Assembly (NCBI RefSeq): GCF_963675165.1 | Contig: NC_087390.1 | Span: 4,287,301 to 4,351,300 of the forward strand | Length of the DNA stretch: 64,000 nt | Direction of reading: 5' to 3' | Source of the DNA: Halichondria panicea | Lineage: Eukaryota; Porifera; Demospongiae; Suberitida; Halichondriidae | Shown: positions 1 to 64,000 of the stretch, one piece after another | How the letters are laid out: each line of letters starts with the position of its first letter | Position numbering within the stretch: position 1 is the first letter of the stretch | Made by a program: the position numbers and the translations under genes | Notes under the pieces: generated by a model | Told to the model about the DNA's origin: nothing | Databases searched by the model: none | Seen by the model: the letters and a program-made list of their open reading frames with translations, nothing else

Positions 1-3000
1 TTGATTGCGTCAAGTTGACCCAGCCCATCCTGTATCACGTTGCTGAGGTTTGCTGGGTCAATATTTAAAACAGCATCCGCAATGCTCGAGTCAATAGAAG
101 CCTGCAGCTGGAAAAATACCCAGTTTTGAGCACAACAGCTTAGCTCGGCAAATCATGCATATACAACACTGATTGGAGAGACGGGTGACTCTGGGCCAGA
201 GGAGGTACGACATAGGTTGACCTGAGTCTACATACGTACAAGTGTTAAACATTCCAACAGAAGTAACAAGAAGGCTAAAGAGCAAGCTACTACCTTTTTT
301 GAATAAACAAGTTAAAGAAATCAATCACCTTTTCACCATTTAATAATAATATTATTAAGTTATCCCCTAAAATCGGTTAATTAATTAACTTTAGGGCTCA
401 AAATGGGGCTTTACTCTAAAATGCCAGATTTTAGCCGGTACTTATGTTCCATACATCTGGGGCTGAGCTTACTCTTTAGCTGTCTTATTTTGTTTGGAAC
501 ATGTTGTTACATGCAATGCATTACTGTAACAGCAACAGTGACAATTAATGTCATGCATGCATTCTACCCTAAGGCTAGCTTACTTGTGTAATGTTAAGTA
601 CACTACGTATTGCACCCCCAATTGAACCACTGGGCAATGGAAGAAGCGCTCCAAGGTTGAGGGCAGTGAACAGGGCAGTATCTTCGTCTTCACATTGTCT
701 ATAATTTTAAAGCAGTGCCCGTATATGACGTAATTAGCATATTCTACATCACCTCACCTGAAGAAACCTGAAATGGATGGGATGTCACGTATGGAAAATG
801 TTGCATTTCCTGACGCTCCAGTTAGAGCTTCAATAGTGTCCCTTACCTCTGGGCGGTCAATTGTCTGCAATTAAGCAAGTTGATCAAGAGTTTATTAATG
901 CATCAATTACCTGAGCAAACAGGTCGTAGTCTGGTCCTTGGACTGCCTGGCAGATCTTGAGAGAGTTGGCTCCAAAGAAGAAGAAAATGGCAGACAAAAG
1001 CAGGAGAAAAAACCCAAACAAGAATGCTGTGCCAATTCCTCTGTATACACAAGTCATGTACATTGTGGTAAGGATGGACAAATGACAAATTTCTGCAAGA
1101 CTCTATGTGCTGGATAAGATTAATTAGCTTGTCTTAGACTAATTAAGAAAAAGATTAGTCCTCCCGGGGGGGGGGGGGGGGGCAAATTTTTTTTAGTTTC
1201 TTGAAATGCCTTATATAGTAGACTGTAGACCCTCTAGTTATAAATTAAGAATTTGCATACTGGTGGAGGGGAAGCTGAAGAGTATATAGGGAAGATGCTG
1301 CCCTCCTGCCCCCCCCCCCCCCCCCACTGGATAGAACCCTGCTAGCTGCATCAGCCTGCGTGAAACAAGTTCTGTATACACACTAAAAAAACTACATATG
1401 CACCATTAGCATTCAAACGTTCATTTCTACATACAAAAGATGGTCGTTCAGTCAACATGCACAATTTGTTTAAAGCTTTACAGGCAGATTGGCTTTTTAT
1501 TTGCCTTAGATATCATGTACTCCGCACCTAATTTGGAACATAGCTTCCTCGCTAAGGGCCAAGTTTTGTTCAGTAAAAATGATAGGAAATTTTCACCTCA
1601 TAATAATATTATAGAAGCAGCGCTGAGAACCAGAGTGCATGAGCTAACCCAAAATCAAATCGTCCATTGTGCATTATATCTTATACACCCTCCCAGATAT
1701 TAGTTAAAACTATTTGAAATGTGTTTTGACAGCAATTCATGGTACTAGAGGTACTTAACGATTTTATTTGGTTCTCAGCTCTTCCTTACTTGTATAAACA
1801 TAAATCGACAGCTTTCAGGACTATAATTATTATGATTATGCTTTTTTGTCCAACATACATGAGTAGGAAAATGCCTCCGCAGTTTGACAGTGATGATCTT
1901 TCTGATGGTAGTCGACCTTTGTTGAACCCGACAAACCCACATACCAGACCGATCCATATCAGCCCAATCGTTACCAGTGTCATCGAGCAAACAACAATCC
2001 CAAATGCATACCTACCAATAAAGGAGAAGTGTTTACATAATAGAAGCATTAATCAGTACTGTTTTGATCCATGAAGCTACATCAACAACAATAATTACGT
2101 ACATATAGGCTAACTAGATCAACAAGGGAAAGTTCATCAAGAACTCTTAGCTACGTAAATATAACTGGTAATTTTCGAGAGTCTAATTTGTTGCGAATTG
2201 GCTATTTTTGTGAATTTCGCATATAAAAATTATTATAAAATATTTTCGAGGATAGGATTGTTTTTAGCAGACTTGCAAGCATTTTTGCAGTTGAAAAGTT
2301 CCCGACTTGGTAAAATCCACGAAAATATATTAGCCCTTGAAAATTATCCGCTATACGGTATAATTATAATCTTAGCTACAATGCCTGAGGAGCGATGCAT
2401 GTGTTTGTAATACCTGTATGTGTCAAACATCCTGATGTAATCAAATGAAGCATTGATGATGCACTGCCTCACGTAACCAAGTGAGAGCTCAAAGAACCCA
2501 GGAGAGACTGTGGGGGAACTAGTGCCATTGTTAAATGAGGTATTTAAATTGAAGTTGGGCAGACCAACTCTTGTGAAGGCTTGGAAGCCATCTAGTGGTG
2601 GACATTGGTCAGCGAGAAAGTCATTGTTGAGGATCTGCATGACACATTGTATTGTAATAGATGACAAATTGGATTGTATTCTAGCTTAGTGCACTGCATG
2701 TTTTACTATTGTTTGTTAGTGTTTTTGGTAATAAAATTAATGCTCACCTCATTTGCGAGACTTCCTATTTGCCTGATTAAACCCAGGCCCAGTGTACCAT
2801 TTGATATGGTTCGTATTTCTGTCATGATTAAAAAAGCGAGTCATTGATACATTACACTCATAAAGAGATCTTACGTTGTATTGCCGAGTTTAGTTGACTT
2901 TGAACTTCAGGTGAAAAGATATTCACGAGTTGATCTGCATTTTGGCCATCGATGCTCCCCACAGCACTTTCTACATCTGTGATTAGCATTCTCACATCTG

Positions 3001-5347
3001 ATACCTATATACAGAGTGTACACAAACTGTAATTACAAACTGGTAGAGAAAGGAAATCATAAATTGCACTGACAATAATTATGCCAAACCTTTCTAGTGG
3101 ATGTTTTTACCATACCAACTAGCGGGAAATTCAATGTTTTTCGTGAAGTGCCTTGAAAATTTCGCGCTATACAGTAATATATAATATTATAGACAGAAAC
3201 TCACATCAGGAATTCCACTGATAGCAGTATCTACTGTTGTGATGAGGGGGTTCACAACACTCCGGCACAAGAGAATAGTGTCTGCACTAAGTGATGCAAT
3301 GCAGGCCTGAGCGAGAGTACCCAGATTACTTAAGATGCTCTGTAGACTCGAGCCAAGCACTTCGGTTGTATTTATTAAAATGTTTCCAAAAGAGGTGATG
3401 TTGTCAGCAAGATTTCTAATTTCCTGGAGGCCTGTAAAAATACTTACGTTTAGATACTCAACATATAAAACTGAAACAAGTTATAGCTACGGATCGGAGT
3501 CATTAGCTTACTGGTAATATTCAATTGATTTCCAACCCCATTTTGTTGAAGTTGTGCCCTAATGTCTCCCACTGTATTGGCCAATTCTTCACTCACACCT
3601 GCAAAAGAGAGTGTTCTTAATGTTTTGTGGTTTCGGTGATAGTGTACGTTTTGATGCACGAGTCTCTTCAATATTAGCTGGATCTATATGTACGTACCTT
3701 CTGCTTCGCTGATTATAGTGCTTGCTACTCCTCCATCTGACACCAGTTGACAAAAAAGCTCAAACACCTCTCGAAAAGTGTCAGTGAGATAATTCACTGT
3801 GTTGTCAGTTACACTATTGATGGTCACTTGCAAGTTGCTCAAGGTTTGGAATGTCTGCTCATTGCTGAAAAACGATAGCACAGCTGCAGCCCTGTACATG
3901 TGTGAATGGTATGAGGAATTGAAGAATCTAATTTCTATAACAGGTTATGACTGATTAAAACCAACTACTAGATCGGACAACTTACAAGAGGATAAGGGTG
4001 ATAAACAAGAGAATGATTGCATAGGTGAACATCAAACAGTCATTGTTCTTTCGATGTACTTGATATCGGCCCGCTCCACATTTGCCACAGCAACGACAAC
4101 ACAAGTAGCAACAGCCACAGAAACAACAGCACAGTCCAAGGAGCACTCCTACCAACGTGACTGCTAGGATACCAGCCCACCACATTGCAAACTGTATAAT
4201 TATATGGTGCAGGTGTGAAATTATTCATGCAAACTCTAAGGAGGGGGTATATCTTTCATAAAAGGGTGCTGCCACTACCAAAGCAGACTGCCAGTGTAAA
4301 GGGACAACATAATTATTACAACCTATAATTGTATATGGAATCGGTTACAAAATTACATTTTGTAAGAAAGATAGAGGGTCGAATCCATCAGACAGTGCTG
4401 GAGAAGACTGAATAGATGTGTTGATGACTGGGAGAATCAAATCTGCAAAAAACAAAAACTATACTTCATAATTATTACCGTATTACTAGATAATTTTTGT
4501 GGGTGTTGCGAATGAGCCAAATCAGTAGAATTGTGTTCTGGCAAGGATCGCTTGTCATTCCAGTACTAGTTTAGGTTTTGCGATTTAATTCTACAAAGTG
4601 ATCAACGCTCGCAAAGTTCGCTTACGTTTGATGCTCGCCAACATTCTAGTAACACGATGTACAATTTACGGTTTATGATTACATCAGAATTTTTATTGAC
4701 ATAATGTTATAAACGTCACGTACAGCAGCATGTATTTGTTTATTGTGGCTCAGGCATGTAACATGGTACGACTTCTTTCCTCGTTTAGACTGTTTGTTTA
4801 CTTCCTGATGTGGCTAGACTAGTTGTTTGTTGACTACGTGTAATTATAGGGATTCGGGTAAACTGTATTCCCCGGTCCACATTACGTTTTTTGGCACAAC
4901 TAAATAGCCAATGAAAGCATTTAAAAATGATACATGATGAGTTGTGAATTGAACTGTCTGACTATAAATCTCAAGCAATAATTATAGATCTCACCTGCAT
5001 GCACCATGCATGCATGCAGAGCTAGAATCTATATAGGATGTCTGCAATTAGGCAAAATGTTCAGCCGCATCAGTATAATTATACACACACAACGCACCAT
5101 ATGGTAGCCCTCCATTCCTCACGATGTCCACAAAGCCATTAGCCAGAGAGAACCACGTCCGACTGACCAAGCTGGCATTGTAAGAGGCGTCCACTGGTCC
5201 AGAGCCTTCAGAAAGTGGAGTGAAAGCTATTGTGCCATTTAAAATGGTCAGTGGTTGACTGGGGCATTGTAGGTCTATTTGAGCACAAGCCAGAGTCAGT
5301 GATGTTGTAAGCAATACTGCATTCAACCACAACTTATTTGCTGACAT
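1..5347 (-). CDS. PROM: Prominin homologue (pentaspan membrane glycoprotein), 3' end outside window
   Basis: Prominins are five-pass glycoproteins of plasma-membrane protrusions. Fourteen exons keep phase over 686 codons: 5098-5347, 4357-4442, 3986-4191, 3698-3891, 3512-3598, 3205-3431, 2875-3004, 2748-2818, 2414-2634, 1859-2011, 911-1040, 758-864, 602-698, and 1-101 (running on). Residues 1-22 look like a signal peptide. Exon 3 carries TM1 followed at once by the cysteine-rich loop CCCFCGCCYLCCRCCGKCG, the prominin hallmark, then TM2. Exons 4-9 form the first large extracellular loop, helical with many N-glycosylation sites. Exon 10 holds TM3 (IVVCSMTLVTIGLIWIGLV); exons 10 and 11 join as GGIFLLIGIG to make TM4, again a family signature. 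Exons 12-14 begin the second extracellular loop (FRQCEDED). The fifth membrane pass and the stop lie beyond base 1. The exon 13 donor is the least certain splice. Orthology to PROM1 or PROM2 cannot be decided here. Confidence 0.9.
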
Positions 5348-5907
5348 CTTCTATGATTACAGTTGTAAATCGAAGCTTTGAGTTTTACAGTAGCTCTACA
5401 ATTTGCTTATACGGTCTACCACACAAATCAAGAACTATACATGCAGAGAATATAATTATAGATCCCTGCATGAGCTAGCTAGTATGTCTCTTTATAAACA
5501 CTTTCAGATCTACTATAGTGTATGGAGTACTATATTCTATTCTTATTCAGGTACTGTTCATTATTAAACTGGTGCATGCATGAATCATTGCATTATAGAT
5601 CTAGATATTGCACTAAGAGATTGGGTAATTTCCTGTTAGACCTGTAATATGTCTATCATTATAGATCTAGATATTGCACTATTAATTTTAAAGTCATATG
5701 CATAGTCTTAGATCTATACGTAACAATTGCTATCAGTGCACCTGTAATAATTATGTCTACGCGGCTAGACTAAGGTGCAGCATGTAGGTTGAGCAGTTTA
5801 ATGCACAAATAAACTATGATACAGAAAACATAATTATACATGCACAATATAGAAACATTCTGGTGCAAAATCCTAATTGGTAGCTAGATAATCTATAATT
5901 ATTAATG
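5348..5907. other. Spacer between prominin and channel gene A
   Basis: This 560-bp AT-rich spacer must hold the prominin promoter and the 3' UTR of gene A. I see no coding exon, no TATA box I would defend, and no AATAAA on the minus strand just after the gene A stop. The phrase atagatctagatattgcac occurs twice (about 5596 and 5660), a short local duplication. Confidence 0.5.
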
Positions 5908-8900
5908 TCACTGTAGCCTTGATTCAAGCTGAGCCAGCTTTTTAAAAAGCATGTCCAGCTTGTCATTTGTGGTCAAGCTTTGGTCTGCAAGGGAGTCTCT
6001 GCAAAACAATAAAGCAGCATAGAATGGTCTAGATCGGTAGAGGTAACTGCAAGTTACAACTTTGTGTGTTCTTTGAGCCTTTTGTATCTACTTTTGTATC
6101 TATAGTCAAATAACACACGTACTTGAAATAGGGCATTCAGACAGATCTATACATTCACTTGGTTTGACTTTAAATTCACGTGGGCTTGGAATGCGGAAAA
6201 CTCAGGAACATGCAGAGCTCTGTAATAAGGTGGAACCCTCTTACAGCGGCGACATCGAAACAAAGATCAGGCCCCAGCACTGCAGGTCCCAAATACAAAA
6301 CAACTCCTCAACAAAGGCCATACACTATATAATTTGTTCTTCCCAGCGAAAGAAGGTTGTGTCGGGTCCTGTATTGAGATTTTCTATGGCGGTGGTGGAC
6401 GTGGAGCAAAAAGGAGCTCTATAATTATACTTGAACTCAGGTAGTCTTGGTAGGTTCTGAGGAATGTCACACGCACTGTCTTAGATCACAGCAACAGCCA
6501 GGAGTGGCTAATCCGGGCCTATAGAGACCTAGCCGGCTTTCTTGAGTGCCAATTAGATTAGGACCAGATTAGATACGTCAGCCTAGCATTATAATTATGT
6601 ATACCGATTATTACGAAATCTTACGACAACTATAGATCTAGACTACCATGTATATATATTAATTTTGTTTGCTAATAATTCTACTCAGTGAGGAATTGTT
6701 GCATTTACAAAAGTGAGACAGTATAGTGCTTAAAGAGAAAGGCTCTATAGACTTCAGGAGTGTAGCCAGGATTTTGGAGAGAGGGTGCTATCATAGATGA
6801 AAGAGGGCACGAAGCGTCTGATTTTTAGCCGCGCAGCACCGAAAGTTGGTTGACCGGAAGCCACACCTCTTATTAATGACATCATAATTTTAATTTATCT
6901 GCTAAGTTGGGCGTGGCTGAACGTTTATTTGCATAGAGAAGCTGGCCACTATCACAAAAGAGATCTAGTATATAGATTTAAGCCAGAATAGCTCACAGTT
7001 TAGAGACTGACTCGTTTTCCTTGCCTATACTAGCTAGCTAACAGCCTAACTGAAGCAAGATCTGGAAGAGAAGGGGGCTCAGCTGGATAATCAGATACAT
7101 TTCTCTGTGATTTGTATACTTGACTCAGGCTGGTTGGGGGTACTCGAGCACCCCTAGCACCCCCCCTGGCTACGCCCCTGGACTTAATATGTTGTTGCTA
7201 GCCACTATGGAACTGAAACGCATTGGTGCATGTACGTGTATAATTTATTAGCATACATGTACTCACCGCAATTCGTCCAAAACACCGCTGTGTTGGTTGA
7301 CTGTTTCCTGAGTCTTGAGTGAGATTGTGTGTATATTTGTAATGGACGTTTTATCCAGCTTCTCAACGTGCTCTGTGTGGATAAACTGTAACGAATTAAA
7401 AAAAAAATTTTGGCACAAACTTTGAGGATTCATCCATTTTTCTTTCACTTTGTAAAAATCCGCTGCACACCTCTATAGAAAAATATTCGTAACAAAGGAC
7501 AAACATTGTGTCGTGTATGAGTGTGATTACCAAAAATGAAAGACCAGTTCTCTCAATATTGATTATGGTCCTGGCTTTATTAATAGCCAGTGAGCGCTGA
7601 GCATCTCCTTGCACGTTGGAGAAAGTGTCGGACATCTGAGCAATCAGCAAGTTTAGCATGACTACCTCCAGTGTGAACAGGAAGATGAGGTACGTAGTGA
7701 CACCTAGCCAACTGAAAAAGCCGTTAAAATGTTAACAAATCTCCAAAATGTTGTCAAATACGTACCCAAAGCCACTTGGTCCAAAATATGTCAAGACACT
7801 ACCTGCTTCCACTGCAATTCTTATTCCAGTGAAGAAGACTCGGTAGAAGGTGCTATAATTATGGGAAGAAGGAAAGTTGTTGAATCACATACATAAATGC
7901 ATGCATGCAAGTATGTGGAACTCAATGCATATCAGCACAATTTATAGTTGATTAGCGAAATTAAATGGCTTATAGATTTATGACATGAAAGCTTACCTCG
8001 TTTCAGCAGGGTTGATATCAAGGCTTGTCATAAAAGGAATAGTGGACGTGTTCACTGCATCTTGTACTTGAGATACCGTCAGATTTAATGTATTCAGAGC
8101 TCCCTCTACCACACTGAAGTTACACTGAGGTGTGATTAGAGTTGGGACAATCTCTTCTTTTCGCAGGGCAAAGTAGAAACCACCGGAAAAAATGTACAAA
8201 ACAATCAGGAGGATTGAAATGAACGGAACAAGGTCTCTCTGGATGATCAGGTACAGGATGTGAATGTAGGTCCCAAGTATCCTAGAAAAAATTTGTGTGT
8301 GATTGTTTTAGATTCGCCAGATATACTAGCACGAGCGGATATTAAGGCTGACTTTACAGATAATGAAGTGGAGCTCAGCAAAAAATTAACTCTTAACTAC
8401 ATGCATGCATGCATGTAAACGTTACAACACCATCAAGCTATAGCAATGACTGTAGTATACTAGTATGTGACCATAGATTGAAGAGTTAGAGGAATTGGTA
8501 ATGGAGTGGTGCACGCGATGCTGACTCTGCAATGCAGCCTCAAAAACCATTCGTGCTATGCCCTATGAATGAGGCTATTCATCACTCCACTCGTGATGTC
8601 CGCCTCCGGAGGCTGTGGAAGTGTGGTAAATGTATGCTATAAGAGGCTTGCGTCGATGCTTACCAAAAAATGAGATCAAGCACAAATTATAGCAAAACAC
8701 TAACATGGATGAGCTCTCATCAGATCAGCTATTCAAAGCATCCGTGGGGCACGCTCGGCCGGTGCCCATGCCCACAAGCAAGCCTAGGTTTCAATGGACC
8801 TTGTGATGATGGAATCACAACATGCATCAGGTCCTTACAAACTTCTGCTCACACGTATACACTAGAGCATAAAAAAAATTTGTCCGGGGAAGACATCATC

Positions 8901-11900
8901 TCGATCTTTCTGACATGAAAGACACACCTAATCCCTGAGCCACGTGTAGTACTTGCTAATGACTGATCTCACACACTAAAAAGAGACATTCCATGCAGTA
9001 AAGTTAAGTCCTGTTTTAATTGCTATAACGTGTTATCTACTACAATGGGTATAGATCTTGAAATATAAGAGAGTTGCACGGACTGAGCACAGTTGTTTGT
9101 AGTTTATTATACAGTGTGTAGAAATAAGTACAGCTTTGGTTGTTGAGACAGCCTCAATTAAACCGCAGCGTAGCGCGGATGTTATTCGAGGGTACCTTTG
9201 CTTCCAATCCCTCTACCTCTTCAATCTATGATGTAATCCACTCACTTGATAGACGTAACGTATCGCATGACCCTGATAGAGTAGCATGTATACAACAGGC
9301 AGGCAAACACCCACTCCTCATTCAATTGCAGTGCTCGTAGTGGAATAAGGATAATCATGAAAAGCATCGTCAGCAGATTAAGATAGTTGTAGAGAAAGAA
9401 ACTATAGTCCAGAAAGTAAGTAAGTCTCCATCTGCGTATATATAGTGTATGCATGTGCGTGTAATTTTGCAACCAACTACATGAGAATGTAGTGTCGTAA
9501 GTGCATGTGTACAAATATAGAATTTCTAGTATCTGTATACATACATCCTGCCATAATAATAAAGAACAGACCTACGTATGTTCAATGGGCTCAAGCTATG
9601 AGAAAAAGAGGTGAACATACAGACAAAGGTTATAAATCTCATTGATTGCAGCTGCTGTGATTAGTAGAATGGCCAGGCCCTCACACAAGCCACGAAAGAT
9701 GTCCACCGGTTCATCATAGACATGTGGGTCAGGTTGAGTTGCAGCAATGATCAGAGCAGATGATATTGCTATCATTGTGATGGCCCAGTAGAAGAAGTGG
9801 GAACTGTGTGAAACGATCACACACGCTTGGAAAAACCGTAGAGGATTATTAATAATAATTGCTGTGTCATGCATGTGTGCAAGATCTCTGCTTACATGAG
9901 AAAGTTTCTGGCAAAACGTTTCCACTTGCTATTTATCAAAAGACGAACTACCAGATGAGAGGCTGCTTCCTGTACGCAATTTTAAAGGTGTTCACAAAAC
10001 ATTTATTGTCATACAAAAGTCATACTTGCATGCATTGTCTGAACCAAAGGTTTGGAAACCAGTTTGAATATCACTTTACTGTTCAGGTTACCGAACACTT
10101 AGGCCACTGGACTATACATGTACACTGCATATACCTTATTCCCAGTCCATGCAATCTTTTCAAAGGCTGACTTGCCCAGTTTTCTGCGAAGAGTACCTAT
10201 ATTAGGAGTCTTGACAATCTTTCCTTCTTTGTTGGACTCCAATATATCATAGTAAACTGTGAAGGTTCGTTTTTTGCCAGGTACCTTCTCAATCAGTGTG
10301 TCCATCACAGCATTCAGTGTATCCTACAAATTATATACCTTAATTGACAAGGCAACAAGCGTGTAATAAGTCATATACAGTCCCTGCTCTGTTTTATTAC
10401 ACTGTCACACGTACGTAGCCTCGAGGCATAATTGGTAAGGAAGTCGTGATATATATAACATGAGACCGAGTGTTGTATGAAATATTTATGCCTCGGTGTG
10501 CATGCGCAAGCGAGGTATGCGGAAGTATGTGTGTGTGTGTGTAGACTGCTACATGCTCAAGGATCAATCAAGTGCAATTAAGAGTTTATGTAGACATCTA
10601 TAGTCATGTTTTCTTGGATTTTAATTTGTGGATTTGCAAAATAATGCTTTGTTCTCGAGTTATGCCTAGTTTTGCTTGATTGGAATGCCATTGCAGCCGT
10701 TGCTATGAGAATATTGAGCCTACATGTATATACACACACTCACATGTAAATCCTCATTGTCCAGGAGGTCATGAAAGTTCAGGTGCGGTATGCTTCCAAT
10801 CTCGGACAAGAACAAACCTCGAACTCTGTATAGTATAATTATAGCACTACAAGTATATCATAATCTCTTGACGTACATGTCGAATCATAATTATATAATT
10901 ATACTGACTATATAAACTCAAAGGGTATAACTAATTATGTGTAAAACATACGTGGAATAACCTCATCACCTTTTTAAACTTACTTGGCTGGCTGCATTTC
11001 CTTACATATAAGCACAGCAAGTGCATTGAAATCGTGTATAAAGTCCTGTGTAGACTCTTCTCTTGTGAGAGCCTGAAGAATGGCTACCTCCAGTGGAGTT
11101 TTGTTCCTCATGTTTTCAGTGTGAGGGTCGGCCCCCCAACGAAGGAGCTCTTTGGCTACGTCAGGTAAACCTCGTCTAGCTGCTAAGTGGAGTGGTGTGT
11201 TTCCTTCCTCATCAGTGGTTGTAACCTTCGCTCCTTTCTGAATCAGCTCAGACACATAGAATCCAATCTACATGCATAGACACGCGCACTAAAAAATGCA
11301 TACATGCACGTATGTTAACATGCAAATGAGTGTGACAGCATCTCGAAAATTCAACATCATGCATGCTCAACATGCAGCGGAAATCGGTTTATTGAGGTGT
11401 CCCGGGTTGTAATTTCTGTGTGCTTTAAAGAGATGCTCGATTCCACATTTAGGAAGGAGTGCCATAACATGTGAACTCACGCTAGCCTCAGAGAACTTGG
11501 TAGAGTCTGTCTCCAATATCACTTTGAGCAAAGCCTTTTCATAGTTTCCAGCATGCTGTATGTACCTGGCTATCTCCTTTGTGTTCGTTAGCTTAACTTT
11601 GCCATTTTTCACACTCCTCTTTCTCCAGAGATCACCAGAAAGAAACTCTAATGGATCATCAGCCTGCAACATGTTTAAGTGTAGTTCAAATACAATTATG
11701 CTGTTAATGATTCTATTGCAAGTTGGGACAACAGTGCATGTACTTACAGCCATTACAATTATTGTTCGTCACATAATCCCCACTCAGCATAATAATTGTA
11801 TCCAGATGCACATACGTTATCATTTTCAAAGTAGTGGCCGTATCGCAATCAGTTACATGCAGTACAATTATATACAGTGGAACCTCTGTTAACAACCACC

Positions 11901-14900
11901 TCCGAATAAAGGCCAGTTGCTATAATTATAATGGCCAGGCACCAAGGTCCCAAATGAACAGTTTGTATACAAACCATGCAACCTCCCAACAAAGGCCACC
12001 TCTGTATAAAGGCCAAAACATTGCTCCCCAAAGGTGTCCGTTATAGAGGGGTACAGGGTGTCATACCGGGGGAAAGGGGGGATATCCCCCCTAAAATTTG
12101 CATTCACATGTACTATAGTTGTATGACTGAGGGTCCATATATTATAACTGGCAATTTTACATACTAACAGGGTATTGAAATAACAGCTACAGTAAAAACA
12201 GATACGTTATAATAACATAAAACATCTCAAATAAAATGCATCATTTGAAATTTAATGTAGAATTTCTGTCATTTTAACATTAAATACGATGATGCATCCC
12301 ATAATTATAACATATGTGTTTTTGCTGTCTAGCTAGCTAGTTGACCTTTTTTTAGCAACATTTTCTGGTTACTTTTCCCTCTACTTCAAAATCCTGTATG
12401 ATACCCTGGGGTTCCAATGTAGATCTACTATAGATCTAGCTGCACGTGTACATAATCTTTTGTATGAGGTATGCGTGGAACAACTAAAACTACAGCTATA
12501 CATTAGTTTCCAGTCACCCGCCCGCAAAACATAGCATTACAAAGCCAGGAAAATTCAGCGCCAGCTTGTGATAGTGTGCCGTCTTTTCTCTTATTATTGC
12601 TCTGCAGTCTCACTAGCCACGCCTCTTTCCTCGAAGAGGCATGGCTTGTGTCTTGTGAGACTAATTGCTCTGCAGCATTGACACGCCCCTTTTTGTGCTG
12701 TAAGTTTTCGTGAATAATTTGCCAGATTTCTGCCTCCAATCTGTACAGAACACATGCACAGATTAGAGACTGGAAAAATTGTTAGGCCGTGCCTTGTACT
12801 GAATCACTGAATTAACTGGTGACATAGTCAATGCATTAGAAAATGTGTAAAAAAGAGCATCGAAATGGATTACCGCAAAATGGGACAAAAAAATTATCAA
12901 TGGACCAAATCATATCAAGAATGTTGTGACGAACTTAAGTGGCAGTCTGTAAAGGAAAGACATAACATGCTAATGTGCTGTCAGGTATATAAAATACTAA
13001 ATAACTTAGACTGTTTAGGTTCTACATATAACATTATGCCAACACTAAAACTAGATCTAGTCCGTTATCTTTGTGCTTACTTAACTCACATGTGTATAGG
13101 TACTCATTTTTTCTACGTTCTTGTGGAATTCCTTACCATAATTATAATATACAATGTATTTCCTCGTATAATAATTTTTAAGCACCATGTTCAGAATTTT
13201 TTCGTTTAATTGCTGTTCACTGTATTGTTTATGCTTGTGCTTATTGTTGTTGTTGTTGTTAGTTTATTTTCATCTGTGTTTCTGTTTCTGTTCTTGTTAT
13301 TATTTTTTTGTTTTTGTTTTTTATGCCTCGAGGCGTAGCCGCACGAGGGAGTGGGTAATGATCGTTGTTAAAAACGATCGATGCCAAAGTCTAAAATTAA
13401 TTGCTGCATGATCAGCAGCTAGCTATTCTAGTGCAGAGCTAATACGGTAAAGCTGACTGTGTGTGTGTGTCTGTTCCATGATCCAGCTGTAACTGCTCAA
13501 TGGTTGTAATGCGACGAAAGATAACAGCTTCTATAGGCTTCTAGCCACGTTCTCTTGGATTTTGATTCGTGGATTAGCAAACTAAAGCTTCTTTCTCGAG
13601 TTATGGCTAGTTTGACTCACATTGAAGGCTGTTGCAGTCTCTTCAGAATCTTTCATAGCATCATCTGTCCTCACAAACTTTCTATTCAACATATGAGTTA
13701 GCCTTGCAGTAAAGCGCTAGCTTTTTGTTAGCTACAATACTAATGAAAGCACCGCAGGTGCTGATGCCTCGGTGGAGATGTCAAAGCTACATAACATAAA
13801 GCTGCTACTAATAGCTTTTATGCAAAACAATTAAATTTTGCTGCATGCAAAAACTCAGAGAGTGGGTAATGATCGACCATGATTGTTGTTAAAACGATCG
13901 ATGCCAAAAGTTCAAGTCTAAAATCAGAGATACAAAAGAAAGGGATTGGAAACGACCGCCCACGCCCTATGTAAAAGGACTGACATCCGGTGAAGCACTC
14001 CGTGTAATTATTGTGCTCGCAAATAATTACATGGAGGACTGCGCTACGGTTTTGTATCCCTGGTTTCTAGCTCTCCTATCCACTAGAGATCACTCAGGGC
14101 CTGGGAGATACTTGAGAGAAGTAAGCTTATACCACTGACAAGCTCTAAGTCCGTTGTCTTTACTCTGTTTCCAATTTTTTTGAGTTTAGCTTGAATTACT
14201 CTATGTCAACTTTTCTCTGTCCCTCCTATGAAGTCAAAACAGCAAAGGACATTGCTTGACTTGGTTATTATGTATCTAAGTGCTACATAGAATGGCTTCA
14301 TGCTATAAATAAGCTGTACTGTTCATAAACGTTTGCAGTATAGTCCTTCAAACTGCTTTAGTATACTTTTAGACACACCACGGGCCTGTCCCTCCTACGA
14401 CTTCATAGTAAAGGCTATTTCTTCTTGCATAGCATTTATTTGTCTAGTAATAGTGGCTGCGTGGCTTAGTCGACTTTTTAGAGCTAAATTCTCTTTACTT
14501 TTTAGAAAAATCAACATTAAAAATGATCAATTTCACTGTTTCTATGTACAGCACATTGTAGAGCAGTCAAGACAGGTAATGAGCATGCTGACTATAAATA
14601 TAATCCTTTGTAGTTTTAGCCACGCCCTATAACGCGGAATGCTTCACGCAAAAATTTCGTAAAAATTTCGTTTCCAATCCCCTTTCTTTTGTATCTCTGC
14701 TAAAATTAATGGCTGCCATCAGCAGAGCCTTGCAGCTCTCTTCTCACTCTTGCAGCTACCAATAGCTAGCGTTCTAGTGCAGAGCTAACTACTAAGTAGA
14801 GTAGCAACACTCGGTAAACAAGTTTGGCTACGTGCTCTTCTAAAAAGGCTGCAATGGCATTCCAAGTAAGCAAAACTAGGCATAACTCGAGAATGAAGCA

Positions 14901-17900
14901 TTATTTTGCAAATCCACGAATTAAAATCCAAGTAAACATGACTAGAAGCCTATAGAAACTCTTACTTGCACTTGATTCATCCTTGAGCAGCTGTAGCAGT
15001 CTACACAGACACACAAACACACTACCGTATACCGGGTATATTTCGAGGGTATAAATGTTCGCGGTTTTCGCGGATTGAGCCTGTACCGCGAAAATTTATA
15101 CCCACGAAAATTTATAATAGTAGGCGTGTTCAGTATTATGGATTCGAGGCTAACAGTGGAGTGGTACAGCATGTTGATGTGCGCATGCGCCAAAAGGCTG
15201 GAACTCAGACCACGAAAATAAAATCCGCGAAATCCTTTGTAATGGTCCATCCGCGAAAATTTATACCCTCGAAATATACCCGCTATACGGTACCTCGCTT
15301 GCGCATGCGCACCGAGGCATAATAATCATCTAGCTACCGTATAGCGGGTATATTTCGAGGGTATAAATTTTCGCGGATGGACCATTACAAAGGATTTCGC
15401 GGATTTTATTTTCGTGGTCTGAGTTCCAGCCTTTTGGCGCATGCGCACATCAACATGCAGCTGTACCTCCACACCGTTAGCCTCGAATTCAGGCCTAGCC
15501 TATAACGGTGAGGCACCTCTTATTGTTGATAGGTGTGGTCAATAATACTGAACACGCCTACTATTCAATAAAGATATAAATTTTCGTGGGTATAAATTTT
15601 CGCGGTAGAGGCTCAATCCGCGAAAACCGCGAACATTTATACCCTCGAAATATACCCGCTATACGGTAGCTAGCAGCCATTTGTGAAATTGGACACACCC
15701 ATTAATTATTCCTGTGGATGTAATGCGCATGCACGCTCATTCCCCATGTGAGAGAAAATAATATCCAAGATCCAGATCCAGATCTAGTCTGGGGCCAGAC
15801 CTCTTTCTCAGAGGGGGGAGGGGGAAGAGAGAAAGAGGTCTGGAGACTCTTGCAGCACTTCCGTTAGCCTCGACCCCCGGCCGATCCGTCTCCAATTGAA
15901 CGCTAGGTCGTATTTTTCAACTTCGTTCTATTAAAACAAAATCGGCCTGGGACCGAGGCTACACTTCCGTGTGCTCTTGGAATGTCAATAGGGAGGAGAC
16001 TGTGATATTGGAGGTTATAAAGAAGAGTAGATGTAGCAATACTTTCATTCATTGGCTGTATCTAAATTCCATTGGCTGTAATCCAAATTCCACAAAGGCA
16101 ATACTCGCAATTTCATTGGATTAAAAATCACATGACATAGGATATGCATTTCATTGGCTCTGGCCACATTCCGCTAGAGCACACGGAAATGCTGCAAGAC
16201 AGAGGAGGTCGGACATCACTTGAACTTTCACTAATTATGACCTTTTAATGACATTCCAGGCCAAATTGCTTTTCGTTTTTGCTGACTTAGCACAAATAAT
16301 GCTGACTCGGCAGTAAAATAACTGGATCTAAAACCATAATCCTGATCCTAGCTAGCTAACTATGGCTGAACGTGACAGTGCCAAGAGAAAGCAATTTCAA
16401 CAGTTTTCAACTCCTACTGCCAGTGTTGATGTAACACCCAAGGCAGCCAAGGCCAAGCAGCATGAGAAGCGACCCCAGAGTCGAATTCCCCTCAGGAGCA
16501 GCTAGTCATGGTTGAACACAGAGCCAAGAGAAAGCTATTTCAACAGTTTTCAACTCCTACTGCCAGTGTTGATGTAATATGTACAGGAACACCCAAGGCA
16601 GCCAAGGCCAAGCAGCATGAGAAGCGACCCCAGAGTCGAATTCCCCTCAGGAGCAACACTATGACTAGATCTAACCAGCTGGTCATGGTTGAACACAGAG
16701 CTAGAGCTATTGATGAAACAAAGCAATGTCGACAGTTGTCCACTCCTACTGCCAGTGTTTATGTAATATGTACACCCGTACCCAGGGTGGCCAAGGCCAA
16801 GCAGCATGAGAAGCGACCCCAGAGTCGAATTCTGAGCAGCACTAACCAGCTAGCCATGGCTGAACATGTCAACAGAGCTAGAGCTAGTGGTGAAAGAAAG
16901 CGATGTCGACAGTTGTTTCCTTGAATAATGAGACAGGGATTGTATGTCCAAGCCATCGCACATCCTGAGCTGATCAAAGAGCATCTTGGTATCTTTGCTC
17001 CTTCTTGCTACCAATACACTTAAATTTTAGTCTGTGACATCTCTGTGTTAATGTTGTCTCTCGAACATCCTCTGGCTCACTACCAGGCTCACTAGCACTG
17101 TCACTGTTATGTTAGGAGTGTCACTGTCACTGTCACTGTCACTGTTTCTACCATTGCTGCCTTCATCCTCACTGCTACTGTCGCTGTCGGTGCTCATAGA
17201 CATAGGGTTAGGTCCAGTAGCCATCAGATCTTAATATAATTATATATAATTATATATAACTGCATGCAACTGGTTTAGGGTTTCTGTCACAATGCATAAA
17301 CGCAAAGAGACGCTACTGCTGAGTCAGCATTATTTGTGCTGAATCAGCATAAAACGTAAAAGCAATTTGGCCTGGAATGTCATTAAAAGGTCATAATAAC
17401 TAGTGAAAGTTCAAGTGATGTCCGACCTCCTCTGGCTGCAAGAGTCTCCAGACCTAATCCTAGCTCTCTTGATTTTGCCCCCGAGCTATTAGGTCTGGCC
17501 CCCAGACTAATCCAGATCCTCCTGGCAGAATCATTTTTGTCTTGAGGGCCTGGTAAGCCACAAAACACTACCATATAACATAACAATATAGATAATAATA
17601 TGTATGTACACAGGTCTTTTCTTCTTAGATATTATAATACACTGAACTACACTAACAGATCCTGGAAGAATAAATTTTCTTCTTTCTTGAGGTCCTGGTA
17701 AGCCACATAATACAATAAATAACAACAATAGATGCATGTAAATAAGTCTTTTCTTCTCAGTGAGATAAGCTAACTTTAATATAAAATTCATTATAGATAA
17801 CACTCTGATATTTTTGAGCGAAAGCAAAAACATGGCGAGAGGCATTAGCACAGCGCCAGCTTGAACACTAGTTATTGTTGTTTGTCTCATTTGTTGTGGG

Positions 17901-18801
17901 GAGTACAATTATAGGCCACATGTGCCTTCTGTACAACCCTTTCTCTCCTTTGAGAGATAAAATTATTTCAATATCACAATGAGTAATGACCACCATCCCG
18001 CATCCTCTCGAGGTAAAAGTCGGGAGGAAACAATGACCATATTTTGTGTTCATTCAAAAATTCTGCTGCATGCCAATTTCAAACTTTATATATCGTTACG
18101 ATGTTAGTACCTGATTGTTGGGTGGCTCAGCATTCGATACACTGTTCACGTCTGTCTCATGGTTATGATCCACATTGAGTTGGTACAATGATCCAGAGTA
18201 CAGCTGCTGGTGACCCTGTATACACGAAAGAGGAGGTGACGGTCTGGTCAGATCAATTTACATGTAAGCCATAATATAGGAATTCCTCTTGTATCTATTA
18301 AATCTAGGGCTGCTATAGGCTGTGGTAAGAGCTAACAGACCACCGGGTGCATGGTGGGTGGATATAATTATAACAGTACACTTTAATTATTACCAGTGTC
18401 TATAATACAGTTTAGAATTATGATTCAAAGTCAATTCCGGCATAGATAGTATAGCCATAATACTATAGATCAATATTATAGACCTAGAGTACCGGTATAC
18501 CTTTTCAGTAGTAGATCTTAGTGCATGCATCTGCTCATACAGTATGACATACTTATAGTCACTCAGATTATCATAGGTTAGACCTAGTCACATGGATCAG
18601 CTGGACCTGAGGGACCCTTCTTAGGATCAGGAGGGGGCTGATCCATGAGACAAGGTTAGACCATGGTAATAGTCATCATTGGTTGTGCATGTGATCATGA
18701 TAGATTAAATGTCTCACCACCTGGAACAATTAACTCACGATTACATCTTCAACATCACGGTCTTCTAGAGGTACAAACTCCTCGATAGAATTTTTAGCCA
18801 T
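5908..18801 (-). CDS. TRP-like ankyrin cation channel A (complete, 15 exons, 716 aa)
   Basis: Six-pass TRP-superfamily channel subunit, presumably forming tetramers in a membrane. Exons: 18739-18801, 18111-18215, 11481-11663, 10984-11267, 10744-10825, 10135-10323, 9896-9969, 9621-9803, 9246-9431, 7997-8281, 7766-7852, 7531-7711, 7421-7472, 7267-7372, 5908-5998; total 2151 nt, all phases agree. An ankyrin unit (GNTPLHLAARRGLPDVAKEL) lies near residues 140-185. S1 is near residue 330 (FFYWAITMIAISSALII), S2 near 365, S3 near 395 (YFLDYSFFLYNYLNLL), S4 near 430, S5 near 460-488 (DLVPFISILLIVLYIF), then a turret with N-glycosylation sites, a pore loop ending YFGPSGFG (about 565-573), and S6 with the TRP-like stretch LNLLIAQMSDTFSNVQGDAQ. 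The C-terminus is short and coiled-coil-like. Closest TRP subfamily uncertain (TRPV- or TRPA-like). Intron 2 (about 6.4 kb) is packed with transposons. Confidence 0.88.
6755..7180. mobile_element. CAGGGGCGTAGCCAGG element in gene A intron 14
   Basis: Ends CAGGAGTGTAGCCAGG and CCTGGCTACGCCCCTG; GACTT on both sides (6750-6754, 7181-7185). No ORF. Confidence 0.65.
10488..10705. repeat. R1 fragment, inverted, intron 5 of gene A
   Basis: The 3' part of R1 in the opposite sense, starting TTATGCCTCGGTGTGCATGC and followed by a TG tract and the GATTTTAATTTGTGGATTTG block. Confidence 0.55.
11873..12421. mobile_element. CAGTGGAACC element interrupted by a CAGGGTGTCATAC element
   Basis: Left end ACAGTGGAACCTCTGTTAAC, right end GGGTTCCAATGTA. 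The insert at 12054-12408 has ends CAGGGTGTCATACC and GTATGATACCCTG. A part of the insert (about 12188-12330) recurs at 30418-30815. Confidence 0.6.
13322..13741. repeat. R2 repeat copy, inverted
   Basis: Begins TTATGCCTCGAGGCGTAGCC, the complement of the R2 right end. R2 shares its middle (AGAAGCCTATAGAAGCTGTT) with R1 but has the end CCTCGTGCGGCTACGCCTCG. Confidence 0.55.
13925..14699. mobile_element. hAT-like non-autonomous element
   Basis: Inverted ends CAGAGATACAAAAGAAAGGG...CCCTTTCTTTTGTATCTCTG of about 33 bp, apparent 7-8 bp duplication (ctaaaat) in the host repeat. An open stretch at 14333-14632 shows no recognisable domain. Inserted in an R1 repeat copy. Confidence 0.6.
15023..15292. 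mobile_element. taCCGTATAGCG palindromic element, copy 1
   Basis: Ends TACCGTATACCGGGTATATT and CGAAATATACCCGCTATACGGTA. Inside are CGCGAAAATTTATACC blocks and CTTTTGGCGCATGCGCAC. It is a mirror copy of 15335-15668. Confidence 0.72.
15335..15668. mobile_element. taCCGTATAGCG palindromic element, copy 2 (inverted to copy 1)
   Basis: 334 bp, ends TACCGTATAGCGGGTATATT and its complement. Contains GACCATTACAAAGGATTTCG shared with copy 1. The two copies flank the R1 hairpin end at 15293-15325. Confidence 0.72.
15865..15961. mobile_element. TAGCCTCG-family element, 97 bp
   Basis: Ends TAGCCTCGACC and CCGAGGCTA, with CACTTCCGT duplicated at 15856-15864 and 15962-15970. Inserted in the left arm of the TAGTCTGG palindrome. 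Confidence 0.75.
16362..16924 (+). CDS. Repeat-built basic reading frame inside the CAGAGGAGGT element
   Basis: Four imperfect units, each beginning with MAE or MVEH and containing TPTASV and KAKQHEKRPQSRI. The first (from ATG 16362) ends in a stop near 16503; the second starts at 16508 and reads open through units 2-4 to 16924 (138 aa). It is Lys/Arg/Gln-rich and of unknown function. A reading frame kept over tandem units hints at coding use, but it may simply be a repeat without stops. I recognise no domain. Confidence 0.3.
16976..17224 (-). pseudogene. Acidic Ser/Asp-rich transposon ORF, frame broken
   Basis: Starts with MATGPNPMSMSTDSDSSSED on the minus strand near 17222, then (SD)n. The first frame stops after about 58 residues. 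The alternative frame continues as EPEDVRETTLTQRCHRLKFK and CIGSKKEQRYQDAL before a stop near 16977. The HRxxFKCIG...YQ pattern looks to me like text from transposon-carried proteins of invertebrates, but I cannot name the family. Confidence 0.35.
17523..17880. repeat. R3 fragment, inverted, intron 2 of gene A
   Basis: Complement of the R3 part of the cassettes in gene C. Its other end continues at about 15680-15784, so the copy was cut in two by the TAGTCTGG element. The 125-codon open frame across it is chance. Confidence 0.6.
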
Positions 18802-19020
18802 AACCTTAACCTTGTGCGTGTGAAAGTCCTTTTCGAACCCACCTTATGCATGCATAATTAGCGGACTCCAGCTAGCTAGCCCCGCCTCCTTTATCATTGA
18901 GCTTTTATCATGCTTATCCAAAATCTGCCAGAGTAGTCTAGCAGCTGAGCAATGTTAATGTTGTGTATCTGTACAGTAAATATAGCATGCAGCCACAGGT
19001 ATAAGTTTTATATATGACAA

Positions 19021-19026
19021 TTTATT
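19021..19026 (-). terminator. Candidate poly(A) signal of gene B
   Basis: AATAAA on the minus strand, about 125 nt beyond the gene B stop codon. The position suits a 3' UTR, but a hexamer alone in AT-rich DNA is weak evidence. Confidence 0.35.
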
Positions 19027-19150
19027 GCGTAGCTTTGACATACATTTTTATCTTTACCGTAAACCGGACTCCGTTCAAGACTAGACTATTAGACTGATCT
19101 ATATCTATTATAGCTAAACCATCAAAGTACACATTGAATCAGTATATACA

Positions 19151-22100
19151 TCATTTGCTCTTGTACTCCAGCTGATTTCTTAGAATCATGTCTAGCTTCT
19201 CATTGGTCGTCAAGCTCTGTTCTGAAAATGAGCCCCTGCACAAATAAATATATTTATAATGAAAGCACCGCGGGTGCCAAAGCTACACACATTATAATAT
19301 TATTATCATGATGAACATTTTGCTTTAATTAACTTTCACTACTGTATACCTCGCTTGCGCATGCGTACCGAGGCATAATGCAATAAGGCAAACTAAACAT
19401 GCATGAATATTATACGGAATAACGGAACTGTTTACAGAACAAATAAGCTAATTAGATCTACATGATTGTTGTACTAACCTCAAGTCGTCCAAAACACTGC
19501 TATGCTGGTTGACAATTTTCCGAGTTTTGAGTGTGATTCTGTGTATGTTGGTAATGGAGGTATTTTCCAATTTCTCAACATGCTCTGCACAGAGAAAAAG
19601 TGAAAAATCATACTCGTGTACATAATTAAAACTAACTTTGAGGGTTTGTCCATTTTTCTTCAGACTCGTAAAAATCAGTGAGACATTTCTACAGACAAAG
19701 CAAAGGAATTGTTAAAACTATACTAGTATAATTATATAAATATGATAATTATAGCAAAGACTAGGAGACAAGAAAGGTCAAAATGGGCCCCGTGCAGACC
19801 ACAGAGGATGCAATAGGTACACAGAAATCTTGTACATACACTCTATTTAGAGTTAGTTGGGCGGAGTCCAACCCTCTGAGAGTGGTTGGGTATCATGACA
19901 ATAATTATACGTTTTTGTACCAACTGCAGAAAACTTGCAGCCCAATCAGATTACAGCGTTCAAGGGGAACCTTACAGCTCAAATTTAGCTGAATGAGGCA
20001 ATAATTATTTCTGCCTCTGCTAAATCTTGTACATGTTGTATTACAGGCTGCAGTATCTTTCTACTTTCTCTAACAACTCTCAGTCTGGGGTCTTTCTTGC
20101 ATCCTAAAACAGTTATAGTTTATTTATATCGCACCCCTGAGCCATGCGGTTGTCAGCCACTTAAGAATAAACGATATTCATACTCTGCCGCCTCAAGTAC
20201 CAGTGGAACAAAAATGTATATTGTCATGATACCCAACCACTCGCAACAGAGGGTTGACTCCGCCCAACTAATTTAGAGCATATATATAGCTGCATGTAGA
20301 TCTACAATGTAGAAGTTTTAATAACATTTCCTTATCAACTGATGAAAAAAGGGGTGGATCTGCAATGAGGTCAGAGTTCACAAAAGCTGCTGGCAGTGTA
20401 CTAGTCGAGCGCCGCCGCCCTGCTTGAAGGAGGTCGGGAATCAAGCCTATCCACAGTTTTGTTCTGGCCTGTTACGCAATAGTATCATGAATATCATTCA
20501 TTCTATGTGGGTGCTAACCAATAGCGATGAATATCATTTATTAAAGTGGGTGTTGGCCTCGCCTCTCAGTCAATCCAACGTGTGAAAAATTCACACGTGG
20601 TACAGTTGAGTGGGTGTGATCAATCCCCTTGAGATACTGCAATCTGATTGGAGCTGGTGGAATTGTTGGATTTCCAACAACTGGAACAAACCTGTGGATA
20701 GGCTTGATTCCCGACCTCCTTCCGGGCAACGGTAGAGGGCGGCGGCGCCCGACTAGCAGTGTACATGCATGCAGCTTTGCAGCTCTTTTCTGACTCTTGT
20801 AGCTAACAAACAGCTAGTTAGTGCAAGGCTAACTCATAAGAAAGAGATGATGCTATGAAAGATTCTGAAGAGACTGCAATAACTGTGCATGTGAGTCAAA
20901 CTAGCCACAACTCAGAGAAAGAAACTTTAGTTTGCAAATCCACGAATCCAAATCCAAGCTAGAGAGTGTGCATGGCTAGAAGCCTATAGAAGCTGTTAGT
21001 TTTGCAACCGTTAAACAGTATATATACAGTTGATGTATCTTATAATTATGACCAATGCCGTCCTGTAAAAAAGTATCAATCATTGGACGTCATCCAACAT
21101 CGGACACTGATATCTTCAAAACTACACAAGGTACAGACACTATTTAAGGACCATTTTAAAGCTATTTTGTTCAAATTGCAATTCCCCAACTATTGTAGCT
21201 CTACATTAAGACATGACACTTCATGATATTGACCAGGACCTCATCCATGTCTCACATTCTCTCAGCATGGCATGCCCAGAGAGTCCTTCCAGATAGATAT
21301 CACCAGCTATATAGCTAGCATACAGTACAAGCTAGCTAGCTAGCTCATATAGATAAATTGTTACTAATATCCTTCGCATCATTGGAAAAGCGCTTCAATT
21401 CGAGTACAAAAAACCTGCAGTTGAGCATGCGCTTAAAATAAAGATACGCTTATAGTCGAGTAAGCGCTAATATTTGCTGTAGTTATGAAGATACTGCAGT
21501 GTGTCCGAGATAATTATGATGACGTCCGATGATGATACTTTATATACTCTAGTTCAAAGGCATCTCAAGTCCTACAGAAGGCTTTGTCATTGTGGCTATA
21601 GAAATCAATAAATGTTTTTCACCTTCAAATTCTTCAACACTCTCATTAATTAAAGACGCCAGAGCTGGAACAACTAGACACGCTACGAGTATCGCATACT
21701 ATACCGTAAACATCAGCTTTGATACAATGACTGTAAACTACCGTCGTTTGTAGTATATAGTTGGTATGCGGAATTTTGCTGGGACACTCACTGCATCGCA
21801 CAATCAGCTTTACCGTATCCCTCGTGTTGCTACGCCTCAAGGTATAATTATATCAATTAATATATGGGAGTTGGCCCAAATGATGACCTAGCTTTATAAT
21901 AATTATTTGCTAACCAATTAAGAGGGTTATGGTTAGGTTTAGGCGTATCAATATATAGGACTACTGTTATTAGTAACAGTTGGCATGCAAAGCCTATCAT
22001 GATATTGCTCTAGCCTCTACACAGGCTCTCCTTTTTCTGTTCTTTATGACAATCGTTCAATAAGATAAAATACGGTATTAATTGGAGGAATAAAGAAAGA

Positions 22101-25100
22101 AATAGACGTAGAGTTAGGAAAAAGGAGAGCCTGTATCGGGAAGTCGCGTGAGGGTAAAAGGGTGGTAGAAGGGTGAAAATGAGCGGGGGCATGCTGAGCT
22201 AGAGATGTTGGACTGCCCACGCAGAGATCTATGACTAATAAAACTTTGCCTGCAGCAAGCTGGACATGGACTTGGAACTGGAAGTTTGCAAGCACTGTAG
22301 CTAGCTATACCTTAGGCTTAGCTAGATGATCTACTAGTTATGTGTTCAGATTCTATCAGACAATCACCTTTTCTTGTGTCTTTCTACATGCTATTATATA
22401 GTCTACTGAGATCAAGAATAGCTTAGTCATCATTATCATATAGCAGGTAGCTACTGCCACCAGAGCTGGCCACGCTGGTTCTCTGATCTGACTTGCAGCA
22501 CAGCTTGGTGGTTGTCTCAGTACAGTCTTATTAACTCTGAATGCGTGGGAGAATATCTTACGTCACGATTGTGGGCTACATATCGCCCACGTTCATAAAA
22601 ATCCTTGTGGATCACGCGATTTCCCAAACCAGGCCTTACTTTTCTTAACTGTACACCCATTTCTTTCTTTGCTGCCTTACTAATGATTTATGGATAAACA
22701 GTGACAACAGCAAGAAAAAGTAAGGCCTGGGATCGAGGCTAATATTGCTCACCAAGAAAGAGAGTCCAGTTCTCTCAATGCTGATTATGGTCCTAGCTCT
22801 ATTGATAGCCAGTGAGCGCTGTGCATCTCCTTGCACGTTGGAGAAAGTGTCGGACATCTGAGCAATCAGCAAGTTGAGCATGATCACCTCCAGCGTAAAC
22901 AGGAAGATCAGGTACGTCACTACACCCAGCCAACTAATGTTGGAAAATCGTTAACGAGCACTATAAGTTAAAATTAATACTATACTGTCCAACCAAATCC
23001 TTAATTTTATGTCGTAATTCAAATCTTCAAAACTAGGTATGGATCTAAGTTGACTTACCCAAAGCCGTCTGGTCCAAAGTAGGTGAGAAAGTTTTGACCC
23101 TCAACGGCAATTCTTACTCCAGTGAAAAACACTCGGTAGTAGGTTCTATACAATTATTATATGTGGGCGTAATCTTGGTAGAGTAAGATGGAGCAAAAAT
23201 GGCATCTAGAATATACTTCATGGACTGCATGTGGCAGTTAATGAAGTTTACAAACGTACATGTAGGGATATGACAAATGTCAACTTGATAATTTGTATGG
23301 TAATAAAACTATTTACCCACCTTGTCTCATCAGGGTTGATATCGAGGCTAGTCTGAAATGGAATTGTCGATGTGTTCACTGCATCTTGAACTTGAGCTGC
23401 TGTCAGATTGAATGTATTTAGAGCTGCTTCAACCACCGTGAAGTTACAGACTGGGGTGATTAGAGTCGGAGTAACTACCTCTTGTCTTAAAGCAAAATAG
23501 AAGCCACCCGTGAAGATGAACAGTATAACGATAAGGGTACAAATGAAGGGGACAAGATCTCTTTGGATGATCAGGTACAGGATTTGTATGTACTTCCCAA
23601 ATATCCTGTCAGGGGTGTGTGTGCGTGTATGTGTGCATTGATCACTTACACGTGCTTGAAACTATGACAATTATAATTACATCCTATACATCCTTGCTTT
23701 TAAAATGTGCTTCGTGACATAAATAATTACCCAAGCTACCTCTAAGGACATTAACACTTTACCTAGTCTCGCACCAGCCCCAATTAAAAATTGGGTCTGG
23801 AGAACTTCCTATCAAAGTTGTGCACCCTAAGTGGCTAATACCGGCTAATACCGGGTAGTAAACAGACAAATAATATTACGGTGGAACCTCCGAATAACAA
23901 ACAAGTTGGTGCAGGAGGTTTTGTCCATTATTTGGAGGTGTTCTTTATTAAAAAGGTTATACCATATAACATATCAAAACATTTTGTCAAATGTATGTAA
24001 AAAATATGTTAAAGTTGTCATCAAACATTAAATTTTTTTATATTAGTTATACCCTAAAATTAATGTGTTTATGTAGCTAGGGACAATAATGACTTCAAAA
24101 TATACATTATAATGAAAGCACCGCGGGTGCTGATGCCTCGGTGGAGATGCCAAAGCTACATAACATAAAGCTACTAATACACATGACAGGGGCAGATCCA
24201 GGATTCTTGATAGGGGGGAGGAGCTAAAAATATTTTACTAAAAAAAGGTCGTCTGTTTTTCAAGCACAATGTGTTTCTTGCGTGACTCATCAATAATTGT
24301 TCATGCTCAGTAATAAACTGAGTGTGGCCATGATAATGTAACCATAGCTACGTGCTATCCAGTGCATGCAGTGAGTGGGATAGCTAGCTCTAGATTCTAT
24401 TTTTCAGGCTTGTCATCAAAGCCAGGGGGGTGCTCAAGCCCCCAAAGCTCCCCACTGGATCCGCCACTGCATGATGAATTTTGCATGCTGCATGCAAACT
24501 CAAAGAGTGGGTAATGATCGACCATGTTTGTTGTTAAAAACGATCGATGCCAAAGTTCAAGTCTAGCTAGCTGCCAAGCAGCAGAGCCTTGCAGCTCTCT
24601 TCTCATTTCTGCTACCAATAGCTAGCGTTCTAGTGCATAGTTAACTACTAAGTAGAGTAGCAACACTCGGTAAACAAGTTTGGCTACGTGCTCTTCTGAA
24701 AAGGCTGCAATGGCATTCCAAGTAAGCAAAACTAGGCATAACTCGAGAACGAAGCATTATTTTGCAAATCCACAAATTAAAAATCAAGAAAACATGACTA
24801 GAAGCCTAATATATAGAAAGTCTTACTTGCACTTAACTTCATTGATCCTTGAGCAGCTGTAGCAGTCTACACACACACACACACACTACATGTACCGTAT
24901 ACCTCGCTTGCGCATGCGCACCGAGGCATAATTATGAATAAGTATACATGTAGCCATAGTCTTTGGAGACAGATTAACAACCACAAATTAATTGTTACTA
25001 CAGATGTTAGCAAATATCGAATGGAAGTGGACTGTCATCACAAGACTGAAAAAATGGTGAACTGCAGCAGGCTGATCTGAACTGTGCATGCATGCATAGA

Positions 25101-28100
25101 CGTCTACATGGCAAGAACAGAATATACTTAGGTCAGTGTCTAATAGTCCCAGCAGTCCTCGTGCTGAAAATAAAAGGAGCATTGTCGCCCTGTTTCAAGT
25201 CCACGTACATTGCAGATGCTGACCTGATATACTGAGCTTAACCCTAACCCTAACCCTAACCCTAACCCGCAGCAGTACATCTCAAAAACTGGGCTCCAAA
25301 ATAGGCAATGATATCCAGATTCCTTGAAGTAGTCATCATTATTTCATATAATGCTTGATAGGGTGTCATACAGGATTTTGAAGTGAGGGGGAAGTCACCG
25401 TAAAAGCTGCCGTAATCATGTCCCTGTTAAATTTGTCACGAAAGCTAGCTAGGTGGTAGCAGGAGTACATTACTCCTGGTCGTAGCTATATGGCCTTAGA
25501 TTTCAATGGAACACTAAAGGTAGCTTATATGCACTGCTTTGTGTCTGTGGTAGTGTCAAACAAAAGACCTCACTCTGAATGAGCAATACGGTTACGATGC
25601 AGTGTAGTCATCATTATTTCATATAATGCTCTACGTGGGCAGTCCAACATCCAGCACCTTCTTTTTACCTCCAATTGACCGTTGGAGAAATCCTCGGTGT
25701 GTGAACACAACTCGTTGATGGAAATTCTCCAGACCTATATGCTTTCGACCTGACTTTCTACATTCAGGGCTGGTGCGAGACTAATATTTACCCTCAATGC
25801 ATGCAATACGTAGGTTAAGCCACATTAATATTCTACGGTACACAAAGGGGATATTATGTCTGGAAATAACTTACAAACGTATTACACACTCACTTGATTG
25901 CTGTAATGTATCTCAAGACACTGCTGGAGTAGGTCACGTATATCAAGCAGGCAAATACCCATTGCTCGTTTAACGCGAATGCTCGCAGTGGAATTAATAC
26001 AATGATGAAGATCATGGTAAGTAGATTGAGATAGTTGTACAAAAAGAAACTGTAATCCGTAAAGTACGTCAACCTCCACCTACGTATAGTGATATACACG
26101 TTGAGAAAGAAAAGTTAGCATGAAAACGGCTTGTACATAGTACAGTTCATACAATGCCAATAACATACAGGTAGAGTGTGATAGACCTCTACGAGTGAGG
26201 CCGCAGTCACAAGCAGTATGGCCAGCCCCTCACAAACGCCACGGAAGATGTCCACAGGCTGGTCATAAAGATGAGGATCCGGCTCTTCAGCAGCAATGAT
26301 CAGAGCAGCCGAAATTGCCACCATTGTGATGGCCCAGTAGAAGAAATGGACACTGAAAAGTGATCAAGAAGCACTATCACATGTACGTACATGTACATGA
26401 GCCTCTGTTTTTGATAAAGGTGAGATACAAGAAAATACTGCTAACAATGCTCTTTCAGTATCTCTTTAGATACGATACCGATTCTTGGTGTCAAGGAAAT
26501 AATCATGATGCACATGTACATGTATAGCTACTTACATGAGAAAGTTTCTAGCAAAACGCCTCCACTTGCTATGCATCATTAGACGAACTACCAGATGAGT
26601 CACTGCTTCCTGAAAATTAACAAAATAATGTAGATCAAATTACAGAAGCTAAAAAAATGTATTATGTTGCATGCATGTACATCGGTTTATCATGCATACC
26701 TTATTGCCAGTCCACGCAATCCTTTCAAAGGCTGACTTTCCCAATTTTCGGCGAAGAGAAGAAGTGGAATTTCTGGCAATCCGTCCTTCTTTGTTGCACT
26801 CCAAGAGGTCATAGTATGCTGTACACGTTCGCTTGCGACCAGGTATTCTCTCAATCAGTGTGTCCATTACAGCACTCACTGTATCCTGTATTGTATGGAT
26901 GTGTGATACGTTCATTATTAGCGCTGTCACGTGATCTCCAGCCAATCAGTTCAGTAAAAGTAGTCCAATGACCGTACTTTTATTATCTATGCACTATATA
27001 TTAATGCACACTTTAAAAAAAAAAAAACACAAGTTTGGCAAAACCGTCTAATACATCAAACTGTACACTGTATACGCGGCTAGTGATCATGTGACAGTAC
27101 TAATCCTTTAGAATACGCGTAGCCTATATGATTATGTTTTAATGCTGGAGCACTCGGATGGGCTCTCGGTTAATGTATAGTGCACGAAGCGAATTGGCAC
27201 ACAGATGAATACTTAATCTAGGCTAGGTGTGTGTTCTAAACATTGCTTCCTATTATTGTTATATATGCATGCCTGTGGTTGTCTAACATTACTTCTTAAC
27301 AGACAACATTCTATTATTGTTATGCATGCCTGTGTTGTCCAACATTACTTCTTAAGAGATTCTATTATTGTTATGCATGCCTGTGTTGTCCTGTCCATAT
27401 ACTATAACACTGTATATATAGCGTAACTTTTAGGCAGGTTTCATAATACTTGCCCGGCTTTTATATACCTGTTCTTAAAGGCTCTATTCAAGTCCGAACT
27501 CACGGCAAACAAAAAGCGTTCTCGGTGGAATGACAAGGCCAAACACTCAACTATTGGTAGTTTGAAGATAGCCACAACTCTCTCTCTCTCTCTCTCTCTC
27601 TCGTATCGACAGAAGGCTCTACACAGCTAGCTACAATACATGACCATAATCTAAAACTAGTAAACTATATGTACAGCTCTAGTTTCGAGGTCTGGCTGCA
27701 AGCCATTACAGTGGCGGATCTAGGAATGTTGAGAGGGAGGTTCCAAAACAGTTAATTTGACTAAAAAAAAAATAAAATAAAAGTCAGTGATCACTTTTCC
27801 TAAGCAATGAGCATGCGCATTAGAGAGCCCTGCCCACATATCAATTATGAAATCAGCCTAGTACTAAACTGCAGATCACGATCATTCAGGCCGAGTTGCT
27901 AGCTTGGTAAGTTGATCTCCAGTGTTTCTTATGTGAAAGGGGGGTTCCATGGAACCCATGGAACCTGTCTGGATCCGCCACTGCATTAGATAACGGTGGC
28001 TTCTCAAAAAGTGCAGTATTGCAATCAAAATCTGAACCATTTCCCAGAATGCAGTTACGTCATGCAACTCTTGGAAAATTGATTATCGGTGGTTTTCTCT

Positions 28101-31100
28101 GCTTTGTTGATGAGTTAGTATGACTACTGTATATAGCGGGTAATTTTCGGGGTGGACAAAATATTCGTGGTTCAACAATATTGAGACATTTCGTGGGTAA
28201 TATTTTTGTGGTTGGAGCTTGTAAAGGTAAGCAAGGTCGTGGGTAAAATATTCATGGTCAGACTTCCAACCACGAAAACCACGAATATTTTGCCCCACGA
28301 AAATTACACGCTATACGGTATAATTATAGCTATAAAACACAATAACTTACATGCAAATACTCACTATCCAGCAAATCGTGGAAGCTCAGTCGAGGTTCAT
28401 TATCAGCTTGAGACAAGAACAAAGTTCGCACCCTGTATTGAGACAAGCAACTTTAGTTTCACTTTAGGCAACTTCACAAGAATAGATGCAAATAACCTTC
28501 TTTCAATGGCAACTCACTTAGCTGGCTTCATCTCTCGACACATGAGTACAGCAAAAGCATTGTAGTCATCAACACTATCGATCGAGTTCTGCATTGTACT
28601 TTGTACTCCAAGAGCTTGAACAATGGCTATCTCCAGTGGTACTTTCTCGTCATTATTTTCTGTGTGAGGGTCGGCCCCCCAACGAAGGAGCTCTTTGGCC
28701 ACATCAGGGAAACCTCGCCTCGCTGCTAGATGGAGGGGTGTGTCGCCATCCTCATCAGTGGCCATAACCTTCGCACCTTTCTGAATCAGCTCAGTCACAT
28801 ACAGGCCAATCTATACGTACATGTGTTATTAAATACAGTATTAAGCTATCTTTCTCTCCCCCTCCCTCTCCCCCTCCCTCCCCCCCTCTCCTTTCCCCCC
28901 TCTCCTGATGGCAGAATTAGTACACATCAGTGATGGTAGAAGTGCATGTATCAACTCGAAGCCCTCATGCGTCTATTAGACAGTTACTCAATTAATTTCT
29001 GGTGTAATTCGTCTCAGACCACCTTGAGATGAACCCAGTTACAGAAAGTATTGTGCATGCTGACTCACTCTAGCCTCAGGGAATTTTGCAGAGTCTGTCT
29101 CCAATATCACATTGAGCAGAGCCTTGTCATTATTCCCAGCACGCTGTATATACCCAGCTATCTCCTTTGTGTTGGTCAGCTTAACTTTGCTCTTTCTCAG
29201 ACTCTTCCTTTTCGACCAAACGTCTTCAGAGAGAAATGTATATGGATCATCTGCCTGTGAGCAGTCGAAAACCAACAATAACCTTAATATAGTACGTTAT
29301 AAAATGATGTTGCAAGCTCCACTGTAGCTAATGCCTCACGACATTTTTGCTTTGCTCAAAAATTAGTATAGAAGAGGTTAGTTTGCTTTGTATAATGTAT
29401 AATTATTACGAAATAAAGTTAAATGAATTTTATTGTTGACAATAACAAATTGAATTCTAATTTAGAACACAGAGTAATACAGTGTTGTGGAAGAGGAGTT
29501 TAATGACAGAAGTTTTCCAATGTCAAGGATAGAATCATAGATCTATGATGATAGCATAATAGTTGAGCGGTGTGTGCATTTCCTGTCAAAGGTGCCATGG
29601 ATCTGCAAAGAGGTCTCAGAGCCTGCTGCATGCTTCTGGCTCTGCACCTAACAGCTCTTTTCTGACTCTTGTAGCAAAAGCTAATTCATAAGTTGAATAG
29701 AAACTTTGTGCGAACAGATGATGCTATGGAATATTCTGAAGACTGGAACAGCCTTCACCGTAAGTAACACTGAGAAAGATTGCAAATCCACGAATTAAAA
29801 TCAATAACGTGGCCAGAAGCCTATAGAAGCTGTTAGTTTTCGCCGTCGCATTGCAACGGTTAAGTAGTTACAACACACATGCACACACACACCAGGGCCG
29901 TAGATAGCTTAGGTTTGCAGGGGTGGCAAAATAACAGCTGAAATTTTTTACAACAAAAAAGGTCAACTGTTTTTCATATCCTCTGAGTATGGTAACTTGT
30001 AACTTGCTGTGACACCAACTTAGCTATTCATGGAGCAACTAAAACAAGGTAAGAAGATGCTCCTGCTTCCCAGAGGCGTAGTAGAGCTATGATTTTTACC
30101 TAAAAAAGGTCATCACTTTTTCTCTGCAGTAAGCATGCCATCAGATAGCCCTGCCCACATTTGCATTGGGCATGTGCAGATCAATCTTTCACAGTAATTC
30201 TTGCAGATCTAGAATGCAGGGGGTAACTGCCCCCCCTTGCCCCCCCTCCGCTGTCTACGGCCTAGCCTCGATTCAAGGCCGATTAAAATACGGCCTGGTA
30301 CCTATTGCAGGGGTGATAGTACACATGCGCTTCAAATTATCCAGAATATGGGTAATCGTACTACGAACGTAAAACCTTAGTAAATTATACTGGAAATTAG
30401 AATGTTTACTAAGAATACACAGTAAAAACAGATGTGTTATAATAACATAAAACATCTCAAGTACCTTAAGGTTGGTATTATTGGCGGGTACTAATTTTAG
30501 CGGTTTGCTGAGATACTGCATTTGGCGGGTACTAATTTTAGCGATTTGAAATGACTAGACTGGCGACGCGACGATATTACTCTCTAATTGTACGTAATGC
30601 TGACGTGTTTGTATTATTAGCGAGTGGTTGATTTAGCGAAAAAATTTCAATTCGCTAAATTCGCTAAAATAACAACCCGTTAATAATACCGACCTTAAGG
30701 TAAATAAATTTTATTAAAATTTAATGTAGAAATGACATAAAATATCTGTCATTTTAACACTAAAATACGATGATGCATCTCGTATAACATAATTATGTGT
30801 TTTTGCTGTGTATGTTCTGTAATACTCCATCTCTATGACTGAGTTTTGTGAAGCTGTGGCTTATGCCGTCTATTGCGTTGGGGTCTAGAAGGCTTAAACA
30901 CTAGTTTTAAGACAGAAGAGGCTCTCATCTACGTCTAGGATGGTTCTATAGCCGGGTTGTCTTCGCGAGTAGCAGTTTGAGGCACCATATACTTCCCATA
31001 GCCTGTACAGACCCAAGGTAAGACATCCTGACCATACAACCGTCATAGAGGTAGATGAGAGCCTCTTTTGCCTTCAGACTAGTGTGAAAGCCTTCTGGAA

Positions 31101-34100
31101 CAACATAATAGAGAGCTAAGCTGATGTACAAAGATAGAAAATAGATGAGAACAAGAAAAAAGGGATTCCCCAGATTCTGGTGAATAAACTAACGCATGCG
31201 CACCAACACCATGCAATAGGTACCAGGCCGTATTTTAATCGGCCTGGAATCGAGGCTATCTACGGCCCTGCACACAGTCAGCTTTACCGTATTCCTCGTA
31301 CGACTACGCCTCAATGCATAATTAGCATGCATATGTACCTTGTTTATCGGAACACTTGCTATGGTCCAAAAATAGCTTTTAATGAACACATGCTGAGAAC
31401 TTGCAAGAAACAAGACTCTATAGCCACTTCGTATACAGAAAAATTTAAGAGCTTAAAAGGTTTTGTCCGTTATTCGGAGGTGTCCTTTATTGGGAGGTTA
31501 TACCATATAAAGTTACGTTACCCCAAATGTGTTTAATAAGAGACTTCAAATATATACATAATTCAGTAATATAGTTGTACCATGGATATCAAGGGTGTAT
31601 ATAGAGACTTCAAATATACACTTAATTCAGTATACATGTACCATGGATATCAAGGGTGTATTAGATTTGTACTACCGAGGGCAGTTCTATGTATTCCCCG
31701 AGGAAATACATACAACTGCACGAGGTAGTACAATAACAATACACACCGCAGATATCCATGGTGCTACAAACCACATTTGCAACTTCACACCCCAGTTCCA
31801 ATGGGGTCCGGTAGTTTTAGTGAATCTGATTGGATACTGAAGAATTGATCTTCACAATGTGATCCAATGTGTCACAGTAGTGTCCTATAAAAGAGAGAGC
31901 CCTTTAAGGTTATGGTCAACCGTTTGCTCATTAATTATTCATAAGCTAGATCTAGTGATCTTTTCCAGCTAGAATGAGCTGGAAGCCCCGCTGAAACGCA
32001 GTAGTCATTTCATGGCTCGAATAGACACTTTTAATAGATAGCTTAGGTGCAGTCTACTGTAGCTGAACTATATGCAGGGCCACACGAAGAGATATAAAAA
32101 AGGCTACTGAAAGCTCACAAGAGGCTGTTTTCCTTGGCTCTGTCAGCCATTTTAAGTACATATTTTTGTTTTGTGAGAGTTTCCTGGCCTGGAACGAAAA
32201 AACGCTTCGTGTAGCCCTCCAGAATGGTAAAAAGTATCCTATAAGAGCAAGAACACGGAGCTAGAAGTATTTTTGGAAGCATAAAATGACCACTGGTTTG
32301 TGTTGTTTCTAGTAACTTGATGATCGGTATGTGCTTCAAACTTCTCTCATGGCATTTATAGTTTCACAAAAATCATTATAAGAAAATCATGAATATTCAT
32401 GAGCAAACTGTTTACCGTAACCTTAAGGGTGGATGGTGGCCTTTAGGCTGACCACAAGTCAATGTACTCTATATTCCTTAGTGTCAGAGCACATCATGGT
32501 ACAAGTAGCCATAGTCTTTGAGAACAAATTAACCACCACAAATTAACATCTTTTATACCGTATATATAATTATATAGCAGGTAATTTTCGTTGTTGCTTC
32601 GTACAGCTCAGGACAGTGACGTTGAATTTATAGTGGAACCTCCCTTAACGACTACCTCTTAACAGCAACCAGGAATTGACTCAGAGCATATCATTTTTAT
32701 GTGGTTGACAATCGAAACCTCTAGATACCACCTCTCTATATAACGGCCAAAAGGCTGTTCCCCAACAGTGTCCGTTTTATGGAGGTTCCACTGTATTGCA
32801 GTAGTTAATTTTTGTATAATGCTCTCAATACAAAATATACGAAAATAACCCGCTACACGGTAAGTTAATTGGACTGTCGTCACATGATAGACGTGGCCCG
32901 TCCTAGCTCCTAAAAGAAGGGAGGGACGGGTTTCAAGCCTCAAGCCTATGTCTGGATTAATTTGTACTCACTGCAGTGGCGTTTCTAGGAATATTGGTAG
33001 GAGCACGACATTTTGGATTCGCCCACGCACAGGAAGCCACGCCCACGTTTTACTGCACATTACAGGGAACAATACTGATTTTACAAAAAACAATCACGAA
33101 GATATCAATTCTACCAGTACCATGCCAATATCTACAGGTATTTTCACAGTGTATCACTATGTGTAGAAGACATAGTCTTGTCAGTCGATTGTTCTGTGTG
33201 ATCGTACTGCTGTCTCTATTCTCTTTAGACCGTACACTAGCTGAAAGACTTCTCTGCTGAGCAGCTATACTATAGCAGAGGAGCAGAGGACCTGATCACA
33301 CTCTACCTGAATAATTATACAATTGTTTTGATGCAAATGTTCTGGTGGTAGTATAATTATCATTGTGCTCTCACTATAGCCTATAGTGAGAGCACACTAT
33401 CACCAGAACATCTGCTGAATAATTATACAATGGTTTTGATGCAGATTTTCAGACTATATATAGGCTATAGTGAGAGCACAATGATATACTATCACCAGAA
33501 CATCTGCATCAAAACCATTGCATAAGGTGCAGTGCAGGCTCAGGCTCAGGCTCATGCAGCTCCCAGCTATGCATATTGCTTTGCAGCACCAATCAGATTG
33601 CTCCATGCAGCCTCTCCCCTTCTTGCTCTATATATATGGGTTCTATATATACTCTTTGCAATTAATTAACGACTTATTTTCAGGGCTTCAGACTTTTACA
33701 GTTTCTTTCCTGCATCTAATTATACACATCATTTTCTTTAATTGACTATACACTAATTTTTGCTAGCAATGAATTGCTATCCTAAAACAACAGAGCTAAT
33801 CTTTACCCACATAGTCGGTTGATTCTTCAGCATCAGAAAATTGGTTCATGCCCGTCTCTTTGATGTCAAGCCGGCCTTGATTATCCTACAATTATACGGA
33901 AAAGAGGATTATTGTAACCAGTTGTATAGCATTGGGTGCACAGATACAATTACTACCGCATGTGTCAGCTTTCTAGTATACATATACAAACCTCAGTTAT
34001 ATCTTGGTGCATGCATGAGTATAATAGCGTTCTGAGCTTGCAAACTCACACACTCATAATTATCAATGTATACTGAATCTTCAACTCACATCTCCAGCAT

Positions 34101-34146
34101 GTTGACTATTCAGAGGGACAAATACTTCAATACTCTCTGCAGCCAT
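19151..34146 (-). CDS. TRP-like ankyrin cation channel B (15 exons, one-base frameshift in exon 8)
   Basis: Paralogue of A and C with the same exon plan: 34090-34146, 33807-33885, 29069-29250, 28518-28810, 28351-28432, 26700-26885, 26536-26609, 26169-26352, 25894-26079, 23321-23605, 23059-23145, 22753-22933, 19637-19688, 19479-19584, 19151-19235. It starts MAAESIEVFVPL. The ankyrin unit, S1-S6, the pore end YFGPDGFG and the S6 stretch LNLLIAQMSDTFSNVQ are all present. Exon 8 is 184 nt where A and C have 183: the extra base lies just before the donor (about 26169-26200), so S3 onward is out of frame unless splicing differs. I found no alternative donor of the right phase. Either B is a recent pseudogene or one base is a sequence error; the rest of the frame is clean, which suggests a very young lesion or an error. 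A minus-strand AATAAA lies at 19021-19026. Confidence 0.82.
19260..19379. repeat. R1 end-only derivative, intron 14 of gene B
   Basis: Only the 5' start (GAAAGCACCGCGGGTGCC) and the 3' hairpin end (CGCTTGCGCATGCGTACCGA) remain, with the body deleted, as expected for an internally deleted DNA transposon. Confidence 0.55.
19853..20271. mobile_element. TTAGTTGGGCGGAGT inverted-repeat element, 419 bp
   Basis: Ends TTAGTTGGGCGGAGTCCAAC and the complement at the right, TTTAGAG duplicated at 19846-19852 and 20272-20278. Inside, GGTTGGGTATCATGACAATA recurs inverted. It lies in intron 12 of gene B. Confidence 0.72.
20340..21010. repeat. R2 copy with an inserted inverted-repeat element
   Basis: R2 body without its hairpin end. 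At 20401-20756 it holds a 356-bp element ending CTAGTCGAGCGCCGCCGCCC / GGCGGCGGCGCCCGACTAG, flanked by 7-bp CAGTGTA. Confidence 0.6.
20401..20756. mobile_element. CTAGTCGAGCG inverted-repeat element, 356 bp
   Basis: Imperfect inverted ends of about 60 bp that include GAAGGAGGTCGGGAATCAAG. CAGTGTA is repeated at 20394-20400 and 20757-20763. No ORF of note. Confidence 0.7.
22011..22741. mobile_element. TAGCCTCG-family element at the exon 12 splice donor of gene B
   Basis: 731 bp, ends TAGCCTC...GAGGCTA, flanked by the 9-bp duplication ATATTGCTC (22002-22010, 22742-22750). The right copy supplies part of the GTGAGC donor (minus strand, 22747-22752) of exon 12. Internal inverted segments include AGGCTCTCC near the left and its complement near 22125. 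No coding capacity seen. Confidence 0.8.
24113..24931. repeat. R1 repeat copy, intron 9 of gene B
   Basis: Full-length R1 with both ends, interrupted at 24187-24472 by an element whose ends resemble CAGTGGCGGATCCAG. GTTCAAGTC in the body fits an RNA polymerase III box B, but no convincing box A is seen. Confidence 0.65.
25237..25269. repeat. Interstitial telomere-type repeat (CCCTAA)5
   Basis: Five perfect CCCTAA units, the common animal telomere repeat, inside intron 9 of gene B. Confidence 0.85.
27580..27602. repeat. CT microsatellite
   Basis: Pure (CT)11-12 in intron 5 of gene B. CT-rich tracts also occur at 28852-28905 and 54845-54865. Confidence 0.85.
27709..27983. mobile_element. CAGTGGCGGATC element in gene B intron 5
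   Basis: Ends CAGTGGCGGATCTAGGAA and CTGGATCCGCCACTG, with CATTA on both sides. The same ends occur at 24187-24472. Single left-type ends lie near 32974 and 53407. Confidence 0.65.
28126..28320. mobile_element. taCCGTATAGCG palindromic element, intron 5 of gene B
   Basis: Ends ACTGTATATAGCGGGTAATT and AAATTACACGCTATACGGTA. AATATTCGTGG / CCACGAATATT are the inner arms. Confidence 0.7.
30263..31258. mobile_element. TAGCCTCG-family element, 996 bp
   Basis: Ends are inverted over about 40 bp (TAGCCTCGATTC...GGCCTGGAATCGAGGCTA). TCTACGGCC is duplicated at 30254-30262 and 31259-31267. It sits inside an older element ending CAGGGCCGTAGATAG and has itself received a CCTTAAGGT element at 30462-30702. 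No gene seen. Confidence 0.78.
30462..30702. mobile_element. CCTTAAGGT inverted-repeat element
   Basis: Starts TACCTTAAGGTTGGTATTAT and ends AATACCGACCTTAAGGTA; ends inverted over about 40 bp with GCGGGTACTAATTTTAGCG inside. Innermost layer of the 29.6-31.3 kb nest. Confidence 0.7.
32556..32862. mobile_element. taCCGTATAGCG element split by a CAGTGGAACC element
   Basis: Left end TACCGTATATATAATTATAT near 32556, right end AACCCGCTACACGGTA. The insert at 32632-32795 has ends AGTGGAACCTCCC and GGAGGTTCCACTGTA. Confidence 0.6.
33300..33530. repeat. Tangle of inverted repeats in gene B intron 2
   Basis: TTTTGATGCAAATGTTCTGG, TGTGCTCTCACTATAGCC and their complements alternate, giving two hairpins with CTATAGTGAGAGCACA. 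It looks like a palindromic element partly duplicated in place. Confidence 0.6.
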
Positions 34147-34198
34147 TACCTTGACTTGTCCATAGCCCCTTGCCAGGAAATAGGGTGTGTATTTAGAT

Positions 34199-34230
34199 CT
34201 TGCGCATGCTTTGTAGGACTGGGAGGAGCC
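34199..34230. promoter_or_regulatory. Promoter block of gene B, shared with gene C
   Basis: CTTGCGCATGC then TTTGTAGGACTGGGAGGAGC, starting 53 bp upstream of the gene B start codon. It matches 59208-59240 before gene C at nearly every base while the surrounding DNA has diverged, which points to selection or to a recent duplication. Gene A instead has a GC box (CCCCGCCTCC, 18880-18889). Confidence 0.5.
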
Positions 34231-34729
34231 TGGTCATGGTCGTGTTTTATGATATTATGGAATTTAATAGCATATTAAATGGGGTTAACAACAAGGAGCA
34301 GGCCGCAATGACGTCACTCATCTCAATGCATGTGCACTAAAGTTGAAGCCTCGTGGCAGTCTCAGAACTATTAGCAGTCACTTTGTGAGCATATCAGATG
34401 TCCATCATTCATTCATTCATTCATCTTCTGTCTACCAATTCTCTCTACCGATTAGTGCCCGGTCATCGGCCATGGACCCCCCCCCCCTCAGTTGGCAGGT
34501 ACAGAACACCTAAGCCTTTAGCCAAAAGTTACTTCGACACCACCGCAGCTGGCACGTCGATAATAACCCCTCTCCATTCTAATACGAATGTGAAAAATCA
34601 GGGGCACAATTGACTGCCAAGGTGGTGTAGGATCAATACATATAGTCGCTAACCATGCCTTATACGTACCTCATGCTCAGTGTAGCTATAGACAATAAAT
34701 TAATAAATTATATCATGTCGCTGCATGGA

Positions 34730-35350
34730 GAGTATGGCAAACTCAACAAGTAGCAACAGAGTATGGCAAAATCAACATAGCAACAGAGTAAGCCTATGTA
34801 CGTGCATATAGATGCTTTATTCGTATACCTGTATAGACAATACCTATAATGATCATGTCGCTGCATGGACTCAAACAGATAAGAGTATGAGTATGGCAAA
34901 CTCAACAAATAGCAACAGAGTATGGCAAACTCAACAATGGCAGGGTATAGCAAACCACTGCCAAGGTGGTGTAGGATCAAATGCTTTATACGTAGTTAAG
35001 TACCTAGCTATATACAGTACATGTCATGTCGCTCCACGGACAGCGGCCAACTCAACAAGGTACGGCAAACACAGCAAATGGCAGGGTGATGGCAGACCCA
35101 ACAAATGCCAGGTACCGGCAGGGTGATGGCATACCCACAAATGCCAGGGTGATGGCATACCCAACAAATGCCAGGGTAATGGCAGACCCAGGGTGATGGC
35201 ATACCCAACAAATGGCAGGGTGATGGCAGACCCAACAAATGCCAGGGTGATGGCATACCCAACAAATGGCATACTAACAAACTGCCGAGTGTGTATGTTA
35301 ATAAATGCCGACTGTAGCAAACGCAACAACTGGCAGGGCGTGGCAAACCC
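34730..35350. repeat. 27-bp minisatellite inside the Ngaro-like element
   Basis: Unit CAGGGTGATGGCATACCCAA plus CAAATGC, best preserved at 35080-35260 (six or more units). Looser TATGGCAAACTCAACA units start near 34733. Confidence 0.75.
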
Positions 35351-35355
35351 AGCAA

Positions 35356-36150
35356 ATGAAAGCACCGCAGGAGACACAAAGCTATTATACCAGGCAGACT
35401 AGATCAGTAATTTCTCATCAGCCCCCTCATCACTTTTAGCCTTCCCCCCAAAAGTTTATTATTCATTATTTGTTAGGTGTGGCCTAAATTAATGAGCCAC
35501 ACCCACTGTATATTAGGCAGTGGTTTACAATTAATGAGTTACACCCAGCCCACACGGCAAATTAGAAACCGATTACTGATGATGTAATGGTTGTGTACCG
35601 AAATATTGCATTGTCAGCATAATGAAGAGTGATTAGTGACCCCTCATGGCCTCATCAATTTTTAAAAAACCATGTGGTGGTGGGAGGCTGCTGGTCTGCT
35701 TTGCCTGGTCTGGTGAACATTTTTGCTGCATGCAAACTCAGAGTGGGTAATGATCGACCAAGATTGTTGTTAAAAAGTTCAAGTCTAAAATTAATCGTCT
35801 CTGTCAGAAAATTAATGACTGCCATCAGCAGAGCCTTGCAGCTCTCTTCTCACTCTTGCAGCTACCAATAGCTAGCGTTCTAGTTCAGAGCTAACTACTT
35901 CGCAGAGTAGCAACACTCGGTAAACAAGTTTGGATACATGCTCTGGCATTCCAAGTAAGCAAAACTAGGCATAACTCGAGAATGAAGCACTGATTATTTT
36001 GCAAATCCAAGAAAACATGACTAGAAGCCTATAGAGAAACTCTTACTTGCACTTCATTGATCCTTGAACAGCTGTAGCAGTCTACACTGACACACACACA
36101 CAAACATACTACCGTATACCTCGCTTGCGCATGTGCACTGAGGCACAATA
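35356..36150. repeat. R1 repeat copy inside the Ngaro-like element
   Basis: Rearranged copy: the 5' end runs GAAAGCACCGCAGGAGACAC, then about 330 bp not seen in other copies, then the R1 body and the hairpin end near 36113-36150. It splits the minisatellite region into two blocks. Confidence 0.6.
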
Positions 36151-36670
36151 ATGGCGAGTATGGCAAAACCCAACAAATGGCATACTAATAAACCAGAGTA
36201 TAGCAAATGCAAACTCAACGAATGGCAACACACTCAACAAATATAGCCGAGTAGGGTGTGGCAAACCCTGGTATTGCAAGTTAACCTCAAGTAGCGGGGT
36301 ATGGCATATATACCCCCCTGGGCCCATCCCCCAAAATAAATGTCGGGGCAGGTCAATCAAACACAATAATAATACACCTCAGCAAGCAAAGAGCCACAGT
36401 ACACTTTATGAACTGCTCCTGCACGCACCACAGGTATCTCGCAAAGTTCGCAGGTATGGAAAACTCTGAGTATGGCAAACGCAGCAAAACTCAGTAGGGT
36501 ATAGCTATGGCAAACTCAACAAATGGTACCAACAACAGGAGGGGTATGGCAAACTCAACAACATTTAGGAACAAGTGCAGGGCAAACTCAGAAAATGGCA
36601 CCGACAAAAGGCGGGTTATGGTAACTGGCAGCAAACTCAATAAAATGGCAGGGTAGGCGGTATTGGCAAA
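36150..36670. repeat. Degenerate minisatellite, second block
   Basis: Spaced units of GGTATGGCAAACTCAACAAA, related to the block at 34730-35350, from which it is separated by an R1 copy. Confidence 0.65.
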
Positions 36671-38363
36671 CCTACATGTCTTGATAGTAATGGCCTTAAA
36701 CGATGGTCGCCACCCATCACAGCCATGGGAGATATAAGTGCACCTCCCTACAGCAAGCAAGCAAAGAGCACTTTAAAATTATACACGGCTCACCGCAGGT
36801 ACCGGATCAATGCCCCGCCTGCTAAACACCCTGACAATCAGGAGTTCTCAACTACGGATACTCAGCTTCCTACCCAACAAAGAAGAAAGTAGTCTCGATC
36901 TAACACCATCATTATAGTCAAACGCTCCATGGTGGAATCGATTGCCATCATGAAGGGGGGGGGGCTGAGGGCTGAGCAAGCCACTATAATATACATTGCT
37001 AGTGGCACTATTATAGGGTATAAACACATTGGAACTAGGCATACATGCACAGCCGTTATTCTCAGCCATGCAAGCCATGCCCCTTATGCTTACTAATGTA
37101 CACGGCTATATACAATTGCCAAGCTCAGCAAAAAGTAAAATTCCATCATGGACCACGTATGACCACAACCTTCGGGAGGACGCAGCAGCAATATAGGACA
37201 GCGTGATTGGTAAAAAAAAAAAAAAAAAATGGAGGCTGGAATATTATATGTCGGGCTGGTGTCACATTTGCAACTCCTCAGACCCATTCCCAAGCATGCA
37301 GCCGCTCCAAAATAGCCCAGTATAAGGGGCACTAGCGTCGCTCGGTGTTGTCGACTCCACCCCCCAAAGCAGCTACGGCTGGTGGGACTGGAAACCTACA
37401 GCTCCGATTTCTGTATGTATATATAGGTGCAAACCAAAATAAATTAAACCATGCTGCCCACAAGTGCATGTATAACCCCAAAGAGAGCGATATACTCTCT
37501 TGCACAAAAACAATGAAACAGCTAGCTTGTGCACGTTTAGTATACTTACTCCACTTCCCAGGTATTTGTTTACATTTTCTAGTTCATCCCCATGTTATCA
37601 CTACATTCACCACAATCATTTTTAATTTACCCGTATTTCCTAACTTTAATGGTAACCTATATCTATCTGCAACATGCCTGGCAGCAAGGGGCCAGCCTAC
37701 AAAAGACATTACCATGCATGCATGATCTGCAGGCCAAAAACTAAAGGGTACCATTTACACTCAACAGCTGGAAGCGCGGTAATGCATGCACACCATTAAA
37801 AGCCGAAACCTGGGAGGCAGAACCGAGCCACCACCCAGATAATACCCAATGTAGTTAGTATGTCGTAAACAGATTGGAATATAGTCAAAGGCTCCTTACA
37901 AATTACATGAAATTTCCGCCCAAAGACTACACCTGCAGCAGCATGCATGGTGATAAAACCTCAGGGACAGGTCCCATATATTAACATTGCAAAAAAGGCA
38001 AATGGCATGGCGGCTTATTATTGATCTATTATAACGCCAGCGTCAATATGTTGCAGTATAATTATCGTATCAGTATTATATGATTGCTATATATAGGTGC
38101 GCATGCAATGGAATAGTAAAGTGCTCATCTCCCGCAGACGCGTTATACAGTGGATATAATGAAACAACCGCGGAACAGGCAACGGCCCCCCCCCCCCTCT
38201 TGGAGCTTAGCAAATTCTCAGGGATGGGCGGATGGCCAATTAAATTGGAATTCACTATAATATTGTAGAGCACTAAACTAAATAAAGGCGGGGAGGACAA
38301 GGGGTTGCTGTCCCTCATTGGATATACCTCAGCATGTTTGTGACTGATTGATGCATCTACCAC
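36671..38363. other. Internal region of the Ngaro-like element, no gene seen
   Basis: This stretch should hold the rest of the retroelement's coding part, but I could not read a reverse transcriptase in any frame. The short open frames are unremarkable. An A18 run lies near 37213 and C runs near 38186. Confidence 0.4.
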
Positions 38364-38820
38364 ATTCCATCACTTAGACGGCTTTCGCCGCCTGAATGTC
38401 GCTGCACGTTCTGACATTCAATGGTGGTCAACATTTGCTTCACAGTGGAATACATGCCACTTCCTGCTCGTTCGCTGCATCAAGGACAACCCTATAGTTT
38501 CACTGTTATACATGGGGCTGCGGTGCCTATGAAGCAGGACAATGGTTCCAACTCCAATGGCCTAACCCAAGGGAGGATTGCCATATAGTTATATATCGAT
38601 AAAAGAAATGATCATAGCAGCAGGCAAACGCTGGGTTAGACATTCGGTTCGTTTCCAATCAGATAACTCAGCCGTGGTATAGCCTCAGGTGCTAGCAGAC
38701 CTGAGGAGAGATGTCTGGTCTCTATTACAGCCAAATTTAACTTTACAGTGTTGGCATCCCATATTAGAGGAATACATAACTAATTAGCCGACGCTCTCTC
38801 TCGCAACAATCACTTCTGCA
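38364..38820 (+). pseudogene. Broken DIRS-type RT/RNase H fragment
   Basis: Three frames must be combined to read it, with internal stops. Recognisable blocks in order: LNVAARSDIQWWSTF (RT-RNase H linker typical of DIRS elements), WGCGAYEAGQWFQLQW (RNase H start), KRWVRHSVRFQSDNSAVV (the DN active-site region), and ADALSRNN near the end. Their order and spacing match DIRS-order polyproteins. Several frameshifts and stops make it a relic. Confidence 0.72.
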
Positions 38821-40209
38821 TATGCTATGTTATATTAGCTTACATGGCGTTTTAGTCAGTTCAACGACGGTAGACTACTCAGAAAATCTCGCTTTGTCCA
38901 CGCATATCCACAATTGGCCTGAATCCTCTTTACTATACTGGCCACTCCTTTAGAATCAGAGCAATAGTGCTAACAGCAAGCGTTATTTGCATGGTCAAGC
39001 TCTGCATGCACATGCACTCCTTGGCTACGTTTTTCCCAGCATCATAATTATAGAAAGAGCCGAGAAGTAATCGTTCTTCTCTAACTTTGGTTGTCGTGTC
39101 TTGTGTCTTGTGTCTGAATTATGGAGCTAATTCCGTCATGCCCTTAGTACATTATCTATATAATGATGATTATACCGGTATACATGAAATCAAGATAGGC
39201 TTCCTATACACTAACTAAAGAAAGATCTGTAATATCATGGAGATAATATAACATACGTCAGACTGAGTAAATAAAAGGTACATAAATGACAATAAAGGGT
39301 TGTTTGGGCTCAGCTTGGGAGTATTTGTGAGTCGAAGGGACTCATTCCTCACCCAAACAAAAGATAGACGTAAAGATATGTGGTAAAATACCATTTTAAA
39401 GAAAACAAGATCTGGCTAAAATATAACCCCCGAAAGGCTGAGGGGTTAATCCCCTAGGCGGGGATGCCCATTCAGATGAACAATGCTCTTGAACCCCAAC
39501 CAATATCATTATGCTATTGGTTTGCATATAATATTATTAGCAAGTAATTCTGCATAACGATATACTCGTAGAATTATACCCGATACTGCGACACAAGTTG
39601 TTAAATGGAATTTAATAGCATATTAAATGGGGTTAACAACAAGGAGCAGGCCGCAATGACGTCACTCATCTCAACGCATGTGCACTAAAGTTGAAGCCTC
39701 GTGGCAGTCTCAGAACTATTAGCAGTCACTTTGTGAGCATATCAGATGTCCATCATTCATTCCCCTCCTCATTCCCACCCCTTGTACTTATAATTATGCT
39801 TAGTTCTTTTAGTTCATTCCCCTCCTCATTCCCACCCCTTGTACTTATAATTATGCTTAGTTCTTTTAGTTCTTTTTGTATCTCCAGTGTCGGTCAGTTT
39901 GCACCCTGTCTGGCACTGTGACAAGAGCATATCATGTGCATGGGCACCAGATTGAGTAATAGGTTACTGTGGTAAAATACCATTTTAAAGAAAACAAGAT
40001 CTGGCTAAAATATAACCCCCGAAAGGCTGAGGGGTTAATCCCCTAGGCGGGGATGCCCATTCAGATGAACAATGCTCTTGAACCCCAACCAATATCATTA
40101 TGCTATTGGTTTGCATATAATATTATTAGCAAGTAATTCTGCATAACGATATACTCGTAGAATTATACCCGATACTGCGACACAAGTTGTTAATCTGCAG
40201 CTTGTATCC

Positions 40210-40271
40210 TAGCCTCGATTCCAGGCCGCTTGAACAAGGCGCCTTGTTCAAGCGGCCTGGAATCGAGGCTA
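40210..40271. mobile_element. 62-bp perfect palindrome, TAGCCTCG family, 9-bp target duplication
   Basis: Starts TAGCCTCGATTCCAGGCC and is an exact inverted repeat through its centre (AAGGCGCCTT). CTTGTATCC is duplicated on both sides (40201-40209, 40272-40280). It lies just outside the right end of the Ngaro-like element. Nothing is left but the two terminal repeats back to back. Confidence 0.85.
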
Positions 40272-40479
40272 CTTGTATCCATGCTTTATTATTTGTTGCC
40301 CAGTGAGTGGGCAGATCAAAGCAATCCAGTGCTCAGTATATGGCATGTTGCATCACTGCCATGGCTACCATATATTGCACTGCATTATATGGCCAGGAGT
40401 ACATGAATAGGAGTAAGCAACTACTATGTACACCATATAAATTCGTTATTATCTCACTACGTCACAAACACATGTAGTA

Positions 40480-41335
40480 TTTTTTTTTTTTTTTTTTTTT
40501 TCAAAAGATGCATAATACACACATTCTGTATAGGGCAGGTTAGTTCAATGTCAATGTACAGTGCATTAATTATGCTAGTTAGTTCAATGTTCAAGGATCA
40601 GTGGCCTAGCTGTTATCAGTGACTCACTGATCACTAAATCGATTGGGAGGGAAGTTGCTTTTGAGGCCTTGCCTGCAGTTGAACCATAAGTGTGCAGGAT
40701 TGGTTATTTATGCATGTTATACTGACATTAGCATGACATTATATGTGTAATTGCATAACATCCCCACATTATACATGTAACATATAATGTTGATATAAAA
40801 ATGTATAATGTGCATAATGTCACATTCATACAAGTGATGTAATAATTATGACATTATGCATTTTATACTTGATGTATAATTGTTATGCATAATGTGCATA
40901 ATGTCATATTTTAGTAAGTGGTGTATATTATGCATAATATGCATAACGTCAAATTTTATATTTGATGTATAATTGAGCTGCATATTGTGCATAATGTCAA
41001 ATAATTATTTTAATTGTGTATAATATGCATAATATGCATAATGTCAAATTTGTGAGATCCAAGTTGGGATGTGTAGGTGTTACGGATATAGAGTTTGGCT
41101 ACAGGTACACTTAATTGTGTATGTATATTACGCATAATTATAATGTGCATAATTTCGGGATTATGGGCGGTTATAAGGGTACACTGCATGTAAAAAATGG
41201 TGTGTGGTTTGCGTGACTATTGTGGAAATTATCAGGAAAACCGCAAGAAAAAACGCACGTTTGCCACAATAGCCACGCACTCTGCGTCAAAACCACACAT
41301 CATTTTTTACAGTGCGCACTATATAGCTATATAAG
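40480..41335. repeat. AT-rich repeats with poly(T) and GCATAATGT units
   Basis: T22 at 40480-40501, then irregular TATGCATAATGTGCATAATG units to about 41150. An inverted pair follows at 41190-41310: CACGCA/TGCGTG and AAAATGGTGTGTGGTT/AACCACACATCATTTT. No gene. Confidence 0.7.
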
Positions 41336-41800
41336 AGGTTAGGTAACGGTATGGGTATAAGGGTTAGTTAGCATAAGGGGTAAAGGGTTAGGGATAGGGT
41401 TATAGGGCGTAAGGTTAGGGGGTTATAGGGTAACAGGCTAGGGGGTCAGGGTCAGGGTAAAGGGCCAGGGTAAGAGATTAGAGTTAGGGTAAATGGGTTA
41501 GAGTTAGGGTAAAGGTAAAGGGGTTAGATCGAGTTAAGGTAAAGGGGTTAGAGTTAGGGTAAAGGGTTAGAGTTAGGGTAAAGGGTTTGAGTTAGGGTAA
41601 AGGGGCTAGAGTTAGGGTATAAAGGGTTAGAGTTAGGGTAAAGGGTTAGAGTTAGGGTAAAGGGGTTAGAGTTAGGGTAAAGGGGTTAGGGTTAGGGTAA
41701 AGGGTTAGAGTTAGGGTAAAGGGGTTAGTGTTAGGGGTTAGGTGGGTAAGGTTAGGGTAAAGGGTTAGGGTAAAGGGGTTAGAGTTAGGGTAAGGGATTA
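41335..41800. repeat. Degenerate telomere-like array
   Basis: About 460 bp of GGGTTAGAGTTAGGGTAAAG units of 19-20 bp, mixing TTAGGG and TTAGAG. The chance open frame on the minus strand is not a gene. Confidence 0.85.
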
Positions 41801-41830
41801 ATATAGGTGTTATGCACATTATATACACTG

Positions 41831-42062
41831 GCACAGTTGTGCGTAAGTGTGACATTATACACGTTGACTTTATACTGTATAATGTCTAACATGTGTATAA
41901 CACTGTGTATAACATGTGTATACGTGGTATAATTATGCATGCGTTATGCAAATTATACTGGTATTTTGGGTCCCAGTTGTGCGTAAGTGTGACATTATAC
42001 ACGTTGACTTTATACTGTATAATGTCTAACATGTGTATAACACTGTGTATAACATGTGTATA
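41831..42062. repeat. Direct duplication of about 95 bp
   Basis: CAGTTGTGCGTAAGTGTGAC... through AACACTGTGTATAACATGTG occurs at about 41831-41923 and 41967-42062 with almost no difference. Confidence 0.75.
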
Positions 42063-42070
42063 ACGTGGTA

Positions 42071-42299
42071 TACCGTATAGCGCGAAATTTTCGAGGGGCT
42101 TAATTTTCGTGGATTTCGTGGGTAGCAATCCTACACGAAAATTAAGTCCACGAAAATCGTTCTTTACCTGCTATAACGTGCAAGATTTAAAGGCGTGGCT
42201 TCCGGTAAGCAGTCATTCCGCGAACATTGTGCAACGAAAATACTTTTAGAGGCCAATCCACGAAATATAAGTGCCTCGAAAATTTCGCGCTATACGGTA
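42071..42299. mobile_element. taCCGTATAGCG palindromic element
   Basis: 229 bp, TACCGTATAGCGCGAAATTT to AAATTTCGCGCTATACGGTA, with GGCTTAATTTTCGTGG inside. Inserted within the TGTATAAC-rich repeats. Confidence 0.75.
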
Positions 42300-42928
42300 A
42301 TTATGCATGTTATGCACATTATACTGGTATTGAAAGAATACTGACTATCAAAACAATGACATCATAACTGAAATAGTAAGACAATGCACGAAACTGATTC
42401 ACATTATACTTATTATACACTGCAAAAAGAGATGTGCCATTACAGCACGCGTGTAGCGTGTTACACATGTGCCAAACTGCTTAAAGTGTGTTATTTACCC
42501 TCTAGAAAGGTTTATCACAGCTAAAAGTATGTCGTTTTGACCCACTGAATGAAAACGACCCATTACACATGTGTCGTTTCTTATGTACATTACATATAAA
42601 CATGATTGTTACAAGTGATAACACAATCACTTGTAAAAATCATACTTCATATTCCCCCTGGCCCTGGCAACAAATGTGACATAGCAACGAGTGAGACTGT
42701 TTAAATGGTAGCTAGCTAGTTAGTTCAACCAAGTATAGTACAGTACAGTCGAGACAACTGTTTACTTCAAAGAATTGAACTGCTGGAACCACCCTCAACT
42801 CTGAAACTATACCCGTGGTAAGTTTATATTCTCTATTAAAAAGACTATTAATATGTAATTATTGCAGAATTGATAGACTCTATACTTGTTTTTTTGGCTG
42901 ATGAGTCAGTAATTCTTCTTTCTCAACA

Positions 42929-43650
42929 ATGGCAGACTCCTTCGATTGGGATAGTGTACGAAACAGAGGGCTCAAAGGTATGTTTCTTATCAATTTAATT
43001 TGTTATAATAGCTATTATATTAATACATACAAGTTTTACCACTACAACACATACATATACACACATTGGATTTGTATGCTACATGTAGGCCCTCTTAACA
43101 CTATCCTCTAACTGCTCTAACATTTATTTGTGCGGTCTGATTCTTTTTTCTAGCTGTTGTCAAGGCATTTACACAAATTTGAGTGTACTATTATTGTCAT
43201 CAGCATATTATTATTCTGAGTTATTATTCTGCAGGTAGGCCATCCTAACCACCCTCCAAGTGAGCTAGCTGTCTGAATCTTAATACTGGTTCCTGTCAGG
43301 GCACAAATTTGAGGTACATTTCCTATCAATTTAATTTATTATAGCACATACAAGTTTTACCACCACAACACATACACACATTGGATTTGTATGCTATTAT
43401 TCTACATGTAGGCCCTCTTAACTATCCTTAAACTTCTCTAACATTTATTTTTACGGTCTGATTCTTTTTTCTAGCCGTTGTCAAGGCATTTACACAAATT
43501 TAAGTACATCAGCATAATTATTCTGAGTTATTATTCTGCAGGTAGGTCATCCACCCTCCAAGTGAGCTAGCTGTCTGAATCTTAATACTGGTCCCTGTCA
43601 GGGCACAAATTTGAGGTACGTTTCCTATCAATTATTATATTGCTCCAGTG
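42929..43650 (+). other. Possible exon fragment followed by a tandem triplication
   Basis: ATG at 42929 reads MADSFDWDSVRNRGLK up to a good donor (AAAG/GTATGT, 42977). The DNA after it recurs: about 42977-43312, 43313-43614, and a partial third from 43615. Each unit includes TTTTTTCTAG followed by an AVVKAFTQI-like reading and a stop. So a tiny spliced peptide is possible, repeated acceptors included, but no family is recognised and it may be a gene remnant. Confidence 0.25.
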
Positions 43651-44746
43651 CAGTATATGGCATGTTGCACTCTGGCTGGGCAATAACTAATACATATATA
43701 CCGGTATACCAAACAGCAGAGCTGCAGATAAAACACCACAAAGACACTAATAATTAAGGGTCGCTGTTATTAATGAATCTGCAGTTTGAGAATCACTTTA
43801 CCACTATACTGAGGGAGGGAGGTTGCCTATTTGCCGCCGTGCGATGAAGCTCAGTTAGTCAACGCAAGGCCTCTGTATATACATGTATCTGAAGTAATGA
43901 AGGAGCATCTTGTTATATAAACCCAAATTCAGAATTCCGACATGCACAATACATGCACTAACAGTATACTTCAGATACATGTACAGACGTACAATTATAA
44001 CATAATTATAGATCTATATAGGTCTACTGTATATATAGAGAGAACAATAATTATCCCGACCATGCACTAGATCCGCTGCTGATAAATTTTCATTGCTCCT
44101 ATAATTATAGGCCTACCTCCACTAAAGCTGAGTGACCATGCATGCATGCTGTGTGTGTGGGAGGGGACAGTGGTCTCCCTATATATGAGTAACAGAACGG
44201 TTCATTTTGAATCAGAACATAATTTTTATTTGCTTGCTGTGTGAATATAGGAGACTTTCGACCTAATAATTGTTTGGGGATGGACAGTGCTGAGTTGCAC
44301 CCAGAGGAGGTCCGACAGGCGTGGTGCAGCTCAAGTAATTATAGCCTTTGATTACTCTCAGCAAAAACGATGTGGGCGGATAATTATTGGCTTGAGCTGC
44401 ACCGCGCCTGTCGTACCTCCTCTGAGTTGCACCTACATTGTATATCCAGCCATAGTCACGTGATACCAGCCAGTTCTCATTAATAGCGTGGGGGGGAGGT
44501 TCTGTCAGCCAATCAAGCCCCCTGCGCGCAGTCTGCATGCCTCCTTGGTAAATATCGTATACATCTAAAATGTATATTATAGCTCAATGTATATTGCATG
44601 GCTTTGACATAAAATTAAAATAAATACATGTCATCTATTAACTATAACATCTGTTTAAAAATAAACTCTACAGTATAAGATCTATAAGACTACATAATTA
44701 TAGCTAAACCATCGAAGTATACACATTGAATCATGCAATATCTACG
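43651..44746. other. Spacer downstream of gene C
   Basis: Mostly AT-rich single-copy DNA with the 123-bp CAGAGGAGGT element at 44302-44424. The segment CAGTATATGGCATGTTGCA (43651-43670) is shared with 40335 and 55025. No gene seen; the 3' UTR of gene C should end here. Confidence 0.45.
44302..44424. mobile_element. CAGAGGAGGT-family element, 123 bp, 9-bp target duplication
   Basis: CAGAGGAGGTCCGACAGGCG at the left, its near-exact complement at the right, AGTTGCACC duplicated at 44293-44301 and 44425-44433. It lies just downstream of the gene C stop. Confidence 0.8.
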
Positions 44747-47700
44747 TCATTTGCTCTTGCACTCCAGCTGATTTCTTAGAATCATGTCTAGCTTTTCATT
44801 GGTCGTCAAGCTCTGCTCTGAAAATGCGCCCCTGCACAACAAATATTTAGCAAACAGGCAATTAAACTACATGCATGAATAATTTATTACGGAATAACGG
44901 AATTGTTGACAAAACATACTCACCTCAAGTCGTCTAAAACACTGCTATGCTGGTTGACAATTTTCCGAGTTTTGAGTGTGATTCTGTGTATGTTGGTAAT
45001 GGAGGTATTTTCCAATTTCTCAATATGCTCTGCATGGGGAACATTGAAATCATACTCTATATACATGTACATAATTATAACTAACTTAGAGGGTTTGTCC
45101 ACTTTTCTTCAGACTCATAAAAATCAGTTAGACATTTCTACAGACAATAAAACAAGATTAAAGGGTGATTAATACTATCATAACTAGTGTTCAAGCTGGC
45201 GCTGTGCTAATGCCTCTCGCCATGTTTGCTTTCGCTCAAAAGTATTAGAGTGTTATATTAGTTTTTATAATGAATTTTATATTAAAGTTAGCTTATCTAT
45301 ATAAAGTCACTGAGAAGAAAATACTTATTTACATGCATCTATTGTTGTTATTTATGGCTTACCAGGACCTCAAGAAAGAAGAAAATTGATTCTTCCAGGA
45401 TCTGTAGTTCAGTGTATATAATATCTAAGAAGAAAAGACCTGTGTACATGCATATTGTTATCTATATTGTTATATGGTAGTGTTTTGTGGCTTACCAGGC
45501 CCTCAAGACAAAGATGATTCTGCCAGGAGGATCTGGGGATCTGGATATTATTTTCTCACACATGGGGAATGAGCGCGCATGCGCATTACATCCACAGGAA
45601 TAATTAAAGGGTGTGTCCAAAGAGATCCACAAATGGCTACTGCTAGCTAGCTAGCTAGCTGTTTTAACAGATATTTTCTGAGTATTGTAGCTAACAAAAA
45701 GCTAGCGCTTTAGTGCAAGGCTAACTCATATGTTGAATAGAAAGTTTGTGCGGACAGATGATGCTATGAAAGATTCTGAAGAGACTGCAACAGCCTTCAA
45801 TGTGAGTCAAACTAGCCATAACTTGAGAAAGAAGCTTTAGTTTGCTAATCCACGAATCAAAATCCAAGAGAACGTGGCTAGAAGCCTATAGAAGCTGTTA
45901 GCTTTCGTCGCATTGCAACCGTTGAGCAGTTACAGCTGGAACAGACACACAGACACACAGACATACAGACACACAGACACACACACAGTCAGCTTTACCG
46001 TATCCCTCGTGCGGCTACGCCTCGAGGCATAATTACCGTATGCAGCGGAGTTGGAATGTACTCACTCCCGGACTCATTCGAAATAGTACAGTGTTATGAG
46101 ATAACGTGGATCCCCTATAATACCCGATTTATAATTGCCTTAAAACTATACTACTGTTATAGCTGCTCAAGATCAATGAAGTGCAAGAAGAGGCTTCTAA
46201 ACGTTTTTTTATCATAATTATATAGCTACAGTATAGCCCTTAAATAAAACGCTCCCGTTCTGTTTTTAAAACCTCTATTTAAACGCTAGTTTATCGCAGA
46301 AAGTACGTATCTCAGTGGAAATAATTATAAGTATACCGGGTAATTTTCGGGGGCAAAATATTCGTGGTTGAACAATATCTACAGTAGACTCTCGCTACTG
46401 GAGTTTGCAGAATCTTTGCAACACATGAATAAAAGTGTTGAGCACTGTGGTTCCTTATGTGGGAAATGCTCATACATTTAAGTAGTAAAACAGACCACAG
46501 TGTGTACACAAAATCCATATAAGGAACGGGTAACGCTCTACGCTTTTACTGGTGTGTTGCAAAGACTCTGCAAACTCCAGTATTCCGGCTCTCTGAAGTA
46601 CGTCCACCTCGATATACCGGCCATTTGGCTTGGCACGGAATGCTAGCTATATGTTTACTGCACAAAACTCACCCTGAAGTACGGCCGGCCACTCGCTATT
46701 CCGTTTACCGGCCAGTGCTGGCTGTCCCAAACAAGGTTTTCAATGTAATTTTATATGTATATTATTACGGCCGGATATGACGTTTTGGGTGTGGTTTAGC
46801 AAATAAAATTGGATTACACTTAAATAGAGAACAGAATGATTCATTATCCTACATTATCCTCGAGACAAGAACCGCAAAAGTAGTCATTAGATTCGAGGTA
46901 AGGTCGTTTTTAAGCCGCGGCTATTTCCTGAGCTGCAGCCACCTCGCTATTCCGGCCAAGCTGCATGGTCCCAAGGGTGACCGGATTAACGAGAGTCTAC
47001 TGTAAATACATGTATTTAGTTCGAGGTTGCTGCTCGCACTGCAGGTAAAGGTAGTCAAGGTCGCTTCATTCGTGGGTAAATATTCGTGGTCCAGTGTTCA
47101 ACCACAAAAACCACGAATATTAATTTTTTAGCCCCGGGAAATTACCAGCTATAATTATACGGTATAGCAAAGCCTAGGAGACAAGAAAGGTCAATATGAG
47201 CCCCAGACCATGCACGGTCCAATGGAGGATACATGCTCTGCAATAATATTATAGGTATACATAATTATACACTCCATTTACAGTATGATTATATAGCTGC
47301 ACTTTTATCAACAAAACAATTATTGAGTTTCCAAATTTTGTTGTCGGTTCAGAACACTCACACATAATTATAGATTATGTGAGTTGGCCCAACATGATGG
47401 CCTATCATGACCGATACTGATTAATTTTTGCTCATGGTATTATTTTGCTCACCAATTAAGAGAGGGTTAGGGTTAGGTTAAGGCATATCATGATATTAAT
47501 TTTGCTCACCAAGACAGTGAGTCCAGTTTTCTCAATGCTGATTATGGTCCTGGCTTTATTGATAGCCAGTGAGCGCTGAGCATCTCCTTGCACGTTGGAG
47601 AAAGTGTCGGACATCTGAGCAATCAGCAAGTTGAGCATGACCACCTCCAGCGTGAACAGGAAGATCAGGTACGTCACTACACCCAGCCAACTAATATTGA

Positions 47701-50700
47701 AAAATCATATACACATAGATGGTACGTACATGTACCTTCTAGGCTATAATTTGTGTGGGCCTCTAATCTATCAGAATATCACGTGAAAATATTGCGGGAC
47801 ACTTGCATGGGGCACTAGAAGTTTATTGCTATTATATTATATCTCACATTGGATATAGTTGAGACTTACCCAAAGCCGCCTGGTCCAAAGTAGGTGAGAA
47901 AGTTTTGACCCTCAACGGCAATTCTTATTCCAGTTAAAAACACTTGGGGGTAGGTTCTATAGTGGATCCAAGAGTGACAAAACTATCTAGAATATACTTG
48001 TTGACATGACAACTATAATCAACTTGATACAGCAGTAAAACTATTTACCCACCTTGTCTCATCAGGGTGGATATCAAGGCTAGTCTGAAATGGGATTGTC
48101 GACGTGTTCACTGCATCTTGAATTTGAGCTGCTGTCAGATTGAATGTATTTAGAGCTGCTTCAATCACCGTGAAGTTACAGACTGGGGTAATGAGAGTCG
48201 GAGTAACTACCTCTTGTCTTAAAGCAAAATAGAAGCCACCCGTGAAGATGTACAGTATAATGATAAGGGTACAAATGAAGGGGACAAGATCTCTTTGGAT
48301 GATCAGGTACAGGATTTGTACATACTTCCCAAGTATCCTGTCAGGGGTGTGTGTGCGTGTGTGTGCGCATTGACCACTTACACATGCTTACATCCTTGCT
48401 TATAAAATGTGCACCGTGACATAGTATATACCTTACCAATGGCAAGCCACCTCTAAACGAAGTAACCTCATTGGGTGGACATTAATGCTTAGGTAATACT
48501 TACTCTCCATGAAATACATAATTGATATACATATAGGTTAAGCCACATTGTATAGTGTTTTTTCCACAGAGATCTAAGGAAAACTGTGCTAACAAATGCC
48601 GTAGACTAGGATCTACAACTGTAGTAACCACAGACTATATTCTGTGGTTGAAATAAAAAGCACTGTTTGGTACCGGTAGTTAGAGCACGGACGAGAGCAC
48701 GGTTGGTGGTCAAAATAATTCATTTCAGCTGTATTAAATTGTGGAAGTTCTTGAAGCGTCTAATTATATTATAGCTACAACTAGCTGCTCCACATGGTTG
48801 TTGCATTACAGCTAAGTGATCTATAAGTTTCTATCTTGCAGACAAAAACTTTGCGAGTGTAAAGGCTATTACTATAGTATTAGTTTTGCTTACCAGTACA
48901 TTGAAAGCCATTACAGTATCTCCAGATATTCATAGTAAAGTCTGTTCATCATAGAAGGTTGCTATTCTACTTAATAGTTAGCTCTACACCATGGAGTGAT
49001 AGCTAATTGATATAGCTGCATGCAAGAAGCCGCAAACTACAAACCAGTTAATGCACGTTGGGTTAACTATAGTACTTACAGTACACAAAGGGGATATTAT
49101 GTTTGGAGAGAACTTACAAACGTATCATACACTCACTTGATTGCTGTAATGTATCTCAAGACTCTGCTGGAGTAGGTCACGTATATCAAGCAGGCTAATA
49201 TCCATTGCTGGTTTAACGCGAATGCTCGCAGTGGAATTAATACAATGATGAAGATCATGGTGAGTAGATTGAGATAGTTGTACAAAAAGAAACTGTAGTC
49301 TGTAAAGTACGTCAACCTCCACCTATAGTAATACAGACTTACAGTTGTATATAAGACATTTTGTCATGTACACGTCACACAAATTGACAGACAAACATTA
49401 TTTATATAGCAACAGTGAAAACATAGAGAATTGTAGTATGAACTCATTTACATTTGGAAGCGATTACTGGAAGATGTAGCTCTGTACGTACGTACGTAGC
49501 ATATTTCAACTATACTTTCATACAATTAAAAGTTAACATACAGGTAGATGTTATAGATCTCCGTGAGTGAGGTTGCAGTCACAAGCAGTATGGCCAGCCC
49601 CTCACAAATGCCACGGAAGATGTCCACAGGCTGGTCATAAAGATGAGGATTCGGCTGTTCAGCAGCAATGGTCAGAGCAGTCGAGATCGCCACCATTGTG
49701 ATGGCCCAGTAGAAGAAATGGATACTGAAAAGTGAAGGAAACACTATCACATGTACGTACATGTACATGACCCTCTGTTTTTTGATAAAGGCAATGTACA
49801 ACAAAAGACACATTAGCAATGCTCTTTCAATATCCCTATAAAAACTTCAGATATGATACTGACGCTTAGTGCATTAGCATGGATGATGCACATATAGCTA
49901 CTTACATGAGAAAATTTCTGGCAAAACGCCTCCACTTGCTATGCATCATTAGACGAACTACCATATGAGTCACTGCTTCCTGAAAATTAACAACAAAACT
50001 TACAGAGGCTAAAAAGATGCATGTACATCAGTTTATCATGCACACCTTATTGCCAGTCCACGCAATCTTCTCAAAGGCTGACTTTCCCAATTTTCGGCGA
50101 AGAGAAGAAGTGGAATTTCTGGCAATCCGTCCTTCTTTGTTGCACTCCAATAGGTCATAGTACGCCGTATACGTTCGCTTGCGACCAGGTATTCTCTCAA
50201 TCAGTGTGTCCATTACAGCACTCACTGTGTCCTGTGTTGTATGGGTGTGTGATAAGTTCATTATTAGCGCTGTCACATGATCTCTAGCCAATTACCTTAG
50301 CTAATGAAAGCACCGCAGGTGCTGATGCCTCGGCGGAGATGCCAAAGCTACATAACATAAAGCTACTAATAGCTTTGAACATTTTTGCAATAATTATTTT
50401 GCTGCATGCAAACTGAAAGAGTGGGTAATGATCGATCATGATTGTTGTTAAAAACGATCGATGCCAAAAGTTCAAGTGTAAAATTAATGGCTGCCATCAG
50501 CAGAGCCTTGCAGCTCTCTTCCTCACTCTTGCAGTTACCAATAGCTAGCGTTCTAGTGCAGAGCTAACTACTAGGTAGAGTAGTAACACTCGGTAAACAA
50601 GTTTGGCTACGTGCTCTTCTGAAAAGGCTGCAATGGCATTCCAAGTAAGCAAAACTAGGCATAACTCGAGAACGAAGCATTATTTTGCAAATCCACAAAT

Positions 50701-53700
50701 TAAGATCCAAGAAAATGACTAGAAGCCTATAGAAACTCTTACTTGCACTTGATTCATCTTTGAGCAGCTGTAGCAGTCTACACACACACACACACAGACA
50801 CACAAACACACTATATATATACCGTATACCTCGCTTGCGCATGTGCACCGAGGCATAATAATTATGACTGTACTTTTATTGTATAATTATGCACTAAGTT
50901 GTTTAATGCACACTTATCATTAGCCTCGTCCCCAGGCTTCTTGTTCTTGTCTAGCTCTCAATATAATTATAATAGCTAGAGATGATGGGAGGCACTAAAA
51001 AGGATATGATGAACGTGAAAAAAAAAGCCTGGTATGTGAAGTTGCGTGAGGCCTTGTGAAGGAGGCTAGTAGCTTAGTAGCTACCTGCTAGATGATAATG
51101 ATGACTAAGCTATTAGTCTAGCAGATCTATAGCTCAGCATGGCACAACACAACTGTATAGATCAATAAAAATAATCTGAATATAATCTAGTTAGAACTTG
51201 GTACAATCTAGTACTAGCTTGTATAACACATTAAACTGCTTGCCAATTCCAAGTCTATGGCCGTGTCCACCAGTAGTCCGGCACACAAGTTATTAGTCAT
51301 AGATCGAGGTGGGCTGCCCAATATCTCAATCTCTACATGTCCATGCTCAATTTCACCCTTCTACCACCCTTCTTCTGACATGCACGCGACTTTGCATACT
51401 ATAGGCTCTTAACTTTACCTCTATTTCTCTCCAATTAATACCGTTATTGAATGATTGTGATAAAGAACAGAAAAAGGACAGCCTGGGAACAAGGCTAACT
51501 TATCATCAAAACAACACACACAAAAAGCTGAATACAGATCAAACTGTACACCACGTGGGAGAATGTATTAGAGTACACGTAGCCTATATACCGTGTATAT
51601 AGCTGGTAATTTCCGGGGGACAAAATAGTTGTGGTTTTTGTGGTTGGAGCTCAGATCACGAATATTTTATCCACCCTTTACCTGCAGTGCAAGCAGCAAC
51701 AACGAAAATATATCTACGAAGTGACTAAAATAATATTGTTCAACCACAATTGTTTTGCCCCCCGAAAATTACTGGCTATACATAGGGGCGTAGGGCAGGA
51801 ATTCCAGGAAGGGGGGATTAGTTAGAGGGTGCAATGCACCTGGTTCTGGCTGCTAATGTGGCATTGATTCACAGTGCAGTACGCATGTGCAAGATCTCTT
51901 AGTTTTGCCACATCCTTTATTTGTGTAGAACTATTGTTTGCTAGCTAGCTAGCTAAAGAAGCTGCTGCACTGAAGTATCAAGTTACTATGGTGAGCCTTT
52001 TGTTTCAAAATGGCGATACAAAATACCATGTGTTGGTGCTCTGCGATGTGTTTTATCAACTCGATTATCGACTTCATCTGGTAGGGATCGACTCGATGTC
52101 AACTCGACTTCTTCTGGTAAGGATCGACTCGATCGATTGGGATTAGCCTCGATTCCAGGCCCTGAGTTTCTAGGGCAGCCTGGAATCGAGGCTATCTACG
52201 GCTGCACAACGCAGAACAAATGCTCAGATCTGAAACATAGCAAGTAAGTTGCTGTGACCTCCTGCAGGCGTGCCTGGAAGGTCCCCATCTGAAACTGTAA
52301 GCGTGCCTGTGGCCTCAAGAGTCTCTGCATGTGTCTTGTCTGAGCATTTGTTCTGCGTTGTGCAGCATAGCCTCGATTCCAGGCCGCCCTAGAAACTCAG
52401 GGCCTGCATGGAATCGAGGCTAATCCTGATCGATCGAGTCGATCCTTACCACTGCAGGCGTGCCTGTGGCCTCAAGAGACTCTGTGTCTTGTCTGAGCCT
52501 TTGTTGCTATACATGTACTAGAAACGAAGCGGCGCTGGAATCGTAGCTACCATGCAAATTAGAGTCGATATCGAGTTGATAAAACACATCGAGTCGATCC
52601 CTACCAAAGGAAGTCGATAATCGAGTTGATAAAACACATCAAGTCGATCCCTACCAGATGAAGTCAATAATCGAGTTGATAAAACACATCGAGTCGATCC
52701 CTAACAGATGAAGTCGATAAAATCGAGTTGATAAAATAAATCAAGTCGATTTATCCTTCCGGTTTGGGACACACACGCATAGTATTTTGTATCGCCATTT
52801 TGAAACAAAAGGCTCACCATAAGTTACTAGCTAGCTCTTGGGCATGCTGATTGTGCCAATAATCTGCATATAGCTCAGGCTCAAAAGTTGCACAGAGAAG
52901 GTGGGGCTCCTGTTGGTACTTTTGCAGAGGAAGGGGGGGCTCCAGCCGCCAAAGCCTTGCCCGTCCCTACGCCCCTACTACACGGTAATTTATGAATGCT
53001 GGTGCACTCGAATGGGCTCTCGATCGGTTACGTATAGTGGAACCTCCATAAAACGGACACAATTGGGGAACAATAGAGAGGTATCGATTGCCAACCACAT
53101 GTATACTCCGAGTCAATTCCTGCTACAAATGAATCTTGGAGCTGCTAATACCGGGTGTGGTTGTCCGGCTGCTCGTTATATGGAGTAGAGAGGTGGTCGC
53201 TCCTGAGGTTGCTTTACATTGAAGTCATTGCTCTTGGCTGTTTTATAATGTGTGGTTGCTCTTCGGAGGTGGTCGTCAATGGAGGTTCCACTGTAGTACG
53301 AGGCGAATTAGCACACACCCTAGGTGTGTGTTCTAAACATTCCTTAGTGTTGGCTGTTACATGCACTACATGTACATAACCTTTAGGTAGGTTTTATAAT
53401 TCAAATCAGTGGCGTAAGAAGTGGGCTGGAGCCCCCCCCTTGTTGGAGAGCAATGTTTAGCTTGAACTGTTGAGTTAGCTTAGCTACAGCATGCTGGATG
53501 CAGCCAGCTAGCTGTAAATTACTTTCAATGATGGGCTAGGTTTTGAAAGTCTAAAGTGCAAAGTGATAGATCTACCGCAGAGATAATGATTAATCTATGA
53601 GCCTAGTATCGAATTCTAGCCTCTTTCAGTCTTTGCAAGAATACGAAGTTGGGGAGGGCGTGGCCAGACTACTATGAGCCCCCCTTGCAAAAAATCATCT

Positions 53701-56700
53701 CAGTGTATCATAGCAACTGGGTGGGGTTTAACTACCATAAACTCCAAAATTACTTTGCCTTGAGGGCACTGCTAGATCTACACAGCCAAAGAGAAGCTAG
53801 ACACTTGTTGGCAAGGGCAGGACAGTTTAGTGCGTAGAGCTAGAAGTGCACAATCAAGGATTTTGTTCGTTTTTGATACTGTTAGCAGCTAGCTGTATCA
53901 AGGTGATTGAGGTGTAGCTTATGTAGCAAGCATTTTTCATTCCAGTGGGTATTAACATTGATATAACTGCATGTTCTTAGATATGCATATACCACGTACA
54001 TGTACTTAATTAATGTTGTTGAAGTTATAGCTGGCATCTATAAGCTGAATACAATTAGGCCATAAAAAATACTTTTATAATTATACTTACATGCAAATGC
54101 TCACTATCCAGCAGATCATGGAAACTCAGTTGAGGTTCGTTATCAACTCGAGACAAGAACAAAGTTCGCACCCTGTATTGAGACAAACAATCATTCAGTT
54201 TCCCTTTAGGTAAATCCTCAAAACGATTCATCCAACTTCAATAACTTAGCAACTCACTTAGCTGGCTTCATCTCTCGACACATGAGTACAGCAAAAGCAT
54301 TGTAGTCATCAACGCTATCGATCGAGTTCTGCATTGCACTTTGTATTTCAAGAGCTTGAAGAATGGCTATCTCCAGCGGTACTTTCTCGTCATTATTTTC
54401 TGTGTGAGGGTCGGCCCCCCAACGAAGGAGCTCTTTGGCCACGTCAGGTAAACCTCGTCTAGCTGCTAGATGGAGGGGTGTGTTTCCTTCCTCATCAGTG
54501 GCCATAACCTCCGCACCTTTCTGAATCAGCTCAGTCACATATAGGCCAATCTATATATGTACATGTTTATAATTCTACATATAATTATAGTAAATACAGT
54601 ATTAAGTAATTTAATATCTTTCTTTCTCGCTCTCCCTTCCAAGCCCTGTTTACACGAGGCTAAACCAGCATTCGTGTAAATGGGCCTAATCCGGATTAGT
54701 CAACCCACCTCTGGAGGTGGTGGTTCAGATTGTGTCAGAAGTGGAGTAAACATATAGGGCTAATTCTGAGGTGCTGTACATGTTTGCGGTCATTTTACTA
54801 TGCCTACCACTTATATATATACTAGCTCTTTGCTATTTTTATTACTCTCTCTCACTCTCTCTCTCGATCCCTCCCTCTGCTTATCTCAACAAAAATGATA
54901 TGCTGCATGTGTACTATCAGTGATGGCATAAGTGCATGTATCGACTCAAAGCATTCAATGTGTCTATATAGACAGTTAGATCTACTTGTTGCCCAGTGAG
55001 TGGGCAGATCAAAGCAATCCAGTGCTCAGTATATGGCATGTTGCATCACTGCCATATATTGCACTGGATTATATGCACTTGCACTGTGTGTAAATACAGT
55101 AGATTTCTTTAACCATTTGGGACTTATGCCCTACCATCCCACCCAATAACTCATTTGGTCCCTTTTATAGGCTACTACTTTTATAACTAGTGTTCAAGCT
55201 GGCGCTGTGCTAATGCCTCTCGCCATGATTTGCTTTCGCTCAAAAGTATAGAAGAGGAAGTATAGAAGAGGAAGTATAGAAGAGGAAAAAGTGTATAAAA
55301 TAATCTGTCTAAAACTGACTTCAATTGTATAATTATGGTATCATTGTTGTGTTTAGTGGCTGCTTATACCAGGACCTCAAGGATCTAGGAAGCAACAAAG
55401 AAGAAGATTTTGTTTTCAATTAATTATAAGCGGCAGTGCATAATTTTACTAATTATTTCATAAAGTTAGCTTATCTATATAAAGTCACTGAGAAGAAAAT
55501 ACTTATTTACATGCATCTATTGTTGTATTATGTGGCTTTAATACCAGGACCTCAAGAAAGAAGAAAATTGATTCTTCCAGGATCTGTAGTTCAGTGTATA
55601 TAATATCTAAGAAAAGACTTGTGTACATGCATATTGTTATAAATTATCTATAATTATTGTTATATAGTAGTGTTTTGTGGCTTACCAGGCCCTCACGAAA
55701 AATATGATTCTGCCAGGAGGATCTGGATCTTGGATATCACACATGGGGAATGAGCGCGCATGCGCATTACATCCACAGGAATAATTAAAGGGTGTGTCCA
55801 ATTTCACAAATGGCTACTGCTAGCTAGCTAGCTGTTTTAACAGGTATTTTCTGAGTCTTGTAGCTAACAAAAAGCTAGCGCTTTAGTGCAAGGCAAACTC
55901 ATATGTTGAATAGAAAGTTTGTGCGGACAGATGATGCTATGAAAGATTCTAAAGAGACTGCAACAGCCTTCAATGTGAGTCAAACTAGCCATAACTCGAG
56001 AAAGAAGCTTTAGTTTGCTAATCCATGAATCAAAATCCAAGAGAACGTGGCTAGAAGCCTATAGAAGCTGTTAGTTTTCGTCGCATTGCAACCGTTGAGC
56101 AGTTACAGCTGGAACAGACACACAGACAGACACACACACAGTCAGCTTTACCGTATCCCTCGTGCGGCTACGCCTCGAGGCATAACTACTAGTGGGAAGA
56201 AAACCTAAAAATTTACTATGGAATTCAGCAAAACTACACTAAATTCCAAACACACGTCGATTTATATGACCAGTCAGACGAGTTTAACGTCATTGGGCAA
56301 CAAGTTAGTTGTTTTTTAATTTATATAGCAGTTAGCTTCTGGCGTTCGTTTCAGACCTTGAGATGTACTCAGTTACAGAAATAATTGTGCATTCTCACTC
56401 ACTCTAGCCTCAGGAAATTTTGCAAAATCTGTCTCCAATATCACATTGAGCAGAGCCTTGTCATTATTCCCAGCACGTTGTATGTACCCAGCTATCTCCT
56501 TTGTGTTGGTCAGCTTAATTTTGATCTCTTTCAGACTTTTCCTTCTCGACCAAATGTCTTCAGAGAGAAATTTATACGGGTCATCTGCCTGTGAGCAGTC
56601 GGAAATTATAAGTCACAATACAGTATGAACATGTACCTTGCTTATTGGAACATTTGCTATGCTCTACGAAGTGCTAAAAATAGCTTTTAGTCAATACATG

Positions 56701-59084
56701 CTGAGAAACAAGAAACAATAATTATTATTACTAAGAGTTTATACAGAAAAATGCGATGTTGCAAGCTGTTTTGCTTCTCTCATAGAGTACGTGTCATAGA
56801 AGAGGTAATGTTTGCACAATGAACGAATTGAATTGCATGCATAATCAAGAGTGTTAAAGAGGACAGAAGTCTATAATATCCGATGGCTTGATGATTGACC
56901 TTCAAGTATGTCATGTAGATCTATGTAGAAGTATTTTGATGAATAAAAAAAGGCAAAGAGGGGATAGATTGTATTGTAACTAACAATTAGCTAGCGCTTT
57001 AGTACGTACAGTAAGTTTTAAAGATTGTGTCGTGTGCAAATTGTCCAAACTACAAACATGCATGACATCAAGCAAATTGCACACACTGAATTCTGTGTTG
57101 TTTGTTAACATGCATTATAAAGAACATGCATTGCTTCCCCCTGTATACTGCTACATATTTACTTGAGTGGAGGGGAGGCAAGAAGGAGTTAATAAATGCA
57201 TTCTATATACATTCCAATGACGAAATTGCAGCTGGTGGCTATAATAAGTATAAAACTCAGTGAAGTTGTTGCATGTTGCAAGCTGTGTTGTGCTAAGGCT
57301 TTTTCTACTCAGGTCATTAGTTTCGTTTGCACAATGTCATGCATGAGTTCATAAGGAGTATCAAACTCCCACGCACATTCCATTATACTTCTTGGCATAA
57401 ATACGTCATGCACCACAGCAGTGTAGTTGTGTACTGTTAGACAGCTCCTATACCTACAAAGATACAGTATACAACAGAACTGCTACATTTGATTCATGCA
57501 CTATACAGTAGCACTGAAAATGTCCTATAGGCATCTCCCAATGCAATGTATCGAACAAAGAACAATTAATTTCTACATGTATGTGCCTGCATGTATTATT
57601 TATTTGTGTGTGTAAAGTTACTGTCTGGAACTAGTTAAAACATGGGCGTGGGCATATTAAAGCACAAAGATGTGTGGCTTTTGCTCATTGGTAAAGTCCT
57701 TGCAGTCACAGCTCAGTGAGTTTTGTCTATACTCCTACTCATTTGTATATAGTACTTAATTGCAATCTCTTTAATGTACGGTGTAGAAGTGACACAACAC
57801 CATTATCTTACAATCTAAGCAAACGGTGGTTGAAATCAATAATCAGCCAAACTTTTTTAAAGTATTTCTCGCTATCAACTCCTATGATCATACATGCAGT
57901 GCTTTTCATGACTGCATGGTCATGGACTGTGTCGTACCTCCTTCATATTATATAGATACCATGTACACAGCGGGTTATATTCGTGCGGTAGAAATTGTAG
58001 AGCTTCATACGAAAATATTCTACTGCAATATAGGTTCAACGTCACTGTACAAATATTAGAATACGTAATTGGGGAGTTCATATGAAAATTTGCACCAACG
58101 AAAATTACCCGATATACGGTGGTATTAAAGCTATTTAGCTAAACTACTCACTTGAGAACGAGAACTACTCTATAGATTTAAGGACACACATAGTCAAGAT
58201 TTAATCTGTGTGCCGAGTGTACTAGAATTAAAACATGTGATTTTGGCTAGGTGTGTTCTAGTGCTGTCACGTGATCTCTAGCTTCGTTTATACAGCCTAC
58301 CATTTGTACAGTTTGACCTGTTAAACCTGGCTATACATAATCTATTTCATTCTACGTCTCAATTTGCTATTTTTCATGAAAAAACAACAAAGCATAATTA
58401 TTACGGTCACCTTATAATTATATACGCTGATTGGCTGAAGATTATGTGACAGCCATGCAGAATAGCTCACAGCAGAAGGTCCGACATGCGTGCATGAATC
58501 ACTAGTCTACAAGTTCAGTACATTTGGCCTGGACATTATCACGTGACCGCAGTGACATCAATGCACTGACTTGTAGTGATTCGTGCACGCATGTCGGACC
58601 TCCTCTGAGCTCACAGTTTAGAGACTACATCGTTTTTTTAAAACATGCATATCATATTTCTGTTGGTATAGAACAAAACAGTTTCCCAAACAACAGAGCT
58701 GGTCTTTTACCCACATAGTCGATTGATTCAGCATCAGAAAATTGATTCACGCCCGTCTCTTTGATGTCAAGCCGGGTGTCAGGTAGGTCTTGATTATCCT
58801 ATAATTATGTATACACTCATTACCATGCAGTTGCATACAGCATAGGCATGCACAGCATTGGGTGACAGACACATGCAATCAAACCCTATTGCATGTGTGT
58901 CAGTACAAATGTTTTGTGTGCATGCATGATCTGAGTATACAACTGCATGTGCAAATTCACGCTCATGAAGCTGTATATATAAATAGCTAGATATCTAGAA
59001 TCCTCAGCTATATACAGTATTTTATTATCAACTCACATCTCGACTATCCAGAGGGACCAACATCTCAATGCTCTCAGCAGCCAT
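44747..59084 (-). CDS. TRP-like ankyrin cation channel C (complete, 15 exons, 705 aa)
   Basis: Intact paralogue, closest to B. Exons: 59037-59084, 58711-58798, 56403-56584, 54258-54550, 54091-54172, 50046-50231, 49906-49979, 49542-49724, 49137-49322, 48053-48337, 47870-47956, 47510-47690, 45086-45137, 44924-45029, 44747-44831; total 2118 nt in one frame. Start MAAESIEMLVPLDSRD. An ankyrin unit lies near residues 130-175, the S1-S6 channel core near 320-595, and the pore loop ends YFGPGGFG. S6 runs into LNLLIAQMSDTFSNVQ, then a small exon with KCLTDFYESEEKW, a coiled-coil-like exon (KLENTSITNIHRITL) and a C-terminus ending CKSK. Compared with A it lacks about 11 residues overall, mostly in exons 1-2. 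Its start faces the DED gene across 243 bp, so the two may share a promoter. Introns 3 and 12 each carry a near-identical repeat cassette. Confidence 0.9.
45187..46033. repeat. R3+R2 cassette, intron 12 of gene C
   Basis: R3 (CAAGCTGGCGCTGTGCTAAT... to CCACAGGAATAATTAAAGGG, with an internal roughly 110-bp doubled unit ending CTTACCAGGMCCTCAAG) followed by R2 ending GCGGCTACGCCTCGAGGCAT. The same pair recurs at 55190-56187. Confidence 0.65.
46336..47165. mobile_element. taCCGTATAGCG element split by a TA-flanked CAGTAGACTCTCG element
   Basis: Outer arms: GGGTAATTTTCGGGGGC...AATATTCGTGG and the complement ending ATTATACGGTA. The insert (46382-47003) has ends ACAGTAGACTCTCG / CGAGAGTCTACTGT and TA on both sides, as in pogo/Tigger-Tc1 elements. 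No transposase seen. Confidence 0.65.
50304..50858. repeat. R1 repeat copy, intron 5 of gene C
   Basis: About 555 bp, uninterrupted, the cleanest copy of R1 in the window. Starts TGAAAGCACCGCAGGTGC and ends GCACCGAGGCATAATA. Confidence 0.7.
50921..51497. mobile_element. TAGCCTCG-family element, 577 bp
   Basis: Ends TAGCCTCGTCCCCAGGCT and AGCCTGGGAACAAGGCTA, flanked by ACTTATCAT on both sides (50912-50920, 51498-51506). Its inside is related in inverted sense to 22011-22741, including stretches near TTTTCACCCTTCTACCACCC. It lies in intron 5 of gene C. Confidence 0.78.
51589..52987. mobile_element. Three-level nested elements in gene C intron 5
   Basis: Outer: a taCCGTATAGCG palindrome (51589-51782 and 52978-52987). 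Middle: an element ending TAGGGGCGTAGGG / CCCTACGCCCCTA (51783-52977). Inner: the foldback at 51987-52821. Both arms of the inner one hold a TAGCCTCG palindrome (52144-52194, 52368-52422). Confidence 0.65.
51987..52821. mobile_element. Foldback element TATGGTGAGCC with direct sub-repeats
   Basis: 835 bp, ends TATGGTGAGCCTTTTGTTTC and its complement, AGTTAC on both sides (51981-51986, 52822-52827). The right arm carries about four direct copies of a roughly 48-bp unit (GAGTTGATAAAACACATC, GAGTCGATCCCTACC); the left arm has about two. Confidence 0.7.
53035..53297. mobile_element. CAGTGGAACC element (pogo/Tc1-like ends)
   Basis: TAGTGGAACCTCCATAAAAC to ATGGAGGTTCCACTGTA, 263 bp, no transposase. 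ACGGACAC next to the left end is common in invertebrate elements of this kind. Confidence 0.6.
55190..56187. repeat. R3+R2 cassette, intron 3 of gene C
   Basis: Same order and orientation as 45187-46033, with local changes: a triplet of GAAGTATAGAAGAG near 55245 and an extra stretch near 55300-55440. Confidence 0.65.
58473..58607. mobile_element. CAGAGGAGGT-family element, 135 bp, 9-bp target duplication
   Basis: Ends CAGAAGGTCCGACATGCG and CGCATGTCGGACCTCCTCTG, AGCTCACAG duplicated at 58464-58472 and 58608-58616. It lies in intron 2 of gene C, some 100 bp from exon 2. Confidence 0.8.
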
Positions 59085-59327
59085 TGTATTTTAACACCCC
59101 GGAGACTGACTGATCATAGATACTATGTAATTTAATATATTTATGGACTGATTCAGGGAATAATTATATACCATATTTATGCTGGGTGTGGCTTAAGCAG
59201 CCTCAAGTTTGCGCATGCTTTGTAGGGATGGGAGGGGCTGTCTGATCTAGAGATCAGAAAGTCACCTAACACCCATAGATACTATAATAGCATAGATAAT
59301 AGTATCTATGAACCAGTTACAAGTCAA
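59085..59327. promoter_or_regulatory. Divergent promoter of channel C and the DED gene
   Basis: The 243 bp between the two start codons must contain both promoters or a shared one. At 59208-59240 it holds TTTGCGCATGC followed by TTTGTAGGGATGGGAGGGGC. The first half resembles an NRF1-type GCGCATGC core and the second a G-rich KLF/SP-type box. A closely similar block stands upstream of gene B. An inverted repeat, catagatac...agtatctatg, flanks 59274-59310. Confidence 0.55.
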
Positions 59328-61242
59328 ATGGCTAGCTCTATAAGTTCTATACAGTACCCTGATATCAAGGAAAAGAGGTATTACAAGAAACTTATCACTG
59401 ATCTAGCAAGAGAACTAACTGAAACAGAGATCAAAGAAGTAGCCTACCACTACAGTATAAAAACTAACGAGTATAAAGATGCCTTAGACTTATTCACATT
59501 GCTTGAGAAACGGGAAGTGATTGGAAACTATAAGATATCCGAGTTAGCTCAAATTTTTGAGAATGTTCAACGCAAGGATCTGGTCACAAAGCTTTGGGAA
59601 ACAGCTACCAAAATGGAAGGTGAAATTAATATATCTGCTACATGAATGTAGACTCTATGCACCAAATTTTCGTATTCAGTTCCCCCTTCACTATTATTAA
59701 TTAGCTACCATAATGATGTAAATACAGCGCCACTCTAATTTATACGAAATTCGAACATTTCGGCCATAATTATAGCACCATCCATTATTATAAGTTTCCC
59801 AGTGTGGAGCACGATGTGTTTGCCAATTCTGCTGATAATACTAAAAATTAATATTTATTAGGAAGAGTGTCTCAGTCATTGAAATTGCCTCAACCAGAGA
59901 GATTGGATATGGGGATAGAAAAAAGGTCGCACACTGTGTCGGGGATACCTATAAGTAACATACAAGTCCCACATCAAGAAACACAAGACTTTAGAAGTCC
60001 TACTTTCACAGTGGGGGACACCCAAAAAGAATTAGGAGAACTTGAAAAAGAGTCATCACAACTATCAATAGCTAATAGCCAAGAATTGCCTAGTAACGAA
60101 ACTCGTGATCAATCACAGTATTGTGATGACAGATTTGAAGCATCATTTCCTAGAAGTGGGAACCGCTCCCGGCATATTTCTGAGCATATCGATCCTGGTA
60201 CTGCATGTAACTATCAGGGCAGTCAATCTGGAACCCGTAGCCCTAGTCTGCACAATACAACAGGTGCCAGTGGTTATCACTCAATCTCTGACTTGAGTAC
60301 AGCTAGCACACACAACAACATTCCTCCAACAGAAGGTGAAAGGCAGTTTGTTTTGCTCCACAAAGTCCTTGAATTACTTGAGAAAAAATCACCAACCTCA
60401 CCCAAGGATGTCGTTAATGATGGGGACCCAAATCCAGAGCATGATGAATCAGAAACAGAGGACAGACTGTCTCAGCCGACAGAGGTAGCCCCAAACCTTA
60501 AACTCAAAATGGCGATTAAAAAAAAATCTGATTCTGACGGAACATTGGAATCAAGCCACGAGTCGTGTCGAGGTATGCTATAGTAGATAAATAAATGCAT
60601 GCTCTAATAAAGTATAGATATAGACACAATCTGGTTCGATTGTTTGTTTTTTACACTACAATATACACTACAGAAACACCGCGGAGTAAGACTATCCAGA
60701 GAGCAACAGCAGTATCACCTACCTCACCCAAACTCGAAAGAAGGACATCTCTGAAAGTCTCCAATCTGCTTCGAAAGTCGTGGAAACGAATAGGACGAGC
60801 AAGGGAGGGATATGATAGTGTACAATGGACAGTGAAGCGTGACCAACTCAACAAAATGATTTGCCGTCACCAAGAAGACCACACAATCAGTTGCAAGAAA
60901 AAAATCGAAGTAGACGTCGGCAATGGAAGTACTTTCAACCCCAAACTAACTCTCATGTTACGCCCGTATGGTTTGGAAGAGGATACTCAGAGGTATGCTA
61001 CGTTGGAGATTCATATTGATGTCCCAAAGAAAGCTCCAAAATTGAGAGAATTAACGAGCGTGAAGCTTGTACTAACTATTTCAAAGATACAAAGTGAGGA
61101 TAAGACTATCACAATGACAGAAAACTTGGCTCTGAGAGTATTCTACAGAAAGAAGTTTCTTTCTCACCGAGTACTGAGAGAGTCGAAAAGCGATGTTGTC
61201 GAGATCACAGCCCAGGCAGAGTGTGTCACACCTAGTGACTGA
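59328..61242 (+). CDS. Death-effector-domain protein with a C-terminal beta-rich domain (523 aa)
   Basis: Three exons in one frame: 59328-59619, 59862-60572, 60674-61242 (1572 nt with stop). Residues about 15-90 resemble a death effector domain: LITDLARELTETEIKEVAYH (helices 1-2), DALDLFTLLEKREVIGNYKI, and RKDLVTKL, which fits the RxDL motif of helix 6. DEDs assemble apoptotic or immune signalling complexes. Residues about 100-340 are polar, rich in Ser, Thr, Pro and Gln, and probably disordered. A basic stretch (LRKSWKRIGR, about 370) precedes about 130 residues of alternating hydrophobic pattern from VQWTVKRDQL to VVEITAQAEC. That part could be a MATH/TRAF-like sandwich or another beta domain; I do not recognise it firmly. 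It is transcribed divergently from channel gene C. Signalling adaptor is an inference from the DED alone. Confidence 0.78.
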
Positions 61243-61844
61243 TAACAATGTAGTATAATTATCCGTTCAAATATAACGTAGTAAGTCTGCAATACATTTG
61301 TACTAAAACTTGCACTTCCAATAAACACGTTTGCTTCATCACCATGCACGTGCACAATAACTATACATGTAGCAATATTCTTCTTTATAAGCGATGTAAT
61401 TGTACCCAACTGTAACGATTATTCCCATTTGCAGTAAGCACCGTTTAACCTATAGTATATTCATTGACAGTATAGATCTATAAGGTGTCTTAAATATGCA
61501 ATGCTTAACAAAACAACGGTATACACAACATTCCATAAGATCACAATTTTACAAGCTTGCACACGCACACCAGGAAACACACTGCAGCTGCAGTCAGATT
61601 GAGTTACAAGGAAACCGTACTATACTGCACATTGAGTCATGCTTGATCATGATGGTCTGAAGTTTCTCATGCTTTTAGTAAATAGAAAAACAAATTGTGT
61701 TGATATGAATGTACCCTTTCAACTATCTAAACATGCATGCACCAGTGTCTCTATAATATTATAGGCTAAAGTACGTAGTGACTATATGTATATACTTGGT
61801 GTACATAATTATGATATTCAGAGCATTTAGACATACGTGCATGT
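61243..61844. other. Spacer between the converging DED gene and channel D
   Basis: About 600 bp, AT-rich. It must hold two 3' ends facing each other. Apart from the AATAAA at 61320 I see nothing: no exon and no repeat end. Confidence 0.5.
61320..61325 (+). terminator. Candidate poly(A) signal of the DED gene
   Basis: AATAAA 78 nt after the stop codon of the plus-strand DED gene. Spacing is reasonable for a short 3' UTR. Confidence 0.5.
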
Positions 61845-64000
61845 TCATTCTAGTTTGATTCCAGCTTCATTTGCAACCTTCATCTGTTCGCTTGCAATCT
61901 TCATCTGTTCCATAATGATGTTTTCAATCCTTTGACTAAGGGACATCTTTTGATCACCAATAGAGTCTCTGCATGTAAACAAAAACGTAACTATATACCA
62001 GCTCATCGATTGACTCAAAAATAGGAATGACCAGTGTGCATGCACTGTATCGCTCGAACATCAATATAATTACACACCAATATGTTTGCGGGTGGCCTGC
62101 TAAACCAGCTAGTGGTAGATAATCTGTATAAGTACACTTTCAAGGTATAATAGACACAAAGCCTTATTTGGAATTAATAATTATTGCACACCTCATTTCC
62201 TCCAAAAGTAGGCTGTGATGGTTTAAGACTCCTTTGATGAGTTTGGTGTTAGAGTCAATGGTGACAAGAGACTTTTGATTGATCTTATGCACATGACCTG
62301 ATATTAAAGGGACCAATGATTTAGTGCATGTGGAGACAATGCATGGTACTTACTTTTTGGATTCTTCCATGTTTCTTCACGGATAAAGAAATCAGTTATA
62401 CATCTCTAGAAATACAAAAGTGAGCATCAATTTAACAGAAAAGCCAAGCATGGAGCTGCACCGCCACATAAAGGTCTCTGGGGCCCATGGAATTACCAAA
62501 CTGACTTCAGAAGCCATTTCTTTTAGTAAACCCACTGTGTATTCCTAGACTGGCGGCGACAGCCCCTTGCGTGCGTAGCGCGAGGGACTGGCAAACTGCT
62601 CAGCTGCAACGAGCATTTCAGCCTATCAGATTGCTCAACGTCATATTAGCCCTGTAATTGTAACCGCACTTACACTTCAGGGGATTCAGTGCATTCCATA
62701 GTAGCTAAATCTCATAGCAAAATTTAACCACATTATCATAATGATATTCATGTTTGGTAGTCTTCCGCTGAGACGAGTGACTGATAGGCAGCTGGCCAGT
62801 CGCTCGTCGCCGCCAGTCTAGTGTACTCCATGCACGGGTGAGCGCTTATATAGATTCTACTACATACCAGAGTCTAATCATTATTAAGTCATACCAGTGT
62901 TGACAGGCCAGTCCGTTCAATGCTGGCAATATTTCTTGTTTGATCGATGATGAGTTCCCTTTGTGCATCCTCTTGCACGCTCGAGTAGGTGTCGGCCATC
63001 TGAGCAATAAGCAAGTTGAGCAGGATAACTTGGAACACGAAGAGGAAAAGGATGTACGTCAACACACCGAGTACACTGTGAAAAACGAGTTATTTTTGTT
63101 ATTACCCCATGCAGTGTCACACAAGAATACACATTGAAAATTTGGTCACTATAAAGCATGCACACTAAAATAGCATCAATATTGTCAAAATGGCTAGAAT
63201 TCACATAAATGTGTCTCCAAGGTAATAACTGATGATGGGGATCATTAATTTAGTAGGAGTACAAAAACAACATTGTGAACCAACCGATATCCACTAATGC
63301 CAAAATAGGTCAAGAAGTTTTGGCCCTCTATAATGAGCCGCACACCAGTGAGGAATACCCGAGGGTAGGTTCTGCAAAAGAGTGTAAGTAAACACATGGA
63401 TGTGCATGGGAAGCTAGGCTTTACATGCAGTATGTTACATAATTTTATATAGGAGTACAAGGTGTGGCACCATAAAACTTATGTTTGTGTCAATAGAATC
63501 CAGTGTGGCAATAAATGTTTGTGTCAATAAGACATTGAACCACCCGTTGTGGCACAATAAATGTTTGTGGTAATAGACAATGAAATACCCTGTTTCTTCA
63601 GGGTTGATGTCTAGGCTTGTCCTGAGTTCCGTAGTTTGGTTAATGATCGATTGCTCACTCAGTGATGAATTCCCAAGGGTGGTAACATTACTGCTTGGAT
63701 CAGATAGCATAGACACCAGAATTTCTTCTCTCAGTGCAAAGTAGAAAGCACCAGTGAAGACGAAAGTGACTGCCAATGAGACCAGGAGAAACGGGATCAG
63801 GTCTCTGATCAAGACTTGGTACAAAATCTTTAGGTACTTGCTTAGTACTCTGAATGAAATTAATTATGTACGTAAAATAGCGTCAATAAAAACAAAATTA
63901 CGAGAGCACTGTGTATGGAGCTAATAAGGGACAGTGTGTTGCATATACATTTAGTTCTTCTTATTAACTATAGAGTCTACCACATGACCGAACATTGTGA
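61845..64000 (-). CDS. TRP-like cation channel D, C-terminal half only (5' exons outside window)
   Basis: Six exons matching exons 10-15 of A-C: 63589-63849, 63285-63371, 62895-63075, 62354-62405, 62192-62297, 61845-61968. Intron phases are the same. It carries S5 (DLIPFLLVSLAVTFVFTGAF), a shorter turret with several N-glycosylation sites, a pore loop ending YFGISGYR instead of YFGPxGFG, and S6 with LNLLIAQMADTYSSVQEDAQ. The last exon is longer than in A-C and holds a heptad-like repeat (EQMKIASEQMKVANEAG), probably a coiled coil, ending KLE. D is clearly more diverged than A, B and C are from one another, so it likely split off before the A-B-C expansion. The ankyrin part and S1-S4 should lie to the right of base 64000. 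Confidence 0.85.

What the first reader, a model, noticed from the sequence alone, without database searches (positions are those of the whole stretch)
22002..22753. A transposon hit a splice donor and its target duplication rebuilt it; the paralogue keeps the empty site
The 731-bp TAGCCTCG element in gene B is flanked by ATATTGCTC. On the minus strand the right copy forms part of the exon 12 donor GTGAGC. The same place in gene C (about 47494-47512) reads TATCATGATATTAATTTTGC then TCACC without the element. So the insertion point was within a few bases of the exon, yet the donor survives because of the 9-bp duplication. Splice-site repair by target duplication is rarely this legible.
Basis: seen in the sequence. 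Interest (0 to 1): 0.8.

Follow-up and report, generated by a model that had tools for sequence, protein, structure and literature searches.

The report
Small transposon beside a splice donor
A short DNA transposon without a transposase landed in an existing intron about eleven bases past a splice site and left that site's sequence unharmed; the nine-base duplication that goes with it is what such elements normally make, so the case is tidy but ordinary.

Summary
A 731-bp element (22011-22741) is flanked by exact 9-bp repeats ATATTGCTC; the right copy supplies intron positions +3 to +11 after exon 12 of gene B, an ion-channel-like gene on the minus strand. The GT lies outside the repeat. The element belongs to a recently mobile non-autonomous family: of 40 copies examined, 37 keep both ends and 36 of these have a perfect 9-bp duplication. 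Gene C lacks the element but is not a base-exact empty site. 'Rebuilt donor' is half true: under the usual 5'-overhang mechanism (not tested) one nick fell inside the donor and gap filling re-copied +3 to +11. That happens at every such insertion, and the donor hexamer is the same in gene C. Nor is it the clearest case: one of the 30 copies first fetched has its duplication exactly on intron +1 to +9 of an OPA1-like dynamin copy, with four element-free paralogues, although that gene copy may be decayed. GTRAGT is not enriched at element ends: 9 matches among 3558 ends, 8.8-9.3 expected. RNA use was not testable.

The parts
22002..22010 (.). left (intron-distal) copy of the 9-bp target duplication, ATATTGCTC
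   Evidence: exact direct repeat
22011..22741 (+). 731-bp inverted-repeat element; ends TAGCCTCTACACAGG.. / ..CCTGGGATCGAGGCTA; longest ORF wholly inside it 83 aa
   Evidence: family members, ends and duplications
22021..22134 (.). left terminal foldback: arms 22021-22037 and 22118-22134, 17 nt, 100% complementary
   Evidence: (I4)
22629..22730 (.). right terminal foldback: arms 22629-22652 and 22707-22730, 24 nt, 83% complementary
   Evidence: (I3)
22742..22750 (.). right (exon-side) copy of the 9-bp target duplication; on the minus strand GAGCAATAT = intron +3 to +11
22747..22752 (-). exon 12 splice donor GTGAGC of gene B; the GT is at 22751-22752, outside the duplication
22753..22933 (-). 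exon 12 of gene B (ion-channel-like), ends ..GLSFL; boundaries read from AG/GT and the alignment with C, A and D
   Evidence: Pfam Ion_trans on joined exon pieces
47493..47510 (-). same place in gene C without the element; the donor hexamer GTGAGC is identical, 6 bp differ in the target

Best explanation
Ordinary insertion of a non-autonomous, TIR-bearing DNA transposon (MITE-like) with a 9-bp staggered target cut, into an already existing intron of gene B, after the B/C duplication. The target was intron positions +3 to +11, so after gap filling the exon keeps its own GTGAGCAATAT and the element begins at +12. The donor survived because the insertion is downstream of the donor hexamer once the stagger is filled in, as it is for every insertion of this kind. 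Insertions that spoil a donor are expected to be lost, so survivors look like this one. Shown: ends, duplication, family behaviour, absence from C, open coding pieces. Inferred: 5'-overhang chemistry (sense strand nicked between +2 and +3, and +3 to +11 re-copied from the antisense strand), normal use of the donor, and selection against the damaging alternatives.
For: 36 of 37 both-ended copies (40 examined) carry a perfect 9-bp duplication, at 33 of 34 distinct sites. Some copies at different sites are identical apart from gaps, so the family moved recently. The B copy is up to 98.5% identical to other copies, median 97.6%, gaps ignored, while B and C coding pieces differ by dS 0.087, which fits insertion after duplication. 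The intron exists without the element in A (58 nt) and C (exons 12 and 13 both read); D has a donor-like GT at the same place. The six coding pieces of B used from exons 10-14 are open, with dN/dS about 0.42 over 267 codons. The native donor has the best U1 duplex energy of the 57 GT sites scored in 21700-22760. GTRAGT at element ends matches the chance count: 9 seen, 8.8-9.3 expected.
Against: C is not a base-exact empty site: there is a 6-bp indel in the target and about 45-50 extra bp in B beside it, so some local change besides the element took place. dN/dS of 0.42 is only mild constraint, and exon 11 has 6 nonsynonymous and no synonymous changes. By plain matches to CAGGTAAGT the native donor scores 5, while three sites inside the element score 6. 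No transposase could be tied to the family.
Confidence: 0.93

Rival explanations
1. The target duplication acted as a special splice-site repair: without it the donor would have been lost, so the case is a distinct, rare repair event.
For: One target boundary (+2/+3) does fall inside the donor hexamer, so under the 5'-overhang model +3 to +11 on the sense strand were re-copied.
Against: 36 of 37 both-ended copies have the same kind of 9-bp duplication and the other has it with one mismatch, so there is no version without it to compare with. The donor is unchanged relative to C. A second donor case turned up among the 30 copies first fetched.
Confidence: 0.04
2. Introner: the element family makes introns, using the duplicated target as a splice site.
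For: TIR elements with duplications of 3-9 bp that lend splice sites are described as introners (passages of PMC9860276). The L030 duplication is a complete donor hexamer.
Against: The intron exists without the element in genes A and C. In the dynamin cluster the four fetched paralogues have the donor (one with a base change) without the element, and in L051 the intron closes at TTACAG before the in-phase next exon.
Confidence: 0.02
3. The family prefers splice donors or exon edges as targets.
For: Two of 34 distinct sites are known to lie within 11 nt after an exon, one of them being the given case; the other 32 were not checked systematically for exons.
Against: GTRAGT within 9 bp of a TAGCCTCGNNCCCAGG end: 9 among 3558 ends, against 8.8-9.3 expected from flank and window frequencies. 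By eye one of those nine has a readable exon. The test covers related families with that end and would not catch donors such as GTGAGC.
Confidence: 0.03

Closest known systems
MITEs / non-autonomous TIR DNA transposons with 9-bp target duplications (Mutator-like elements are the usual 9-bp makers; recalled)
   Same: no ORF over 83 aa wholly inside, inverted ends, exact 9-bp target duplication, many near-identical copies
   Different: no transposase or autonomous partner was linked; each end is itself a foldback hairpin, and left and right ends differ after TAGCCTC
Introners (PMC9860276, passages read)
   Same: TIR element whose target duplication overlaps splice-site sequence
   Different: here the intron pre-exists and no intron is gained

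Membership tests
MITE-like non-autonomous TIR transposon | terminal inverted repeats | tested here: met
   TAGCCTC/GAGGCTA ends plus imperfect subterminal inverted repeats
MITE-like non-autonomous TIR transposon | target duplication of fixed length | tested here: met
   9 bp, perfect in 36 of 37 both-ended copies of 40 examined
MITE-like non-autonomous TIR transposon | many copies and no transposase inside | tested here: met
   40 copies scored out of 776 first-look candidates; in the B copy the longest ORF wholly inside is 83 aa; no domain scan of these ORFs was run
Mutator-like (MULE) superfamily | mobilised by a MULE transposase with matching ends | tested here: inconclusive
   31 MULE-domain matches in the genome. 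Of six fetched, four (L044, L045, L046, L049) have TAGCCTC within about 1.5 kb; in L044, L046 and L049 these are separate short hairpins with their own 9-bp repeats, in L045 only the start of one. None was shown to be the transposon's own end
Introner | creates a new intron | tested here: not met
   intron present without the element in paralogues

The most novel reading that the evidence does not exclude
A 9-bp stagger is about as long as the donor motif, so this family may be tolerated at 5' splice sites more often than elements with shorter duplications, and copies such as the dynamin one, which duplicate a whole donor (GTAAGTGCT on both sides of 774 bp), may give twin donors and occasional exonisation.
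Probability: 0.08. Interest if true: 0.35.

Novelty: new member of a known kind. Interest (0 to 1): 0.18.

Why it matters
It is a neat teaching example of how staggered insertion keeps a neighbouring splice site, and the dynamin cluster of the same genome supplies a geometrically cleaner one. It opens no new question about splicing or transposition.

Tried and rejected
Donor preference of the family: rejected, with 9 GTRAGT matches among 3558 ends against 8.8-9.3 expected; a looser end motif gave 93 matches, which I did not use because I expect chance TAGCCTC sites to dominate it. Introner reading: rejected. Masking of the donor by RNA folding: mean unpaired probability of donor -3 to +6 is 0.33 with the element, 0.27 with the flanks joined, 0.25 in C, so no sign of it. 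MULE partner: inconclusive. Next exon of the dynamin copy that holds L030: not found in the 4.9 kb fetched downstream (L054). Literature, all seen as listings except where said: (four terms with 'exon-intron boundary') 0 papers; (introner terms) 3; ('donor site', 'MITE' and others) 9; (sponge MITE terms, at least three of four) 250, of which 10 listed, none of these ten with 'sponge genome'; ('wild-type splicing' and others, at least three of four) 1; ('restored the splice') 0. I read passages of PMC9860276 only. I make no claim that such cases are absent from print.

Full report
Observation. The element occupies 22011-22741 and is flanked on both sides by ATATTGCTC (22002-22010, 22742-22750), with no further matching base on either side. 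Its ends are inverted (TAGCCTC / GAGGCTA), but they differ after the seventh base: the left end reads TAGCCTCTACACAGG, the right end read inwards TAGCCTCGATCCCAGG. Each end also folds on itself: a 17-nt perfect hairpin on the left and a 24-nt imperfect one on the right. The longest ORF wholly inside is 83 aa.

Family. A search of the window's own genome scored 40 copies over (nearly) the full length, from 776 first-look candidates, so counts are lower bounds. I read the ends of all 40: 30, ten. Three lack one end (L025, C14:4537061, C16:4323410). Of the 37 others, 36 have a perfect 9-bp duplication, and L004 has one mismatch. Four copies (L010, L020, L027, C7:2765051) share the duplication GGCTGGAGG and the same flanks and count as one site, which leaves 33 of 34 distinct sites. 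With gaps ignored, several copies at different sites are identical (for example L009, L016, L017, L018; and L012, L013, L014), so the family moved recently. The B copy is at most 98.5% like another of the 30, median 97.6%. At 731 bp it is the shortest both-ended copy of those (others 733-785), so gapped identities are lower, 88-93%.

Donor geometry. On the minus strand exon 12 ends TTCTTG|GTGAGCAATAT. The duplication is GAGCAATAT, intron +3 to +11; the GT is outside it. By the usual 5'-overhang scheme (established knowledge, not tested here) the sense strand was nicked between +2 and +3 and the antisense strand between +11 and +12, so +3 to +11 on the exon side were re-copied from the antisense strand. 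It is the normal end of every such insertion, and the hexamer is the same in gene C.

Gene C. C has no element, and B and C match on both sides: the intronic flank scores 68 against at most 26 in 500 shuffles. It is not a base-exact empty site. C reads GAGCAAAATTAATATCATGATA where the joined flanks of B read GAGCAATATCATGATA. The global alignment shows B with about 45-50 bp more beside the insertion, and places the break differently from this short-range match. Because both duplicate copies in B lack the extra 6 bp, that difference predates the insertion or arose in C (inference). Gene A has a 58-nt intron there, with no evident match to the B or C intron.

Is B still a gene? Six coding pieces (267 codons, chosen by me from exons 10-14) are open in B and C, with dS 0.087, dN 0.036 and dN/dS about 0.42. 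Exon 11 alone has 6 nonsynonymous and 0 synonymous changes, so constraint is mild. The joined pieces match Pfam Ion_trans (30.2 bits, cut-off 25) and, below cut-off, PKD_channel. The native donor has the best U1 duplex energy of 57 GT sites scored in 21700-22760; by plain matches to the consensus it scores 5, and three sites in the element score 6. RNA use is untested.

A cleaner twin, with a caveat. Copy L030 (C3:6252326-6253099) has the duplication GTAAGTGCT directly after an exon reading QYMQNPNAIIMCIQ, which resembles OPA1-type dynamins (recalled); 10 of the 29 Dynamin_N matches of the genome lie in a cluster at C3:6.19-6.29 Mb around it. Four fetched paralogues (L050-L053) have the same exon and donor without the element; L052 differs by one base in the 9-mer, and L050 has an in-frame TAA in the exon. 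In L051 the intron runs about 545 nt from GTAAGTGCT to TTACAG and the next exon follows in phase (G|AT GGT, DGSVDAERS). So the target is exactly intron +1 to +9. Against making too much of it: no match to that next exon was found in the 4.9 kb fetched downstream of the element (L054), nor in L050, L052 or L053, which reach only 1.5-2 kb past the exon. The upstream exon of the element copy reads LVDLPEIVS where L051-L053 read LVDLPGIIS. That gene copy may be decayed, so the twin shows the geometry, not a working donor.

Chance. GTRAGT within the last 9 bp before a TAGCCTCGNNCCCAGG end was found 9 times among 3558 ends; flank and window frequencies predict 9.3 and 8.8. Those ends include related families. 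By eye one of the nine has a readable exon. There is no donor preference by this test. The 32 other distinct sites of the family were not checked systematically for nearby exons.

Class. A 9-bp duplication with long inverted ends is typical of Mutator-like elements (recalled), but no transposase could be linked. It is not an introner at these two sites, because the introns exist without it.

Noticed in passing
L030/L037 (G000 C3:6252317-6253108): Second insertion of the same family with its 9-bp duplication GTAAGTGCT exactly on intron +1 to +9 of an OPA1-like dynamin copy; a full donor copy now stands at both ends of the element. The gene copy may be decayed.
   Followed up: yes
L044 about 2884-2919, L046 about 2902-2937, L049 about 231-332: Short hairpins with TAGCCTC/GAGGCTA ends (36 bp in L044 and L046) flanked by the 9-bp repeat GGAAGTTGC beside MULE-domain loci; L049 has two in a row with three copies of the repeat. 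Possibly minimal elements of the same kind.
   Followed up: partly
G000 C15:2730948-2731724: Copy with duplication TAATTGCAG, which looks like a splice acceptor; whether an exon follows was not checked.
   Followed up: no
L050 (G000 C3:6245400-6248400): Dynamin paralogue whose exon reads TAA where the three others read TGC, so probably a decayed copy.
   Followed up: partly
window 21951-22001: About 45-50 bp in the gene B intron next to the element, with a small palindrome ACTGTTATTAGTAACAGT, absent from gene C; may be another small insertion or a loss in C.
   Followed up: partly
window 51076-51485: 68.6% similar fragment of the same element family on the other strand.
   Followed up: no
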